This document shows, piece after piece, positions 1 through 64,000 of a stretch of DNA of 64,000 nt (positions are counted from its first letter, which is position 1; each line of letters starts with the position of its first letter). The notes under the pieces were generated by a model, which saw only the letters and a list, made by a program, of their open reading frames with translations, searched no databases and was not told where the DNA came from. This DNA comes from Bacteroidota bacterium. GTDB lineage: Bacteria; Bacteroidota; Bacteroidia; Bacteroidales; VadinHA17. The translations under genes were made by a program, and so were the position numbers. Location: the NCBI GenBank assembly GCA_011050615.1, contig DRFJ01000051.1:1-64000 (forward strand), in the 5' to 3' direction.

Positions 1-66
1 ACTTTTTCTACAAGCTTCAACATGAGCATACATCTCGGCCTTGGTGTGTCTTCGTATTTTTCTCAT
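1..66 (-). mobile_element. Start of an IS66-type accessory ORF (TnpA-like), cut by the window edge
   Basis: An ATG at 66 opens a frame that stays open for 22 codons to the window edge. The peptide begins MRKIRRHTKAEMYAHVEACR. The pattern of basic N-terminus, T-x-x-E-M-Y and W/C-x-x-S resembles the helix-turn-helix start of IS66 accessory proteins that precede the transposase. No terminal repeat was identified, and the rest of the element lies outside the window. The truncated hydrolase that follows fits an insertion or deletion scar here. The family call rests on a short peptide and is tentative. Confidence 0.45.
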
Positions 67-217
67 GCGTCAAATCTACAAACTAAGCTGCCACCAGGAA
101 AGATGGGTTCGTAGGACGGATACGTTTAAACCCTTGAAAGTTGTGTACTATTGTTACCATTTTCTATGCACTCTTATTTACCGAAAACTCTGCAGTTGTA
201 ATTTCCATTTACAAGGG

Positions 218-661
218 ACGACATTATCAGCATTTTTACAAGAAAAGATCTGGCAAAAGATCGGGATGCAATACGAGGCTATCTGGAGCCTGGATAATAA
301 AAGAGAAAATTCCTTTGAGAAAAGTTTTTCCAACTTCAATTGTACAGCAATTGATTTAGCGAAATTAGGCAGATTATATTTGAATAAGGGTGTATGGGAT
401 AATGAACAAATTCTGTCAGAAAGTTATATTTATGATGCTACCAGAAGAGACACTACTAATGGAAGTAGCTGGAACTTTCAATATAATTTTAAATTAGGAC
501 CCAAACAATATGAGAGCTATTATACAAGAGGCCTTTATGGACAGTTATTATATATCTACCCCAAAATGAATGTAATAATTGTACGTATTGGGGAAGTAGA
601 TCTTAAATATAATCCACAATTTATTAATAATGTGGTCATTCAAATCATTGACCAGATTTGA
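218..661 (+). pseudogene. 3' remnant of a serine hydrolase (beta-lactamase/class C family)
   Basis: From 218 the frame reads like the last ~147 residues of the penicillin-binding-protein-like serine hydrolase family: a segment TLSAFLQEKIWQKIGM, then YEAIWSLD, a 'TAIDLAKLGRLYLNKG' stretch and a C-terminal 'YTRGLYGQLLYIYP...VIVRIG' strand. The catalytic S-x-x-K and Y-x-N parts, which lie N-terminal in this family, are absent. The codons upstream of 218 in the same frame are open to 41 but show no family resemblance. The base composition is more AT-rich than the rest of the window. It is most likely a dead 3' fragment left next to the insertion-like ORF at the edge. Confidence 0.7.
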
Positions 662-994
662 ATTACTAATTAGTTAACCTGGTCCCATGTTCCCATATGG
701 AGATTTGGGAACTCTGTTTCTATAAGCTTAGTAACTTGTTGCTTGGTTAAAGTACTACCCATTTTTGATAAGTGAAGGATTAGGGAATTATAAAATAGGT
801 TAAGATTTAATGTTGTATATGTAATGTGTTGACATATAAACATTTAGATTTTCAGGGATCTTGGGATTGATTAATTAAGCTTGCCAACGGCCTAAACGGG
901 TACAAGAAGAAAAACGAGCTTGATCTGCCGTGTCTGAGTCCTGAGGCTGTTGAAGGTTGGCTTGACCAGATAATTAGAATAATTGTTGTAAGGG
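662..994. other. Gene-poor AT-rich stretch with a possible coding remnant
   Basis: There is no convincing gene. From about 872 to 990 on the plus strand a short open frame (LIKLANGLNGYKKK..., then LPCLSPEAVEGWLDQI) has protein-like composition but no start and no family I recognise. It may be the end of a degraded gene. Together with the flanking hydrolase remnant it suggests an eroded accessory segment. Confidence 0.4.
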
Positions 995-1026
995 AAAGCC
1001 CTAATCTTATGAATAGGGCTTTTATT
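995..1026. terminator. Hairpin terminator between the remnant region and the lipoprotein gene
   Basis: AAAGCCCT at 995-1002 and AGGGCTTT at 1015-1022 form a perfect 8-bp stem with a 12-nt loop. On the plus strand it runs into TTTTATT. It sits just after the stop of the minus-strand lipoprotein gene, so it could serve both directions. Confidence 0.65.
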
Positions 1027-1031
1027 GTCTT

Positions 1032-1520
1032 CTATTTGTGCTCCCCTTCTTTTTCACCACCATGCTCACTTCCTCCTACTTCGGCATGAGTCGACCAAGT
1101 TTCAAAGTCCTTTTCTGATCCTTTCAGCATAACATCAGCCATAGTACCAGGTTGCATATTAAATGGAGTTGTAGGTCCTAACTCCACACCATTTGATAAA
1201 TGAACTTCTACACGAACGCTTTCAATTACTTCTTCTGTCATGTTAGCGACAGTGCCTTTGAAAACGTTATTCTCTGCATCATATGCCAGAACAAGGTGAA
1301 CACCTTTCTTAACAACATCATAAACATCTGTTTTACTGAATTGAGTTCCACCCTCTTCACCTTCACCTTTTTCTCCAACATCAGCTTTATGCTCAACCTT
1401 ATCTGCTTCAAGAGTTTGTAATTCTTTTACCCTTTTGCTCTTGTGTTCATTAGAACAACCAGCAGAGATGACAGCCAATATGATAGCTACTCCTGCAATA
1501 GTTTTTAATATTTGATTCAT
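1032..1520 (-). CDS. Small lipoprotein with an FxLYD-like domain and His/Glu-rich tail
   Basis: The product is 162 aa. The start at 1520 is preferred over the ATG at 1613 because it puts a lipoprotein signal peptide (MNQILKTIAGVAIILAVISA, then G-C with Cys22) at the N-terminus. A charged linker of about 40 residues follows. Then comes a small beta domain (residues ~70-140) with 'FKGTVANMTEEVIESVRVEV' and 'LSNGVELGP', a pattern like FxLYD-type extracellular domains. The tail is rich in His, Glu and Gly, which could bind metal, but that is inference. It is a single-gene unit ending in TAG at the shared hairpin. Its function is unknown; a periplasmic or outer-membrane-anchored location is likely. 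Confidence 0.75.
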   Translation of the reverse strand: MNQILKTIAGVAIILAVISAGCSNEHKSKRVKELQTLEADKVEHKADVGEKGEGEEGGTQFSKTDVYDVVKKGVHLVLAYDAENNVFKGTVANMTEEVIESVRVEVHLSNGVELGPTTPFNMQPGTMADVMLKGSEKDFETWSTHAEVGGSEHGGEKEGEHK

Positions 1521-1954
1521 GTTATTCTCGGTATAAAAATTAAGTGAAAATGAATGACTTCCAATATTACATTTTATTTTAAGCCGCTCCAAAATAATTC
1601 CCTGATTTAACAATTTTTTTAGGATCGGTCTCGATGTGATGGAATCACCCTTCCCTTTAATCTCAGGCTGCCCCCGGGATTGAAAATAACCTCCGGTGTA
1701 TTCACGGTGGGTAAAATATGAAGTTTATCCGGGTTCATTTATACAGTTGATTTTTTATTCGCGGGCAAAATAAGCCAAATATTTCTAATGCCAGTTTTCA
1801 ATATGCCAAACAGCATGTTTTTCTAATGTCAATAGCAAGTTGTTTCCAGCCGGGCTTATTAAGCTGTGGGTCCCAAAAGCCCGGGAGTTCATCCTTTGAG
1901 ACCAGGACCGGGATTTTTATTTATTCATTACCTGTTAGGCTGATTGCAGGATGG
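1521..1954. other. Intergenic region with an 8-bp inverted repeat
   Basis: No ORF has coding character. CCGGGCTT (1850-1857) and AAGCCCGG (1877-1884) form a perfect stem around a 19-nt loop that itself contains GGGTCCC. The structure lies about 70 bp past the stop of the Crp-family gene in its direction of transcription. It lacks a clear T-run, so it is at best a weak terminator. The stretch also has to hold the promoter of the lipoprotein gene, which I could not place. Confidence 0.4.
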
Positions 1955-2704
1955 CTATTTCAGAAAAGCTGACAGGCTGGTTTTATCAATAATCCGGATA
2001 TTTTTCCCCATGGAGCTGATAATGCCTTCATCGTTCAGCTTACGAATAGCCCGTGCTACAGATGGGCGGGTAACACCAAACATCTCCGACAGTTCGGTTT
2101 GTGTATGCGGGATACGTATCTCGTTTTTACCCTGCTCCTTCACCTGGCCGAGAAGATAGTGGGCTATCTTACCCTTTATTGAGTTCAGACCGAGCAATTT
2201 CAGGTGCATACTCAGGAACTGGGCCCGGTCGGCCATAATATCCATGAAATTTTTCAGCACTGTCCTGTTCCTGGCAAAAAGCTGCAAGAGATCATCCCTG
2301 GGGATGAAAAGGAGACGGGTTTCCTCCAGGGCAGTTATGGTTACAGGTAAGCGGTTGTTTTCTCCAAAAAGAAAGACCGTGGCAACAGTTTCAGGGGCAA
2401 TGCGTTGTTCAACCCTCAGTACCCTTCCTTCAAAATCCATCATCTCCCCCACTACAGAACCTTTCACTATCATAATAAGCCTGTCGCAGGTGTCGCCTTC
2501 GAAGGCAATAAGCTCTCCCCTTTTATATTCTTTCACGCTGTGGTGAACACCTCTTATTATATTTCCAATTTCATTCTTCCCCAGGCCCCTGAACAATGAA
2601 TTAGCTGATAAAACATCAGTATAATCCAGGAAGCAAAAACTGCATTGTTCATTGCACGGTTCAACGAAGTTACTATCATAATTATTTTGTAACATTTGAT
2701 ACAT
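1955..2704 (-). CDS. Crp/Fnr-family transcriptional regulator with N-terminal Cys cluster
   Basis: The product is 249 aa and has the two-domain Crp/Fnr layout. A cyclic-nucleotide-binding-like beta roll spans ~33-150 (LFRGLGKNEI, 'GELIAFEGD'). A C-terminal winged helix holds 'HTQTELSEMFGVTRPSVARA' as the recognition region. Before the beta roll are Cys17, Cys21 and Cys24 (C-x3-C-x2-C), placed like the Fe-S ligands of Fnr though with different spacing. A redox or nitrosative-stress sensor is therefore plausible. It is divergent from a 4Fe-4S protein/cupin pair with only 43 bp between them, so it probably controls those genes and itself. In Bacteroidota such regulators often sit beside hybrid-cluster-protein genes, but none is seen here. 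A second start at 2695 (Met4) is possible. Confidence 0.88.
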   Translation of the reverse strand: MYQMLQNNYDSNFVEPCNEQCSFCFLDYTDVLSANSLFRGLGKNEIGNIIRGVHHSVKEYKRGELIAFEGDTCDRLIMIVKGSVVGEMMDFEGRVLRVEQRIAPETVATVFLFGENNRLPVTITALEETRLLFIPRDDLLQLFARNRTVLKNFMDIMADRAQFLSMHLKLLGLNSIKGKIAHYLLGQVKEQGKNEIRIPHTQTELSEMFGVTRPSVARAIRKLNDEGIISSMGKNIRIIDKTSLSAFLK

Positions 2705-2732
2705 TTTGTGAGCAAATCTAATACTATTTTTG
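2704..2732 (+). promoter_or_regulatory. Bacteroidota-type promoter for the 4Fe-4S/cupin genes
   Basis: TTTTG at 2704-2708 and TATTTTTG at 2725-2732 are 16 nt apart and match the Bacteroidota -33/-7 pattern (TTG, TAnnTTTG). Transcription would start near 2739, a few bases before the ATG at 2748. The -33 element overlaps the first codon of the divergent regulator. Confidence 0.6.
2713..2720 (-). promoter_or_regulatory. Possible -7 element of the Crp/Fnr regulator promoter
   Basis: On the minus strand this reads TAGATTTG, a match to TAnnTTTG. No clear -33 TTG was found. It would place the transcript start at or just before the 2704 start codon, which slightly favours the downstream start at 2695. 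It lies inside the spacer of the opposing promoter, so the two would compete. Confidence 0.4.
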
Positions 2733-2747
2733 CATGTATAAAATCAT

Positions 2748-3398
2748 ATGATAAAGATGCTTAGAGAAATTATAAAAATAGATGAGGATCTCTGTGACGG
2801 ATGCGGAAACTGTGTCCCCGGTTGTCACGAAGGTGCTCTGCAGATCATTGACGGTAAAGCGAGACTGGTATCAGAGCTTATGTGCGACGGCCTGGGTGCC
2901 TGCATTGGAGATTGCCCGCAGGGTGCCATAATTATTGAAAGAAGGGAAGCCGAGCCATATAATGAAACCAGGGCAATGGAAATTTTGCTTGATAAAGACA
3001 CCAGAATAAGCTTCAGATCGGAGCTGGCAAACTGGCCTGTTCAGATGCACCTTATCAATCCTTCGGCATCACATTACAGGGATGCGGATGTTTTACTGGC
3101 AGCTGACTGCGCAGCCTTTACGGTGCCGAATTTCCACAGTGCATTTTTGAAGGGTAAAAAGCTTGCAATAGCCTGTCCCAAGCTGGACCAGGGGACCGAA
3201 ATATACATAGAAAAGATACGCAGTCTTATTGACGAAGCAAATATCAGGTCCTTACACGTCCTGGTTATGGAAGTACCATGCTGTGGCGGCTTAAGCCGGA
3301 TGGTCCAGATTGCACGGTCACAAGCCCGCAGAGATATCCCGGTAGAGGTAAGAGTGGTTGGCATACATGGCGAATTACTAAAGTCAATCAATATTTAA
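2748..3398 (+). CDS. 4Fe-4S dicluster ferredoxin-like protein
   Basis: The product is 216 aa. The first cluster motif is C16-x2-C19-x2-C22-x3-C26 (CDGCGNCVPGC). The second is reduced, C46-x5-C52-x3-C56-P, so it has three of the usual four Cys in the motif. A region of ~150 residues follows with no enzyme motif I recognise, but with conserved-looking 'ACPKLD' and 'VPCCGGL' cysteines that may add ligands. It is likely a cytoplasmic electron carrier or Fe-S adaptor. It is transcribed from the promoter just upstream and followed 14 bp later by a cupin. The divergent Crp/Fnr-type sensor suggests induction by redox or nitrogen-oxide stress (inference). Confidence 0.85.
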   Translation: MIKMLREIIKIDEDLCDGCGNCVPGCHEGALQIIDGKARLVSELMCDGLGACIGDCPQGAIIIERREAEPYNETRAMEILLDKDTRISFRSELANWPVQMHLINPSASHYRDADVLLAADCAAFTVPNFHSAFLKGKKLAIACPKLDQGTEIYIEKIRSLIDEANIRSLHVLVMEVPCCGGLSRMVQIARSQARRDIPVEVRVVGIHGELLKSINI

Positions 3399-3412
3399 AC
3401 TCAGTTATCAGC

Positions 3413-3742
3413 ATGACAAATCAAACATTCAATCATTCAGAGATATACAGTTTAAAAGGATCAGTAAAATATTCAAAAGGATCAATAGTAAGCAAGATAA
3501 TTCAGAAGAGTGACGCAGGCAATCTTACCCTTTTTGCCTTTGATGAAGGGCAGAATCTCAGTGAGCATACAGCTCCGTACGACGCAATGGTCCAAGTTAT
3601 TGACGGCCGGGCCAGGGTTATTATTAATAAGAAGGACTATCTGCTGGAAGGGGGCAGTTTTATTATCATGCCGGCAAATATTCCTCATGCACTGGAGGCT
3701 ATAACAGAATTCAAGATGCTCCTGGTGATGATCAGGGGATAA
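3413..3742 (+). CDS. Small single-domain cupin protein
   Basis: The product is 109 aa. The start at 3413 is chosen because upstream in-frame codons overlap the 4Fe-4S gene. The fold signature is clear: 'LSEHTAPYDAMVQVIDG' carries the first His of cupin motif 1, 'YLLEGGSFIIMPANIPHAL' carries motif 2 with its His, and the ends are short. No partner domain is present, so it could be a small metal-binding or sensor cupin. It is co-transcribed with the ferredoxin-like gene. The exact role is unknown. Confidence 0.85.
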   Translation: MTNQTFNHSEIYSLKGSVKYSKGSIVSKIIQKSDAGNLTLFAFDEGQNLSEHTAPYDAMVQVIDGRARVIINKKDYLLEGGSFIIMPANIPHALEAITEFKMLLVMIRG

Positions 3743-3753
3743 TGTTTTTATTT

Positions 3754-3769
3754 CCGGGGTGGAACCCGG
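3754..3769 (+). terminator. Weak hairpin after the cupin gene
   Basis: CCGGG (3754-3758) and CCCGG (3765-3769) pair around a 6-nt loop 11 nt after the cupin stop. A pyrimidine-rich tract follows but there is no tight T-run, so termination strength is uncertain. Confidence 0.35.
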
Positions 3770-3887
3770 GCTATCCTTATTTTCTTCCCTATTTTTTCAG
3801 CAGATCCCTTACATGAAATATAATAAATATCATTATTGCAGGATAAACCATACGTTTTCAACATTATGCACCAAGGGTTCAAAAAAA

Positions 3888-5474
3888 TCACACTCTGAAG
3901 AGTTCCTTGAAGTTATTCTGAATCATAACCCTCCTGATTATTTTAGAAAGGCTTTCTGTTAAATTCTCGTGCTTTTCCTTTACAGCTAAGCTGTATTTCT
4001 CAAGTTTATCATCACCTTCTGTCTTATAATTACCTGATTCAAAAATATCAGCAAGCTCAAACAATGTATCCAGAATAAAACGGTTTGCTTCCTTCTTCAG
4101 TTGTTTTAACCCGTATGAAAGAAAATGTATCCTGCTCGTATTACCGCTAAAAAATTTATACACGTTTATAAAGTTCCTTGCCCACATTGATGTATTAAGC
4201 AGACCTCCCGGATCCTGCAACCAGTCTGAAAAAATATTAAATACAAACCCACAGTAATCGTCAATAGTATTCTCCAGGAAATCATAATCCTGGATGCCGG
4301 ATTTTTTCTTCAGCCGTCCCTGCTTTTCAAGTTGAGCTTCAACCTTTGTAGCAAAATGGGGCATCATTTTCAGGAATGTCACTGACAAATATCCGTCGGT
4401 ACAGATTGTATCAAGGAACATCAGGTTCCTTCGCATTGAATCAAAGGTTGAATCAGGCTGAAAAAGCATAAATCCATAGTCTATGCCAATCTCAAGGTCC
4501 TTTAATATTTCAATTCCGCTAATGGTATCTGCAGAAGTTAGTTTCTTGTTCATCTTCTTCAATCCTTCATCCGTCCCATCTTCAATACCCAGGAATACCT
4601 GGTACAGACCGTGATCTTTCATCATCCTGAAAACTGAATCATCAACCTCATCAGGCCTGCAATTGATTTTCCAGATTATCTTTCCCTTGAGATCATTCCC
4701 GGATAATCCTTCACAGAATCTTTTCACCCAGTCATTATCATCAGAATGAATTACAGGAAAGTCATCATCCTGGAAAAGAAATATTGAACATCCTTTTTCA
4801 TTATAGAGGTATTTCATTTCCTCAATTACTTTCACAGGGCTTCGGATTCTTTTATACGGTCCCGGTGGGGGCCCGTAAAATTCCCTGATATCGCAGAATA
4901 TACAATCGTGAACACAACCTCTGCCGGCCAGAATTGTAGCATAAGTTTTACCAAGTGCATATTCCCCTGGTATATTCCTTACCGGCCATGGAAAACTGTC
5001 CAGGTCAGGCTCCAGGGGCCTCAGATCATTCTGGATTAATTTGCCATTTTCAATATATGAGATGCCCTTTATTTTTTTCCATTCCTTCCCTGAAACCAGG
5101 GCTTCAAGCAGTTCAACAAGTGTATATTCCCCTTCAAACCTTACTAGTGAATCGAGTTCCGGGATAATATCAAATAGTTCCCGGGGCCTGAGGCTGGCAA
5201 AATGACCGCCCGCAGTAAAATGATCTTTAATACCATTATCCCTCAGATATTTAACCAGGTCAATAAAATCTCTTATATGATACTGGAAAATAACAGAAAA
5301 GCCTATGAGGACAGGCTCACATTCTTTTATTACATTAAGGATGGACTCCCGGGATTCCCGGAGATCAATTATTTTTGACTTATAACCTGCTTCTGACAAC
5401 ACTGATGCCAGGTAAGCAACACCAAGGTTATCACGCTCCTCGAAGGCAATAAAAACTACTTTATTATTGTTCAT
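3888..5474 (-). CDS. B12-binding-domain radical SAM protein
   Basis: The product is 528 aa. Residues ~1-135 form a Rossmann-like cobalamin-binding-type domain (starts KVVFIAFEERDNLGVAYLAS; 'TAGGHFASLRP'). The radical SAM core follows, with Cys187-x3-Cys191-x2-Cys194 in GRGCVHDCIFC binding the 4Fe-4S cluster. Later comes 'FLGIEDGTDEGLKKMNK', typical of the Elp3/MiaB-like superfamily half. The last ~150 residues are helical with no known motif. This architecture covers methyltransferases and ring-forming enzymes; the substrate cannot be read from sequence. It is the last gene of a minus-strand run after a membrane TPR protein and a small Cys-containing protein, 68 bp after the latter. Confidence 0.88.
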   Translation of the reverse strand: MNNNKVVFIAFEERDNLGVAYLASVLSEAGYKSKIIDLRESRESILNVIKECEPVLIGFSVIFQYHIRDFIDLVKYLRDNGIKDHFTAGGHFASLRPRELFDIIPELDSLVRFEGEYTLVELLEALVSGKEWKKIKGISYIENGKLIQNDLRPLEPDLDSFPWPVRNIPGEYALGKTYATILAGRGCVHDCIFCDIREFYGPPPGPYKRIRSPVKVIEEMKYLYNEKGCSIFLFQDDDFPVIHSDDNDWVKRFCEGLSGNDLKGKIIWKINCRPDEVDDSVFRMMKDHGLYQVFLGIEDGTDEGLKKMNKKLTSADTISGIEILKDLEIGIDYGFMLFQPDSTFDSMRRNLMFLDTICTDGYLSVTFLKMMPHFATKVEAQLEKQGRLKKKSGIQDYDFLENTIDDYCGFVFNIFSDWLQDPGGLLNTSMWARNFINVYKFFSGNTSRIHFLSYGLKQLKKEANRFILDTLFELADIFESGNYKTEGDDKLEKYSLAVKEKHENLTESLSKIIRRVMIQNNFKELFRV

Positions 5475-5542
5475 AATAATCAGAAAAAGTCAGGATACAA
5501 GTCCAAGAAAGACTCTATTAAGCACCAGCTATCTTACTTACT

Positions 5543-5773
5543 TTATCCTTTGTTTTCCTCTTCTCCTGTACAGGGTTCTTCCAGAATCCTATCTATATCG
5601 CTGTATAGTTTCATTTTCAGCTCTGTGCACCTCTGGTCGTACTTGAAGTATAACTCCGCAATTTGATACCCTTTATTGCGTTTACAATCATCAGAAAATA
5701 CTCCCATTTTTTTAAACAGTTGTTCAAATTTGCATGGATCCATTACCCAGTCCTGTGTGTGTCCGCGTGGCAT
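5543..5773 (-). CDS. Small four-cysteine protein between TPR and radical SAM genes
   Basis: The product is 76 aa with no family I recognise. It is charged and probably helical, with Cys14, Cys30, Cys49 and Cys68 spread at 15-18 residue intervals and an acidic tail. It lies in the same direction as both neighbours, 49 bp after the TPR gene and 68 bp before the radical SAM gene. No other frame there is better. An internal start at Met11 is possible. It could be a metal- or cluster-binding partner, a substrate of the radical SAM enzyme, or an unrelated small protein. Confidence 0.55.
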   Translation of the reverse strand: MPRGHTQDWVMDPCKFEQLFKKMGVFSDDCKRNKGYQIAELYFKYDQRCTELKMKLYSDIDRILEEPCTGEEENKG

Positions 5774-5822
5774 AATTTAATGGTTTTAGTGGTTAATTAT
5801 TATAGTTATTGGCAATCAATAA

Positions 5823-7895
5823 TTAGTTTCTGGCCTGTTTCATTAATTGAACAACAGTTACATTGTTTCTTATTCTTTCAAAATCGGGATCAAGGTATAC
5901 AAGGTGCATTGAGAAAGAAGATCCTATCTGTGTAAGTTTCTCTATTAACTCTATACAAAGATCCTCCTCTCCCACCAAACAGTATATCCGTGCAAGGTCA
6001 AATAACCTGCCGGGACCATTTATCGCATCCTTTTCAACAGGCATTATTTCAGTAGCTCTGATGCCATATTTAATGGCGTCCATTATTTTTCCTGCTCCGG
6101 CACAGGCTATCCCCAGTTTACTTAATTCTACACTTAATGCCAAGGAATCTTCAGGTTCATTTCGCATCTCGGCAGTATAATAATCTATTGCTTCAGAATA
6201 GTATTTCAGTGCATCATCCCGTCTGCCACAGTGCATATTAATCATGGCCTTGCGTAGTATTAAGTCTCCTTCCGGTGGGGAATTTTCAAGGTATGCTATA
6301 TTGACATTCTTCAATGCTGACTCACAATTACCATCATACAAATCCAGTCTTGACAGTGTTGAATATATATTATCTCCGGTGTTTTTAATGTTTTCCTCCA
6401 GGATAGCCCTGGCCTTTTCTATATCGCCGCTTAACATAAGGACAGATTCAACTTTATTATTATAAGCAGCAGCCCATTCAGGTAGAATATCGATAGCACG
6501 GTCATGACATTCAATTGCTTTTTCGAAATCATGCATGTAATCAAAGGAAAGGCCAATATTGGTAAAAAAGAGTGCATTGGCAGGATTATTCCCGAGAGCT
6601 TCCGAGGAAAACAAAGCCACCTTATCCCAGTTGCCCATTCTCCTGTGAACAAGGGATAGATAAAAAAGGCATTTGACATCATCCTGTTGTTTTGTCAGTG
6701 CACGATCAAAATATTTAAGTGCATTCCCGTAATCTTTTAAACCATAATAATAGTAGAAACCCATTGCGATATCCGCTTCAGTAAGGGCAGGTTCAATACT
6801 TGTAGCTTTCTCAATATCATCCCTGCATTTTTGCAGGTGGCTATTATCATAGTATCCCGTATAAATACCCCATGATCTTGTTTTTGCCCTGTTTGCATAG
6901 GCCGCTGCAAAATCAGGATCTATTTGAATGGCCTGTGTATACAGATCTATTGCCTCATCAAAAACTGATAATTCTGTTTTCCTGTTGCCCAGTTCATACA
7001 GATACAGAGCATTCTGAGCAATGTAAGAACCTTTGTATGCAATAAAGGATGCCCTGGGTGATCCCGGTATTTCATTTATAATTGCTCTTTCCTCCTGTGA
7101 TAAAAATGTCTTCAGTCTCCTGGCAACGCTCCTTGATATATCAGGACTAATATTTGATATTTCTGTCCAGCTTTCTTCCAGGGGATAATCATGTGACCAT
7201 AGCAGTTTCTCATCACCGGTATTGAACATGAATATGGTTACCCTTTTATTACCATCAATTTCAACTGCTTTCCAGTCTATGAGAAGATTTGCATTGAGTT
7301 CCTTCCCTATTTTATTATAATTTTTATTTCCTTTCTTATATTTACATGTAAGCCTCCATGGTAACACATTAAATGTATGTATCTTGCTCAGGCAGGCGGT
7401 TATCTCTTCGCCTATATAATTAAATACAATAGATTCATAACCCTCGGGCACCAGGCCAGTGAAGGGAAGGACAGCCATAGTTTTTTCCAGTCTTCCGAAT
7501 TTTCGAGATTTTGCATTATCAATAATATTAAATGACAAAAGACCTATAATGACTATTACACTGAGGAAGGTTGTTAACCTGTAATTCTTTATCTTTTTAC
7601 TGACTATTGGAAGTTCCTTTTGTTCCAGCGGTTCAGTTTTTATTATCCCCCCGGGTGTAATGTCATATATCCATGAAAACAACAGTGCAAGCAGGAAACC
7701 GATCCCCAACAATATTACCACCCATTTCGGAACCTGTTCTATACCAAAGGCATTGCATATTATCTCCGCTGCTTCAAGTATTACTAAAGAGGAGGCCCCA
7801 TAAGCTACAATCCCCATAAAAACTTTTCGACGCTTAAGCTCCTGCCAGAATTTGGTAAATCTTGCCTGTTCCATATACCAGGTCGGGTTAGTCAA
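5823..7895 (-). CDS. Membrane-anchored TPR protein with adenylate-cyclase-associated N-terminus
   Basis: The product is 690 aa. The N-terminus (LKRRKVFMGIVAYGASSLVI, then a second hydrophobic segment ~55-75 and a third near 108-125) matches the membrane module found ahead of TPR arrays in FlgO-like and cyclase-associated proteins. After it comes a periplasmic-type domain, residues ~135-270 ('MAVLPFTG...EEITACLSKI'), like the TolB/FlgO nucleotide-independent fold. A long TPR region fills ~290-690 (e.g. 'DLYTQAIQIDPDFAAAYANR', 'ALKYFDRALTKQQDDVKCLF'). No catalytic cyclase domain is present. It is likely a scaffold or sensor in the inner membrane. It is the first gene of the run leading to the radical SAM enzyme. 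Confidence 0.8.
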   Translation of the reverse strand: MTNPTWYMEQARFTKFWQELKRRKVFMGIVAYGASSLVILEAAEIICNAFGIEQVPKWVVILLGIGFLLALLFSWIYDITPGGIIKTEPLEQKELPIVSKKIKNYRLTTFLSVIVIIGLLSFNIIDNAKSRKFGRLEKTMAVLPFTGLVPEGYESIVFNYIGEEITACLSKIHTFNVLPWRLTCKYKKGNKNYNKIGKELNANLLIDWKAVEIDGNKRVTIFMFNTGDEKLLWSHDYPLEESWTEISNISPDISRSVARRLKTFLSQEERAIINEIPGSPRASFIAYKGSYIAQNALYLYELGNRKTELSVFDEAIDLYTQAIQIDPDFAAAYANRAKTRSWGIYTGYYDNSHLQKCRDDIEKATSIEPALTEADIAMGFYYYYGLKDYGNALKYFDRALTKQQDDVKCLFYLSLVHRRMGNWDKVALFSSEALGNNPANALFFTNIGLSFDYMHDFEKAIECHDRAIDILPEWAAAYNNKVESVLMLSGDIEKARAILEENIKNTGDNIYSTLSRLDLYDGNCESALKNVNIAYLENSPPEGDLILRKAMINMHCGRRDDALKYYSEAIDYYTAEMRNEPEDSLALSVELSKLGIACAGAGKIMDAIKYGIRATEIMPVEKDAINGPGRLFDLARIYCLVGEEDLCIELIEKLTQIGSSFSMHLVYLDPDFERIRNNVTVVQLMKQARN

Positions 7896-8024
7896 TTTGA
7901 AATTTCGGACTTTTCTTTAATAAATCCAAATAAATAATTGATTTATTGATATTTGTACTGGCAGAGATACGAGAAACAAGGCTCTCCCGTAAACCGGACT
8001 ATAGTGAAAAAGTTAATGCTCCTG

Positions 8025-11000
8025 TTACCATCCTGGTATCAGGTTAAAGCCAAATGAGAGATTATCAAAGCCTCCGTTCTGGAAGGGAACTGCAAGGTAA
8101 GGTTCAACAACAATAATCCCCATAAGGTTCACCCTGGCTGATATACCTGTGCTGTATACAGGTATACGTTTATCAAATGAATCAGGATTCCAGTCGAAAC
8201 TGATCTCAGAATCTTTGTCCCATGCCAGCCCTGCATCAAAGAAAAGGTTAAGATCAGTAAAAAAGCGTTTTGATTTTATGGGTGCCAGTCTTTCGACACC
8301 GGTCACAGGAATTCTCAACTCGAAGTTGGCAACAAGCAATCTTGAACCACTCAGGTGACTTATGTTAAAGGAACCCTCCCGTACACTGTAATCATTGCCT
8401 ATAAAGGAAATATTCTCATAACCTCTGATTAACCAGGGATAAGCCAGATACAAAGGAGTAAGTATCTCGCTGCGTCCTGACCGGCCATACCTTCCGTAAT
8501 GATATATTCTGGTTGCAAGACCCAGGGGTCTGGCGAACCAGTACTTCCTGTAATCCACAAGGGCGGTATACATATTCACTGCCCCAAAATACCTTGTTAG
8601 CTGCAATCTTGATCTGTGACCTTCCATGGGGGAAGTCATTCCGAAACAGGAATTATCTTCGACATAAGACACAGTTAGCTGCTGATAATTGTCTCCGCCA
8701 GGAGCAGGCATCTTCTCTCGTGTCTCAAAAAGCCTGATGCCTGTATTCGTATAATAATTATTAAACCGGTCCCACCTGTAATAATACCAGGAAGCAGAAG
8801 CAACCGCCTCAAATCTTCTCGTTTGTGAAAGGGGGTAATATGCGAAAACGGAAATATTATCTTCAAACATTCTTATGTAATCCAGCCTGAAGTTAGTGGC
8901 AGGAATAGTGTCGCCATAAAACATAACTGTATCAAGCACAATATGCATAAAGCCGCTGCGATAGGGAACATGAGACACTGTTGCGCCCCATTTAAGTTTA
9001 CCTTTCTGGTTAATATATGAAAAAAGGCCTCCAAAGTCGTAAATTTCACCGTTCAGGGCCAGTGATGAAAAGAGCTGGTTATTTCCTATTATATCACTGA
9101 AGATCATATTTACACTGCCCTGCATTATACTTCCGTACTGGCTGGTTGACACACCCATTCCTGTTGAATTTGATATGTAATCAAGCCTGAATTTTGCTTT
9201 ATAGGGAACAGCTTTTATTGAGTCACGAGGCAGGTCGTACACCGGATCCCTGACATACAGGTTTGTATCGATAAGCAATTGCGACGTACTTTGCAGGGGA
9301 GGCAGTGTTGCGGGTCTGAAATCTATGCTGTCTGAAGGTACTTTTACCGGATCGAACATGCTGTCGTTTGCCAGGTAAATTTCATACTTGTTATTATCAT
9401 AATAAGAGTAGGCAATGATATCTTCAGAGTAAACCCTGCTGATAGCGGGTGATATATGTGTAATACCGCTTATACCTGTTGCATAATTGGTAAGGCGGTA
9501 AACCATCCCGTCGCTTATGTCAAACCTGTAAAGGTTTCTGAATCCGTCTGCGTCAGATATGAAATAGATTGATTTATTATCGGGTGAAAAGAAAGGGTTA
9601 AGGTTTTTTGCTCCCCTGAATATATCAAAGACTCTTTTTTCTTTTGTCTCTGCATCTACAATTGCCAGGGCATAACTGAATTTACGTATGCCGGGCGAAT
9701 CAGTTATAATTTCCTGGGAATATACGATATTCCTGCCGTCGGGCGACCATGCCGGGTGAATATTGCCCGGGATATCCTCCGTTAGCTTTTCAACATTACC
9801 CGAGTTGATATTATAGACATAGAGGTCACATCGACCTTCCGCCATTCCTGAAAAAACGACCCTGTCACCATCGGGCGACCATGAAGGATTAGAAAATGAA
9901 GGAATGCCATCTATCCCGATTTTTTTTGTGATCCTGTCTTTTTCTACATCTATAACAGCAAGTTTATTTATTCCCTTCTCGAATATTACAAATGCAAACA
10001 TTTTGCCATCGGGAGACCATGTTCCGGCAGACTCAATAAAGTCATAATCATCAAAATCATTATTCTTTACTATACCTGCCAGTTTCTTTATGATCTTACC
10101 TGATTGTGCCTCAGCGAGGTAAACATCAAAAGTAAAAATGTCCCTGTCGGAGAAGAATGCAATATATTTCCCGCCGGGGCTTATGGCCGGCGATACATTT
10201 ATTCTGCCTGCATTGGTGGCTGATATTATTTTTCGCCCGGCAGGCTCCCTGCTGGTATTCCTTATATACCTGTCAAAATGAGTCCGGGTAACGCTTTCCC
10301 AGAGTGATGACAGGGTGCTGCTGCTTATACCTAGCAGTGAATCTATGGCGTCCTCATACTGGTACTCGGCGGTTTTTTCAAACAGGGGCATTATTATGGT
10401 ATCGCCCCAGGTCTTGCCCACCATAGCCCAGAAGGCATGTCCGAACCTGTAGGGAAAATATTTCGATTCTTTTGTCAATTGTTCCAGGCTGGGGAAATCA
10501 TCATTAAGCAATGCATCCCTCATCCACATGGCTGTATGAGGATCGACGCTTCCTATTGAAAGGTACTCAGCCATCCCTTCGATCATCCACAGGGGCAGGT
10601 TATTAACTGAATAATTCTTACTCGTATCAGCTGTCAGCAGTTTATTAAACTGGAAGGCATGTACGAGCTCGTGCCCGAGCACATGGTCGGTTTGAGAGAG
10701 TGTCTTTGAAAAAGGCATTACAACCCTGTTTTTCAAGCCCTCGGTAACACCTCCGGTACCTGTTCCGATTAAGCTTGAAACGGCATTTGTCTGCTGGAAG
10801 TCGGCATGTGTATTATAAAGAATGAGAGGATTTTTCTTTTCAAAGGTATCCCTGAATATTACCTGGTGCATATTGTACCACTCTTCAGCCCATGCCAGGT
10901 AATTGTTAAGCAGGCTGTCATCCTCAAGGTAATGATATAGTTCGAAATGAGGTGTCTGAACGACCTTATACTCGAATTTTTTATACCCCGGCTTATTCCT

Positions 11001-11084
11001 GCCAAAATACTGGGCCGGAAGAAGAGTGGTAATATGTACCAGTAAGAATACGAGTGTTGATCTTATGCTTACATTCATATTCAT
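8025..11084 (-). CDS. Secreted gluzincin-like metallopeptidase fused to a WD40-like propeller and outer-membrane barrel
   Basis: The product is 1019 aa. A signal peptide is followed by a peptidase-MA-like domain with H138-E-L-V-H142 and a downstream 'MIEGMAEYLS' that supplies the third Glu ligand. Then come TolB-type PD40 repeats (~290-590), each with an S-P-D-G/N-x core such as 'PSWSPDGDRVVFSG'. The last ~380 residues are beta-strand rich, resemble BamA/surface-antigen barrels and end in an aromatic residue (LIPGW). One polypeptide would thus sit in the outer membrane with the propeller and protease domain in the periplasm. The substrate is unknown. It is followed by a gap of 129 bp to the TPR gene and preceded by the Do-type protease. 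Confidence 0.82.
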   Translation of the reverse strand: MNMNVSIRSTLVFLLVHITTLLPAQYFGRNKPGYKKFEYKVVQTPHFELYHYLEDDSLLNNYLAWAEEWYNMHQVIFRDTFEKKNPLILYNTHADFQQTNAVSSLIGTGTGGVTEGLKNRVVMPFSKTLSQTDHVLGHELVHAFQFNKLLTADTSKNYSVNNLPLWMIEGMAEYLSIGSVDPHTAMWMRDALLNDDFPSLEQLTKESKYFPYRFGHAFWAMVGKTWGDTIIMPLFEKTAEYQYEDAIDSLLGISSSTLSSLWESVTRTHFDRYIRNTSREPAGRKIISATNAGRINVSPAISPGGKYIAFFSDRDIFTFDVYLAEAQSGKIIKKLAGIVKNNDFDDYDFIESAGTWSPDGKMFAFVIFEKGINKLAVIDVEKDRITKKIGIDGIPSFSNPSWSPDGDRVVFSGMAEGRCDLYVYNINSGNVEKLTEDIPGNIHPAWSPDGRNIVYSQEIITDSPGIRKFSYALAIVDAETKEKRVFDIFRGAKNLNPFFSPDNKSIYFISDADGFRNLYRFDISDGMVYRLTNYATGISGITHISPAISRVYSEDIIAYSYYDNNKYEIYLANDSMFDPVKVPSDSIDFRPATLPPLQSTSQLLIDTNLYVRDPVYDLPRDSIKAVPYKAKFRLDYISNSTGMGVSTSQYGSIMQGSVNMIFSDIIGNNQLFSSLALNGEIYDFGGLFSYINQKGKLKWGATVSHVPYRSGFMHIVLDTVMFYGDTIPATNFRLDYIRMFEDNISVFAYYPLSQTRRFEAVASASWYYYRWDRFNNYYTNTGIRLFETREKMPAPGGDNYQQLTVSYVEDNSCFGMTSPMEGHRSRLQLTRYFGAVNMYTALVDYRKYWFARPLGLATRIYHYGRYGRSGRSEILTPLYLAYPWLIRGYENISFIGNDYSVREGSFNISHLSGSRLLVANFELRIPVTGVERLAPIKSKRFFTDLNLFFDAGLAWDKDSEISFDWNPDSFDKRIPVYSTGISARVNLMGIIVVEPYLAVPFQNGGFDNLSFGFNLIPGW

Positions 11085-11135
11085 ATTTGCCTTCCTCCTT
11101 AAGGTGCTGAGGGAAGGTGTTTTTCCAGAGGATGA

Positions 11136-12650
11136 TTATAAGCCGAATGCATAGTAATATACACCGGGGTAATCTTCATAAACCCCCTCGAACATCACTC
11201 CTCCTTCTTTCTCTTTCATAATGTTTATAAATTCATCTCTGGAGTTTATTTGCTTCCCATCAACCCTGGTGATTATATAGCCTGTTCTTATATCGGTATT
11301 ATTTCTGAGCTTCCCGGGATACATGGAAGTTATTTTCACACCGCCGGGTATATCCAGTTTCCTTGCCGTGCTTTTATCTATATCTTCCACTTCAATACCC
11401 AGTACTTCCAGAATCTCAACCTGTTCTGACCTTGCTAATGTGGTGCTACCTTCACGTGACCTCAGAACCACGTTAAAGTCCCTGCTTTTGCCATAACGGT
11501 CTATCGTCAGGTTCACTTTATCTCCGGGTCGTTTTCGGCCTACCAGTTCAAGCAGTTCACCGGATGATTTCACTTTATTGCCATCAACTTCAGTAATAAC
11601 ATCTCCAACTTTGATGCCAGCCTCTCCGGCTGCACTCTCAGCAGTGATACTGTCGACGTAAACCCCCTGGGTTATATCCAGGTTCTTCTCCCGTGCAAGA
11701 TTACCGTCGACACTGCGTATCATCAGGCCGAGGTAGCCCCTCTGCACTGATCCGTACTCCATAAGGTCTTCCACGACCTTTGATACAATATTTGATGGAA
11801 CGGCAAATCCGTAACCGGCATATGCGCCCGTAGGACTGGCTATTGCCGTGCTTATACCAACAAGACCGCCCTGCAGATTTACCAGTGCGCCGCCGCTGTT
11901 ACCCATATTTATGGCTGCATCGGTCTGGATAAACGACTCTATGGCACTCTGATCATGAAGAATGTTTATATTCCTTGCCTTGGCACTTACAATCCCTGCC
12001 GTTACCGTTGAATTAAGGTTAAAGGGATTACCTACTGCAAGGACCCATTCTCCCACTTCAACATCATCGGAATTGACGAAGGGTATGAAGGGGAGTCCAT
12101 TTTCCTTTATGCGTATCAGTGCCAGGTCAGTTGAAGGATCAGTACCAATAACCCGTGCTTTGTACACCCTGTTGTCATGAAGGGTGACTTCTATATCGTC
12201 GGCATTATCTATTACATGGTTATTTGTAACTATAAAACCATCCGAATTAATTATAACACCTGATCCTGAGCCCACCCTGGGTAAATAATCTCCGCGTTGC
12301 TGCCCTCCCGGATCCATATAAGGGCCGAAAAAACGTTCCATGATATCATCATCGAAAAAATCCCTGAAAGGATCGGGTATATTGCGATAGGGTCTGGCAG
12401 AAACCTTTCTCACCTGAGTTGACTTAATATGAACCACGGCAGGCATAACTTCAGCAGCAACATCAGTGAATTCGAGAGGTATAATTTCCCCTTCATCATT
12501 GACTGTATAAGCAGCACCTACCACTGGTGCTCCACTGATATGCTGCACCCTTACCTGCTCTATTCCATTCAGGTCAAACAGGAAAAAGGAGCCTATTGTG
12601 AGGGCGCTGCCCAGTATTGCAGATATTATAAGATTTCCAAATTTTTTCAT
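11136..12650 (-). CDS. degP: Do-family periplasmic serine protease (DegP/DegQ/HtrA-like)
   Basis: The product is 504 aa. An N-terminal hydrophobic segment (residues 7-26) exports or anchors it. The trypsin-like domain shows the full triad: His145 in TNNHVIDNADD, Asp175 in STDLALIRI and Ser252 in NMGNSGGAL. Two PDZ domains follow at ~285-385 ('GYLGLMIRSVDGN') and ~405-495 ('EVLGIEVEDIDKS'). It degrades or refolds misfolded envelope proteins. It precedes the metallopeptidase/barrel gene by 51 bp and lies downstream of hsp20 on the same strand, though separated by ~300 bp. The symbol reflects family, not proven orthology between DegP and DegQ. Confidence 0.9.
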   Translation of the reverse strand: MKKFGNLIISAILGSALTIGSFFLFDLNGIEQVRVQHISGAPVVGAAYTVNDEGEIIPLEFTDVAAEVMPAVVHIKSTQVRKVSARPYRNIPDPFRDFFDDDIMERFFGPYMDPGGQQRGDYLPRVGSGSGVIINSDGFIVTNNHVIDNADDIEVTLHDNRVYKARVIGTDPSTDLALIRIKENGLPFIPFVNSDDVEVGEWVLAVGNPFNLNSTVTAGIVSAKARNINILHDQSAIESFIQTDAAINMGNSGGALVNLQGGLVGISTAIASPTGAYAGYGFAVPSNIVSKVVEDLMEYGSVQRGYLGLMIRSVDGNLAREKNLDITQGVYVDSITAESAAGEAGIKVGDVITEVDGNKVKSSGELLELVGRKRPGDKVNLTIDRYGKSRDFNVVLRSREGSTTLARSEQVEILEVLGIEVEDIDKSTARKLDIPGGVKITSMYPGKLRNNTDIRTGYIITRVDGKQINSRDEFINIMKEKEGGVMFEGVYEDYPGVYYYAFGL

Positions 12651-12949
12651 TTTATATGCCTCCTTTCCATGTTATTATTAACGGGGTTGCTGCATTGAAT
12701 CTGATTCTTAAAGCTGGCAGGGAAAGTGAACTGAAGAGCACATAAGGATCGGGCGATCCGCGCCGGCAGGGAAACATCCCCCTGACCCTGTTGACTCCCT
12801 TCAGTCATCGAGCTCGTCCCGTTTGGCGGTCCCCGGTTCAAAGGGGAATCATGCCTATTCAATCGATGAGCTGCAGCCTTGCCAGCCCATTGAATCAGAC
12901 CTGATCAATCAAGCCAACAGCCCCGTCCCCCTGCAAAAGGGGGCAAGGT
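12651..12949. other. Gene-free GC-richer stretch with hairpins
   Basis: No credible gene. Just past the hsp20 stop, CCCCC (12927-12931) and GGGGG (12939-12943) form a compact hairpin. A second one, TCCCC/GGGGA, lies near 12829-12846. The base composition (12740-12930) is richer in G+C than the flanking coding DNA and the sequence looks like a non-coding dispersed element, but I cannot show copies elsewhere. The first hairpin may end hsp20 transcription. Confidence 0.4.
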
Positions 12950-13402
12950 TTATGAAATTTTGATTTCTTTCGAAGGTTTTGGTTTCATTTCTTCACGTTT
13001 AGGTAATGTAACATGAAGAATGCCGTCGGTGTATTTAGCATTTATCTTATCAGTGTTCACCATGTTCTCAGGAACATTGAACGAACGCCGGAATGACTGA
13101 TAGCTAAATTCACGGCGAGTAATCCTTTCACCTTCTTTTTCAGTTTTTTCATCCTTTTTCTCGGATGAGATTGTCAACCTTTCGTTGTCGTAATTCACAC
13201 TAAAATCACTCTTCTTCAACCCCGGTGCTGCCAGGTCAATTATTATTTCATTTTCATTTTCCCTGACGTTTACAGCCGGCAGGGTTGAATCAAGTTCTGC
13301 GAAATTCGACAAATTCGAGTCCGTCAAATTTCCCTCAAAAAATCTGTCCAGTAATGAAAGAAATGACGGAAATGGCCTGTTTTCATACTTTGTAAGTGTC
13401 AT
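12950..13402 (-). CDS. Hsp20/alpha-crystallin small heat-shock protein
   Basis: The product is 150 aa. The start at 13402 is chosen over the ATG at 13420 because a strong Shine-Dalgarno (AAGGAGG) lies 8 nt before it. The alpha-crystallin domain spans ~45-145: 'LPAVNVRENENEIIIDLAAP', 'LTISSEKK', and an I-x-I/V-like C-terminal motif near 'EIKIS'. It acts as an ATP-independent holdase in the cytoplasm. It is a single gene; the 400 bp upstream contains two inverted repeats that could be regulatory. Confidence 0.93.
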   Translation of the reverse strand: MTLTKYENRPFPSFLSLLDRFFEGNLTDSNLSNFAELDSTLPAVNVRENENEIIIDLAAPGLKKSDFSVNYDNERLTISSEKKDEKTEKEGERITRREFSYQSFRRSFNVPENMVNTDKINAKYTDGILHVTLPKREEMKPKPSKEIKIS

Positions 13403-13410
13403 AGCTAAAC

Positions 13411-13417
13411 CCTCCTT
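13411..13417 (-). promoter_or_regulatory. Strong Shine-Dalgarno of hsp20 that fixes its start
   Basis: On the minus strand the sequence is AAGGAGG, 8 nt before the ATG at 13400-13402. Bacteroidota genes usually lack strong SD sites, so this one stands out. An in-frame ATG at 13420 overlaps the SD and is unlikely to be used. Confidence 0.7.
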
Positions 13418-13441
13418 CATTTTTAGTTAGACATATTTTTT

Positions 13442-13502
13442 CATTCGTTAAAAATTTTATAATTAACTGAATATAACTTAATTAAAAATTTGAGAACGAA
13501 TG
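13442..13502. repeat. Inverted repeat upstream of hsp20
   Basis: CATTCGTT (13442-13449) is repeated in inverse orientation as AACGAATG (13495-13502). The arms continue inward with A/T-rich pairing (AAAAATTT on both sides). It lies ~40 bp before the hsp20 start, in the probable 5' leader or promoter. Confidence 0.5.
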
Positions 13503-13558
13503 CAAGCGCTTACTCACAGTAAAGCTGTTCATGAGTTCGCTGTGCCCGGTTCGCTCCC

Positions 13559-13614
13559 GCATGAAAAATTTAATCATCTTCTATTGTGAAGTAAGAGATT
13601 AAATTTATTCATGC
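13559..13614. repeat. Long imperfect hairpin in the hsp20-mla gap
   Basis: GCATGAAAAATTTAATC (13559-13575) pairs with GATTAAATTTATTCATGC (13597-13614), with one bulged base. An inner CTTC/GAAG pair around TATTGT extends the stem, giving a ~56-nt hairpin. It has no T-run. The remaining sequence of the 400-bp gene-free stretch (13403-13803) shows nothing else I can name. It could be an mRNA-stability or thermosensing leader, an operator, or a miniature repeat. Confidence 0.6.
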
Positions 13615-13803
13615 TCGTTTCATTAAGAAAAGAGCAAATCATATACCACGACAAGGAAGGAATCCTGATAATCTGAATATATAATATTGTTTTACTGTGT
13701 TTTACGATCTTATAACAGATAGAAAAACCTTAATTTTAAGACAGACATTTTTTCATAGGAATGTCATTTTGTCGCAATAAACTTATAAGGTATACCACTA
13801 AGT

Positions 13804-14550
13804 TTAATCACCCCTCCCCTTACGGAAGAATTCCATAAGGGCTTTATTTTGAGATTTCAGTGCTTCCGGGAGAGTACCTTCAAAAATAACTTTTCCCTGG
13901 TCGATAAAAATTATCCTGTCGGCTACCCTGAATATACTCGACACCTCGTGGGTTATCATAATGACCGTCATTCCAAGCAGTTTCTGAAGGTTGAGTATTA
14001 GATTATCCAGTGAAGCAAGAGATACAGGATCGAGTCCGGAGCCTGGTTCATCGCAAAAAAGAAGAGGGGGATCCATAATAATTGCCCTGGCCAGGGCTGC
14101 TCTTTTTAGCATACCGCCGCTCAGGCTTGACGGGAACATATTGTATGATCCCTGGAGGTTGACAAGTCGTAATTTCAATTTAACGAGTCTCTCAATGAGG
14201 TCAGGGGGAAGGTCGGTATGCTGGTGCAAGGGGAGTGCCACATTTTCACCTACCGTAAGAGAGTTCAATAAGGCTCCGTTCTGATAAAATACGCCGAGTC
14301 TGGTATAAAAGTGTTTCTGTTGCCCCTCATCCAGCTGCGACGGATTCAGTCCCATAACTGAAACAGCATTTCCCTCACCGGGGTATAATCCCAGGAGGTG
14401 TTTAAGCAGTACTGTTTTCCCTGAACCGCTGCTGCCAAGTATAGCTGTTACATCACCACTATAGGCCTTAAAACTGACATCCGAAAGAATAATTTTATCA
14501 TCAAGTATTGCTGTCAGCTTTTCAACTTTTATTACACTATCAGTTTTCAT
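13804..14550 (-). CDS. mlaF: MlaF-like ABC ATPase of an MCE lipid transporter
   Basis: The product is 248 aa. Walker A is GSSGSGKT (39-46), the signature is LSGGMLKRAALARA, and Walker B is LLFCDEPGSGLDP. The H-loop is in MITHEVSSIF. All fit the MlaF/Ttg2A group of ATPases that energise MCE transporters. It is the last gene of the minus-strand operon and starts 15 bp after the permease stop, so both are co-translated. It likely drives phospholipid movement between inner and outer membranes. The direction of transport is not evident. Confidence 0.9.
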   Translation of the reverse strand: MKTDSVIKVEKLTAILDDKIILSDVSFKAYSGDVTAILGSSGSGKTVLLKHLLGLYPGEGNAVSVMGLNPSQLDEGQQKHFYTRLGVFYQNGALLNSLTVGENVALPLHQHTDLPPDLIERLVKLKLRLVNLQGSYNMFPSSLSGGMLKRAALARAIIMDPPLLFCDEPGSGLDPVSLASLDNLILNLQKLLGMTVIMITHEVSSIFRVADRIIFIDQGKVIFEGTLPEALKSQNKALMEFFRKGRGD

Positions 14551-14565
14551 ATCGCCTGCACGTTT

Positions 14566-15678
14566 CTAGTAAAAAATAAGTCCCATTATGCTGTCAGCTA
14601 TTATCACCAGTGATATTGCCACAACGACAGCCTGGGTGGTTACTTTACCAACCAGGTCAGCACCCTGTTTGACTCTGAAGCCGAAGTAACTACCGGTGAC
14701 AACAATAATATATGCAAAGACAAGGCTTTTTATCACGCCAAATAGTATATCCCGCATCAGGAAGGCTTCCTGCATCCTGTGAATAAAGACCAGTGGTGAA
14801 ATATCAAGAGATGTTACGGCAATTACCAGTCCTCCCCCTATACCGCACATATCAGCAATAATCGTAAGAAAAGGTAAAGTAATAAGCGCACCGTGCATTT
14901 TGGGTACAATTACAAAGCGTACGGGGTTCAGTCCCATCGTTCTGAGGGCATCTGTCTCGCTGGTAACTTTCATTGTAGCAATTTCTGCAGCTATAGACGA
15001 CCCGCTCCTGCCGGCAACCATTATAGCAGTAATCAGTGGACCCATCTCACTCATCATAGCTATGACTGTCAGGTCCACTATATATATGTTAGCCCCGAAG
15101 GAGCGCAGCTGTGCTGCCGACTGGAGGGCCAGCACCAGGCCTATTATAAAAGTCATTGCTCCCACAATAAGGACAGCATTCACCCCTATTAATACAGCCT
15201 GGTTAATGAATTCACCCTTCCTGGATGTATGCCTGCGGAAAAGGTCGCTGACCGACCAGTAGGTTATATCCGCAGCCAGCTGGAAGAAACCCGCTATAAA
15301 CTCATTGAATACATATGACACTCCGCTGCCCAGTTTTTCAAAAAGGCCTGTTTTATCTGATCCTTTCTGAATATTTTCAGGTTCTGTCCCGAATAATTCC
15401 AGCTTGCGATTAATATCCTGTGCGCCACCTCTTATTTCAACATTTACTCCTTTTGCCGTAAGTTTGTCTTTAAAATAATAAAGAGCCGTTACACCCGCAC
15501 TGTCTATAAAAGTCAGGTTTTCCAGATCAAAGACCAGGTTTGTATCCATACATTCTCCAAGTGCTTTATCTATATCATACAGTGATTTATTCAGTTCCAT
15601 GATTGTTAACTCACCATACAATTTCAGGACACTGTTTTCAAGGATACAGGAAGTATTGTTCTTTTCTTTTCCCGTCAC
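14566..15678 (-). CDS. mlaE: MlaE-type permease with N-terminal STAS (MlaB-like) domain
   Basis: The product is 370 aa. Residues ~10-100 are a STAS domain: 'LYGELTIMELNKSLYDID', 'LVFDLENLTFIDSAG' with the conserved D-S-A-G loop. The remaining ~250 residues are the MlaE permease: 'VGAMTFIIGLVLALQSAAQL', 'GPLITAIMVAGRSGSSIAAE' (the coupling E/G-R-S-G-x-x-x-A-A-E motif), 'LRTMGLNPVRFVIVPK'. In E. coli the STAS protein MlaB is separate; here it is fused, which fixes 1:1 stoichiometry. It forms the inner-membrane channel with the following MlaF. Stop is TAG. Confidence 0.9.
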   Translation of the reverse strand: MTGKEKNNTSCILENSVLKLYGELTIMELNKSLYDIDKALGECMDTNLVFDLENLTFIDSAGVTALYYFKDKLTAKGVNVEIRGGAQDINRKLELFGTEPENIQKGSDKTGLFEKLGSGVSYVFNEFIAGFFQLAADITYWSVSDLFRRHTSRKGEFINQAVLIGVNAVLIVGAMTFIIGLVLALQSAAQLRSFGANIYIVDLTVIAMMSEMGPLITAIMVAGRSGSSIAAEIATMKVTSETDALRTMGLNPVRFVIVPKMHGALITLPFLTIIADMCGIGGGLVIAVTSLDISPLVFIHRMQEAFLMRDILFGVIKSLVFAYIIVVTGSYFGFRVKQGADLVGKVTTQAVVVAISLVIIADSIMGLIFY

Positions 15679-15700
15679 GATGGCTAATAATTAAAAATAT

Positions 15701-16303
15701 TCAGTCTATCCCCCTAATAAGTCCGGCAAAAACATCGAGTTCTCCACAGATTATTTTACTCACCTCTCCGGCAAACAGGTTAAGGTTTTTTGTCCCAAGC
15801 GGCTCAGTTTTGTCAGCCAGGTGACTTACGAGTATGCTGTCGTTTTTATTCATAAGCAGCACAAATTCGATTTTGACATGAGCCGAAAAGGATTTATTTT
15901 TTTCAATAATTTCGATTTTATCAACCAGGGTTTCTAAGCTGTAATCGGGTATAGACCTGCTGTACCCGGAAGGAATATCTTCAAAGAGGTTTATATTTTT
16001 CAGATATCCGCGCAATAATTCCCGGATTGCCTCATCAGGTCGTACAGCCCATTGATGATACATATAATAAGTTATTTCATGGGAGTCATTACGGTTTACT
16101 ATCTGGCTTCTGTCATAAACAGGGTTAATGTTTACCTGTCCTATTTCACACTTACCAGGTAGTGGAGGGATTGTGTCAGATCCCACAATGATTCTTTCTT
16201 CGGGGATTTCCAGGGTATAGTATTTCCTTATGACGTTTCTTTCTGAAATACATGATGTTAACAGCAAAAGGAAGCCGGCAAATGTAAGTATAAATGTTCT
16301 CAT
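15701..16303 (-). CDS. ABC-type transport auxiliary lipoprotein (PqiC-like)
   Basis: The product is 200 aa. A lipoprotein signal peptide ends in LLTS-C18. The body has the PqiC/ABC-auxiliary pattern: 'YYTLEIPEE', 'IGQVNINPVYDRSQIVNRN' and 'YYMYHQWAVRPDEAIRELL'. Such lipoproteins sit in the outer membrane and receive the MCE tunnel. It lies between the MCE gene (37 bp upstream) and the permease (22 bp downstream), which supports the role. It is not an MlaC-type soluble carrier; none is present in the operon. Confidence 0.85.
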   Translation of the reverse strand: MRTFILTFAGFLLLLTSCISERNVIRKYYTLEIPEERIIVGSDTIPPLPGKCEIGQVNINPVYDRSQIVNRNDSHEITYYMYHQWAVRPDEAIRELLRGYLKNINLFEDIPSGYSRSIPDYSLETLVDKIEIIEKNKSFSAHVKIEFVLLMNKNDSILVSHLADKTEPLGTKNLNLFAGEVSKIICGELDVFAGLIRGID

Positions 16304-16340
16304 CCAGTATTGAATAGCATTTTTAATTATTTCCGTAAGC

Positions 16341-17345
16341 TTATTTCTTCAGTCTCCTGTCGGGGATATCTTTATCACCCAATCCCCTCAGCAATACTGA
16401 AGGATCAGAATTTATCTTGTTAGATGCTTCCTCAAGATTGGAAAGAGTAATTCTCAGCAGCCGTACACTCTCAGACAGTTCCCGGCTGTTTAAATCCACT
16501 TCCCTGTCGATCCTGTAAAGCAATTTTCTTGTTTGATCAGTAACTTCGGCAAGGTCAGAAATAAATACTTCCAGGTCTGTTTCCCTGAGGTGTTGTGAGA
16601 GTTCATAGGCATTGCCGAGTATTTGTTTTACACTATCGCTTCTTATAATATTATTTATCCCTGCAATTGTTTCGTTAAGTATCAATACAGAAGTGTCCAG
16701 CCTTGTAGCCACGAGGTTAGCCGTCGATACTGCCTCTCTCACCTCTTTCCTGTTTTCATTTATAAGGGTATCGATCATTTGCATGGTTTTATTCAGCTGT
16801 CGGGCAAGGATATTAATGTTCTCAGCGGCGTCAGAGAATTTGTCCATATTTTCAGGTTTGGTAAATAATTGAAGATTATTTATCACTTTTTCTGCTTTTT
16901 CTGCAATGATGTTTGCCTTACCTGTTATTTCCTGGGATGTTGAACTGCCCGATTGCAGGAATTCTCCACGTTTAAGGACGGCAGCCTCGTTGCTGCCGCC
17001 TCTTATTTCAATTGTCTTTAATCCTGTAATGCCAAGCGACACTATGTCTGCATAGGCATCTTTCTTTATAGGGGTTCCCGGTCGCAGTGACAGTTCAACA
17101 ATAATAGACCTGATATCCTTGGGGTCAATAAAGATATTTGATATTGTACCTATCTTTATTCCCAGATAATTTACCGGGCTTCCCACTTCCAGTCCGCTTA
17201 CAGAAACATCATGGTATGCCACATAGTAAACATCGGATTTTTCGAACAGTTTATTTGCGGCAAAAAACAATACCACTACAATCAGGATTGCGCCGCTGAA
17301 AAAAATAAATACACCAAGCCTTACTTTCTGGGTACGGGTTTTCAT
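16341..17345 (-). CDS. mlaD: MCE-domain protein (MlaD-like)
   Basis: The product is 334 aa. One N-terminal membrane helix (~10-30) is followed by a single MCE domain (~36-115: 'YYVAYHDVSVSGLEVGSPVN', 'GIKIGTISNIFID', 'ADIVSLGITGLKTIEIRGG'). The remainder is long and helical (~140-330), as in MCE proteins that build a needle-like tube toward the outer membrane. It forms a hexameric ring in known systems and carries lipids. It is first of the four core genes; the C-terminal helices plus the PqiC-like lipoprotein suggest a tunnel rather than a ferry mechanism. Confidence 0.9.
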   Translation of the reverse strand: MKTRTQKVRLGVFIFFSGAILIVVVLFFAANKLFEKSDVYYVAYHDVSVSGLEVGSPVNYLGIKIGTISNIFIDPKDIRSIIVELSLRPGTPIKKDAYADIVSLGITGLKTIEIRGGSNEAAVLKRGEFLQSGSSTSQEITGKANIIAEKAEKVINNLQLFTKPENMDKFSDAAENINILARQLNKTMQMIDTLINENRKEVREAVSTANLVATRLDTSVLILNETIAGINNIIRSDSVKQILGNAYELSQHLRETDLEVFISDLAEVTDQTRKLLYRIDREVDLNSRELSESVRLLRITLSNLEEASNKINSDPSVLLRGLGDKDIPDRRLKK

Positions 17346-17411
17346 TTCTTATATATTGTCCTGATCCTCAGAAGTATAAAAGTGTTGTTGATAACATGCT
17401 TCAGCTTCAGT

Positions 17412-17978
17412 TTATTCATTTCTAAGATCAAGGATTTGTTTATCAATATCTTCAAGTTCTTTCAGTAGCGATACGAACACTCTCTCCCTGAGGATATTAT
17501 CAGGAACTTCATTATCATTGTTTTTCACTTCAAGGTAGAATTTCATTCCGAGCTGTGAAGCGACATCCTTTTTCTGCCTGTTCAGCCTGCCCATTTCTAT
17601 ATTATCCCTGAGCTCATCGGCCACGGCCTGTGCTTTATTTACCCCCTCACGTGTGAGGTTAAACCCGGATTTAAAAGTTTCTGATGATTTATCCCTTATC
17701 TTGCCGAAGAGTCTTTCGGAATAGGCTGAGATTTTCTCACCCACCTTACGGGCTTCCTCACCTGCTATCTTTGTTCCTTCGGAAATATTCTCACCTGTTT
17801 CTTCCCGGCAGCCTGATTCGGAGACGGACTCTCCTGCCTGTCTGAGGTTTTCTTCAATATCTTCTGCTGATTCTTCAAATTCTTCCTTTACGTCCTCAGC
17901 TTTATCTTTAATTTCATCTACTTTATCTTCTGCTGTTTTCTTTATTTTTTCAGCTTCATTTTTAACTTTTTTACTCAT
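17412..17978 (-). CDS. Charged coiled-coil/amphipathic protein (YtxH- or LEA-like)
   Basis: The product is 188 aa, dominated by Lys/Glu helices. Residues 1-50 carry repeats of the type KKTAEDKVDEIKDKAEDVKE, similar to apolipoprotein- or YtxH-like stress proteins. No signal peptide or transmembrane segment is present. It lies 66 bp upstream of the mlaD-like gene on the same strand, with the double-TAG lipoprotein just upstream of it, so it may be part of the same transcript. A role at the envelope or in stress is only a guess. Confidence 0.6.
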   Translation of the reverse strand: MSKKVKNEAEKIKKTAEDKVDEIKDKAEDVKEEFEESAEDIEENLRQAGESVSESGCREETGENISEGTKIAGEEARKVGEKISAYSERLFGKIRDKSSETFKSGFNLTREGVNKAQAVADELRDNIEMGRLNRQKKDVASQLGMKFYLEVKNNDNEVPDNILRERVFVSLLKELEDIDKQILDLRNE

Positions 17979-17999
17979 TTTCTTTTTTTTGAATCTTTA

Positions 18000-18722
18000 C
18001 TACCCATAAATTATTGTTTTTTTATTTTTCGACGACCCAGCGTATAAAGAACACCAAATTAAAATGATGCCAATTACTCCGATTATTAAAACAGTCTTCG
18101 TCACATTCCTGACATTTTTTGCCCTCCGGGCTTCAATCTCGGACATCTGCTTTGAAAGCTGTGCCTAATCTTCAGCAATTTCTGATCTCAGGATATCTAT
18201 CTGCTTTCTCCTCAGCTCAATTGATTCTTCAATTGATTCAAGCACACCGGATTCGGCATCCAGCCGGGTGATTCCTTCAATCTTCTCAGGAGCTTCCCTC
18301 TCATCCAACATTTCTTTTTCACGTTCAGCAAGTTGAGCCTGCCGCGCTTCCAGGTTGGATATCTCATCAATGATTTCATATAACTCCTTGCTTTTAACAA
18401 GTTCCGTTTCTTCTTCAAGGGCTATAATCCTGCTGTTCAAGTTAGCTTTTTTTTCTGACAATTTACTCTTTAGTCTGTTAAGATTTTCAAGATCCTGATC
18501 AAGAGCCAGTCGTTCTTTTTCAAGCCTGTCTATCTCCTCCCTGGTAAATCCGGCAATAGTTTTATCCCTGTCATACTCTGAGTCCATCATGTCTCTAAGT
18601 TTTTCCCTTGACTCCGATTTCTGCTAATCAAGCAACTTCTGTGCTCCCTTCTCTGACTTCTTGCCCGGACATGAACCGATTACCATTATTAAGATAAATA
18701 ACGGGATCAGTAACCTGAGCAC
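18000..18722 (-). pseudogene. Coiled-coil lipoprotein gene interrupted by two in-frame TAG codons
   Basis: One frame stays open from a GTG at 18720-18722 to TAG at 18000-18002 except for two TAG codons, at 18624-18626 and 18165-18167, both preceded by GAT. Before the first TAG is a lipoprotein signal peptide (LRLLIPLFILIMVIGS-C). Between the TAGs is a 141-residue coiled coil starting at the ATG at 18590. After the second TAG come ~54 residues with a membrane helix (TKTVLIIGVIGIILIWC). The three pieces form one sensible lipoprotein/coiled-coil/TM layout, so they are parts of one gene. There is no frameshift. It is either a young pseudogene, read through, or split; the coiled-coil part alone could be translated from 18590. 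Confidence 0.65.
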
Positions 18723-18978
18723 CCTGTGCAGTTAAAATTCATTTTGTGTTCCTCCATATTTTAGTAATTTTTATTTGTTATCAGTTTGTAAGATGTAACC
18801 ATAATAATTTTCCAGTGATCGAAAGTCCCTTTTAAAACTAAATATTAACATATGTAAATAACATACACATTTTTTCAGGATTTCCAAATTTTTCTTTCAA
18901 GAAGGGATTCAGATTCGTGATTTCAATCTGATTTTTTTACATTTACTGGTGTTTCAATACAAGTTAATATTCAGTAAG

Positions 18979-20184
18979 ATGAGCATTAAAAGAATAATAA
19001 CAGTCCCTGTGTATATCTTCTGCCTGCTTCCATTGATTTTCGGGAATATTGAGGTTATTGGGAAAGATAATCTTTCAGGTCCATCGCGACAAGATAAATC
19101 CACGCCATGGGAAGAAATGAATTTCAGGGTAATGAAAATCAATGACAGACTTGTTCGATTCATTGTCAGTTCCGAGCTTGATCCTGTCGATCCTTTTGGA
19201 GGAACAGGGAACTACGGAGGACATAAGCTCTTCGATGATGATTCTGCCACCGCCTGGGTTGAAGGGCTTGGTGGTCATGGTGAAGGCGAGTATATAATTG
19301 CAGGTCTTGGTAAAAATTTACCTCTCACTTTAAATATTCAAAACGGCTACCAGAAATCGGAAAAGCTGTATAAAATGAATAGCCGTCCCCGTGTACTCAG
19401 GCTAAGCGTTTATGCAGGTATCTTCCTGGAAGGTGACCAGTCAGAAATAGCCTGCCGTTACAGGATAAAAGAACTTCCCCTTGAAAAATACATTGAACTG
19501 GATGACAGAATGGGTAATCAGTCTTTTGATATAACTTTCCCCGGAAATTACACTAATTACAGGGATTCCCTTGTAACATTATTTAAATCGGACTTTGCAG
19601 AGGAACTGGAACAGAGAAGGAATATGTGTCCCACATGCGATCTGGCTCCTCGTTTAAATTTCTTTATGAAACTTGAAATAAAAAGTGTCTATCCAGGATC
19701 AGAATGGGACGACACCTGCATTTCAGGAATTTCATTTGATTATCCTCAAGGGAGGCATGAAGTGATCAGCAACAGTGACATTATATTGAAGGTATACGAG
19801 GACAAAAACCCGGCATCCGGGAAGATCTATGTGGACACGGACAGGGAAACAGGTATTGTTCTTATTGACAGGACAGAGCTTTCTGAATATGCAAACATGG
19901 AAGATAACGAAAATATAAGTGTGGTCCTTATGGCTGTCAGCACCGATAAAGAATGGGCCCAGGTAGATTTTATTATATCCGGAGAAGGTCAGGGCAGAGC
20001 CGAAGAATATTCGGCACTTTACAATATAAGAATGCTCCGCAGGGTTGATGAGTCCGTACTTGATATAAAATACGGAATGTTTGGTTTTGTTGAGGATAAT
20101 GGGAAGATATGGCTTGATACTATAGATGGGTTCGTTGATCTTGACAGGGTGAGGGAAGAGATGAGAAATGAGAAACCATTTTAA
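18979..20184 (+). CDS. Secreted protein with NADase-type glycan-binding-like domain
   Basis: The product is 401 aa from Met at 18979; an in-frame ATG at 18949 would put ten residues before the signal peptide (KRIITVPVYIFCLLPLIFG). Residues ~60-200 contain 'GGHKLFDDDSATAWVEG', 'GEGEYIIAGL' and 'NGYQKSEKLYKMNSRPRVLR', a pattern of discoidin-like NADase-type glycan-binding domains. The C-terminal half is beta-rich and unrecognised. No catalytic motif is visible. It stands alone between the coiled-coil genes (divergent) and a convergent phosphatase whose stop overlaps its own. A carbohydrate- or surface-binding role is likely but unproven. Confidence 0.65.
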   Translation: MSIKRIITVPVYIFCLLPLIFGNIEVIGKDNLSGPSRQDKSTPWEEMNFRVMKINDRLVRFIVSSELDPVDPFGGTGNYGGHKLFDDDSATAWVEGLGGHGEGEYIIAGLGKNLPLTLNIQNGYQKSEKLYKMNSRPRVLRLSVYAGIFLEGDQSEIACRYRIKELPLEKYIELDDRMGNQSFDITFPGNYTNYRDSLVTLFKSDFAEELEQRRNMCPTCDLAPRLNFFMKLEIKSVYPGSEWDDTCISGISFDYPQGRHEVISNSDIILKVYEDKNPASGKIYVDTDRETGIVLIDRTELSEYANMEDNENISVVLMAVSTDKEWAQVDFIISGEGQGRAEEYSALYNIRMLRRVDESVLDIKYGMFGFVEDNGKIWLDTIDGFVDLDRVREEMRNEKPF

Positions 20185-20861
20185 ATCTCGCAGCTTATTG
20201 AGTATAGTTCCATTTTCAAAAGGTCAATGGCAGTCAGATCACCCAGTCCGTATTCTTTCCCGTAAACGCATCCTGTATCAATATTTATCACTGAAGGAGA
20301 TTTTTTAATCTGTTCCTTCAGTTCTGAAAGAGGATGGGGCCTGTGTCCATGAACAATTATTTTACCTTTGAAGACAGGTGAATGATATTCATAGCGTCTT
20401 TCCCAGATCATACTGTAAGTATCCCGGAAAGGATCCTCAATATCGTCATTAAAGCCCCCGTGAACAAAAATAAAATTTCCTGTCTTATGATAAAAGGGCA
20501 TTGACAACAGGAAATCCATATACTTCCTGTCAATCTCGTTAACTGAGGATACGCCAAAGCTTCTGAGAGTCTCATCGCCCCCGTTCATCATCCAGTTATA
20601 ATTATCAAGAGGACTTCTGGGGGCATTAATCATCATATTTTCATGATTGCCCATGAGGGTCACCACTTCATAACCTTCAGAAGCCAGTTTCATAATCAGG
20701 TCAAGCACTCCCTTACTGTCGGGCCCCCTGTCAATGTAGTCACCCAGCAGTATTAGCTTATCTTTTTTTGTTAGTCTTACATGGTCATTTATCAGGACGT
20801 TCAGTCTGTCAGAGCAACCATGAGAATCTCCTATTGCCAGTAAGCGCCCATTCATACTCAA
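20181..20861 (-). CDS. PPP-type metallophosphoesterase (Ser/Thr or dinucleoside tetraphosphate phosphatase)
   Basis: The product is 226 aa. The metal-binding blocks are complete: GDSHG (residues 11-15), LLGDYIDRGPDS, LMGNHENMM, then 'FVHGGF' and 'VHGHRPH'. This set defines the PPP/ApaH-like family, which hydrolyses phosphoproteins or Ap4A. Its stop overlaps the stop of the convergent NADase-type gene by 3 bp. Upstream is a broken SGNH hydrolase. Specificity cannot be assigned. Confidence 0.88.
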   Translation of the reverse strand: MSMNGRLLAIGDSHGCSDRLNVLINDHVRLTKKDKLILLGDYIDRGPDSKGVLDLIMKLASEGYEVVTLMGNHENMMINAPRSPLDNYNWMMNGGDETLRSFGVSSVNEIDRKYMDFLLSMPFYHKTGNFIFVHGGFNDDIEDPFRDTYSMIWERRYEYHSPVFKGKIIVHGHRPHPLSELKEQIKKSPSVINIDTGCVYGKEYGLGDLTAIDLLKMELYSISCEI

Positions 20862-20862
20862 A

Positions 20863-21162
20863 TTATTTCAGAAGTTCGTATACATGGGAATATATCCCGT
20901 CAATCCAGAGGCCGTACATCTTACCCGAGGGATACAATCCATCTGCGGCCAGCATTGTATCATCAGCAGAAGCTTTCCTTGATATGTCAGTTATATCAGA
21001 ATATTTCACTCCTGCATAGCTGCATTCCTCCCTGACCACATTATTAAATGCATCAGTTTCAGAAGCTATTTGCTGACTGTCCCTGTCGGCGGCAAAGGGC
21101 ATCACACCCCAGTCAGGTATTGAGAGCATGATAATATTTGCATCATTTGTCTTATTACTTGT
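20863..21162 (-). pseudogene. 3' remnant of an SGNH/GDSL hydrolase
   Basis: The last ~100 codons read as the C-terminal part of a GDSL hydrolase: 'IIMLSIPDWGVMPFA', 'DISRKASADDTMLAADGLYP' with the block-V-type D-G-L-x-P in place of D-x-x-H. Block I with the nucleophile (GDS) and block III (G-x-N) are absent. The frame continues upstream to 21492 but that part lacks family resemblance and runs over the start of the M81 gene. The fragment is best read as a gene decayed at its 5' end. It lies 1 bp before the phosphatase start on the same strand. Confidence 0.7.
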
Positions 21163-21370
21163 ATCATAGCAGTTTCCGGAGAAGATGCTGGAAACTGTTA
21201 TTGCCATACCCGGGAATCTGTTCATAGTTTCTTTGTCAATGTTTACTTTAATACAACAAATGAATAATCCTTCCTGTTTTAATATTATCTGAACTTTATA
21301 AACAGTATTCGAAGGTAGTAAATCCGATCCTAAATTCTTAACTTCACCGGTAAACTGAAAAACACCTGTC

Positions 21371-22897
21371 ATGAAAAAAATAATTATTGCTTCCATTTCA
21401 TTTCTTTTCATTCTTTCATGCAAGAGTGACAGGCAATCAGGAAAAGAAGATTTCAGGATTGGCATAGCCACTTTTTCACACGAGACCTGCACTTTCTGTC
21501 CCCGGCCTACAGGGACAGAGGAGTTTGAATATTACGGTGCCCCGCTCAAAGGCGACGAAGTATTGAATTCCGATTCATATATAAAGGGCTTCGTTGATCG
21601 CATTCATGAGTACGGTGGTGTGCAGCTCGAGGGGATAACATCGCCGAGGGATGCTGTCGGTGGTTCCTCGGGCAGTTGGATAACAAAAGAAGCTTTTGAC
21701 AAATACACAGGAGCCATGCAGGATGATATTAAGAAGAATGGCCCATATGACGGTATTTATCTTTCTTTGCACGGCGCCATGGCTGTTACCGGAATTCCAA
21801 AACCTGAAGCAGAGATAGTCAGGCGGCTTCGGAAGGTTGCAGGTGATATCCCGGTAATAGTAACTCTCGATCTGCATGCTAATGAGGACCATGAACTTTC
21901 GGATGCAGCAACAGGTGTTATAATAATCAAGAGGTATCCTCATTACGACACTTATAATCAGGGGGCCAGGGCAGCCAGGCTGATGATAAATACACTCAGG
22001 GGTGATTATCTTCCGGTAATGGCCACAAGGAAACCGGGTGTTATAACACCAAGTGTATACCAGGGTACCGGCGTTTCACCGGCAATGGAAATTATGGAAA
22101 GGGCAAGACGATGGGAGGACCGGGTACCCGGTGTTTACGTTTCGGTTGCTTTTGGTTTTGCCTATGCTGATGTACCAGACGTCGGAGCCACGACAATGGT
22201 CATAACAAACAATAACCAGGAGCTGGCTGACAGTATAGCCGATGATATGAGTGGATACATCTGGAGGGTGAGGCATCAGTTTGCCGGCAAAAAATTACCC
22301 GGCACCGCAGAAGGGGTTCGACTAAGCATAAAGGCGGCAAAAGAAGGCAGGACGCCGGTGGTGATAGCGGACCACAGTGACCGTACAGGGAACTCAACGC
22401 ATATACTGGCCGAACTGATAAGGCAGGGTGCTGAAAATTTCTGTATAGCCACAATTGCTGACGAGAAATTAATTAAGCAACTGTTGGAGTCGGACACAAA
22501 GGCTGGCAGCATGATTAAGGTAATGGTTGGAGGGTATGCCGACGAATATGCCGGTGAGCCGGTTCCAATAGAAGGCACACTTGAATATTTTGACAGCTAC
22601 GGCAGGTATGATAAGGCTGCTGTGATCAGATTCGGCAAGGATAACACAATAATAATCACCCCCGAACTGCACCAGGTAACTGACATCGGCATACTTGGCG
22701 CTATGGGTCTTGATATTAATAAAATAGATATAATTTCGCTAAAATCAAGGGTACACTTCAGGAGAGGCTTTTATGAAAACGGGCTGGCCGGGGCGATATA
22801 TGAAGTGGATGCACCGGGTCTCGGACCTGCCGACCTGACAAGTATTGAGTATAAGAATATACCAGAAGATATATACCCGGTTTACAGGAGAGAATAA
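21371..22897 (+). CDS. M81-family (MlrC-like) metallopeptidase, predicted lipoprotein
   Basis: The product is 508 aa. A signal peptide ends in FILS-C17, so the enzyme is probably lipid-anchored outside the cytoplasm, which is unusual for MlrC relatives. The N-terminal MlrC domain shows 'GIATFSHETCTF', 'LSLHGAMAV' and 'VTLDLHANEDH', which carry the metal ligands; the C-terminal domain begins near 'PVVIADHSDRTGNS'. The family includes microcystinase C and other amidases or peptidases. The substrate is unknown. It stands alone, with a hairpin at 22954-22986 separating it from the convergent ATPase. Confidence 0.88.
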   Translation: MKKIIIASISFLFILSCKSDRQSGKEDFRIGIATFSHETCTFCPRPTGTEEFEYYGAPLKGDEVLNSDSYIKGFVDRIHEYGGVQLEGITSPRDAVGGSSGSWITKEAFDKYTGAMQDDIKKNGPYDGIYLSLHGAMAVTGIPKPEAEIVRRLRKVAGDIPVIVTLDLHANEDHELSDAATGVIIIKRYPHYDTYNQGARAARLMINTLRGDYLPVMATRKPGVITPSVYQGTGVSPAMEIMERARRWEDRVPGVYVSVAFGFAYADVPDVGATTMVITNNNQELADSIADDMSGYIWRVRHQFAGKKLPGTAEGVRLSIKAAKEGRTPVVIADHSDRTGNSTHILAELIRQGAENFCIATIADEKLIKQLLESDTKAGSMIKVMVGGYADEYAGEPVPIEGTLEYFDSYGRYDKAAVIRFGKDNTIIITPELHQVTDIGILGAMGLDINKIDIISLKSRVHFRRGFYENGLAGAIYEVDAPGLGPADLTSIEYKNIPEDIYPVYRRE

Positions 22898-22953
22898 TCA
22901 TGCACCATAATCTTAGCCATGAACAAAAATACGGGTAGGGGAATGTATCATTT

Positions 22954-22986
22954 TTACTGACAGCCCGATACTTAGCCTGTCAGTAA
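22954..22986. terminator. Hairpin between convergent M81 and OLD-like genes
   Basis: TTACTGACAG (22954-22963) and CTGTCAGTAA (22977-22986) form a perfect 10-bp stem with a 13-nt loop between two converging genes. There is no strong T-run on either side, but an A/T-rich flank follows in both directions. A shared bidirectional terminator is the likely role. Confidence 0.55.
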
Positions 22987-23000
22987 CGAAGATTCTATGC

Positions 23001-25289
23001 TTATTTAAACTTCTGAAGTATATTGATAAGGAGCATCAGGTTCTCTTTTGATTCTTCATCAAGGTTTGACCTGGTAATTTTTCCATTATTCACCTCCCCG
23101 AGGAATTTGCTCAGGAGGAAATTCCTGGGAAGTTCATTTAAATTTATATGCTCAGAGTTGGATACAGTAATTCCCTCCCTTGTTTTCAGGATAAGGTTCT
23201 TAAAATCCAGGGTTGAAAGAAGATCTTCCGCATTCATGAATTCCTCGGGCATAATAATAATATTTTCATTTTCCCCGGGTTTATTTGTAAACACCATCTT
23301 CTCGAGTTGCCTGGCAATCTCTATCTCCTTATCGTTATGGAAGAGGAGGACTGCAAACTTCATTCCCCAGCCCATTAATATGTTGCACATCAGCGGTATG
23401 GAGGAAGAATTCGTGGATGGGATGAAGTGTATTCTTCCTTTATAACCTGTTAGTTTAACAGCAGCATTCATCATATAGAAGGTGCCCACATTATTAACGA
23501 TGATATTATGTTTATCGACTGAGAATTCCTGGTCACCAACAGGATTACCCATGATACTCTGCAAGGGTGACAGGGTATCAGGTGAAGCATCACCAAGTCG
23601 TGCAGCATCCAGTAATACGGTTGTTGACCTGTGATCTGCCAGGTCATTCCTTTGTACAGCCAGGATCCTGTGTAATTTATTTATATCGACAAGGTGAGGT
23701 GAATGTGTTGTATATATTATCTGTATATTTTCCTTTATGTCTTCAAAGACTTTCAGCACATCTTCCTGGGCACGTGCATGAAGGCTTACCCCCGGCTCAT
23801 CCACCAGGAGGATAAGGTGTTTATTAGCCCTCCGGGATGCAGCCATCAGTTCAAGGTAGAAGGAAAGGAACCATCTTACTCCCCTGCTGCGCTGCTTGGG
23901 ATACAGTCTCTCACCTTCATCCTTTACCCAGAATTCAAGGTAAGGTTTTCCGGCCTTCGCACCATGGTTGGTACTGTAATGGTCGAGTTCAAAATTGATT
24001 CTTATCTTATTGTGCCTGCCAACATACTGTTGCCAGAAATCCTGGAAATCAAGTGTGATTTTTGTATTAAGATTCTCAATTTTCTGTTTGAGTATCCTGG
24101 ATGAGGGCTGCTGGAAAAAGGAATAATCAAGCTCTGCCAGGGTAAGAAAATTCCTAGCTGCCTTATAACCTTCAATATTCTGGTTATCAGAAACCAGGTC
24201 TTCCATGTCTATCCGGTTCGGGAGCAGGCTTCCAAAGTCTTCAAATATTTCAAAATGAGGACAGTCAGCGGACAATATCTCACCCAGCTCCCTTGGAATG
24301 TATTCAAGTTTCCTTTCGTCCTCAATTTTTTGCAGTTTAATTCTGGCCTTTTCTTCCGGAAGACCGTCAAAAATGAAACCACATAATAAGGTCTTCATGT
24401 CCAGCTCCTTTTCAAGTCTTTCCTTTTTGCTTACCGTTGATTTAAATTCTTTCAGCACTTTCTCCCATTCACCACGGGAAAGATATTCAAGTGAGGGGCC
24501 TGACAGCAAGGTCATAGTCTGGTGCCTTTCTTCCAGTCTCATTGAAATATCATCAAGCTTTTTATTAACAGACTCAAGCTCGCTCTCAGTCTTCAGGCGA
24601 TCTTCAACAACACTGACCATGCTGCTGTTGTCTTCCAGGAAAGAATTTACCTTATCCAACTCACCGCGTGTTTCTTCGAAAGACTCGCTAAGCTTTTCCA
24701 GGGTATTGTCAGCATCGTCTTTCAGGTCAGTCTTCTTTCTCCTGAAAAATCGCAATCCGCCTTCTTTTGCCGGATGTTCATCAAGTTTTATCTGTATCGA
24801 ATTCAGTTTGTCAGTCAGTTTTTGTTTTTTCTTCCTTGCCTCATCCAGTTCAGAATAAAATGCCTTAATTTTTTCACCTGTCTCAATCAATTCCTTTTTC
24901 CTGCCATTTTCCACTTCCTTAATATAATCGAGTAATTCCCCTCCTATATCCATCTGGGATTCAAGGTCAGCCTTCCATGAACGTATAAGGGTTATATTGT
25001 TTAATGAATTTACAAGTTTATCAAATTCATCATTTACAGGGTGCAATTTACTTTTAAGGTAAGCTTCAGGTACTTCAAAGCTACAGGTAACTTTAGGCAG
25101 TGAAAGATCACTCCTGAGCACATCCTCAGAGATCACCCCTGATGAAAATACTTCCAGTCCTTCAAGTATTGAAGTTTTCCCTGACTCGTTCTGGCCTATC
25201 AGGCAGGTTATGTTATCGGGTGATACGGTTTGCATGCCGGTATCGACAATTGATCTGAAATTTTCTATTCGGAAAGCTTTTAATCTCAT
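23001..25289 (-). CDS. OLD-family-like AAA ATPase with degenerate Toprim region
   Basis: The product is 762 aa. Walker A GQNESGKT is at 32-39. A long coiled coil occupies ~90-300. Near residue 500 are Walker B 'HLILLVDEPGVSLHARA' and H-loop 'TTHSPHLVD'. From 593 the C-terminal part aligns by eye with OLD Toprim domains, including 'AEDLLSTLDFKNLIL', but the key acidic residues are changed: the V-E-G position is V-N599-N, and the D-x-D position is H651-N-D653. Nuclease activity is therefore doubtful. The gene starts 5 bp after the SpoIIE phosphatase stop, so the two form an operon. A role in DNA maintenance, defence or signalling is open. Confidence 0.8.
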   Translation of the reverse strand: MRLKAFRIENFRSIVDTGMQTVSPDNITCLIGQNESGKTSILEGLEVFSSGVISEDVLRSDLSLPKVTCSFEVPEAYLKSKLHPVNDEFDKLVNSLNNITLIRSWKADLESQMDIGGELLDYIKEVENGRKKELIETGEKIKAFYSELDEARKKKQKLTDKLNSIQIKLDEHPAKEGGLRFFRRKKTDLKDDADNTLEKLSESFEETRGELDKVNSFLEDNSSMVSVVEDRLKTESELESVNKKLDDISMRLEERHQTMTLLSGPSLEYLSRGEWEKVLKEFKSTVSKKERLEKELDMKTLLCGFIFDGLPEEKARIKLQKIEDERKLEYIPRELGEILSADCPHFEIFEDFGSLLPNRIDMEDLVSDNQNIEGYKAARNFLTLAELDYSFFQQPSSRILKQKIENLNTKITLDFQDFWQQYVGRHNKIRINFELDHYSTNHGAKAGKPYLEFWVKDEGERLYPKQRSRGVRWFLSFYLELMAASRRANKHLILLVDEPGVSLHARAQEDVLKVFEDIKENIQIIYTTHSPHLVDINKLHRILAVQRNDLADHRSTTVLLDAARLGDASPDTLSPLQSIMGNPVGDQEFSVDKHNIIVNNVGTFYMMNAAVKLTGYKGRIHFIPSTNSSSIPLMCNILMGWGMKFAVLLFHNDKEIEIARQLEKMVFTNKPGENENIIIMPEEFMNAEDLLSTLDFKNLILKTREGITVSNSEHINLNELPRNFLLSKFLGEVNNGKITRSNLDEESKENLMLLINILQKFK

Positions 25290-25294
25290 ATTCT

Positions 25295-26101
25295 TTAAAT
25301 TTCAAAACCCATTACGAGTACATCATCTACTTGGATGGCACTACCTTTCCATTCATTAAATATTTTTTCTATATGCTCTTTTTGCCTGTCCATGCCCCAG
25401 TCTGCTACATGTGAAATCAATTGCCTGAAGTTTCTTATTTTGAACTTTTTATTTGTCTTTTCACTGAACTGGTCAGGATAACCATCGGAAAACATATAAA
25501 AACGGTCTCCTTCCTTTACTTCTATCCTGTGGTTAGTAAACGACACTTCTTCGAGGGGAGCCACACCTATTGGCATTTTATTTGGCTTAATTTCTTTCAA
25601 TTGTCCGTCGCTTACCATTATAAGAGGCCTGTTTGCCCCGGCAAACTGAATTACCGACCCGTTAGGTTCATAAACACAGAGAGCTATATCAATACTGTCT
25701 TTCTGTTCATATTCCTTACCCCTCTGGTCAAGGGCATCCATTACTTTCTCCCGCATCCTGTTAAGTATCCTGTTGGCACGGGGAACAGACCTTGACTGCA
25801 ATATCTCATTCAGGAAACTTATACCAAGGATTGACAATAAGGCACCTGGCACTCCATGACCAGTACAATCACCTGCAGCAATTATGGTATAGCCCCCATT
25901 CTGGTAAGCATAGTAAAAATCGCCGCTGACATAATCCTTCGGAAGATAAAAAATAAAATGATCTTTAAGTATGCCCGACAGGAATGATGTGTCAGGCATC
26001 AGGGAACGTTGAATCATGCTTGCATACCGCAGGCTCGACAAGTGTTCATCCATTGCCTGGGCAAAAAGAACAGAATCGAAATCCCTTATTCCTTTATTCA
26101 T
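25295..26101 (-). CDS. SpoIIE-family (PP2C-type) protein phosphatase
   Basis: The product is 268 aa. The catalytic domain is complete: 'YVSGDFYYAY', 'AAGDCTGHGVPGALLS', 'SDGYPDQFSE' and a final 'IQVDDVLVMGF' supply the metal-binding acidic residues. There is no sensor or receiver domain; only a short helical N-terminus (~25 residues) precedes it. Such enzymes dephosphorylate Ser/Thr on anti-anti-sigma (STAS) partners, but no kinase or STAS gene is adjacent. Its only operon partner is the OLD-like ATPase 5 bp downstream. TATATTTG-like -7 elements lie at 26130-26148 on the minus strand. Confidence 0.88.
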   Translation of the reverse strand: MNKGIRDFDSVLFAQAMDEHLSSLRYASMIQRSLMPDTSFLSGILKDHFIFYLPKDYVSGDFYYAYQNGGYTIIAAGDCTGHGVPGALLSILGISFLNEILQSRSVPRANRILNRMREKVMDALDQRGKEYEQKDSIDIALCVYEPNGSVIQFAGANRPLIMVSDGQLKEIKPNKMPIGVAPLEEVSFTNHRIEVKEGDRFYMFSDGYPDQFSEKTNKKFKIRNFRQLISHVADWGMDRQKEHIEKIFNEWKGSAIQVDDVLVMGFEI

Positions 26102-26129
26102 TTAATAACAAGCATTTGGCTTTAACCGA

Positions 26130-26148
26130 CAAATATACTGCAAATATA
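26130..26148 (-). promoter_or_regulatory. Tandem TATATTTG elements upstream of the SpoIIE phosphatase
   Basis: On the minus strand TATATTTG occurs twice, at 26141-26148 and 26130-26137, 11 nt apart. Both match TAnnTTTG. A clear -33 TTG was not seen for either, so which one is used is unknown. They lie 29-40 bp before the start codon. Confidence 0.5.
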
Positions 26149-26212
26149 TTAATTACCAGAAAAAATGGGATAATGCCTGTCACCCGCCGCTAAGCCTGAA
26201 ATTTTACTTTAC

Positions 26213-26220
26213 TATCTTTG
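26213..26220 (+). promoter_or_regulatory. Possible -7 element of the ABC-F gene
   Basis: TATCTTTG matches TAnnTTTG and lies 25 bp before the preferred start at 26246. No TTG is present at the expected -33 position. Confidence 0.4.
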
Positions 26221-26245
26221 CAAAATTATTAGAATGCTATGGCAA

Positions 26246-28195
26246 ATGATATCCGTTGACAATATAAGTCTCGTATTTGGAGGGTTTGAATTATTCTCGG
26301 GTGTATCGTTCATGATTAACTCAAGGGACAGAATTGGCCTTACCGGCAAGAACGGTGCCGGCAAAACAAGCCTGCTAAAGATTATCCATGGAATATTGAA
26401 ACCGACTGCCGGGACTCTTTCCCTGCCTTCAGGACTTTCAACCGGTTACCTTCCCCAGCAGATGAAGGTAAGTGATAACACAAGCATAATGGATGAAACA
26501 CTGAGTGCCTTCCGTGACCTGAGGGAGATGGAAAACAGGATGCATGTAATAAGCGAACAGATTTCGGCACGTAATGATTACAGTTCGGACGAGTACCTTA
26601 ATCTTTGCGACCGCCTGACAGATCTGCAGGAACAATACCGTATCAGGGGGGGCGACAAGTATCTGGCCGAAGCTGAACAGGCGCTTGCAGGCCTTGGTTT
26701 TGAACGCCGGCAATTCAATAAGCCAAGTGCCCGGTTAAGCGGCGGCTGGAGAATGAGAATTGAACTGGCAAAAATATTACTTGCAAAACCTTCTGTGCTG
26801 TTGCTTGATGAACCAACCAACCATCTTGACATTGTATCGATACAATGGCTTGAAACATATCTCGGCTCATATCCGGGGGCTGTAATGGTGGTATCACATG
26901 ACAGGGCCTTCCTTGACAATGTTACCAATCGCACACTTGAGCTGTCTCTGGGAAATATCTACGACTATAAAGTCCCCTATTCAAAGTACGTTCAGTTAAG
27001 GAAAGAAAGAAGGGACCATCAGATGGCTGCATGGAAAAACCAGCAGAAGATGATTGAAGACAATGAGAAATTCATTGAACGGTTCAGGTATAAGAATACC
27101 AAGGCCGTTCAGGTACAGTCGAGGATAAAAAAACTTGAAAAGCTCGACCGAATTGAGATTGACGAAGAAGACACTTCAGCCATATCGGTAAAATTCGCAC
27201 CCGCACCCAGGTCCGGGTCAGTAGTAATTGAAACAGAAGGTTTGTCAAAAAGCTATGGGAGGCATGAGGTCCTGCATAATATTGATTTCATCATTGAAAG
27301 ACAGGAAAAGGTTGCCTTTGTGGGGCGCAACGGCGAGGGAAAAACCACCTTTGCAAGGATCATTATGGGGGAACTGGAATTCAATGGAAAGCTTAAAAAG
27401 GGTCATAATCTCAACACAGGATATTTTGCACAGAACCAGGACGAACTACTGGACGAGTCACTCACTGTCTTCCGGACCATTGACAATATAGCAAGAGGTG
27501 AAATACGGACAAAAATCAGGGATATCCTTGGAGCCTTCCTTTTCAGTGGGGAGGATATTGACAAGAAAGTGAGTGTGCTTTCCGGCGGTGAAAGGTCACG
27601 GCTGGCATTGATAAAACTGCTCCTTGAACCCTACAACCTCCTGATACTTGATGAACCCACGAACCACCTTGACATGAGGTCAAAAGACATACTCAAACAG
27701 GCACTCATGGGATATGATGGCACATTAATTGTTGTATCTCATGACAGGGATTTCCTGGAGGGTCTTACTGAAAAAATATACGAGTTCAGGAATAAAAATA
27801 TCAGGGAATTTAATGGTGGGATTTATGACTTCCTGGAAAAAAGAAATCTTGAAAACCTCAGAGATATTGAACATAAGGATATAATACCTGGTAAGACGGG
27901 AAATGAAAAAAAATCGGAAAATAAAATTCAATACCTGCAAAAGAAAGAATATGAGAAAGAATTGAGGAAGAAGCAGAAAATGCTGAACCGCATAGAGGAA
28001 AAAATAGAAGAACTGGAAAGCCTCAAGGCTGAGATGGATTCAAAGCTGGCCTCTCATGACATCAGTATTTCAGATCCGGCTTTTTTTGAAAAATATGAAC
28101 AGTTAAATCATTCATTACATGGTGAGATGACTAAGTGGGAAAAGACATCAATTGATTTAGAACATTTTAAAGAAAAAACAGGTCTCAATGATTAA
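26246..28195 (+). CDS. ABC-F family ATPase
   Basis: The product is 649 aa from Met at 26246 (MISVDNISLVFGG), preferred over the ATG at 26234. Two ABC domains are present: Walker A 'GKNGAGKT' and 'GRNGEGKT', signatures 'LSGGWRMRIELAK' and 'LSGGERSRLALIK', Walker B 'LLLDEPTNHLDI' and 'LILDEPTNHLDM'. An ABC-F linker lies between them and a coiled-coil C-terminal arm (~540-645) follows. No membrane segments exist. It acts on the ribosome, in translation quality control or stall rescue, and is closest in layout to Uup/YdiF-like members. It is followed after 176 bp by a lipoprotein of the GWxTD family. Confidence 0.93.
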   Translation: MISVDNISLVFGGFELFSGVSFMINSRDRIGLTGKNGAGKTSLLKIIHGILKPTAGTLSLPSGLSTGYLPQQMKVSDNTSIMDETLSAFRDLREMENRMHVISEQISARNDYSSDEYLNLCDRLTDLQEQYRIRGGDKYLAEAEQALAGLGFERRQFNKPSARLSGGWRMRIELAKILLAKPSVLLLDEPTNHLDIVSIQWLETYLGSYPGAVMVVSHDRAFLDNVTNRTLELSLGNIYDYKVPYSKYVQLRKERRDHQMAAWKNQQKMIEDNEKFIERFRYKNTKAVQVQSRIKKLEKLDRIEIDEEDTSAISVKFAPAPRSGSVVIETEGLSKSYGRHEVLHNIDFIIERQEKVAFVGRNGEGKTTFARIIMGELEFNGKLKKGHNLNTGYFAQNQDELLDESLTVFRTIDNIARGEIRTKIRDILGAFLFSGEDIDKKVSVLSGGERSRLALIKLLLEPYNLLILDEPTNHLDMRSKDILKQALMGYDGTLIVVSHDRDFLEGLTEKIYEFRNKNIREFNGGIYDFLEKRNLENLRDIEHKDIIPGKTGNEKKSENKIQYLQKKEYEKELRKKQKMLNRIEEKIEELESLKAEMDSKLASHDISISDPAFFEKYEQLNHSLHGEMTKWEKTSIDLEHFKEKTGLND

Positions 28196-28371
28196 TCTTA
28201 TTCACGAAAGACCACACAGGGTAAACACCCGGAAGCTTATGCCCCGGGCAAACTGAGTATTCAGTGCTTTTACCAGGCATCAGGAAAAATGATGGTAAGG
28301 AATTATGCAGGCTGAAAGTAAGCCGGGAACCATAGAAGAAGAATTTTGCTATTTTTACCAAACAAATCAAA

Positions 28372-29694
28372 GTGATGGGACAAATCAGAAATATATTTTT
28401 TATTTCAACAATCATTTTAACGGTTGCCTCGTGCGCCACTGTAAAAAAGGAAGAGACTGATGCAAGAGACCTGTCCTACCTGTATAATCCATTAAGAAAT
28501 CCAATACATCCAAGGTACCAGATTTATAATATCAGCGAAGATTTAAGCGAGCTTACCATCAAGTTTTTCACCAATGATCTTTATTTCACCGAGGCCAACC
28601 CTGAAGGCGTCCCGAAAGCTGAACTGCTTATAATATACAGGTTATATGATATGTCGCAGGGACGTATAGCGGTTGATACCGGGTTTTATAATATTAACAT
28701 CAGGAAAGAGCAGGGTAACAGGCAATACACTTACAAGATACCCATGCGTGCTTCAGCGGGATCGAAATATGAAGCTGAACTCGTAATAAGGGATCTCATC
28801 AGAAATAACAGGATACAGACCCACCTGCCCTTTGACAAAACCTCTGATCTCAGCAGTAATAATTTTAAGGTACGTGGTCATTTCAACAAGATTGAATTGT
28901 TCAACCCCGTTCTGAGATCAAACGAATTTGTTAATCTTCTATACAGGTATGACACTGACAGCCTTTTTGTCATGTACTTCGAGCCCGATGATGCCAGCCC
29001 CATACCCCCGTCTATGCTAATGCCGGCAAGGAGCATTGACACCGAGCCTGAAGCAACAGTACCACTTGCCTATTCCGATACCCTGGCTCTTATGTTCCCA
29101 AACAGGGGAATCTACCTGTGCACAACCGATACCAACAGGCTGGAAGGTTATTCATTCTTTAATTTCGGTGATGAATTTCCGGGAATGACCAAGGCTGAAA
29201 CTATGATTGATCCCCTGATCTACCTTTCAAATGAAGACCATATAAGGCAGATGAAAAACAGCGAAAGGTTGAAAGCAGAGCTGGATAATTTCTGGCTTAA
29301 CATCACGGGCAATGTTGAACGTTCACGTGAACTTATAAGGATCTATTACAACCGGGTACTGTACGCTAACTATTTCTTCACCTCACACAAGGAAGGATGG
29401 CGCACCGACAGGGGAATGATTTATATTATATACGGTCCGCCTGACAAGGTATACAAAAGCCCCGGCGAGGAAAGATGGGCTTACCTCAAAAAACAGGTAA
29501 GGAAAGGATGGGGAATAAGGTATAAAATTGACGATGAGTACCTGTATTTCAGCTTCAGTAACAGGGAGAATCCTTTTACCACCAATGATTATATTCTCCG
29601 GAGAAGTGAAAGTGTAACCTCATACTGGGATGAAGCTATACGCAGCTGGCGCTCCGGAATAGTCTTCAGGCTTGATAATCCCTCAGGAATTTAG
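28372..29694 (+). CDS. GWxTD-domain lipoprotein
   Basis: The product is 440 aa. The signal peptide ends TVAS-C20. The C-terminal ~130 residues form the GWxTD domain, named for 'KEGWRTDRGMIYIIYGPPDK'. The central part is beta-rich. The family is widespread in Bacteroidota and Acidobacteria and has no established function. It ends in TAG one base before the rlmB start, so the two are translationally coupled. Confidence 0.85.
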   Translation: MMGQIRNIFFISTIILTVASCATVKKEETDARDLSYLYNPLRNPIHPRYQIYNISEDLSELTIKFFTNDLYFTEANPEGVPKAELLIIYRLYDMSQGRIAVDTGFYNINIRKEQGNRQYTYKIPMRASAGSKYEAELVIRDLIRNNRIQTHLPFDKTSDLSSNNFKVRGHFNKIELFNPVLRSNEFVNLLYRYDTDSLFVMYFEPDDASPIPPSMLMPARSIDTEPEATVPLAYSDTLALMFPNRGIYLCTTDTNRLEGYSFFNFGDEFPGMTKAETMIDPLIYLSNEDHIRQMKNSERLKAELDNFWLNITGNVERSRELIRIYYNRVLYANYFFTSHKEGWRTDRGMIYIIYGPPDKVYKSPGEERWAYLKKQVRKGWGIRYKIDDEYLYFSFSNRENPFTTNDYILRRSESVTSYWDEAIRSWRSGIVFRLDNPSGI

Positions 29695-29695
29695 G

Positions 29696-30436
29696 ATGAA
29701 AGATAAAATTGATTACATCTATGGTTTGAGGCCTGTGATTGAAGCCATAGGAGCAGGAAAGAACATAGACAGGCTACTTATAAAAAAAGGCCTGAAAGGA
29801 TCACTGTACTTTCAGCTCATGCAGGAAGTCAAAAATCATTCAATACCCTGCCAGTTCGTTCCAGGTGAAAAACTTGACAGGATAAGCCGGAAAAATCATC
29901 AGGGTATAATAGCCTGGCTGTCAGAAATTGAATACAACGACATATCTACCCTCTTACCCGTGATTTATGAATCAGGAAGAGACCCCTTTCTACTGATCCT
30001 GAATAATATTACTGATGTACGGAATTTCGGAGCCATAGCCCGCAGTGCTGAATGTTTTGGTGTCGATTGCATCATCATTCCCGAAAAAGGTGCAGCACGA
30101 ATAAATGCAGAAGCAGTAAAAACATCAGCAGGTGCCCTGAATAAAATACCGGTGGCCAGGGTAAAAAGCCTTATGAAAACCCTTGAATACCTTAAAGATT
30201 CAGGAATTAAGATAATCTGTGCTTCAGAAAAGGGAAGCAGTGATATACACTCAGCAGACCTGAAGGGTCCTTCCGTACTTGTAATGGGCTCGGAAGACAG
30301 GGGTGTAAGCCCTGAAATAATTGGCATAAGTGATGTAAATATTTCAATCCCCCTTTCAGGCAGCATTGAGTCGCTTAATGTTTCCGTTGCCGCAGGGATA
30401 TTGATGTATGAAATAGCAGGGTGCAGGGAGAGATGA
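29696..30436 (+). CDS. rlmB: 23S rRNA (guanosine-2'-O)-methyltransferase RlmB
   Basis: The product is 246 aa from Met at 29696; the ATG at 29672 lies inside the upstream gene and is not preferred. The SpoU N-terminal substrate-binding domain (YIYGLRPVIEAIGAG) is followed by the SPOUT methyltransferase with 'LILNNITDVRNFGAIARSAE', 'VMGSEDRGVSPEI' and 'SIPLSGSIESLNVSVAAGIL', the three family motifs. It modifies G2251-equivalent in 23S rRNA. It overlaps the GWxTD gene's transcription unit. Confidence 0.93.
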   Translation: MKDKIDYIYGLRPVIEAIGAGKNIDRLLIKKGLKGSLYFQLMQEVKNHSIPCQFVPGEKLDRISRKNHQGIIAWLSEIEYNDISTLLPVIYESGRDPFLLILNNITDVRNFGAIARSAECFGVDCIIIPEKGAARINAEAVKTSAGALNKIPVARVKSLMKTLEYLKDSGIKIICASEKGSSDIHSADLKGPSVLVMGSEDRGVSPEIIGISDVNISIPLSGSIESLNVSVAAGILMYEIAGCRER

Positions 30437-30464
30437 AAAATGATTGCTTGCTCGTTGTTAGTTC

Positions 30465-30548
30465 CATTATTGACTAAACCTGCTAAAGCAGGGTTCACCG
30501 GGCTCATCACCCTCGCGCCGAGTTTTCGGGGCTCAGGTTCCACGGTTC
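30465..30548. other. Non-coding hairpin-rich segment after rlmB
   Basis: The gap between rlmB and the channel gene (164 bp) contains CCTGC-TAAA-GCAGG (30479-30492), a perfect 5-bp stem, followed by a GC-rich stretch unlike the flanking coding DNA. It could be a terminator or a piece of a dispersed repeat. No copy elsewhere in the window was confirmed. Confidence 0.35.
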
Positions 30549-30569
30549 CATTTTTATTATAATATTCCC

Positions 30570-30577
30570 TATTTTTG
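30570..30577 (+). promoter_or_regulatory. Possible -7 element of the mechanosensitive channel gene
   Basis: TATTTTTG matches TAnnTTTG and lies 23 bp before the ATG at 30601. No good -33 TTG is found upstream. Confidence 0.4.
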
Positions 30578-30600
30578 GGCAAAATTAAACATAAGCTAAG

Positions 30601-31869
30601 ATGTTTGACAATTTTGATCTTATTGTTTTCCTGAGAGATTTTTTCCGTGAACTGGGAATTAGTAACAGTCTGTCAGTATTTCTTCAAACCCTGATTATTG
30701 TAATACTGGTTGCTGTCCTGAGCTGGTTATCGTACATCATTACCCGGCTCATTATTGACAGGGTAGTAACTGTAGCGGTCAGGAAAACCAAATTCAAGTG
30801 GGATGATATCTTCCTGGAAAGCAAGGTCTTCACGCGCCTGTCCCATTTTGCCCCGGCTCTGGTAATTTACCTCATGGCCGGCTGGGCGCTGGAACCATAT
30901 CCCGGCTGGCTGACTTTTGTGCAGAAACTAACCTTCCTGTACATGATATCAGCCGGTGCGCTATTCCTCTTTGCTTTTATAAATGCCTGGCATAAAATTT
31001 ACCTTACCCTTCCTATCTCTGAACACAGGCATATTAAGGGCTACCTCCAGCTTTTGAAAATTTTCATCGGTTTTATTGCCTCCCTGATAATTATCTCCTT
31101 GATCTTTAACAAGGATCTAACTACCCTGGTTGCAGGACTTGGAGCCATGGCCGCGGTATTAATGCTCATATTCAAGGATACCATACTGGGGCTGGTTGCC
31201 AGTGTGCAAATCTCGGCCAACAATATGGTCAAAATTGGTGATTGGATAAGCTTACCCTCCCGTGGAGCAGACGGAACAGTCATTGATATCACCCTCAATG
31301 TCATCAAGGTGCAGAACTTTGACAAAACTATCATTACCGTACCTACCTATTCTCTTGTGCAGGAATCATTCCAGAACTGGACAGGTATGGAGAAATCAGG
31401 CGGACGAAGGATAAAAAGAGCAGTACACATCGATGTGAGAAGCATTGGATTTCTGGAGGAAAGCCAAATTGATAAGCTTAAAAGGATCCAGATTCTAAGG
31501 GATTATATAGAGACCAAGGAAAAAGATCTTAAGGATTTTAATGAGAAGCATAATATTGATGACAGCGTTCTTGTAAATGGCAGGAGGATGACCAATGTAG
31601 GAACCTTCAGGGCCTATATAAATGCCTATCTTAAACAACATCCCAAAATACATAATGATATGACTTTCCTGGTAAGGCAGTTACCCGTTTCAGAGAAAGG
31701 TCTTCCCATAGAAATATATGTCTTCAGCAAGGACCAGGAATGGGCCAGGTACGAAGCTATACAGGCCGATATCTTTGACCATCTCCTGGCAGTTGTGCCC
31801 GAATTCGGTCTCAGGGTATTCCAGAACCCCACAGGTTATGATTTTCAACAATTGACTAAGAAACAATAA
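30601..31869 (+). CDS. Mechanosensitive ion channel of the MscS family (YbdG-like)
   Basis: The product is 422 aa. Five or so hydrophobic segments occupy ~20-190. The MscS core follows: 'LVAGLGAMAAVLMLIFKDTI' as pore-lining helix, then 'ISANNMVKIGDWISLPSRGA' and 'GTVIDITLNVIKVQNFDKT'. The C-terminal domain is longer than E. coli MscS and matches the YbdG/MscM layout. It relieves turgor on osmotic downshift. Two bases separate it from the transaldolase-family gene. Confidence 0.9.
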   Translation: MFDNFDLIVFLRDFFRELGISNSLSVFLQTLIIVILVAVLSWLSYIITRLIIDRVVTVAVRKTKFKWDDIFLESKVFTRLSHFAPALVIYLMAGWALEPYPGWLTFVQKLTFLYMISAGALFLFAFINAWHKIYLTLPISEHRHIKGYLQLLKIFIGFIASLIIISLIFNKDLTTLVAGLGAMAAVLMLIFKDTILGLVASVQISANNMVKIGDWISLPSRGADGTVIDITLNVIKVQNFDKTIITVPTYSLVQESFQNWTGMEKSGGRRIKRAVHIDVRSIGFLEESQIDKLKRIQILRDYIETKEKDLKDFNEKHNIDDSVLVNGRRMTNVGTFRAYINAYLKQHPKIHNDMTFLVRQLPVSEKGLPIEIYVFSKDQEWARYEAIQADIFDHLLAVVPEFGLRVFQNPTGYDFQQLTKKQ

Positions 31870-31871
31870 AT

Positions 31872-33086
31872 ATGACAACAGAAAAGAACATTAAGGAATA
31901 TATACTGAAAGGTATAGAAGAAGAAACAGTCAATGGTCAGTACGACCCCTTCTGGACAAGCCTCCATAATACCGGCACCACCCTGTGGCTTGACACCGGG
32001 GATATAGATGAAGCCATGGAGGTATGGAGCGGGGAGATGGAAGCCCTTACCACCAATAATACACTCATAAACAAGGTAATCCAAAAAGGGATATATGATG
32101 ACTTTATTCCCCGGACCCAGGAAATTCTTGATTCAATGCCACGCAGGAAAAAGATAATGGAAACAGCCTTTATCCTCAATGCACGGCACGGACTACGCCT
32201 GGCAAGAAAATTCGGAGGTTTTGTCAGTGTTGAACTTCATACTGATACGGCCCATAACATAGATGATATAGTAAGCTATGGACTGAGGTACCGGGATATC
32301 TGTCCCGAAAAATTCATTATTAAGGTACCTTATACTGCTTCCGGGCTGATAGGCGCAAGAATACTACGGGAGAAAGGGGTCAGAATTAATTTCACTCTTG
32401 GTTTCAGTGCCCGCCAGGATGTTATGGCTGCATATATTTCACGTCCCGATTATCTCAATGTATTTCTTGGACGCATAGGAGCTTATATTGTCGATAATAA
32501 GATAGGAGACGGGGTGGGTCCGGGGGAAAAAGCCGTTATGGAGACACAGAAACATATTAGTAAAATAAGAGCTGAGCTGGCTTCGTCCACCCGGCTGATA
32601 GCTGCCAGCATAAGGCACCATAAGCAACTGGAAATGCTTGCCGGCGTTGATGTATTTACAATTCCTCCGAAGGTGGCCGGAATGGGACGTAAAGAGCTGA
32701 CCGGCAATTTCATGTCGAGACTGGACGAGGATTATAACACCGGATTATCCTTCGATCCTTCCGGTGAAGGCATGGATAAATTCTGGAAAGTTGACAGCAA
32801 GCTTATCGTTCTGGCAAGGAAACTGGGAAATAAGCTTCCTGTAACAGGACACGAGCTCGAAGAAATAATGCGCAACGAAGGCTTTATAGATATGTTCCCT
32901 GTCCTGTCTGAAGGAGAAATACAAAGGATCAGTGATGATGGCAAGATCCCGGTAAGGTCAGCATGGCTTGAAAAAATAAATGCAGGGCAAATAGCACCTG
33001 ACACACTGCTTAACCTTGCAGGCCTGGCCTCTTTTACAAATGACCAGGCTGAACTGGATAATCGTATAGAAAAAATCATAAAATAA
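31872..33086 (+). CDS. Transaldolase-family protein with C-terminal extension
   Basis: The product is 404 aa. The barrel has transaldolase motifs: 'LWLDTGDIDEAMEVW' (the first-strand Asp), 'LTTNNTLINKVIQKG' (T-x-N-x-x-L), 'KFIIKVPYTASGLIGARILR' with the Schiff-base Lys in I-K-V-P, and 'GVRINFTLGFSARQ'. About 80-100 residues more than TalB follow the barrel. Bacterial homologues of this longer type are annotated as transaldolase-like. It is placed behind a channel gene, so pathway context is missing; pentose-phosphate or sugar-phosphate aldol chemistry is likely. Confidence 0.85.
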   Translation: MTTEKNIKEYILKGIEEETVNGQYDPFWTSLHNTGTTLWLDTGDIDEAMEVWSGEMEALTTNNTLINKVIQKGIYDDFIPRTQEILDSMPRRKKIMETAFILNARHGLRLARKFGGFVSVELHTDTAHNIDDIVSYGLRYRDICPEKFIIKVPYTASGLIGARILREKGVRINFTLGFSARQDVMAAYISRPDYLNVFLGRIGAYIVDNKIGDGVGPGEKAVMETQKHISKIRAELASSTRLIAASIRHHKQLEMLAGVDVFTIPPKVAGMGRKELTGNFMSRLDEDYNTGLSFDPSGEGMDKFWKVDSKLIVLARKLGNKLPVTGHELEEIMRNEGFIDMFPVLSEGEIQRISDDGKIPVRSAWLEKINAGQIAPDTLLNLAGLASFTNDQAELDNRIEKIIK

Positions 33087-33120
33087 TTATCTTCACATAT
33101 CCAAATCATATACCTCCATT

Positions 33121-34395
33121 ATGAAAAAGACAATAATACTTGTACTGGCCTTCATAAGCCTTTCAGCCGAAGGCCAGGTAAATTTTGACAAATATTTTAC
33201 CGACAAAACACTGCGCTTCGACTTTATGCTTGCAGGTGATCACGATACCACCATAGCCTATCCACTGGAAATGAAGGAAGAGCCATTTTACGGGGGATCG
33301 CTGAATAATCTTGTTGATCCATTCCATTATGGAAACCTGCGGTATTATATTTATGACACAGAGTCAGGGGAACTGATCTATTCACGCGGCTACGGGTCAC
33401 TCTTCCAGGAATGGCAGACCACCGCTGAGGCAAAAAGGATTAGCCGAAGCTTTTACGAAGTGGCCACCTTACCATTCCCAAAAAATGAAGTCAGGTTTGT
33501 ACTTAAGAAATACATGAAAGACGGAAGTCTGCAAAAGGTATACGAAACACTTATTGACCCGGGTGATTATTTTATTCGTAAGGAACCTGTAAAGAAGGCC
33601 GGTCATGTGAGGATAGCGGGCAATAACGATCATCATAATGCTGTTGACCTGGCCTTTATTGCCGAGGGCTATACTGCTGAAGAGATGGACAAGTTCCATG
33701 ATGATGTAAGAAGACTGAGTAGTATACTCCTTGATTATGAGCCATTCCGTCAATACAGAGAGAGTATAAATATTTGGGCTGTGGATGCCATATCCGACGA
33801 ATCAGGAACCGATGTCCCCGGGGAAGGTATTTACCGTAAGACCGTGCTGAACAGCAGTTTCTACACTTTCGGCCTGGACAGGTATCTCACCACTTTTGAC
33901 ATAAAATCGGTGCGTGATTATGCTGCCGTGGTACCCTATGACAATATTATTGTCCTCATCAACAGCGAAAGATATGGCGGAGGAGGAATGTATAATTATT
34001 ATTCGGGCACCACTTCAGATCATATGCTTACTCCACAGGTTTTTACACATGAGTTCGGTCATGGGTTCGCCGGACTGGCTGATGAATATTACACTTCCGA
34101 TGTGGCCTATGAGGAATTCTACCCCTTTGATGTGGAGCCATGGGAACCAAACATAACAACCCTTGTTGATTTTGGCAGCAAATGGAAGGATATGACAGAC
34201 AGGAACATCCCCACTCCCACCCCGCCTGCCCATGAATACAGGGATAAGATTGGTCTCTTTGAGGGAGGTGGCTATTCTGCAAAAGGTATTTACCGGCCAC
34301 AGATTGATTGCCGGATGAAGAGCAATGAGGCAGACAGCTTTTGCAGGGTATGCCGGGAAGCCTTACGGCAAATGATAGAATTCTATATTAAATAA
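33121..34395 (+). CDS. M64 (IgA peptidase) family secreted metallopeptidase
   Basis: The product is 424 aa. A signal peptide (MKKTIILVLAFISLSAEG) is followed by an N-terminal beta domain (~20-150) typical of the family and then the peptidase. Zinc motif: FTHEFGHGFAGLADEYY, with H-E-x-x-H and the downstream Glu/Asp. It is likely an extracellular or periplasmic protease; substrates in the family include IgA but cannot be inferred here. It starts 34 bp after the transaldolase gene and ends convergent, 23 bp before the GH127 stop. Confidence 0.88.
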   Translation: MKKTIILVLAFISLSAEGQVNFDKYFTDKTLRFDFMLAGDHDTTIAYPLEMKEEPFYGGSLNNLVDPFHYGNLRYYIYDTESGELIYSRGYGSLFQEWQTTAEAKRISRSFYEVATLPFPKNEVRFVLKKYMKDGSLQKVYETLIDPGDYFIRKEPVKKAGHVRIAGNNDHHNAVDLAFIAEGYTAEEMDKFHDDVRRLSSILLDYEPFRQYRESINIWAVDAISDESGTDVPGEGIYRKTVLNSSFYTFGLDRYLTTFDIKSVRDYAAVVPYDNIIVLINSERYGGGGMYNYYSGTTSDHMLTPQVFTHEFGHGFAGLADEYYTSDVAYEEFYPFDVEPWEPNITTLVDFGSKWKDMTDRNIPTPTPPAHEYRDKIGLFEGGGYSAKGIYRPQIDCRMKSNEADSFCRVCREALRQMIEFYIK

Positions 34396-34418
34396 GCGGC
34401 TGATATTACTCCTTTTTG

Positions 34419-36407
34419 CTATTGTGCTATTGTATCCGGTATCGCTGCAATGGCATTATCAGGCAGCCACACTTTCATCTCTCCCGGTCCCCGGTTATTC
34501 CAAAGATGATAAGGGATAAGAACTGCTTTCCGGGGGTCACCCGTTAGCCTTTCCTCGTCCGGCCTTACTATGACCGGGCGGGCAGTGGTCTCCAGTACGG
34601 TAACTCCATTCAGGATATCGTCACGGTATGAGGCTTTTATCTCAGTCTTCGGGTCAAAGACCAGGCTCAGCACCTTACTGTCTTTATTATCAGGCCATTC
34701 AGCACAGTATACGAGCGGACCTCTCTGCAGGGCAAACTTGTGCCTGTCAGCTTCAACCCGTTCATCGGCAATCACCTCTTGCACCTTCATTGGAAGGACA
34801 AGCTTAATCATATCGCCTGCTTTCCATTTTTTACTTATTACTGCATATCCATCAGTCATTTTAATCTTTTCATCCTTCCCGTTGACCTGCAGTATTATAT
34901 CTTCATTATCCCCCTTCACAAAGCTGTAGAGGCCTCCGGGAATAGCTTCACCCCTTGCCCATCCCGGTATTCTGAGCTTCAGGTCGAATTTCTTTTCCTT
35001 TTCGGGCTTAACTGTTATTTTCACTTCTCCATCCCAGGGGTACATTGTCTCCTGCACAATGGTAACGCTATGATCACCCATTTCAATCGACGCGGTATTA
35101 TCCAGATACATATTTATATAAACAGCACAGGCTGTTCTGGCGTAGACATATCCAGGTACTGAGGGGATAAATCTGCTTATGTTTGAAGGACAGCATGCAC
35201 ATCCAAACCATGCCTGCCTCTGGTGCCGGCCTGCTGATTCCAGCACATTGGGATAAAAGAACCTGTCGCCGCTCAGGCTGACACCTGACAACAGGGCATT
35301 ATAAAGGGTACGTTCAAGCACGTCATAATATTTTGCCTCACCATGATGCAGAAACATCCTGTGATTCCAGAACACGTTAGCTATCGAGGCGCAAGTCTCA
35401 CAGTATGCAGACATATTGGGAAGATGATAAGGTTCACCGAAGCCTTCATTCCCTCCTGATGCACCAATACCGCCTGTCACGTACATTTTTCTGTGGACGA
35501 TATCTTCCCATATATGGCTTATTGCATTAACATAGGATTCATCACCGGTAAGTGCAGCTACATCGGCCATCCCTGTGTACATATAAGCAGCGCGCACCGA
35601 GTGGCCCACTGCTTCACTCTGGTCAACCACTTTCAAATGCGACTGTGAATATTCTTCTCCGCCGGGTCCCCTGACATCGAGAAAGAATTTAGCCAGGTCG
35701 AGGTATTTCTTCTCACCTGTTACCAGGTAAAGCTTAACCAGTCCTGTCTCAATTTCCTGGTGCCCGGGGTAGGTTTCTATCTTGCCCCATCCTATTTCTT
35801 CATTGACCAGGTCAGCTGATTTGATAGCTATGTCAAGAAAGTTCCTCTTGCCTGTGGCCTGGAAATGAGCCACCGCAGCTTCATACATATGACCAAGGTT
35901 ATACAGCTCATGGCTAAGCAGATGTGTTTTCTCCCATCTTTTACCAATCCAGGGGTGTGAGTCATCGCCCATTATGGTCCTGTATGTATAAAGATAACCA
36001 TCCTCTTCCTGGGCAGCACCTATTTTTTCAATCAGGCTATCAAGTTTTGCTTCGAGTCCGGGATCGGGAAAAGTCTGGAGGCTGTAGCTTGCACCTTCAA
36101 TTATCTTAAATACATCCGAATCATCAAATGGATAGGAGGAACAAAACTCCCCCTCAGCCATGCCGGCGGCAATCTCAAAATTCTTTATTCTCCCGGTGAT
36201 GGTTGATTGTTCGATGGCTATGGGAATTGTAACATCATGATTGGTTTTTATCCTCGGAGCCCAGAAATTATCTGTCACCTTAACGCTTGTGAAGGGCAGT
36301 GGTTGAATGGGATAGGAGCTTACGGCAGTTTCCGCTGATTTATCGGTACACCCTGCCAGGGCTATACCTGACAATAATACAAGAGCTTTGAATTTTAATC
36401 CTAACAT
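34419..36407 (-). CDS. GH127 beta-L-arabinofuranosidase, lipoprotein (copy 1)
   Basis: The product is 662 aa from Met at 36407; the ATG at 36431 overlaps the upstream gene and is less likely. The signal peptide ends IALAG-C20. The catalytic core has the GH127 residues: Glu in NEGFGEPYHLPN (acid/base position), Glu-x-Cys in [18 protein letters not shown], and the Cys pair in WFGCACCPSNISRF, which bind zinc and supply the nucleophilic Cys in known members. It removes beta-L-arabinofuranose from arabinan, arabinoxylan or hydroxyproline-linked chains. It is the last gene of the arabinose operon. Confidence 0.88.
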   Translation of the reverse strand: MLGLKFKALVLLSGIALAGCTDKSAETAVSSYPIQPLPFTSVKVTDNFWAPRIKTNHDVTIPIAIEQSTITGRIKNFEIAAGMAEGEFCSSYPFDDSDVFKIIEGASYSLQTFPDPGLEAKLDSLIEKIGAAQEEDGYLYTYRTIMGDDSHPWIGKRWEKTHLLSHELYNLGHMYEAAVAHFQATGKRNFLDIAIKSADLVNEEIGWGKIETYPGHQEIETGLVKLYLVTGEKKYLDLAKFFLDVRGPGGEEYSQSHLKVVDQSEAVGHSVRAAYMYTGMADVAALTGDESYVNAISHIWEDIVHRKMYVTGGIGASGGNEGFGEPYHLPNMSAYCETCASIANVFWNHRMFLHHGEAKYYDVLERTLYNALLSGVSLSGDRFFYPNVLESAGRHQRQAWFGCACCPSNISRFIPSVPGYVYARTACAVYINMYLDNTASIEMGDHSVTIVQETMYPWDGEVKITVKPEKEKKFDLKLRIPGWARGEAIPGGLYSFVKGDNEDIILQVNGKDEKIKMTDGYAVISKKWKAGDMIKLVLPMKVQEVIADERVEADRHKFALQRGPLVYCAEWPDNKDSKVLSLVFDPKTEIKASYRDDILNGVTVLETTARPVIVRPDEERLTGDPRKAVLIPYHLWNNRGPGEMKVWLPDNAIAAIPDTIAQ

Positions 36408-36414
36408 ATCATTT

Positions 36415-38385
36415 TTATTTCTTAGTTTCATTAAGCCAAACCGTCATTCCCCCGGCTTCCCTGTTCGCCCGGTAGGCATAAGGTACAGCTGTAAGAGAAA
36501 CATCCCTGCCATGATTATCTCTTACAGTTCCCGTAATTATTCCTGTGGGATATGTCATTTCCCGGCTGAAGGAGAACTGGAAGCCGGCATTTTCCGGAAT
36601 TCTAAAATTAAACACACCCGTCTCATTGTCAATTTCTTCCACGCACCATACAATCGGGCCTCTCTGCAGGGCGAGCTTACCGCTGTCAGCCTTAACTTTA
36701 TCATGGGCTTTCACCATGTGAATATCCATGGGCAGTTTTAGTTCAATTATATCTCCCCGCTTCCATTCCCTTTCAATCTCCACATAACCGTTCATGATAA
36801 TTCTCTCATAAGGGACACCATTAACAGTTAAGGTCCATTCAGCATCGCCTGGATTTGCATAATAATACAGGTCTGAGGGCACGGGTTTATTATATACCCA
36901 GCCCGGTATTCTGAGAAGTATTTTGAATTTACGTTTCGCACCGGGATCAACGGCTATTTTCACATCACCGCTCCACGGGTACTCAGTTACCTGTCCAAGT
37001 TTAAATTTTTTTCCACCCAGTTCAGTATTCACCTCGCTTTGGATGTACAGGTTTACATAGAAATCGCCTTCTTTTTTGGCATAGATATATCCGGGAGCTG
37101 AAGGCAGAAAGCGCACAATATTACCGGGGCAGCATGATACTTCGAACCATGGGCTTCTCCGGTAATCTCCGTATGCCTCCAGGGGGTTTGGGTAAAAGAA
37201 TAGATCTCCGCTGAGGCTCACTCCTGAAAGCAGGCCGTTATACATGGTTCGTTCGATGATGTCAATATATTCAGCGTTACCGTGAGCAAGGAACATCCTG
37301 TGGTTCCAGAAAACATTTCCGATGGCAGCACATGTTTCATTATAGGCTTCAGCATTTGGCAGCTCATAGTCGGCCCCGAAAGCTTCCGTTTCACTTCTTG
37401 AGCCCACGCCCCCCGTAAGGTAGAGTTTTTTACCTGCCACGTTCCGCCATATTTTATCTATGGCTTCACAGTATTCCTTATCACCCGTCATTGCTGCCAC
37501 GTCGGCCATCCCAGCATACATATACGTTGCACGCACTGCATGGCCCCATGCCTCTGACTGCTCTTTCACAGGTTTATGGTCCTGTACATGGCGCCTGTCG
37601 TTATACAGGGCGAAAATTGTATTTTCGGGGTAGGGCTTGCTGTCATGAGGCCTTCCTCTCTGATCAAGAAAAAATTCTGCCAGCCGGAGGTATTCTTCCT
37701 TCCCCGTAGTCCTGTAGAGTTTTACAAGGCCCATTTCTATAACCTGGTGACCAGGGGCATCATGTTTCTTATCAGGACCGAAGGTTTCCACAAGCAGATC
37801 AGCATTTTTTATTGCAATGTCAAGGAAATTTGTTTTACCCGTGGCTTCATACCAGGCTACTGCCGCCTCATAAAGATGGCCGCTGTTGTAAAGCTCATGG
37901 CTCCCCGAGAGGTGCATCCACCTCTCGCTGCCCAGTCCGTCGGCAGGATTATCCGGATCAACCGTCCTGCCGGTCATAAGATAACCGTCATCCTCCTGGG
38001 CAGCCCCTATAATAGCTATCAGGCTGTCAGCATATTCTTCGAGGGTATCATCGGGATGCATGGACAGTGAATAAGCCACTCCTTCGAGCACCTTGAAAAC
38101 ATCGGTATCATTATATCTCTTACCCTGGTAGGGACCATCCATTATACCTGCAGCCTTCCGGAAATTGTCAATCCTGCCCGTTTCTTCGATTTTCTGCAGG
38201 GCGAAAGGTATTGTTACTGTCCTGTTAGTTTCGATACGGGGAGCCCAATAATTATCATCCAGGCTCACTTCCGTAAATTTTACCGGTGTGAAAGGATAAC
38301 AGGATTCGGCCTCTTTTATACTATCACTGCAGGATGATAGTGAAAATACCAGCAGCAGAGAGAATACTATCTTTATTTTAATCAT
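36415..38385 (-). CDS. GH127 beta-L-arabinofuranosidase, lipoprotein (copy 2)
   Basis: The product is 656 aa. The signal peptide ends FSLSS-C19. It is a paralogue of the next gene: Glu in [13 protein letters not shown], Glu-x-Cys in [17 protein letters not shown] and the Cys pair in [14 protein letters not shown] occupy the same positions with the same spacing. It differs in loops and in a longer '[20 protein letters not shown]' insertion, so the two probably have different linkages or substrates. Its ATG overlaps the araB stop (ATGA) and it is 7 bp before copy 1. Confidence 0.88.
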
Positions 38386-40052
38386 ATTATATTTATTTGT
38401 TTCTTGATATCCTTCAGTCTTTTCATCACGTTGTTCTCTCCCCTTCCAAAATAATCATGCAGGGTACGGTATTCAGAATACAGCTTATCATAAACTATCA
38501 CATTTCCCGGTGAGGGTTTATATACCCTGTCCTTAATTTTTGCCATAAGCTTTGCCGCTTCGAAGATATTATCGTAGCCTCCCCTGTCTTTCCCTGCTGC
38601 CACCGCTCCAAACATGGCGGAGCCCAGGGCGGGTGCCTGTGGGGAGCCGGATATTTTTATTTCCCTGTTTGTTATATCAGCATATATCTGCATAATCAAA
38701 GGATTCTTCCCTGCTATTCCTCCTGCGGCATAGAGTTCATTAACCGGGACACCATTTGTCTCAAAAGTATCTATTATCATCCTTGTTCCATAGGCGCTTG
38801 CTTCAACCAGGGCGCGGTAAATCTCTTCGGGTCTTGTTGCCAGTGTCATACCGAGCATCATTCCTGAAAGGTCAACGTCAACCAGCACCGACCTGTTTCC
38901 GTTCCACCAATCAAGGGCCAGCAATCCACTCTCCCCCGGTTTCAGTCTTTCTGCCCTGGCGGCAAGCAGTTCATGAATATCAAGGCCCTTTTCTTCAGCC
39001 CCGGAAAAATATTCCCCGGGGACACAATTTTCGACAAACCACTGGAAATGATCACCCACGCATGATTGTCCGGCCTCATAAGCAAAATATCCATCAATTA
39101 TACCATCTTCCACAACCCCACACATACCCGGTACATTTATTTCTTTTTCCCCCAGCACCATATGACATGTTGATGTTCCCATTATCATCAGCATTTTACC
39201 CGGTCCGGTAATACCTACGGCAGGTACAGACACATGAGCATCAACATTGGCAACAGCCACAGCTGTTCCTTCTTTCAGGCCTGTTAGCCCTGCAGCTTTG
39301 CCTGTTATTTCTCCCGCCCTGGTTCCCGCCGGGAAAAGATCGGTTGACAGTTTGGAGCTGACAAGGTTTCTTAATTCCGGGTGCAGAGAAGCAAAGAAAT
39401 CGTCACCGGGGTAGCCGTCATGCTTATGCCACATTGCCTTATAGCCTGCGGTACAGGTGTTTCTCCTTTCCCTTCCTGTAAGCTGCCATATTACCCAGTC
39501 AGCAGCCTCGATAAAACGGTCGGCCTCATGGTAAACCTGCGGGGCTTCATTAAGTGTTTGCCATACTTTAGGCACCAGCCACTCAGAAGATATTTTCCCC
39601 CCATAGCGGTCCAGGAATTTCTGTCCCTGCTTTTTCGCAATCTCGTTCAGTTTGTTGGCCTCGGGCTGCGTTGCATGATGTTTCCACAGTTTAATCCAGG
39701 CGTTGGGTTCACCTGAGAACCCTGGCATTTTGCACAGTGGTGTGCCGTCAGCTTTAACAGGCATTACCGTACATGCAGTGAAATCAATCCCCACGCCGAT
39801 AACATTTTCAGCCCGGATCCCTGCCTTTGTCAGTATGGCAGGAATGGTTTTTTTCAATACTTCAAGGTAATCATCCGGGTGCTGCAGTGCCCAGTCGGCC
39901 CCCAGCTTTGTCCCATCAGGCAGCCGGCTATCCATAACCCCATGGGGATAGTCAAGAACTTCGGTGGCCAGTTCATTTCCATCCGCAACATTTATAAGCA
40001 CCGAGCGTCCTGACAGTGTACCGAAGTCAATCCCAATAGTATATTTATTCAT
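38382..40052 (-). CDS. araB: L-ribulokinase
   Basis: The product is 556 aa, close to E. coli AraB. The start at 40052 ([19 protein letters not shown]) is preferred over the ATG at 40154, which lies in araD. FGGY-kinase motifs: '[11 protein letters not shown]', '[11 protein letters not shown]', '[13 protein letters not shown]', and '[20 protein letters not shown]' near the C-terminus. It phosphorylates L-ribulose to L-ribulose 5-phosphate. It overlaps araD by 8 bp at its start and the GH127 gene at its end, so the genes are tightly coupled. Confidence 0.95.
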
Positions 40053-40746
40053 GATTCTTTTTTTTCTGGCCATAATAAGTATCGCGGCCATGTTTTCTGA
40101 GGTAATGTTTATCAAGGAGGTGTTTGTCGATAATATCATAGCCTGAAATAGCATGAGTCAGGATTGCCATCCGTGCCACCTCCTCAAGTACTGTTGCATT
40201 AAATACCGCCTCCCCGGGATTATTGCCCCAGGTAAAAGGACCATGGTCATTAACTAGTACGCCGGGGACAGATGAGGCATCGATATTTTTGAATGTATCC
40301 ACTATAAGCCTGCCGGTGTTCTTTTCATAATTGCCAGCTGTCTCTTCGGAACTCAGTTTCCTGGTACAGGGAATATCACCATAAAAATGATCGGCATGGC
40401 TTGTACCCATAGCGGGTATTGACCGGCCTGCCTGGGCCCAGGCGGTGGCATGAGTTGAATGAGTATGTGCTATCCCCCCTATGCAGGGAAAATTTTTATA
40501 AAGTTCAAGATGAACAGGTGCATCAGAAGAAGGCAGAAGCTCACCTTCAATAATATTTCCTTCAAGGTCAAGCACCACCATATCGTTGGTTTTCATCTTG
40601 TCGTAGCCGACACCTGAGGGTTTAACAACCATAAGCAGGTTCTCACGGTCTATTCCGCTCACATTACCCCAGGTATGTAATACAAGTCCTGATTTGAAAA
40701 GTGTAATGTTTGCTTCCAGGACTTCTTCTTTCAGTTTTATAAGCAT
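40045..40746 (-). CDS. araD: L-ribulose-5-phosphate 4-epimerase
   Basis: The product is 233 aa, the normal length of class II aldolase-type epimerases. Metal ligands are seen in '[17 protein letters not shown]' (H-x-H) and '[10 protein letters not shown]'; '[12 protein letters not shown]' carries a further His. It makes D-xylulose 5-phosphate. It lies 49 bp after the regulator gene and overlaps araB by 8 bp. Confidence 0.95.
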
Positions 40747-40795
40747 CTTATAATAATAGTTTGTTTTAGAAATTTACTGTAATCATGCTCAGTAA

Positions 40796-41509
40796 TTACT
40801 GGACATCCAGGCTAAAATAAAATCCCTGCCGCTTAAAATCATCGTACTTCGATGGTATAAACCTGTAATAATAAGCTCCTTTCTTTGATGTTTCTTTCTC
40901 TTTCTCGTCAAGTTTTTCAAGAAGGTTCATCGATATAATCTTTTTCCTGAAATTTCTTTTATCTATCTTTCTCTGGTAAATAGCTTCATACAGGTCCTGC
41001 AGTTGAACCAGTGTAAATTTCTCAGGAAGAAGCTCAAAGCCAACGGGTTTAAGTTTTATCCCTTCTTTAAGTTCATAATGAGCCCTCTCAACAATTTTTT
41101 TATGATCGAAGATCAGCTCCGGTATACGTGATATTGATCTCCAGTGGGCTGCACTGGCTTCGGTCATAACAGGGTTCAGCTCAAAAGTATTAATAAGGGC
41201 GAAATGTGATATGGTAATCACTCTTCCCCCTGTATCCCTGTGCACATCGCCCCAGGCATATGATTGTTTCATATAAACATCCTTAAGGCCTGTGAGCTGG
41301 TACAGCACCCTGCGGGCGGCCTCTGATACGCCTTCCTCTTTTTTTACAAAGCCACCCGGGAGTGACCATTTCCCAAGTTCAGGTTCAAACCTTCTCCTTA
41401 TCAGCAGGAGTTTCAGTTCCTTATCCCTTATGTCATATCCAAATATTACACAATCGACTGCTACCAGATGTTTCTCAAGAACCGCATAATGATCAACCAT
41501 AAGACCCAT
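40796..41509 (-). CDS. AraR-like Nudix-domain transcriptional repressor
   Basis: The product is 237 aa. The N-terminal Nudix fold (~10-150) has a Nudix box that is degenerate: after G-x5-E and the R, the R-E-U-x-E-E-x-G-U run reads RVLYQLTGL, so the catalytic Glu residues are lost and hydrolysis is unlikely. A winged-helix DNA-binding domain follows (~155-237: 'LVQLQDLYEAIYQRKIDKRN'). This is the NrtR-type design; members in Bacteroides control arabinose genes with L-arabinose as inducer. It sits inside the ara operon, between araA and araD, so it probably autoregulates. I use no symbol because the in vivo role is not shown. Confidence 0.88.
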   Translation of the reverse strand: MGLMVDHYAVLEKHLVAVDCVIFGYDIRDKELKLLLIRRRFEPELGKWSLPGGFVKKEEGVSEAARRVLYQLTGLKDVYMKQSYAWGDVHRDTGGRVITISHFALINTFELNPVMTEASAAHWRSISRIPELIFDHKKIVERAHYELKEGIKLKPVGFELLPEKFTLVQLQDLYEAIYQRKIDKRNFRKKIISMNLLEKLDEKEKETSKKGAYYYRFIPSKYDDFKRQGFYFSLDVQ

Positions 41510-41560
41510 GTTTTAAGAGGCAGATTTATTCATGAAGTACAGCTGCCTTAACCGGAATAA

Positions 41561-43060
41561 CTATCTTATTCCCTCAGCCAAATGAAAAAACAGTTCATTC
41601 CATCTCAGCTCTTTTTTAAACTCCTCTATATTTGTTTCTGCGTTAATATTTACTGTTTCAATACCCAGCATAGCACCAAAGTCCTGCAGGTATCTGCTGT
41701 CGAGGGCAGTGGAAAAGCCTGTATGGTGGGCTCCTCCTGCAAGTATCCAGGCCTGTGCCGATGTTTTAAGATCGGGCTCTGGTTTCCAGAGCACACTTGC
41801 GACCGGCAGTTTTGGCATAGGAGGACAATCAATCACCTGGACGGGATTCAGCAGGAGGCGGAACCTGTTACCAAGGTCTATAAGGGAAGCATTTATGCCC
41901 CTGCCCGGTTCTGCTTTAAATACGAGCCTTGCAGGGTCTTCCTTCCCCCCTATTGAAAGGGGATGTATTTCCATCCGGGCTTTCTCCCCGCTTATACTGG
42001 GGCATATCTCCAGCATATGTGCTCCCAGTACGGCATTATTACCCGGTTCAAAATGATAGGTATAGTCTTCCATGAATGAGGTTCCTCCGGCCAGACCATA
42101 TGCCATAACCTTCATTGATCTCACCAGTGCGGAGGTTTTCCAGTCGCCTTCAGCCCCGAAACCATAACCTTCAGACATAAGTCTCTGGACGGCCAGCCCG
42201 GGTAGCTGTGGCAGTCCGTGAAGGTCTTCAAAGTTAGTGGTAAAAGCCTTAAAGTTACCCTTCAGAAGGAAGTTTCTCAGTCCCAGTTCTATCCTTGCAG
42301 CATCCTTTAGAGAATCAGATTTCAGGATTTCCTTTTCCCGAACACTGTATAAGTCACCATATTCCTCAATCAGAATATCAATATCCCGGTCAGGAATATT
42401 ATCACATTCTTTAACGAGATCGCCGACGCCATATCCATGCACCGAGTAATTCATCTGTATCTGTGCCGATACCTTATCCCCATCAGTAACAGCCACATCC
42501 CTCATATTATCTCCGAAACGCGCTATCCTGAGCCTTGCTGTATCAGCCAGGGCAGCAGCTGCCCGCGACCATACGGCTATTTCCTTTATGCAGGCATTAT
42601 CTTTCCAGTGGCCAACGACAAGCTTCCTTTCCAGTCTGAGGCGTGAACCAGCAAATCCAAACTCCCTTCCCCCGTGAGCCGACTGGTTCAGGTTCATGAA
42701 ATCCATATCAATTTGATTCCATGGTATATCACGATTGAACTGTGTGTGGAAATGAAGAAGAGGCTTTGCCAGTAATTTCAGACCGTTTAGCCACATCTTT
42801 GCCGGGGAAAAAGTATGCATCCAGCATATAAGCCCGATACATCCGGCATCATGGTTTGCCTGTGAGCATAATTCAGTTATAGCATCAGAGGACGTGAGCA
42901 CTGGCTTAAATATGACTTTTACAGGAATATCGGCAAGCTTATCAAGGTGAGCTGATATTATTTCTGAATCTTCTTTTACTTTTTTCAATGTCTCTTCACC
43001 GTAAAGGTGCTGGCTGCCTGCAGCAAACCATATTTCAGAATTCTTATAAATATCCATCAA
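41561..43060 (-). CDS. araA: L-arabinose isomerase
   Basis: The product is 499 aa, the usual family length. The N-terminus ([19 protein letters not shown]) and '[19 protein letters not shown]', '[14 protein letters not shown]', '[16 protein letters not shown]', '[15 protein letters not shown]' and the C-terminal '[10 protein letters not shown]' are all family hallmarks including the catalytic Glu/His set. It converts L-arabinose to L-ribulose. It lies 12 bp after the symporter stop and 51 bp before the regulator. Confidence 0.96.
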
Positions 43061-43072
43061 TAATAAAATTTA

Positions 43073-44725
43073 TTACCAGAAATAAGCGTAAAAGACTATA
43101 ACGACAACTATAATAATGGCTGAATTCACAAGGTCCCAGTTATTCCAGCCAGCCCTTGTAATAGCTTTCTGCTCAGGGCCGGCAGAACGAAGATAGAGTC
43201 CCCTGATTGATTCTGCGTCGATCTTTTTGGTGAATGAACTTACGATTGCCATCACCAGTATCACCAGGAAGAAGAGGGCTACCTCGTAGTGGTAGACATT
43301 GGTTTCAACAAATACCTTTGACCAGAATGAATCAGGTGCTATGCTTTTCTCGAAGACTGTAAAACCCAGCTTCAGCATTCCCAGGGCAAAACCAGTGATA
43401 AGCCCCGTCAGGCCTGCCGCCGGTGTGGTTCTTTTAGAGAGAATGCCCAGAAGAAAAACAGCCGCTATACCCGGGGCAAGCATGGATTGCACTTCCTGCA
43501 GGTATTGATACAGCACATTCCCCAGGCCTCTCATTACAGGTATCCATAATATGCCAAGTACCACAACTACAACGGTTGCTATCCTGCCGACAGTTACCAA
43601 TTTTCTCTCCGTTGCAGCAGGATGATATTTTTTATAGAAATCAACCGTGAACAGGGTGGCTGAAGAATTAAATAAGGATGACAGGGAACTCATCAAAGCC
43701 GCCAATATACCTCCCACAACTATTCCTTTGAAACCTACCGGCAGCAATTTCGTGATAAGGGCAGGGAAGGCTGCATCAGAATTAGTCAGATCCAGTAAGC
43801 CTTTCCTGCTCATCGCAAATGCAATCATGCCCGGTATCATAAAAATAAAAACAGGGGTCAGTTTGAGGTAGGAACCAAAAATGGCACCACGGCGTGACTG
43901 CTTCTGGTCCCTTCCCGATAATACCCTCTGCACTATATACTGGTCGGTACACCAGTACCAGAAACCAATTATTGCTGATCCGAAGAGGACCCCGGTCCAC
44001 GGGAACTCCGTGTCTCTGGCTGAACGCACCAGGCTGGTCATGTCGTCACCGTATTCGTTTACAGGAACAGCCCGGCATATTTCCATCATCTCATTCCATC
44101 CCCCCAGCTGGATCAGTCCCATTACCAGTATAACAATAGAGCCGGCCAGCAAGACCGGTGTTTGAATAACCGATGTTGCAAGTACAGCCTTCATTCCGCC
44201 GAAGACGGTATATAAGCCCGTGAGCAAAACCAGGCCAATTGCACTTATCCAGAAAAAATCTATCCCGAACATCGACTGTATGCCGAATACTTCCTTGAAT
44301 ACCACACCACCGGCATAAACCGTCACTGCCACCTTGGTAAGCACATAACTTACAAGTGAAATAATGGAAAGGATAGACCTTGACTGGGAATTGTATCTTT
44401 TCTCCAGGAATTCAGGCATGGTGAAGACACCGCTCCTGGCATAAAAGGGAACAAAGAGCCAGCCGAGGATAAGAATCACCCAGGCATGAATCTCCCAGTG
44501 AGCCATTGCCATACCGCTGGAAGCACCTGTTCCGGCAAGTCCCACAAGATGTTCGGAACCAATGTTAGAAGCAAAGATGGATGCACCAATGGCAATCCAT
44601 GTGGCATCGCGCCCCGCAAGGAAATAATCGGATGAAGTTTCATCCTTTTTCCTTACCACCCAGATAATTACACCTATTAGAACAAGACAGAAGAGTCCGA
44701 GTACAATCCAGTCAATTAAGGTCAT
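43073..44725 (-). CDS. Sodium/solute symporter (SSS family), likely L-arabinose importer
   Basis: The product is 550 aa with about 13-14 hydrophobic segments. Family motifs: 'YFLAGRDATWIAIGASIFAS', 'GSEHLVGLAGTG', 'TDQYIVQRVLSGRD' and 'GGILAALMSSLSSLFNSSA'. It uses the sodium gradient to bring sugar across the inner membrane. It heads the ara operon behind the promoter at 44847-44875, which makes arabinose the likely substrate. It resembles SglT-type sugar transporters more than proline transporters. Confidence 0.9.
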   Translation of the reverse strand: MTLIDWIVLGLFCLVLIGVIIWVVRKKDETSSDYFLAGRDATWIAIGASIFASNIGSEHLVGLAGTGASSGMAMAHWEIHAWVILILGWLFVPFYARSGVFTMPEFLEKRYNSQSRSILSIISLVSYVLTKVAVTVYAGGVVFKEVFGIQSMFGIDFFWISAIGLVLLTGLYTVFGGMKAVLATSVIQTPVLLAGSIVILVMGLIQLGGWNEMMEICRAVPVNEYGDDMTSLVRSARDTEFPWTGVLFGSAIIGFWYWCTDQYIVQRVLSGRDQKQSRRGAIFGSYLKLTPVFIFMIPGMIAFAMSRKGLLDLTNSDAAFPALITKLLPVGFKGIVVGGILAALMSSLSSLFNSSATLFTVDFYKKYHPAATERKLVTVGRIATVVVVVLGILWIPVMRGLGNVLYQYLQEVQSMLAPGIAAVFLLGILSKRTTPAAGLTGLITGFALGMLKLGFTVFEKSIAPDSFWSKVFVETNVYHYEVALFFLVILVMAIVSSFTKKIDAESIRGLYLRSAGPEQKAITRAGWNNWDLVNSAIIIVVVIVFYAYFW

Positions 44726-44846
44726 TTCGTTCAGGTTTATTTAGTAATACTCAGGAAAAGCCTTACCCTTTATATATCATTCCTGTAATGTACTGCTTCT
44801 ATTTAATTATGGTAACAGACTTTTTTCAAGATTATCAAAATATTGA

Positions 44847-44875
44847 CAAATATAAAAAATATTTAATGTACCCAA
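44847..44875 (-). promoter_or_regulatory. Bacteroidota-type promoter of the ara operon
   Basis: On the minus strand TTG (44873-44875) is followed after 18 nt by TATATTTG (44847-44854), matching TTG-N-TAnnTTTG. Transcription would start near 44840, giving a leader of ~115 nt before the symporter ATG. The leader probably holds the regulator's operator, but I could not delimit it. Confidence 0.6.
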
Positions 44876-44940
44876 TACACTTATTAAAAATTATTAAAGA
44901 TGTTTTCAGTCCGAATGGCTAAGGACGACGGTTTAAAATT

Positions 44941-45918
44941 TTATCTCTTTGTTTTATCGTCGGGTTTTGAGAGAGTGTCTCTCATATTGGTATCGGCCTC
45001 AATATTTTTATACCTGTAATAATCCATTATTCCAAGATTGCCTTTATCGAATGCACCTGCTATTGCAAGAGGCACTTTCACTTCGGCTTCAATAACTTTA
45101 GCCCTGGCTTCCTGAGCCTTAGCCTTCATTTCCTGTTCCAGTGCCACGGCCATGGCCCGTCTTTCCTCGGCTTTAGCCTGGGCGATATTTTTATCGGCGT
45201 TCGCCTGGTCCATCTGGAGTACGGCTCCAATATTTTTACCGATATCTATATCAGCTATATCAATGGAAAGGATTTCAAAAGCCGTTCCGGCATCGAGGCC
45301 TTTTTCCAGTACTACTTTTGATATAAAATCAGGATTTTCAAGTACTTCCTTATGACTACCAGCTGATCCTATTGAAGATACAATACCCTCGCCCACCCTG
45401 GCCAGCACTGTTTCTTCACCTGCACCTCCAACCAGTTGTCTGATATTTGCCCGCACTGTCACTCTTGCTTTTGCAATCAGTTGTATACCATCTTTTGCCA
45501 CAGCGGTAACTGGCGGTGTATCTATTACTTTGGGATTTACCGACATCTGAACGGCTTCAAAGACGTCCCTTCCAGCAAGGTCGATTGCTGTAGCCATATT
45601 AAAGGGAAGGTCAATATTTGCTTTTGCAGCCGACACAAGGGCATGCACCACCTTGGCCACCCTTCCTCCTGCGAGGTAATGTGCTTCAAGGTCATCCCTG
45701 TTCAGTATCAGTCCGGCCTTATTTCCTTCTATCATGGCAACCACAATAGCAGAGGGCGGGACCTTACGCCAGCGCATAAAGATTAGCTGCAGAAGTGATA
45801 TCCTGACACCTGACACAAGGGCCTGGAACCATAATCCTATCGGTATAAGGTAAAGCAGCAGCCAGAGTAAAATTATTACTCCCACTATAATTACGACATA
45901 CATTGCAATTGGATTCAT
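44941..45918 (-). CDS. floA: Flotillin-like protein FloA
   Basis: The product is 325 aa. An N-terminal hydrophobic hairpin (~5-50) anchors it. The SPFH/YqfA domain follows ('[20 protein letters not shown]', '[19 protein letters not shown]', '[20 protein letters not shown]'), and an Ala/Glu-rich coiled coil (~225-290). It scaffolds membrane microdomains. The NfeD gene one base upstream is its usual partner. Confidence 0.92.
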
Positions 45919-45919
45919 A

Positions 45920-46402
45920 TTATTCTGAATTTAAAGGTTTTACAATAATTTTATTTGATTCGATCTTCACTATCTCCACGTCTGTATTCTGAGGAATCAG
46001 TTTATCCAGAGTTTTGGCTTCGTAGTATTCCTCTCCCACCATTACTTTTCCCATCGGATTAAGCCTTGTTATGGTCCTTCCCTTATCGCCAACCTTAATC
46101 CTGCCTTCTTCCATTTTTACGAAATTAACCTTACCATTAATGGTCTTATTAAGCATAAGTTTTTTCCATGTTCCTGCTTTAAGCATAAAGACAGCAGATA
46201 GGCCTATCAGCACCGCTGTCGATATTAAGACTATCAGTCCGGTGGCAGGCCCCTCATAATAAAAGGCCATCACCACACCTGCAATTATGCTTATGGCTCC
46301 ACCGATGCCTGCGATTGTTATCCCCGGGACAATCAGAAACTCAACCAGGAAGAGGATTATTCCCAGAATAACAAGAAAAATTATTATACCCAGCGATTCC
46401 AT
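45920..46402 (-). CDS. NfeD-family membrane protein
   Basis: The product is 160 aa. Three or four hydrophobic segments span ~3-75 and a C-terminal OB-fold-like domain spans ~95-155 ('[20 protein letters not shown]', '[20 protein letters not shown]'). This is the short, protease-free NfeD form that partners flotillins. It lies 6 bp after clpS and 1 bp before floA. Confidence 0.9.
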
Positions 46403-46408
46403 TTGATA

Positions 46409-46675
46409 TTATTTTATTTCACAGCTGAGGTTACGGTCGAGAAGGCCTGTCCTCATTGACAAGAGTATCTTTTTCATTCCCGACTTGATCTCACAGCTTC
46501 CTTTGTGGTGAGCTATTAAAGCACATTGTTCAGCCTGGACAGGGTCATGTCCGCATATTTCAACCAATGACCCAATAACATGGTCAAAAGTATTATACTC
46601 ATCATTGAAGAGTATGAGTGTATACTTATAATTATCTTCTAATTTCCGCCTGTGCGGAATTGGCTTTTCTTTCAT
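46409..46675 (-). CDS. clpS: ClpS adaptor of Clp protease
   Basis: The product is 88 aa. The ClpS core is clear: 'YTLILFNDEYNTFDHVI' with the N-D-D/E binding-pocket signature and 'QAEQCALIAHHKGSCEIKSG' with the conserved H-x-x-G. It delivers N-degron substrates to ClpAP-type unfoldases. No Clp subunit gene lies adjacent. It is followed by nfeD and preceded by the SPOR-TPR gene. Confidence 0.92.
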   Translation of the reverse strand: MKEKPIPHRRKLEDNYKYTLILFNDEYNTFDHVIGSLVEICGHDPVQAEQCALIAHHKGSCEIKSGMKKILLSMRTGLLDRNLSCEIK

Positions 46676-46713
46676 TATTATTTAAAAGACCCGGATTACA
46701 AGTGTTTTACGTA

Positions 46714-48381
46714 TTATTTCTCAAAATACAGTTCAAACAGTTTTCTGGCAGTTTCCAGGGGGATTTCCTTTTCCCCAAGGTAGGCCACTGCTTTTGCCTC
46801 CTTCATACCGTTCCTGTAAAGGAGGTCGGCATAGGCGGCAGCACTTTCAAAAGTAAGAAATTTTCCAATTAAATACACATACTCCCCGGAAGCAGTTTCA
46901 TAAATATCATATGTTCTTTTATCGGCGAGTCTTTTCAGTAATTTAAGTTCATCATCCTCTGCTTTCTTTTTCACCTTCATTACCTCTACCCTGTATACCA
47001 GTGTGGGGGCTTCCCTGGGCTCATCATTATCAACAATCAAAGTATCCTGTTCAAAGAGGCTGACGTCAGCCCATTTATTCTCAAGTTGTCCGGCCTTTTC
47101 CATGCTTATCCTGCTCCCGTCCATCAGGGCTATGACAAAAGCATCGTTGAAGCCTTTCTGTTTAACCTTAACCAGGGCTCTGTCTGCATCCTCCTTTGAC
47201 CTGAACATTCCCGCATAATAAAAATTTACATCCGAGCCTTCGGCCCTGTAAATACCCAGGGGGCCGAGCCCCCGGAAGAATGAAGCCTCCTGGGGGTTTC
47301 TGAAAGCCGCAAGCTGTATCCTGTACAACAATCCGTCCGGTAATTCGGGGTTAAGGGGAATATCATCCTGTTCATACTGTTCACTGAACAATGACAGAAC
47401 AGGTTCCGGACCTTCAGGGGGCAAAGCCGGGGTATTGACTTCTATGGTATCTGTCTCCACTGATATTTTATCCTTTCCCAGGGTATCTGTTTCTTCTTCT
47501 GCGTCAGTTTTTTCTTTATCATCAAGGTATCTGTTTATAAGCCCCTCATCATATTTTGCGGATGCCAGTTTTGCTGCCTCACCGTATTTTTGATCAGCGG
47601 TTCTCTGGAGTTCAAATCCGGCCTTTTCAAGTGACAGTATTTTAGCCCTCACCGACTGTCTGTCCTCCTCTGAAAGGTCCGGGAGGGTCGATCTGTACCT
47701 GTCGGCAAGCCGCAGTACCGAGTCGGCCCTGAATTGATATTCAAGGGCCTCCCTTGCCAGTCTTTCGTACTCCGAACCAGGCCCCGGAGGCTGCTCCACG
47801 GCGTCACGCGATGTATCTGCCACCGGTTCAATATATTCGTCAACCGCTATGACAAACTCTTCTTCTCCCGCATCTGTTTTTACTCTTTCTGCTTCAAGGT
47901 TGCCGGTTTTGACCCGGCATTCAGAAATAAGTGCATCAATACCCAGCTCTCTCACTTCTCTCCTGCGTGCCAGTTTCCGGTATGTGTCGTAGGCATCAAT
48001 GGCAGGATCAAAGTCCCCGTTCAACTGATAAGCCCTGCCAAGGTAATACCAGGCCTTAGCAGGCACAGACCTGATCGCCGATGAACCGCCTATGGCTTCC
48101 TTAAGAATATTTGCTGCTTCACCCGGCTCCTGCTTCAGATTTACCATGCAGGCACCGGTATAGTACTTATACACGGGATCGGCCCTGAAACTTGCTGAAA
48201 GAGCTTTATAATGCTTCAGTGCAGTAGTGTAATCCTCATTATCAAATGCCCTCTCAGCAACAGTCCTGTCAGGATTAAAATCCGGGTCCTGGCCCCCGGC
48301 ATTTATGCAGGAAATTATTATTAAAGTAAGTAATGACGCCAGTAATTTCCCTGTGCTATTCTTCAACCACTTCTGTTCCAT
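46714..48381 (-). CDS. TPR protein with SPOR-like domains
   Basis: The product is 555 aa from Met at 48381, which gives a signal peptide or anchor (LLASLLTLIIISCINAGGQ). TPR repeats occupy ~30-150 ('RAFDNEDYTTALKHYKALSA', 'AKAWYYLGRAYQLNGDFDPA'). A variable acidic linker follows. Two SPOR-like repeats occur near 355-425 ('LLYRIQLAAFRNPQEASFFR', 'NFYYAGMFRSKEDADRALVK') and ~475-545 ('LVYRVEVMKVKKKAEDDELK', 'YVYLIGKFLTFESAAAYADL'). SPOR domains bind denuded peptidoglycan. It is likely periplasmic and cell-wall associated. Confidence 0.82.
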   Translation of the reverse strand: MEQKWLKNSTGKLLASLLTLIIISCINAGGQDPDFNPDRTVAERAFDNEDYTTALKHYKALSASFRADPVYKYYTGACMVNLKQEPGEAANILKEAIGGSSAIRSVPAKAWYYLGRAYQLNGDFDPAIDAYDTYRKLARRREVRELGIDALISECRVKTGNLEAERVKTDAGEEEFVIAVDEYIEPVADTSRDAVEQPPGPGSEYERLAREALEYQFRADSVLRLADRYRSTLPDLSEEDRQSVRAKILSLEKAGFELQRTADQKYGEAAKLASAKYDEGLINRYLDDKEKTDAEEETDTLGKDKISVETDTIEVNTPALPPEGPEPVLSLFSEQYEQDDIPLNPELPDGLLYRIQLAAFRNPQEASFFRGLGPLGIYRAEGSDVNFYYAGMFRSKEDADRALVKVKQKGFNDAFVIALMDGSRISMEKAGQLENKWADVSLFEQDTLIVDNDEPREAPTLVYRVEVMKVKKKAEDDELKLLKRLADKRTYDIYETASGEYVYLIGKFLTFESAAAYADLLYRNGMKEAKAVAYLGEKEIPLETARKLFELYFEK

Positions 48382-48433
48382 AATTGTTGTTAATAACAAT
48401 TACATATTTTGTTTCAATATACGACTCAAACTT

Positions 48434-48445
48434 CGTAAATTTACG
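48434..48445. promoter_or_regulatory. Perfect 12-bp palindrome between divergent SPOR-TPR and bcp genes
   Basis: CGTAAATTTACG is a perfect palindrome in the 90-bp divergent intergenic region. It is placed 26 bp before the bcp start. It could be an operator for a dimeric regulator acting on one or both genes; no regulator is known for it. Confidence 0.4.
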
Positions 48446-48471
48446 TTTAATATAAAAATTATTTTGTAATA

Positions 48472-48933
48472 ATGAAAGAACCTGAAGCAGGCCAGAAGGC
48501 CCCTTTTTTTGAAGGCAATGATCAAAACGGCAACAAAATAAGTCTTGACGATTATAAAGGGAAAAAACTGGTACTCTATTTTTACCCGAAGGATAACACT
48601 CCCGGATGCACGGATGAAGCATGCAACCTGAGGGATAACTACAACGATCTTATCGAAAAGGGATTTGCGGTGGTTGGAATTAGTCCCGATTCGGATAAAT
48701 CACATCAGAAATTCGCTGATAAGCATAATCTTCCCTTCCCGCTGATAGCCGATCCCGGGAAGAAAATAATGTCGGAATACGGAACATGGGGTGAAAAAAA
48801 GATGTACGGGAAGTCATTCACGGGAGTACTCCGTACAACTTTCATTATCAATGAAGAAGGAAATATTGAGGAAGTAATAAAGAAAGTTGACACCAAGAAA
48901 CATGCTGAACAGATATACAAACTATACGAATAA
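48472..48933 (+). CDS. bcp: Thioredoxin-dependent thiol peroxidase (Bcp-type peroxiredoxin)
   Basis: The product is 153 aa. Peroxidatic Cys46 and resolving Cys51 lie in [14 protein letters not shown], the Bcp/PrxQ signature with five-residue spacing. '[15 protein letters not shown]' carries the conserved Arg. It reduces hydroperoxides in the cytoplasm. It is 26 bp before recA, so the two are probably co-transcribed. Confidence 0.94.
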
Positions 48934-48959
48934 TAAACCAAACAAGCCAATTCAATAGT

Positions 48960-49973
48960 ATGAGTAACGAAAAAAAAGAGATCAATAAGGACAAGCTTAA
49001 AGCCCTGGAGATAACCATAGGCAAAATAGAAAAAGATTTTGGTAAAGGCACAATAATGAAACTGGGCGACCAGGCTGTACAGGACGTAAGGTCAATAAGT
49101 ACAGGATCGGTTGGCCTTGATATGGCTCTTGGCATAGGAGGCATCCCGAGGGGAAGGGTTACCGAGATATACGGACCGGAAGCTTCGGGGAAAACCACAC
49201 TTGCAATACAGGTTATTGCCGAGGCGCAAAAGGCAGGAGGTGTTGCTGCCATCCTTGACGCTGAACATGCCTTTGACAGGTTTTATGCTGAAAAACTGGG
49301 AGTTGACATAGATAACCTCCTTATCTCCCAGCCCGACAATGGGGAACAGGCACTTGAGATCGCCGACCACCTTATACGATCAGGTGCCCTTGATATTGTG
49401 GTTATTGATTCTGTGGCTGCCCTCACTCCAAAAGCAGAAATTGAGGGGGAAATGGGTGATTCAAAAATGGGACTGCAGGCACGTCTCATGTCACAGGCAT
49501 TGCGCAAGCTGACGGCAAATATCAGTAAAACGCATACCTGTTGTATCTTCATAAACCAGCTGAGGGAAAAAATAGGTGTTTTGTTCGGTAACCCCGAAAC
49601 AACAACAGGGGGAAATGCCCTGAAATTCTATGCCTCGGTAAGGCTCGACATACGAAGGATCAGCCAGATAAAAGAAGGTGAAGATATTATCGGCAGCCGT
49701 ACAAGAGTTAAGGTTGTGAAAAATAAGCTGGCTCCCCCCTTCCGTAAAGCCGAATTCGACATAATGTATGGCGAAGGGATCAGCCGTACCGGCGAAATAA
49801 TTGATATGGGTATTGAAAATAATATACTCACCAAAAGCGGATCGTGGTTCAGCTATGGTGACACAAAGCTGGGACAGGGAAGGGAAGCGGTGAAGCAGAT
49901 ATTGCTCGATAACCCCGAGCTGCTTGATGAACTGAGCGAAAAAATAAAAGAAGCACTTAAACCCAAAACTTAA
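48960..49973 (+). CDS. recA: Recombinase RecA
   Basis: The product is 337 aa. Walker [10 protein letters not shown] lies at 72-80. '[20 protein letters not shown]', '[20 protein letters not shown]', '[20 protein letters not shown]' and '[16 protein letters not shown]' are the RecA hallmarks. It catalyses strand exchange and SOS co-protease activity. It has 3 bp before the S9 peptidase gene, so it is read with it. Confidence 0.98.
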
Positions 49974-49976
49974 TAT

Positions 49977-52040
49977 ATGAATCGTTTTTATATTCTTGCA
50001 GCATCATTCATACTGGTGCTTGCCACTTATTCCTGCAAAACAACTGAAAAGGAAAAACAGGCTATTTTTGACCTCCGGCTTAGCGCAGAGGAAATTGAAG
50101 GGGGAATTATGACCCCGGAAATTTTATGGAAGTTCCGGAGAATGGGCAGTATTTGCCCGTCTCCCGACGGTAAAACAGTACTCTTTACATTAACAGAATA
50201 CAACCTGGCTGATGAAGCGAGAAGAACAAATATCTTTTCAATCCCCTCTGATGGCGGTGAAATAAGACAGCTGACGGATAAGGGAGGAAACTCACCCTCA
50301 TGGATAATGGATGGTGATAAGATAGCATTTGCCAGCCAGGGTGCACTGTGGACAATGAACCCCGACGGTAGCGGGAAGAAGAAAGTTAAAAACCTCGAAA
50401 ATTTTGAGACCTATTCCATATCACCCCAGGACAATATGATCTATTTTACCCGGAGGGTGAAACTTGATCAGACTCCCAATGAGAAACATGGTATGCCCCT
50501 GGCTGACATGAGGATTATTGATGATCTCATGTTCAGACACTGGAATTACTGGCATGACTATTCATACAGCCATGTTTTTATTGCATTCTTTGACGGTGAA
50601 TCAGTTACAGGGATAAAGGATATAATGGAAGGACAGAAATATGAATCTCCTACGGCACCATGGTTCGATGAAGGCGAAATAAGCTGGAGCCCTGACGGGA
50701 AAAAGATTGCATATACAAGTAAAAAGCTTCGCGGCAAGGAAGAAGCCATAAGCACAAATACCGATATCTACCTCTATGACACAGACACTGAAAGCACAAT
50801 TAATATCAGTGAAGGAAATGAAGGATTTGACCATTACCCGGTATTCAGCCCCGACGGTTCCAAGCTTGCATGGCAGAGCCAGGAGGAAGACGGTTATGAA
50901 GCAGATCTTGAACGTCTATTTATATATGACTTTTCTGAACAATCAATATCATGGCCTTCGGAAGGCTGGGATTATAATATCGGGAATATCAGGTGGTCAT
51001 CCGATGGCGGGACCATATATTTTTCAAGTCCCTACCTCGGTACAGCCCAGATCTTTAATATTGATCTGTCCTCGGGTGAAATAAACCAGGTAAGCAGTGG
51101 CAAGTATGATTACAGCCCTGTCGCCGTACAGGGAGATCAAATTATTACGGGGATACAATCAATGTCGATGCCCACCGAAATAGCCATCCTTTCTGCAGCC
51201 TCCGGAGATATGAACATCATAAGTTCTGTTAACGGACATATTTCCGACCATATAAAAATGGGAGAGACTGAAGAACGGTACATCAAAACAAGTGACGGTA
51301 AAGACCTGCAGATGTGGATAATATATCCCCCTGACTTTGATCCTTCAAAGCAATACCCGGCACTCCTTTATTGCAAAGGGGGCCCCCAGGGACCTCTCGG
51401 CCAGAGCTGGTCGTACCGGTGGAATTACCAGATGATGGCTGCCAATGGATATATAGTGGTAGCTCCCAACAGGAGAGGAAATTCAGGTTTCGGCTCAGAG
51501 TGGAGAGAGCAGATATCCGGCGATTACGGTGGTAAAAACATGCAGGACTACCTCGATGCCATTGATTATATGGCTGCTGAACCCTACATTGACGAAGAAA
51601 GACTGGGAGCAGTGGGCGCCAGTTATGGTGGCTATTCGGTTTTTTACCTTGCGGGAATACATGAAGGGAGGTTCAAGGCGCTGATATCTCATTGCGGAAT
51701 GTTCAATATAGAAAGCTGGTATGGTTCAACCGAAGAACTATGGTTCCCCAACAAGGATATAGGCGGACCATACTGGGAAGAGCCCAAACCCGCAGGCTAT
51801 AAATATTCGCCTCACCTCTATGTTGACAGGTGGACAGCCCCCATTATGATAATAGTCGGTGAACATGACTACAGGATACCCTATACCCAGAGCCTGGAAG
51901 CATTCACTGCGGCTCAGCTGAAAGGTGTCCCCAGCAAACTGCTGTTCTTCCACGATGAAACACATTTTGTCACCAGCCCGCAGAATGCCGTTATATGGCA
52001 GAGAGAATTTTTTGAGTGGCTGGATACCTACTTGAAATAG
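49977..52040 (+). CDS. S9-family peptidase (DPP/acylaminoacyl peptidase type), probable lipoprotein
   Basis: The product is 687 aa. The N-terminus is a lipoprotein-like signal (LATYS-C20). A beta-propeller (~45-420) carries repeated S-P-D-G cores ('ISWSPDGKKIAYTSK', 'PVFSPDGSKLAWQS'). The alpha/beta-hydrolase domain follows with nucleophile Ser in GASYGGYSV, Asp in 'IIVGEHDYRIPY' and His in 'HDETHFVTSPQNA'. It cleaves oligopeptides in the periplasm. Stop is TAG. Confidence 0.9.
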   Translation: MNRFYILAASFILVLATYSCKTTEKEKQAIFDLRLSAEEIEGGIMTPEILWKFRRMGSICPSPDGKTVLFTLTEYNLADEARRTNIFSIPSDGGEIRQLTDKGGNSPSWIMDGDKIAFASQGALWTMNPDGSGKKKVKNLENFETYSISPQDNMIYFTRRVKLDQTPNEKHGMPLADMRIIDDLMFRHWNYWHDYSYSHVFIAFFDGESVTGIKDIMEGQKYESPTAPWFDEGEISWSPDGKKIAYTSKKLRGKEEAISTNTDIYLYDTDTESTINISEGNEGFDHYPVFSPDGSKLAWQSQEEDGYEADLERLFIYDFSEQSISWPSEGWDYNIGNIRWSSDGGTIYFSSPYLGTAQIFNIDLSSGEINQVSSGKYDYSPVAVQGDQIITGIQSMSMPTEIAILSAASGDMNIISSVNGHISDHIKMGETEERYIKTSDGKDLQMWIIYPPDFDPSKQYPALLYCKGGPQGPLGQSWSYRWNYQMMAANGYIVVAPNRRGNSGFGSEWREQISGDYGGKNMQDYLDAIDYMAAEPYIDEERLGAVGASYGGYSVFYLAGIHEGRFKALISHCGMFNIESWYGSTEELWFPNKDIGGPYWEEPKPAGYKYSPHLYVDRWTAPIMIIVGEHDYRIPYTQSLEAFTAAQLKGVPSKLLFFHDETHFVTSPQNAVIWQREFFEWLDTYLK

Positions 52041-52097
52041 AGACGAAGTGATTGAGAGATTAAGCGACTGAGAGATGAAGTGCTTAGTCTCTTAGTC
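52041..52097. repeat. 16-bp imperfect tandem repeats and hairpin between converging genes
   Basis: GAAGTGATTGAGAGAT and TAAGCGACTGAGAGAT are adjacent 16-nt units, and a third begins GAAGTG. GACTGAGAGA (52066-52075) pairs with TCTCTTAGTC (52088-52097) with one G-T, forming a hairpin that overlaps the miaA stop. It may be a terminator. A short-period repeat of this kind could vary between strains. Confidence 0.5.
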
Positions 52098-53015
52098 TTC
52101 AAGAAAACGCAGTGCTTTTTGCAGCTTTATTTTATTATCCAGCTCCCCATCAATCCATTGGATCTTGATTCCCCGTCGTTCCATTCCCCTGAACCAGGTC
52201 ATCTGCCTTTTGGCGAAGCGGTGAATGGCTGTTTCCAGACCCTGTTTCATCTCATCATAGCTGATCTTTCCCTGCAAGTAATAGGTTATATACTTATACT
52301 CGAGGCCATAATACACCAGATCATCAGGTGACACACCCCCTTCAAGCAGGCCCCTTACCTCTTCAATCATGCCCGATTTTAACCTAGAATCAAGCCTTTC
52401 GCTTATCCTCCTTCTCCTGGTAGCCCTGTCGGTAAATATTCCCAGTATTAAAGGTTTCATCCGGGGGAATTCATCCTCTGAACCGGCATTGTCCCTGTAA
52501 TACTCTGCAATCTCGATAGCCCTGATAGCTCTTTTGCGGGTATCAATATCGGTTTTGTTATGTATATCTTTATAGGATGAAAGTATTTCTATCAGATCTT
52601 CCATCGTCCTATGCTCAAGCCTGTCTCTCAATTCCTTATTCACAGGCACTTTAATAAGCTTATACCCGCTTATTATGCTATCGAGGTACATACCTGAGCC
52701 TCCGCAGACCACAGGAATGATATCCCTTTTTTTAAGCCTGTTGTACACTTCAAGAAAATCGCGCTGGTATTCAAATACGTTATACTTATACCCCGGGTCA
52801 GCAATGTCGATAAGATGAGAGGGTACTTTCAGCCCGTCAACTACATAGTCATCATAATCCTTACCCGTGCCTATATCCATTCCGCGGTAAACCTGCCTTG
52901 AATCGGCACTGATTATTTCACCTCCCAGCTGTGAAGCAAGAAGGGCTGCAAATCTCGTTTTCCCTGAAGCCGTAGGTCCGGTTATTACTATAATATCATG
53001 GCTGCGGGCTATCAT
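52092..53015 (-). CDS. miaA: tRNA dimethylallyltransferase
   Basis: The product is 307 aa. P-loop GPTASGKT lies at 13-20. 'SADSRQVYRGMDIGTGK', 'HLIDIADPGYKYNVFEYQRD' and 'VVCGGSGMYLDSI' are family motifs. It adds the isopentenyl group to A37 of UNN-decoding tRNAs. It is a single gene divergent from the Yip1-family gene. Confidence 0.95.
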   Translation of the reverse strand: MIARSHDIIVITGPTASGKTRFAALLASQLGGEIISADSRQVYRGMDIGTGKDYDDYVVDGLKVPSHLIDIADPGYKYNVFEYQRDFLEVYNRLKKRDIIPVVCGGSGMYLDSIISGYKLIKVPVNKELRDRLEHRTMEDLIEILSSYKDIHNKTDIDTRKRAIRAIEIAEYYRDNAGSEDEFPRMKPLILGIFTDRATRRRRISERLDSRLKSGMIEEVRGLLEGGVSPDDLVYYGLEYKYITYYLQGKISYDEMKQGLETAIHRFAKRQMTWFRGMERRGIKIQWIDGELDNKIKLQKALRFLED

Positions 53016-53022
53016 CCCTGAA

Positions 53023-53049
53023 TTGTTTCCCTAAAATTAGTTATTTTTG
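53023..53049 (+). promoter_or_regulatory. Bacteroidota-type promoter of the yip1-smpB unit
   Basis: TTG at 53023-53025 and TATTTTTG at 53042-53049 are 16 nt apart. The start point would be ~53055, giving a leader of under 20 nt before the ATG at 53072. Confidence 0.5.
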
Positions 53050-53071
53050 TGGCTTTGAAAAATACAATGTT

Positions 53072-53662
53072 ATGGTCGACCTAAGAATGCTCAGGGACAG
53101 GGCAAAGTATATTATTTTACACCCGGTCAGAGCATGGGAAACGATAAGAAAGGAAAACAGGTCTGTAAAAACGGTACATAACTCCTTCCTTATCCCCGTT
53201 CTAATCCTGATATCGCTCTCTGCTTTTGCAGGTTCACTTATTTATAATCCCACGGGCCTATCAGTATTGTTCCCTGTTATCAGGGCCCTTAAACAATTTT
53301 TTTGCTTTTACCTGACTGTTTTCCTTTCTTCCTGGGCCCTCAATGAGATTTCAGTTGCTTTTATACAACATAAAGACTATGCTTTTAATTTTAAGCTTGT
53401 ATCATATTCATTTACACCATTGTACATTACGGTAATAATTACAAGGTTTCTGCCCGAACTGGAATTGCTTAATCTGCTGGGTCTTTATGGTGCCTATATT
53501 GTATATGCCGGGCTTAACTCTGTTGAAAATTTGGGCAGGAGAAGTTTATTAAGATACTTTATTGTAGCTTTGATGACGGTTATAACATTTTATTTTGCCA
53601 TAAGCTGGCTTAGCCGGTCCCTGCTTGAGGGTTTATATTTTTCATTTGCAGGCAGTATATGA
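53072..53662 (+). CDS. Yip1-family membrane protein
   Basis: The product is 196 aa with about five hydrophobic segments (~38-58, 65-90, 110-130, 135-155, 165-185). The N-terminal '[18 protein letters not shown]' fits the Yip1/YIPF-like family motif. The function in bacteria is not known. Its stop codon overlaps the smpB ATG (ATGA). Confidence 0.75.
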
Positions 53663-54120
53663 AAAGGGGAAAGCAACATAATGTGCTTATTAAGAACAAA
53701 AAGGCGTCGCATGATTATTTGTTCATCGATACCTATATTGCAGGCATACAGCTCACGGGAACTGAAATAAAATCCATCAGGGCCGGTAAGGCTAGCCTTG
53801 TTGATTCATTCTGCAGGTTCAGGAATGGTGAATTATATGTTACCGGCATGAACATATCCGAATATTACTGGGGCAATATTAATAATCACGAACCACGCCG
53901 TGAGAGGAAGCTGCTGTTGCACAGGAAGGAATTAAGAAAGCTGGAAAGAAAGATAAAGGAAAGTGGTCTTACCATAATCATGACGAAGCTTTTCATTAAT
54001 GATCGGGGACTGGCAAAAGCGGAGATAGCCCTGGCTAAGGGTAGAAAGGAATATGACCAGAGGGAGAGCCTGAAGAGGAAGGATGCCCAGAGGGAGATTG
54101 ACAGGAAACTGAAGCTGTAA
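53659..54120 (+). CDS. smpB: SsrA-binding protein SmpB
   Basis: The product is 153 aa. '[20 protein letters not shown]', '[16 protein letters not shown]' and the basic C-terminal tail '[19 protein letters not shown]' are characteristic. It delivers tmRNA to stalled ribosomes. The tmRNA gene itself is not in the window. It overlaps the Yip1 gene by 4 bp and its stop is adjacent to the stop of the convergent gene. Confidence 0.96.
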
Positions 54121-54915
54121 TTATTCTGTTAGTGTTCTTGCCAGGCTTATTGATATTTGCTCATCACCCCGGTATGCAACAAGAAAAGCATCATTGACTC
54201 CCTGACTTTTAAGACCGGCAAGGTAAGCCGATGCTTCCTTATAGTTCGGAAAAGCTCCATTCTGGTATTTATACATATTGCCCGTTTTCAGTACTTTAAT
54301 ATCGTATTTCAGGGGACATGCTATCCTTTTTTCAAGCTCCGGCTTTGTAAGGTGCTCCGATGAGATAGCCACCTGGACCCTGAACTCAACCTTCTGTGAC
54401 AATTCCTTCTTTATGAGCGTATCGATCGGGATAGCGTTAACAGCAGCGGCTTCTTCCCTGTTAAATTCTTCAAGGTTTTCTTCTACAATGGCATTCCTGT
54501 CAAGCCTTATTGTCACCGGCCCGAACTCAACTGTTTTCCGGGAATCACCCTCAATAACACAATTGAGTGTCCCACCGAGTCTGAATGAGCCTTTCAGGGC
54601 TTCATCAGCCTTTGCCAGGTAACTTATCCTTATAATTTTATCTTTCGGCATTTTCACCCATACAAAATTCACCTGGTTATTTTCCCAGTAGAAGTCAGCT
54701 CCTGCAGTTTCACCGCTTCTGACAGAAAATCCCTGGGGAAGATCCTGGTAAAACCTGGCAAATTCATAGAGGCCGTCATTTCGTATTTCAATCCTGACAG
54801 GAACATAACTGCCGGGAGGCCATGCAGGCTGGGTAATTACATTTATTGATTTATCCTGTGAAAGAGCATTGAAGGAGTAAAAAAACATCAGTATTATAAC
54901 GGCAGGGTAGCGCAT
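54121..54915 (-). CDS. Exported protein of unknown function with SPOR-like C-terminus
   Basis: The product is 264 aa from Met at 54915, chosen because it gives a signal peptide (MRYPAVIILMFFYSFNALSQ) and avoids a 44-bp overlap with the LOG gene. Residues ~20-150 look like an Ig-like or cohesin-like beta sandwich ('WPPGSYVPVRIEIRNDGLYE'). The last ~80 residues ('EFRVQVAISSEHLTKPELEK', 'NYKEASAYLAGLKSQGVNDA') resemble SPOR repeats. A cell-wall-associated periplasmic role is likely, with no known family. Confidence 0.7.
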   Translation of the reverse strand: MRYPAVIILMFFYSFNALSQDKSINVITQPAWPPGSYVPVRIEIRNDGLYEFARFYQDLPQGFSVRSGETAGADFYWENNQVNFVWVKMPKDKIIRISYLAKADEALKGSFRLGGTLNCVIEGDSRKTVEFGPVTIRLDRNAIVEENLEEFNREEAAAVNAIPIDTLIKKELSQKVEFRVQVAISSEHLTKPELEKRIACPLKYDIKVLKTGNMYKYQNGAFPNYKEASAYLAGLKSQGVNDAFLVAYRGDEQISISLARTLTE

Positions 54916-54925
54916 AAGATTAAAT

Positions 54926-55636
54926 TTAGAAGTTTGGACTGAGAAGATACTTTGAATAGAAGGCATCAATCAGGTTAACTGCTTCATCGGCTGTATCAAC
55001 TACATTGAACAGTTTGAGGTCTTCATCAGAAATATTTGCCTCCTCCCTGAGCATAGTTTCTTTAATCCAGTCAATAAGTCCGGCCCAGTATTTTTTTCCA
55101 ACCATTATAATTGGAAATTTCCCTATCTTTTTTGTCTGTATCAAAGTAATTGCCTCAAATAATTCATCAAAGGTTCCAAAGCCCCCCGGAAGTACTATAA
55201 AGCCCTGGGCATATTTCATAAACATCACTTTCCTTACAAAAAAATGATCGAAGGTTATAAGTTTATCAGAATCGATATAATCATTTGGTTTCTGTTCAAA
55301 GGGCAGGTCGATATTAATTCCAACCGATTTGCCCATGCCCCTTGAAGCCCCCTTGTTTGCCGCCTCCATTATCCCGGGCCCTCCCCCGGTAATCACACCG
55401 TAGCCCTTATTGGTAAGTTTATATGCAATTTCCTCTGCCAGTGAGTAATACTTGTTACCGGGCTTTGTCCGTGCCGAACCAAAGAGCGAGACACAGGGGC
55501 CTATCCTGGCCAGTTTTTCGAATCCTTCAACAAACTCGGAGATAATCTTAAAGACCCTCCATGAGTCCATTGCCTGTATTTCATTCCATGTCTTATTCTG
55601 AAAAGCATTCTGAACCAGATCTTGTTCTTTTTCCAT
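54926..55636 (-). CDS. LOG-family (TIGR00730-like) nucleotide phosphoribohydrolase-like protein
   Basis: The product is 236 aa. The Rossmann fold motifs are 'GVITGGGPGIMEAANKGA' and 'FIVLPGGFGTFDELFEAITL' (P-G-G-x-G-T-x-x-E). Family members release free cytokinin-like bases or act on nucleotide monophosphates; older annotations call them lysine decarboxylases. Its 'RTKPGNKYYSLAEEIAYKL' segment is typical of the long bacterial form. It is upstream of the SPOR-like exported gene on the minus strand. Confidence 0.88.
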   Translation of the reverse strand: MEKEQDLVQNAFQNKTWNEIQAMDSWRVFKIISEFVEGFEKLARIGPCVSLFGSARTKPGNKYYSLAEEIAYKLTNKGYGVITGGGPGIMEAANKGASRGMGKSVGINIDLPFEQKPNDYIDSDKLITFDHFFVRKVMFMKYAQGFIVLPGGFGTFDELFEAITLIQTKKIGKFPIIMVGKKYWAGLIDWIKETMLREEANISDEDLKLFNVVDTADEAVNLIDAFYSKYLLSPNF

Positions 55637-55755
55637 AATGTTTAAAAATAATAAATAATATCTAATCTTGTTTTAGATTCACTCACCACGGGTTCCGGGG
55701 GATTGTATTATTTTTTTGTGACCCGGGCCCGTCCTTGCTCCCTGGATCCACACCG

Positions 55756-58593
55756 TCAGGTCAGCTCTGCCTTCAGATACTTACCCGTATAGCTGACATC
55801 ATTTTTTGCCAGCTCCTCCGGTATGCCCGCGAAAACAATCTCACCACCATTTTTACCCCCTTCCACTCCCATATCCACGATAAAATCTGCCATTTTGATA
55901 ACATCCATATTATGCTCTATCACTATTACTGTGTTACCCCTGTCGACCAGCCTGTTCAGCACACACAGCAGCACCCTGACATCCTCAAAATGCAATCCTG
56001 TGGTTGGTTCATCCAGTATATAGAGGGTGCGGCCCGTATCCTTCCTTGCCAGTTCAGCTGCCAGTTTAACCCTCTGCGACTCTCCTCCGGAGAGTGTGGT
56101 TGAAGGCTGTCCCAGCCTGATATATCCAAGGCCAACATCCTGTAAGGTCTTCAGTTTCTTATATATGGATGGTATATTTTCAAACAGCCTGACTGATGAA
56201 TTAATTGTCATATCAAGGACATCACTTATTGACTTACCCTTATATTTAACTTCCAGTGTCTCCCTGTTGTATCTTTTACCGTTGCATTCGGTGCACAGAA
56301 CATGGACATCGGGCAGGAAGTTCATTTCTATTGTCTTAAGCCCGGCACCCTGGCAACCTTCACACCTGCCTCCTTTAACGTTAAATGAGAATCTGCTGGC
56401 CTTAAAGCCTCTTATTCTGGCTTCTGTTGTTTGTTCAAAGAGCTTTCTTATATCGGTGAAAACACCGGTATATGTTGCCGGGTTCGATCGTGGTGTTTTG
56501 CCTATGGGACTCTGGTCAACCTCAATCACCTTGTCGATATTTTCAAGACCTTCTATCTTTTCGAAAGGCAAGGAGGCTTTGCCCGACCGATGCAGTTTTG
56601 CAGCAAGGGCAGGATGCAGGGTCTGATTAATGAGTGATGACTTTCCACTTCCGGATACACCAGTAACACAGATAAAGGTGGCAAGCGGGAATGACAGGTT
56701 AATATTCTTCAGGTTATGGCCTTTTGCACCTGATATCCCAAGAGTTTTACCATTTCCGGATCTTCTTTTTTCCGGTACTTCAATCTTTTTCTTTCCTGAA
56801 AGATACAAACCGGTAAGTGAATCCGTCTTACTGACCTCTTCAGGTGTTCCCTCAGCCACCACTGAACCTCCGTTTCTTCCTGCCATGGGTCCCATATCAA
56901 CTATGTAATCTGCAGATAATACCATTTCATGGTCGTGCTCAACAACAATTACAGAATTACCGCTGTCGCGCAGCTGTTTCAGCGAGTCGATAAGTCTCCT
57001 GTTATCTCTCTGGTGCAGTCCAATGCTTGGCTCGTCCAGGATATACAAAACATTCACCAATCGCGATCCTACCTGTGTAGCAAGCCTTATCCTCTGACTC
57101 TCACCGCCCGACAGCGTCCTTGCCCCCCTGATAAGTGAAAGGTAGTCGAGTCCTACATCCAGGAGGAAGCCAATTCTTGAACGTATTTCCTTGAGCACTT
57201 CCGAGGCAATTTTCTTCTGGCGCTCACTCAGTTTTGGTTCAAGTTTATCGATAAATTCTGCCAGTTCCCTGATATCCATAAAAGAAAGCTCACCCAGGTT
57301 CTTTCCACCCAGCCTGTAATGCAGTGCTTCCTTCCTTAGCCTTGTACCATTGCATTCCGGGCATGTCCTGTAATATATATAATTACTTTTTGACCTGTTA
57401 TTTTCCCGGTTACCATTTATGGCTTCCTGGTTCCCCACATAATTTATCACTCCTTCGAAAGTAAGAAAGTAGTTGGAAGTCAGGCCAAGTGGAGTATTTG
57501 ACAGTTTAAGCACCTCATCCGATCCATGGAGTATAGTATTGAGAGCCTCTTCCGGTATGTTCCTTATCGGGGTGTCAAGGCTGAATCCATACTTGCCGGC
57601 AATCGCTTCAAGCTGCCAGAATATCCACATATTACGGTATTTGCCTATGGGCTCAATACCTCCCTTTCTTATACTTAATTTATCATCAGGGATTATCTTC
57701 TTAACATCCACTTCACTCACCACTCCCAGCCCGTTACATGTCGGGCATGCACCCTGAGGGGAATTAAACGAGAAGGTATGGGGCGCGGGTTCATTATATG
57801 AAATACCGGTTGAAGGGCACATGAGGAACCTGCTGAAAAAGGATGGTTCATTCTCGTCGGCAACAAGAATCATCATCACCCCATCTCCCTGGTCGAGGGC
57901 AAAGAGTATTGAATCGCGCAATCGTTTTTCATTAACCTTTGACGGGATGAATTTATCAACCACTATCTCTATGAAGTGTGTCTTATAACGGTCTAGTTTC
58001 ATGCCCGTTTTCAACTCGGTAATCTCACCGTTTACTCTTACATTGAGAAATCCCTTGCGTCTGAGTTGTTCAAATAGTTCTTTATAGTGCCCCTTCCGGC
58101 CTTTGACCACCGGGGCAAGGAAATAGAGTTTTTTATCCGGATATTTTTCCTTAATGAGTTCAATTATCTGGTCATCAGTATACCTCACCATTTTTTCACC
58201 CGTGGCATATGAATAGGCATCGGCTGCCCTGGCATATAAGAGTCGCAGGTAATCGTATATCTCCGTAATGGTACCAACAGTAGAACGGGGATTCTTATTG
58301 CTTGATTTTTGTTCGATGGAGATAACGGGACTGAGTCCGGTTATCTTATCCACGTCGGGTCTTTCCATTCCTCCCAGGAATTGACGGGCATAAGCTGAAA
58401 AAGTTTCCAGGTATCTTCTCTGGCCTTCTGCATATATGGTATCAAAAGCAAGGGAAGATTTCCCACTTCCGCTTAATCCGGTTATAACCACGAGTTTATC
58501 CCTGGGGATATCAAGATCTATATTCTTAAGATTATGTACCCTGGCTCCTCTTATGCAGACGCTGTCCTCGTATATCCTTTCTTTCTCTTTCAC
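55756..58593 (-). CDS. uvrA: Excinuclease ABC subunit UvrA
   Basis: The product is 945 aa, full length. Two Walker A motifs ([16 protein letters not shown]), two signatures ([28 protein letters not shown]) and zinc-finger Cys sets ([34 protein letters not shown]) are present. It scans DNA for lesions and loads UvrB. It starts 2 bp after the transglycosylase stop. Confidence 0.98.
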
Positions 58594-58595
58594 TA

Positions 58596-59540
58596 TTATT
58601 CATATACCTTTGTCCGTGCACCCGCAACAGGCACTTTTATCTCGTATGATTCACCCGAACTGTTGTTAAGGTAGGGTTGCCTGAGCCATGGGTTTAAGGC
58701 CTTAAGTATTTTGTAATTGGTTCCGAACACGGCAGCAAAGCTGGCAAAACTGTTAACAGTAGTGTCAATGTTCACGGTGATATATTCCACGGGAGGGTAA
58801 AGGTGCTCTTCAGGAATAACAAAACCATATTTAGCGGGTTGACTGAAGATGGTTTTAAATGCCAGTATCCTGAAGAGGTACCTTGATGTTTCTTCAGGCA
58901 GCAGAAGATCGTAATAATTATTCTGTTCCTGTATTTCTATCTGCCTGTCAACTCCATTTGAGCCCCTGTTGTATGCGGCCGCCACCATAGTCCAGTTGCC
59001 GTACTTCTCATAGGATTTCAGGAAATACCTGCAGGCTGCCCCGGTTGATTTTTCAAGGTGATAGCGTTCATCGATTTCCTTATTTATTTCCAGTCCGTAT
59101 TCTTTGGCCGTTGAAGGCATAAATTGCCAGAAACCAGTTGCCCCAACCGGTGAAACAGCATTTGTAAGGTTGCTTTCGGCCACTGCCAGGTATTTAAAAT
59201 CGTCAGGTATGCCGTATTCTTTCAGAATAGGCTCAATTACAGGGAAGTAGCGATGCGATCTTTTGATGAGCAAGAGTGTTGAGGAATGAAAGTAAGCATT
59301 TGAATTAAGTTCCCTGTCGAGGCTTTCACGTGTGTCAAAATTCTCAAGCGGGACCCTTTCCCCGGCGAAGTACAATGAATCAGGCAACTCGAATGAGATT
59401 ATTTGCTGTAAATTCTTCTCGGGTCCTTCTGCCCACCTTTCAACATCATTATTATTTTCCTGTATCAACCCTATAAGTACAAATACCAGAGCCAGCCCTC
59501 CAATTACGGCAAGAATCTTTGCTCCCCACTTCTTCTGCAT
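58596..59540 (-). CDS. MltD-like lytic transglycosylase with LysM-like C-terminus
   Basis: The product is 314 aa. An N-terminal hydrophobic segment (residues ~10-25) anchors or exports it. The lysozyme-like domain has the catalytic Glu in '[20 protein letters not shown]', then '[15 protein letters not shown]' and '[16 protein letters not shown]'. The C-terminal ~75 residues ('[20 protein letters not shown]', '[11 protein letters not shown]') look like a LysM-type peptidoglycan binder. It cuts glycan strands with 1,6-anhydro-MurNAc formation. It precedes uvrA. Confidence 0.87.
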
Positions 59541-59691
59541 ATCACATATATTTTATAATCAAACAATTACCGGCAACACGCCAGGATTACAACAATTCTT
59601 CTTCGCGCATTGAAACATCATATTAACAGGTATGCAAAGTTAATGATTTTGCCTACACAACCTTAACTCATTAATGATTTAGGAAGTTTTT

Positions 59692-61017
59692 TCAGAATTT
59701 GAACTGCATCCCTGAAAAAATACCGAAGGTATAGGGATTTCCTGAACCCAGATCGCCGCCAGTATTCAGGAAATATCTTACTTCGGGTTCAAGGTTAAAT
59801 GAAAAACGCTCGCTCAGTTCATATTCCATGCTCATTCCCAGGGAGCTTGACAGCAGCAGGTTGTCGACACCATCAGTTGATCCGAGCAGTACCTTTGAAC
59901 CGGCATCATTTATAGCCCAGGTCTGGTTTCCTATCAGGAAGTTATAAGACATTCCACCAAGTATATTGAAATCAAGTTTCCTGTCTATTATTTTGTAGCT
60001 TATGATCAGAGGAATCCTGAGATATTCAAAATTTTGCCTCAGTTGGTCACCAAAAGGTATCAGGCTGGATTTTAAGGGATCGAAGTTATCAACTGAATAG
60101 TACCCTTCTATCCTGTTGCCTGCATTATCGGACAGGTAAATATCCCGGTTTGTTGAAGTGATAGTTCCGGAGCTTGTTTCGACATCGAAGATTACTCCGC
60201 TTTTTGAACTGGCAAAGGGCTTGAAGCCCGAGTAGGATACAACGCCGTTAACATCACGACCCAGTGACGAGTAATAAAGACCTGTCTGAATGCTTAGCCT
60301 GCCAGTCATCTTATAGTTCAGGCTAAAGCCTCCCGTATATGATAATACAGGGCTTTCATTATCATTAACCTGTCTTAAAACATCATTAGCCGTTTTCAGA
60401 TTATTGGAGAGATATGTTGGAGAAATCCTTGCTCCCACTTCCCACCTCTTCTTTTTACCTTCATCGGCAAGCTCAACAGGCATTATATCTGTTACCAGGA
60501 CATTATCAGTCACGGTCCTGGCAGGAACATCAGCCGGAGCATCGGCAAACCTCAGTGCGGTCCTTGTTATTCTTTCATTTTGCACTTCAATCTCCCGGTG
60601 TTTTATTCCCGTACCGCTTTCCCTGTTTTCACCCTCAGTAACTGTCGTTGCCAGGGGTGAAAGCCCGTCCTTGCCTGCATCAGCAATTAGTTTGTTTTCA
60701 GAAAGAGATGAATTAGCACGGCTGTCAACGGGTATATCAATATAAGACGGCTCGAACAGTGCTGAAAGCTTATATTCAGAAGCGGCAAGTGCGGGATTCC
60801 TGTCATTATTTGTAAGATTACCGGCAAAAAAGTAGCCCATCAGTCCCAGAGATGTAAGCAGGGCAATACCAGCAGCTATTTTAAAAAACAGGCCTTTATT
60901 GTTTCTTTTTCTTATATAGGGTTCAATATTATCCCAAACAGATGCAGGAGGGAGTATTTCAGTGTTGTACAACCTGTCCCTGAATATAACATCAATATGT
61001 GAATCACTCTTAACCAT
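59692..61017 (-). CDS. Membrane-anchored protein with outer-membrane beta-barrel C-terminus, paired with an ECF sigma factor
   Basis: The product is 441 aa. Residues 1-40 are cytoplasmic-like ('LPPASVWDNIEPYIRKRN'), followed by one transmembrane helix (~45-66) and a ~120-residue linker. The last ~240 residues are a beta-barrel of the OMP_b-brl/PorT type ('GGFSLNYKMTGRLSIQTGLY', 'YELSERFSFNLEPEVRYFLN'), ending in an F (GMQFKF). Its start overlaps the sigma gene by 8 bp. The N-terminal segment may act as an anti-sigma-like domain; the barrel would lie in the outer membrane, so the protein would span the envelope. Confidence 0.75.
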   Translation of the reverse strand: MVKSDSHIDVIFRDRLYNTEILPPASVWDNIEPYIRKRNNKGLFFKIAAGIALLTSLGLMGYFFAGNLTNNDRNPALAASEYKLSALFEPSYIDIPVDSRANSSLSENKLIADAGKDGLSPLATTVTEGENRESGTGIKHREIEVQNERITRTALRFADAPADVPARTVTDNVLVTDIMPVELADEGKKKRWEVGARISPTYLSNNLKTANDVLRQVNDNESPVLSYTGGFSLNYKMTGRLSIQTGLYYSSLGRDVNGVVSYSGFKPFASSKSGVIFDVETSSGTITSTNRDIYLSDNAGNRIEGYYSVDNFDPLKSSLIPFGDQLRQNFEYLRIPLIISYKIIDRKLDFNILGGMSYNFLIGNQTWAINDAGSKVLLGSTDGVDNLLLSSSLGMSMEYELSERFSFNLEPEVRYFLNTGGDLGSGNPYTFGIFSGMQFKF

Positions 61018-61567
61018 TCATCCTCTTCTTTATTCCAAGGTGGATTTCAACTTTTTTCTGAAGAATGCCCCTGGCTCTTGACAGGTTCGACTTTGATGTC
61101 CCTTCGGAAATATTCAGCATCTTCGATATTTCCTTATGGGTATATCCCTCAAGTGCATAGAGGTTAAACACCATTCTGTACTTAGGCGGCAATTCCATTA
61201 TGAAATTGAGCAGGTCTTCTGTTTCCATTTCCGAAATATCTTCAGCTACAAGTTCGGGTAAGGAACCATTTTCGAAACCCGGTTCATCCACCTTGCTCAG
61301 GTAATACCTGTTACGGTGTTTTTCCAGAGCCGTATTAACCACAATACGCCTCATCCATCCTTCAAAAGAACCATCGCCGTTGAAAGTATGCAGGCTGGTA
61401 TAAATCTTTATGAAGCTCTCCTGCAGCACATCCCTGGCCTCATCATAGGAGACGGAATACTGAAGGCTTACTCCGTAAAGTTTTGCAGAGTATCTCCGGT
61501 ACAGCAATTCCTGGTCACGCTTATTGCCTCCCAGGCAGCCCCTGATTATTTTCTTCAGTTCCGGCAA
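61010..61567 (-). CDS. ECF-type RNA polymerase sigma factor
   Basis: The product is 185 aa. Region 2 is 'YSVSYDEARDVLQESFIKIY', with 'FEGWMRRIVVNTALEKHR' following. Region 4 is 'MVFNLYALEGYTHKEISKML' and 'NISEGTSKSNLSRARGILQK'. There is no region 1 or 3, as in ECF factors. It directs transcription of a small regulon, probably including its own operon. The overlapping downstream gene is its likely regulator. Confidence 0.93.
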   Translation of the reverse strand: MPELKKIIRGCLGGNKRDQELLYRRYSAKLYGVSLQYSVSYDEARDVLQESFIKIYTSLHTFNGDGSFEGWMRRIVVNTALEKHRNRYYLSKVDEPGFENGSLPELVAEDISEMETEDLLNFIMELPPKYRMVFNLYALEGYTHKEISKMLNISEGTSKSNLSRARGILQKKVEIHLGIKKRMNG

Positions 61568-61707
61568 CTTATTTCTTTTTAGAATCTAAATATAGAAATA
61601 AATTATCAGATCCGGAAAATATACCTGCTACACTTCCACCAAAGAATAGATGAAAAAGAGGATGTATAGGTTGCGTTTACATAAATGGAATATTCCAATA
61701 TTCCAGA

Positions 61708-63096
61708 TTAAAGGTGTATCACTTCATCATAGGCAGCCGCTGCTGCTTCCATGATAGCTTCCGACATGGTGGGATGAGGGTGCACAGCTTTGATTATTTC
61801 ATGGGCTGTGGTTTCCAGCTTCCTTGCAACAACGATCTCTGAAATCATTTCAGTTACCCCTGAGCCTATCATATGGGCTCCCAGTAATTCCCCGTATTTT
61901 GCATCGAATACAAGTTTGACAAAGCCTTCCTTTGCTCCCTCGGCCGATGCTTTCCCACTTGCAGTAAATGGGAATTTGCCAACCCTCAGCTCATAACCTT
62001 TCTCCTTTGCCTCTTCTTCGGTATAGCCTACCGAAGCCACCCCGGGGCTGGTATAGGTACAGGCGGGTATATTATTATAATCGAGAGGTTCAACTTCTTT
62101 ACCCGCTATCTTTTCAACACAGATAATACCTTCGGCTGATGCCACGTGTGCCAGTGCCGGACCATGTACTATATCTCCAATGGCGTAGACACCCTCGACA
62201 TTTGTCCTGTAATATTCATCAACCATGATTTTGCCCTTTGCGGTTTTCACCCCTGCTTCCTCCAGCCCAAGGTCTTCGATATTGGTTTTCACACCCACTG
62301 CCGACAGTACAATATCGGCTTCAATCTCCTCCACCCCCTTCTTTGTTTTAACGCTTGCAAGGCATTTTTCCCCGCTTGTGTCAACTTCTTCAACGCTTGA
62401 AGATGTAAGTACCCTCATGCCGGCCTTCTTAAATGATCGTTCGAGCTGTCGTGACACTTCTTTATCTTCATTGGGCACCACTGCAGGAAGAAATTCCACC
62501 AGTGTGACTTCTGTTCCTATAGAATTATAAAAATGTGCAAATTCACTGCCTATGGCCCCCGATCCAATCACTATCATCGAGCCTGGTTTCTCCCTGAGTG
62601 TCATTGCTTCCCGGTAGCCTATCACTTTTTTCCCGTCGATTTTCACCTTTGGCAGTTCGCTGGCCCTGGCCCCTGTTGCAAGGATAATATGGTCAGCATT
62701 GTATTCCTTTTTCCCTTCATCGTCAGTTACTTCCACCATTCCTTTTTTACCCAGTTTCGCATAGCCTTTTATTAATTCAATCTTATTCTTTTTAAACAGA
62801 AACTGTACACCCCTGCTCATCCCCTCGGCAACCGATCTGCTTCTTTCAACCATTTTTCCGAGGTCTGGGAAGGCCTTCCCGTCGATGCTTACGCCATAGT
62901 CCCCGGCATGTTTAACATAGTCATACACTTTTGCACTCTTAAGCAAAGATTTGGTGGGTATGCATCCCCAGTTGAGGCATACACCTCCCGGTTCAGCCTT
63001 TTCAACCACTGCCACATTCATTTTAAGCTGTGCAGCCCTTATTGCTGCCACATATCCTCCTGGACCGGAGCCTACTACAATTAAATCGTATTTCAT
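61708..63096 (-). CDS. lpdA: Dihydrolipoyl dehydrogenase
   Basis: The product is 462 aa. FAD-binding 'VVGSGPGGYVAAIRAAQL', redox disulfide Cys40/Cys45 in GGVCLNWGCIPTKS, NAD-binding 'MIVIGSGAIGSEFAHFYNSI', 'VEGVYAIGDIVHGPALAHVA' and catalytic 'AVHPHPTMSEAI' are complete. It reoxidises lipoamide in 2-oxo acid dehydrogenase or glycine-cleavage complexes. No E1/E2 genes are adjacent. It is 48 bp after the metal transporter permease on the same strand. Confidence 0.95.
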   Translation of the reverse strand: MKYDLIVVGSGPGGYVAAIRAAQLKMNVAVVEKAEPGGVCLNWGCIPTKSLLKSAKVYDYVKHAGDYGVSIDGKAFPDLGKMVERSRSVAEGMSRGVQFLFKKNKIELIKGYAKLGKKGMVEVTDDEGKKEYNADHIILATGARASELPKVKIDGKKVIGYREAMTLREKPGSMIVIGSGAIGSEFAHFYNSIGTEVTLVEFLPAVVPNEDKEVSRQLERSFKKAGMRVLTSSSVEEVDTSGEKCLASVKTKKGVEEIEADIVLSAVGVKTNIEDLGLEEAGVKTAKGKIMVDEYYRTNVEGVYAIGDIVHGPALAHVASAEGIICVEKIAGKEVEPLDYNNIPACTYTSPGVASVGYTEEEAKEKGYELRVGKFPFTASGKASAEGAKEGFVKLVFDAKYGELLGAHMIGSGVTEMISEIVVARKLETTAHEIIKAVHPHPTMSEAIMEAAAAAYDEVIHL

Positions 63097-63144
63097 AATT
63101 CAGTTCTTACTTGTTAAATATTCTTTATTGTTCTTAATATCTTT

Positions 63145-63954
63145 TCATTCCCATCTCCTCCTTGTCACTATCCTGCTTATCACCCACAGAAGTACAAGTG
63201 TAAAAATTATTGTAGCCCCGGTGGGAATATTAAGATACCACGAGGCCACAAATCCGGACAGCATCCCGATAAAACCGGCTATTATTGAAATAATGATCAT
63301 TTTAGCGAAATTCCCCGTAAACAACAGAGCTATATTCGGAGGTATTGTAAGCAGCGAAAGCACGAGCACAACTCCTGCAATCCTGATATTTAATACTATA
63401 ACCAGTGACACCAGTATGATAAGCAAGTATTTGAACAGGTCAACCCGTGAAGAAAAGGTCCTGGCATAGCCCTCATCAAAGGCTACATACAATATTAAGC
63501 GGTAGTATCTCATAAAGAAGAACAAGAGGATAAGTGCCAGGATGGCCAGGGCAATCAGATCGGTATTGTGTATTGTGAGTATGCTGCCGAACAGGTAACT
63601 CATCAGGTCAGGTGTATACCCCGGCGTCAGGTAAACAAAGATTATCCCCAGAGCCATACCGAAGGCCCACAGAAAACCAATGGCTGAATCCTCACTCACC
63701 TTCTGCTTTGATGCCATATACTGTATACCCAGTGCCGATGCCACACCAAAACAGGCAGCCCCCAGGACCGGGCTCATGCCAATGAAATATGCTATTCCTA
63801 TGCCCCCGAAGCTTGAATGGGTTATGCCTCCGGAGAGGAAGACCATTTTTTTTGCAACTATATAGGATCCTGCGATGCCGGCTGTTATACTCCCGAACAA
63901 GACTGCCAGCAGGCTTTTAAACAAAAAATCATATTCAAAAAAGCTTGCAAACAT
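63145..63954 (-). CDS. Metal (Zn/Mn/Fe) ABC transporter permease, ABC-3 family
   Basis: The product is 269 aa with about eight hydrophobic helices. 'FLSGGITHSSFGGIGIAYFI' and 'DEGYARTFSSRVDLFKYLLI' are ABC-3 (ZnuB/MntB) motifs; 'AGVVLVLSLLTIPPNIALLF' is the conserved helix. It imports divalent metal with an ATPase whose gene ends one base upstream (63956) and a binding protein not in the window. Metal identity cannot be read from this. Confidence 0.9.
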   Translation of the reverse strand: MFASFFEYDFLFKSLLAVLFGSITAGIAGSYIVAKKMVFLSGGITHSSFGGIGIAYFIGMSPVLGAACFGVASALGIQYMASKQKVSEDSAIGFLWAFGMALGIIFVYLTPGYTPDLMSYLFGSILTIHNTDLIALAILALILLFFFMRYYRLILYVAFDEGYARTFSSRVDLFKYLLIILVSLVIVLNIRIAGVVLVLSLLTIPPNIALLFTGNFAKMIIISIIAGFIGMLSGFVASWYLNIPTGATIIFTLVLLWVISRIVTRRRWE

Positions 63955-63955
63955 A

Positions 63956-64000
63956 TCAATGTCTTTTTAATACAGTGTGTGGTACATCCCCGTGGGCAAT
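63956..64000 (-). CDS. 3' end of the metal ABC transporter ATPase, cut by the window edge
   Basis: Fourteen codons and a TGA are seen, reading IAHGDVPHTVLKRH. The 'x-A-x-G' and Val-Leu pattern is the normal C-terminus of ZnuC/MntA-type ATPases ('...G-E-V-I-A-x-G-P-x-x-x-V-L'). One base separates its stop from the permease start. The rest lies outside the window. Confidence 0.7.
   Translation of the reverse strand: MAHGDVPHTVLKRH

Follow-up and report, generated by a model that had tools for sequence, protein, structure and literature searches.

The window analysed here is a 64,000-nucleotide stretch of the genome of a Bacteroidota bacterium (contig DRFJ01000051.1, positions 1–64,000). Its minus strand carries adjacent genes for a SpoIIE/SiaA-type PP2C (PPM) phosphatase of 268 amino acids (25295..26101) and an OLD-like ABC ATPase of 762 amino acids with a degenerate Toprim domain (23001..25289). 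The stop codon of the phosphatase gene and the start codon of the ATPase gene are separated by a 5-bp spacer (25290..25294), and both reading frames lie where an earlier note, made from the sequence alone, had placed them. The neighboring genes encode an ABC-F protein, a GWxTD protein, a SpoU methylase, an M81 peptidase, an MlaD-like protein, and other ordinary chromosomal products. Positions 18949–20184 of the window encode a predicted 411-residue protein with an F5/8 type C domain assigned to the NAD glycohydrolase translocation family, a name that is unusual in this setting.

The phosphatase matches the Pfam SpoIIE family (E 1.4e-20), and its nearest solved structure is the PP2C domain of SiaA (6k4e, E 4.7e-27). 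The catalytic domain spans residues 69–264 (25310..25897) and includes D78, D138, D206, D259, and D260, with D61 located just upstream. These acids are invariant in 62–64 of the 64 paired phosphatases. The protein has both the domain and the metal-binding acids of a SpoIIE/SiaA-type enzyme and, as had been claimed for it, retains every acid of the PP2C metal site and lacks a sensor domain. The best NCBIfam model is SiaA, with a score far below the full-length cut-off; the match is limited to the C-terminal part of the model, and therefore the N-terminal region of SiaA is missing from the window phosphatase. The alignment to SiaA starts at residue 18, at the beginning of an N-terminal linker helix (residues 18–40, DEHLSSLRYASMIQRSLMPDTSF, 25982..26050) that is kept in the alignment of paired phosphatases. 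By analogy with the linker of RsbU (PMC12143880), this helix may be a docking site for an activator. In two genomes from family f8, a 1128–1138-residue SpoIIE protein is encoded directly upstream of the sensorless phosphatase, which results in a run of three genes (L084:10840-14226 and L086:4449-7865). Judged by eye, the long N-terminal regions of these proteins contain propeller-like repeats and a membrane helix.

The ATPase has the N-terminal ABC ATPase domain of OLD proteins (Pfam AAA_15, E 2.1e-27). Its top PADLOC models are AriA and Old, with AriA scoring best, and GajA also matches. The Walker A motif GQNESGKT (25173..25196), a segment containing the signature-like RSRG, the Walker B motif LLVDEPG, and the H-loop TTHSPHLVD (23685..23891), and the E-D-L-L-S layout are all present as previously described. 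K38 is kept in every homologue that covers the position, and D497, E498, and H529 are invariant in all 64 aligned sequences with residues at these sites. According to the secondary structure of the predicted model, residues 117–328 (24306..24941) form a helical coiled-coil insertion in the ABC head, which is poorly conserved, with a mean major-residue frequency of 0.41. The full-length model (pLDDT 71.5, pTM 0.55) resembles the ABC heads of SMC/Rad50 and of OLD/GajA/PtuA. Because SMC/Rad50 heads dominated the Foldseek output for the full-length model, the C-terminal 223 residues were folded separately to examine the Toprim domain (pLDDT 72.6, pTM 0.71). The C-terminal region of BpOLD was the best match of this model in VIA-align (Z 9.6, rmsd 3.6, 152 residues), followed by XccOLD, retron Eco2, GajA (Z 7.7), and TsOLD (Z 6.9); the leading matches were OLD C-terminal regions with Z 9.0–9.6 over 152–159 residues. 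Foldseek alone gave weak matches, the best being TsOLD (E 3.4e-3). The comparison with GajA and OLD that the earlier note had proposed thus points to a predicted OLD Toprim-plus-helical fold, with a Toprim domain at residues 591–675 (23265..23519; Z 9.6 to 6nk8) and a helical domain at residues 676–762 (23004..23264), as in Class 2 OLD proteins; the alignment of the model to 6nk8/6njv reaches the last residue.

The catalytic metals of OLD nucleases are bound by E400, E404, D455, D457, T506, and E508 in BpOLD (PMC6755086) and by E377, D381, D431, D433, S478, and E480 in TsOLD (PMC7049728). The window ATPase has N599, T603, F650, N652, N686, and E688 at these positions, and five of the six ligands are lost. 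At the metal-A site, the Toprim glutamate and the two DxD aspartates are replaced by N599, F650, and N652. At the metal-B site (BpOLD E404, T506, and E508), which is occupied by T603, N686, and E688, one of three ligands is kept. Alignment of relatives places the codon of N599 (23493..23495) at the glutamate site (BpOLD E400/TsOLD E377) and that of T603 (23481..23483) at the metal-B acid site (BpOLD E404/TsOLD D381). The sole remaining ligand, E688 (23226..23228), corresponds to BpOLD E508 and is a glutamate in 63 of 64 paired proteins. The replacement of V-E-G by V-N-N had been described correctly; the reported change of D-x-D to H-N-D was off by one in register. The register was set both from paired relatives that keep L-D-D-D-x-E-G and from an independent HMMER profile alignment to Thermus OLD (6p74), which rule out H-N-D and align the motif with F650-H651-N652 (23334..23342). 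Therefore, both aspartates have been lost.

The replacements are shared by close relatives. Among 36 relatives with at least 51% identity, position 599 is asparagine in 36 and position 650 phenylalanine or tyrosine in 36, position 652 is asparagine in 34, position 603 is always serine or threonine, and E688 is kept throughout. Of the N and H residues whose conservation the earlier note had proposed to check, N599 is conserved and H651 is not. No homologue at this level of identity has intact Toprim acids. The sequences support the description of the ATPase as a non-nuclease OLD-like protein. The 28 other paired proteins with a residue at position 599 have glutamate in 24 cases, lysine in three (family f8), and glutamine in one. 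Six more distant paired homologues, 40–50% identical to the window protein, retain the glutamate, both DxD aspartates, and the equivalent of E508. The loss of the acids is therefore graded, and these six proteins might still be able to nick DNA. No member of the paired family has an acid at position 603, but each of the seven unpaired OLD-like relatives has one there, along with glutamate at position 599; the whole set of E, D, DxD, and E is kept in the unpaired relatives L104 and L105. Since family f8 is joined with the window clade in the ATPase tree (SH-aLRT 99), the loss of ligands looks stepwise, and we infer that the metal-B acid was lost first and metal A subsequently, on the branch leading to f8 and the window clade. 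The dead domain keeps invariant residues of its own, including N595, Y605, P624, G640, W641, E688, D689, and R704, which argues that it is not simply decaying and still has a role. The invariance of the PP2C and ATPase residues together with the loss of the Toprim ligands indicates that selection has kept the ATPase and the phosphatase and dropped the nuclease.

Other Bacteroidales families encode a second OLD-like ATPase of about 635 residues (L097:4124-6022, L098:1-1673, L100:7325-9253, and L101:6426-8324) with a Toprim glutamate that is kept and a degenerate DxD. In L097, L100, and L101, the genes that follow it encode a membrane protein with a zinc ribbon (MxCPxC...) and a short protein with a coiled coil, so that this too is a conserved OLD-like operon with unusual partners.

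The phosphatase and ATPase genes form a two-gene unit that is conserved far more often than chance would allow. In the family of the window genome (f1), 74 of 117 genomes have an ATPase match, a few of which are weak matches to generic ATPases. Of the 69 ATPase genes of this family with the 5′ end on the contig, 68 have an open phosphatase gene directly upstream on the same strand, with a median spacer of 15 bp (range 3–266). In the remaining case (genome G048, L026:3789-4870), the phosphatase gene lies at the same place and is interrupted by a frameshift, which may reflect a true pseudogene or a mistake in the assembly. In the wider order Bacteroidales, 21 of 247 genomes match, and full-length ATPase homologues occur in families f1, f8, f15, f39, f43, and f44; a search of 395 genomes across the phylum yielded no further full-length homologue. 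In the five other Bacteroidales families, all 13 ATPase genes whose 5′ side could be read are paired. The conservation in other genomes that the earlier note had proposed to look for is therefore found in 69 of 69 cases in f1, one of them frameshifted, and in 13 of 13 elsewhere. Lineages differ in the genes that flank the pair, which persists in many dissimilar neighborhoods across the six families; general synteny alone therefore does not account for it.

The two genes are inherited together. In a phosphatase tree of 30 paired and 23 unpaired SpoIIE domains, drawn largely from the same family and genomes, a single branch (SH-aLRT 92) separates all paired domains from the unpaired ones. The paired or unpaired state changes once on this tree, compared with a mean of 17.6 changes in shuffles. 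Where it is supported, the phosphatase tree has the same groupings as that of the ATPases, for example, the window clade with f8. In pair-bearing genomes of the genus-level group g13, the gene order is ABC-F, RlmD-like methyltransferase, phosphatase, and ATPase. Genomes G076 and G078 of this group have the ABC-F and methyltransferase genes at the same site and lack both genes of the pair. The joint presence or absence at a syntenic site indicates that the two genes have been gained or lost together.

The earlier note had stated that the phosphatase has no kinase or STAS partner, which is true of the locus but not of the genome. A SiaB–SiaC gene pair with the conserved N-T-S-S site is located elsewhere in the window genome (G000:C3:113121-113949), unlinked to the phosphatase and ATPase genes, and a SiaB-type kinase and its SiaC target are therefore available in trans. 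In Pseudomonas, SiaB phosphorylates SiaC at T68 and SiaA dephosphorylates it (PMC7647112). SiaC is present in all 24 pair-bearing genomes examined, which a model with SiaC as the substrate requires; however, this is weak evidence, since SiaC is also found in seven genomes of this set that lack the pair, and SiaB likewise occurs in pair-less genomes. A SiaC-family gene is located near tsaD in several Bacteroidales families independently of the pair (G000:C9:27904-30380, G010:C1:1192072-1194861, and G130:C56:5589-7017). The SiaC gene that adjoins the pair in f8 was considered as proof of the substrate and rejected as independent evidence, because SiaC is also close to TsaD at pair-less loci and the TsaD–SiaC linkage is older.

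SpoIIE/SiaA-like PP2C phosphatases are switched by regulatory helices and dimerization (PMC5468089), and a partner protein can operate the switch in trans, as RsbT does when it binds the linker of RsbU and thereby activates the enzyme (PMC12143880). The AriA ATPase of PARIS switches on an effector that is a separate protein, and other modules combine OLD-ABC sensors with HNH, REase, or PIN nucleases (PMC12839542). Given these precedents for the trans switching of PP2C enzymes and for OLD-ABC sensors that serve separate effectors, the ATPase is most likely an in-trans sensor or gate of the phosphatase. The pair may accordingly be a two-protein signaling switch with the ATPase as its sensor and the phosphatase as its effector, a reading to which we give slightly less than an even chance. 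The complex, the direction of control, the signal, and the substrate are inferred. The nuclease-dead ATPase would sense a state of the cell, probably a nucleotide level or DNA ends or structure, as do the heads of OLD, Rad50, and RecF. In one nucleotide state, it would dock on the sensorless phosphatase through its coiled coil or its dead Toprim/helical domain and turn the enzyme on or off, much like RsbT acting in trans on the linker of RsbU. The phosphatase would provide the enzymatic output by dephosphorylating a target that is likely to be SiaC-like or STAS-like and to receive its phosphate from a SiaB-type kinase, the gene of which is located elsewhere in the genome.

The reverse direction of control, which the earlier note had suggested, is unlikely. 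The phosphatase would then dephosphorylate the ATPase or a close partner, and thereby gate the ATPase as the working part in DNA maintenance or the cell cycle. The obligate pairing and the invariant ATPase motifs fit this arrangement equally well, the pair is chromosomal and stable, and the archaeal Cran1 is an OLD ATPase with a non-defense cellular role (PMC12796447). However, no dedicated kinase adjoins the pair in any of the neighborhoods read, no phosphosite is known, and the SpoIIE/SiaA-type phosphatases characterized to date act on STAS/SiaC-like proteins (PMC11418112, PMC7647112). Control of the phosphatase by the ATPase is a better fit to the invariant PP2C site and the eroding Toprim site.

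It is improbable that the pair is an anti-phage module in which infection is sensed by the OLD-like ATPase and answered by the phosphatase as the effector, for example, with growth arrest through a partner switch. Such a role is suggested by the matches of the ATPase to the AriA, Old, and GajA models of PADLOC, by the frequency with which OLD-ABC sensors with swapped effectors occur in defense (PMC12839542), and by the patchy presence of the pair in f1, where matches, some few of them weak and generic, occur in 42 of 65 good genomes. However, the phosphatase has no match among the PADLOC models, and the pair occupies a fixed chromosomal site beside the ABC-F gene across four genera, surrounded by housekeeping genes and outside any mobile or defense-island context. 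Furthermore, the ATPase tree follows taxonomy in most places, and 72,556 plasmids and 50,697 phages contain distant partial matches only and no full-length copy. The suggestion of a defense module is therefore not favored.

A nuclease that is still active, with nicking supported by other residues or by a single metal site formed by E688 and its neighbors and regulated by the phosphatase, is very unlikely. E688 and D689 are nearly invariant among the paired ATPases, six relatives retain E and DxD, and BpOLD tolerates single ligand mutations, with some nicking left even in triple mutants (PMC6755086). By contrast, each tested single ligand mutation of P2 OLD abolished lethality in vivo (PMC7049728), and the window clade has been stripped of both metal sites (N599, T603, F650, N652, and N686). 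That the two genes are independent and merely share a stable operon is highly improbable, since the pair persists in different neighborhoods of six families, its phosphatases form a dedicated clade, and the two genes are jointly absent from a syntenic site, even though the wider neighborhood is also stable within the window lineage.

A switch composed of an ATPase sensor and a phosphatase effector could, tentatively, represent a new OLD-derived class in which the Toprim nuclease has been traded for a phosphatase. The ABC sensor of DNA or nucleotide state would feed into a serine/threonine phosphorylation switch, and the dead domain would serve as a docking or sensing part. The known OLD proteins cut nucleic acid directly or have a nuclease partner that does so; in the present case, the family seems to have exchanged DNA cutting for phosphate removal. 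In Bacteroidales, a mostly uncultivated order, the constant adjacency of a phosphatase gene and the gene of a relative of the phage-defense OLD nucleases that has lost its DNA-cutting site suggests the conversion of a nuclease into the control subunit of a signaling enzyme. A present-day gradient leads from unpaired relatives with all the acids, through paired proteins without one metal-B acid, to a clade without nearly all of them. If the two proteins form a complex, it would link an SMC/OLD-type ATPase directly to a partner-switch signaling pathway and supply a sensor in trans to one of the sensorless PP2C enzymes that are numerous in Bacteroidota and few of which have known inputs. The literature searched, which included few subscription papers, contained no description of a PP2C phosphatase partnered with an ATPase of the OLD or ABC type.

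The OLD nucleases of Classes 1–3 (Ts/P2 OLD, GajA of Gabija, and retron OLD) share with the window ATPase the ABC head with inserted helices and the Toprim domain, and those of Class 2 also the C-terminal helical domain. The window ATPase differs from them in that five of the six catalytic metal ligands are replaced, and therefore the pair is not counted among the OLD nucleases. In addition, it is larger, has a long coiled coil, is encoded at a vertically kept locus, and has a PP2C partner instead of a helicase or reverse transcriptase. The UvrD-like helicase gene of Gabija is not next to the ATPase gene in the window, where the neighbors are the PP2C gene and those of the M81 peptidase and ABC-F protein, and the partner is a PP2C phosphatase at all loci. 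PARIS (Class 4, AriA ATPase and AriB Toprim) and the combinations of OLD-ABC with HNH, REase, or PIN nucleases are similar to the pair in being two-gene operons of an OLD-type ABC sensor and a separate effector enzyme. Such an arrangement is already known; the new aspects are the phosphatase as a class of effector and the dead Toprim domain that is still fused to the ATPase. Unlike these systems, the pair lies outside a defense island, and in place of a separate AriB Toprim gene it has that of a SpoIIE PP2C. Cran1 from Sulfolobales (Class 5 OLD) is also a chromosomal OLD ATPase encoded in a conserved two-gene operon for which no defense role has been found (PMC12796447); however, it keeps all nuclease residues, is a nickase, and has a membrane protein as its partner. 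The SiaABC and RsbU–RsbT systems resemble the pair in the SiaA-like phosphatase with an intact PP2C site, the SiaB and SiaC homologues in the genome, and the precedent of trans-activation by RsbT. SiaA and RsbU each have a regulatory or sensor region of their own at the N terminus, whereas the window phosphatase lacks such a region and has the OLD-like ATPase as its constant partner.
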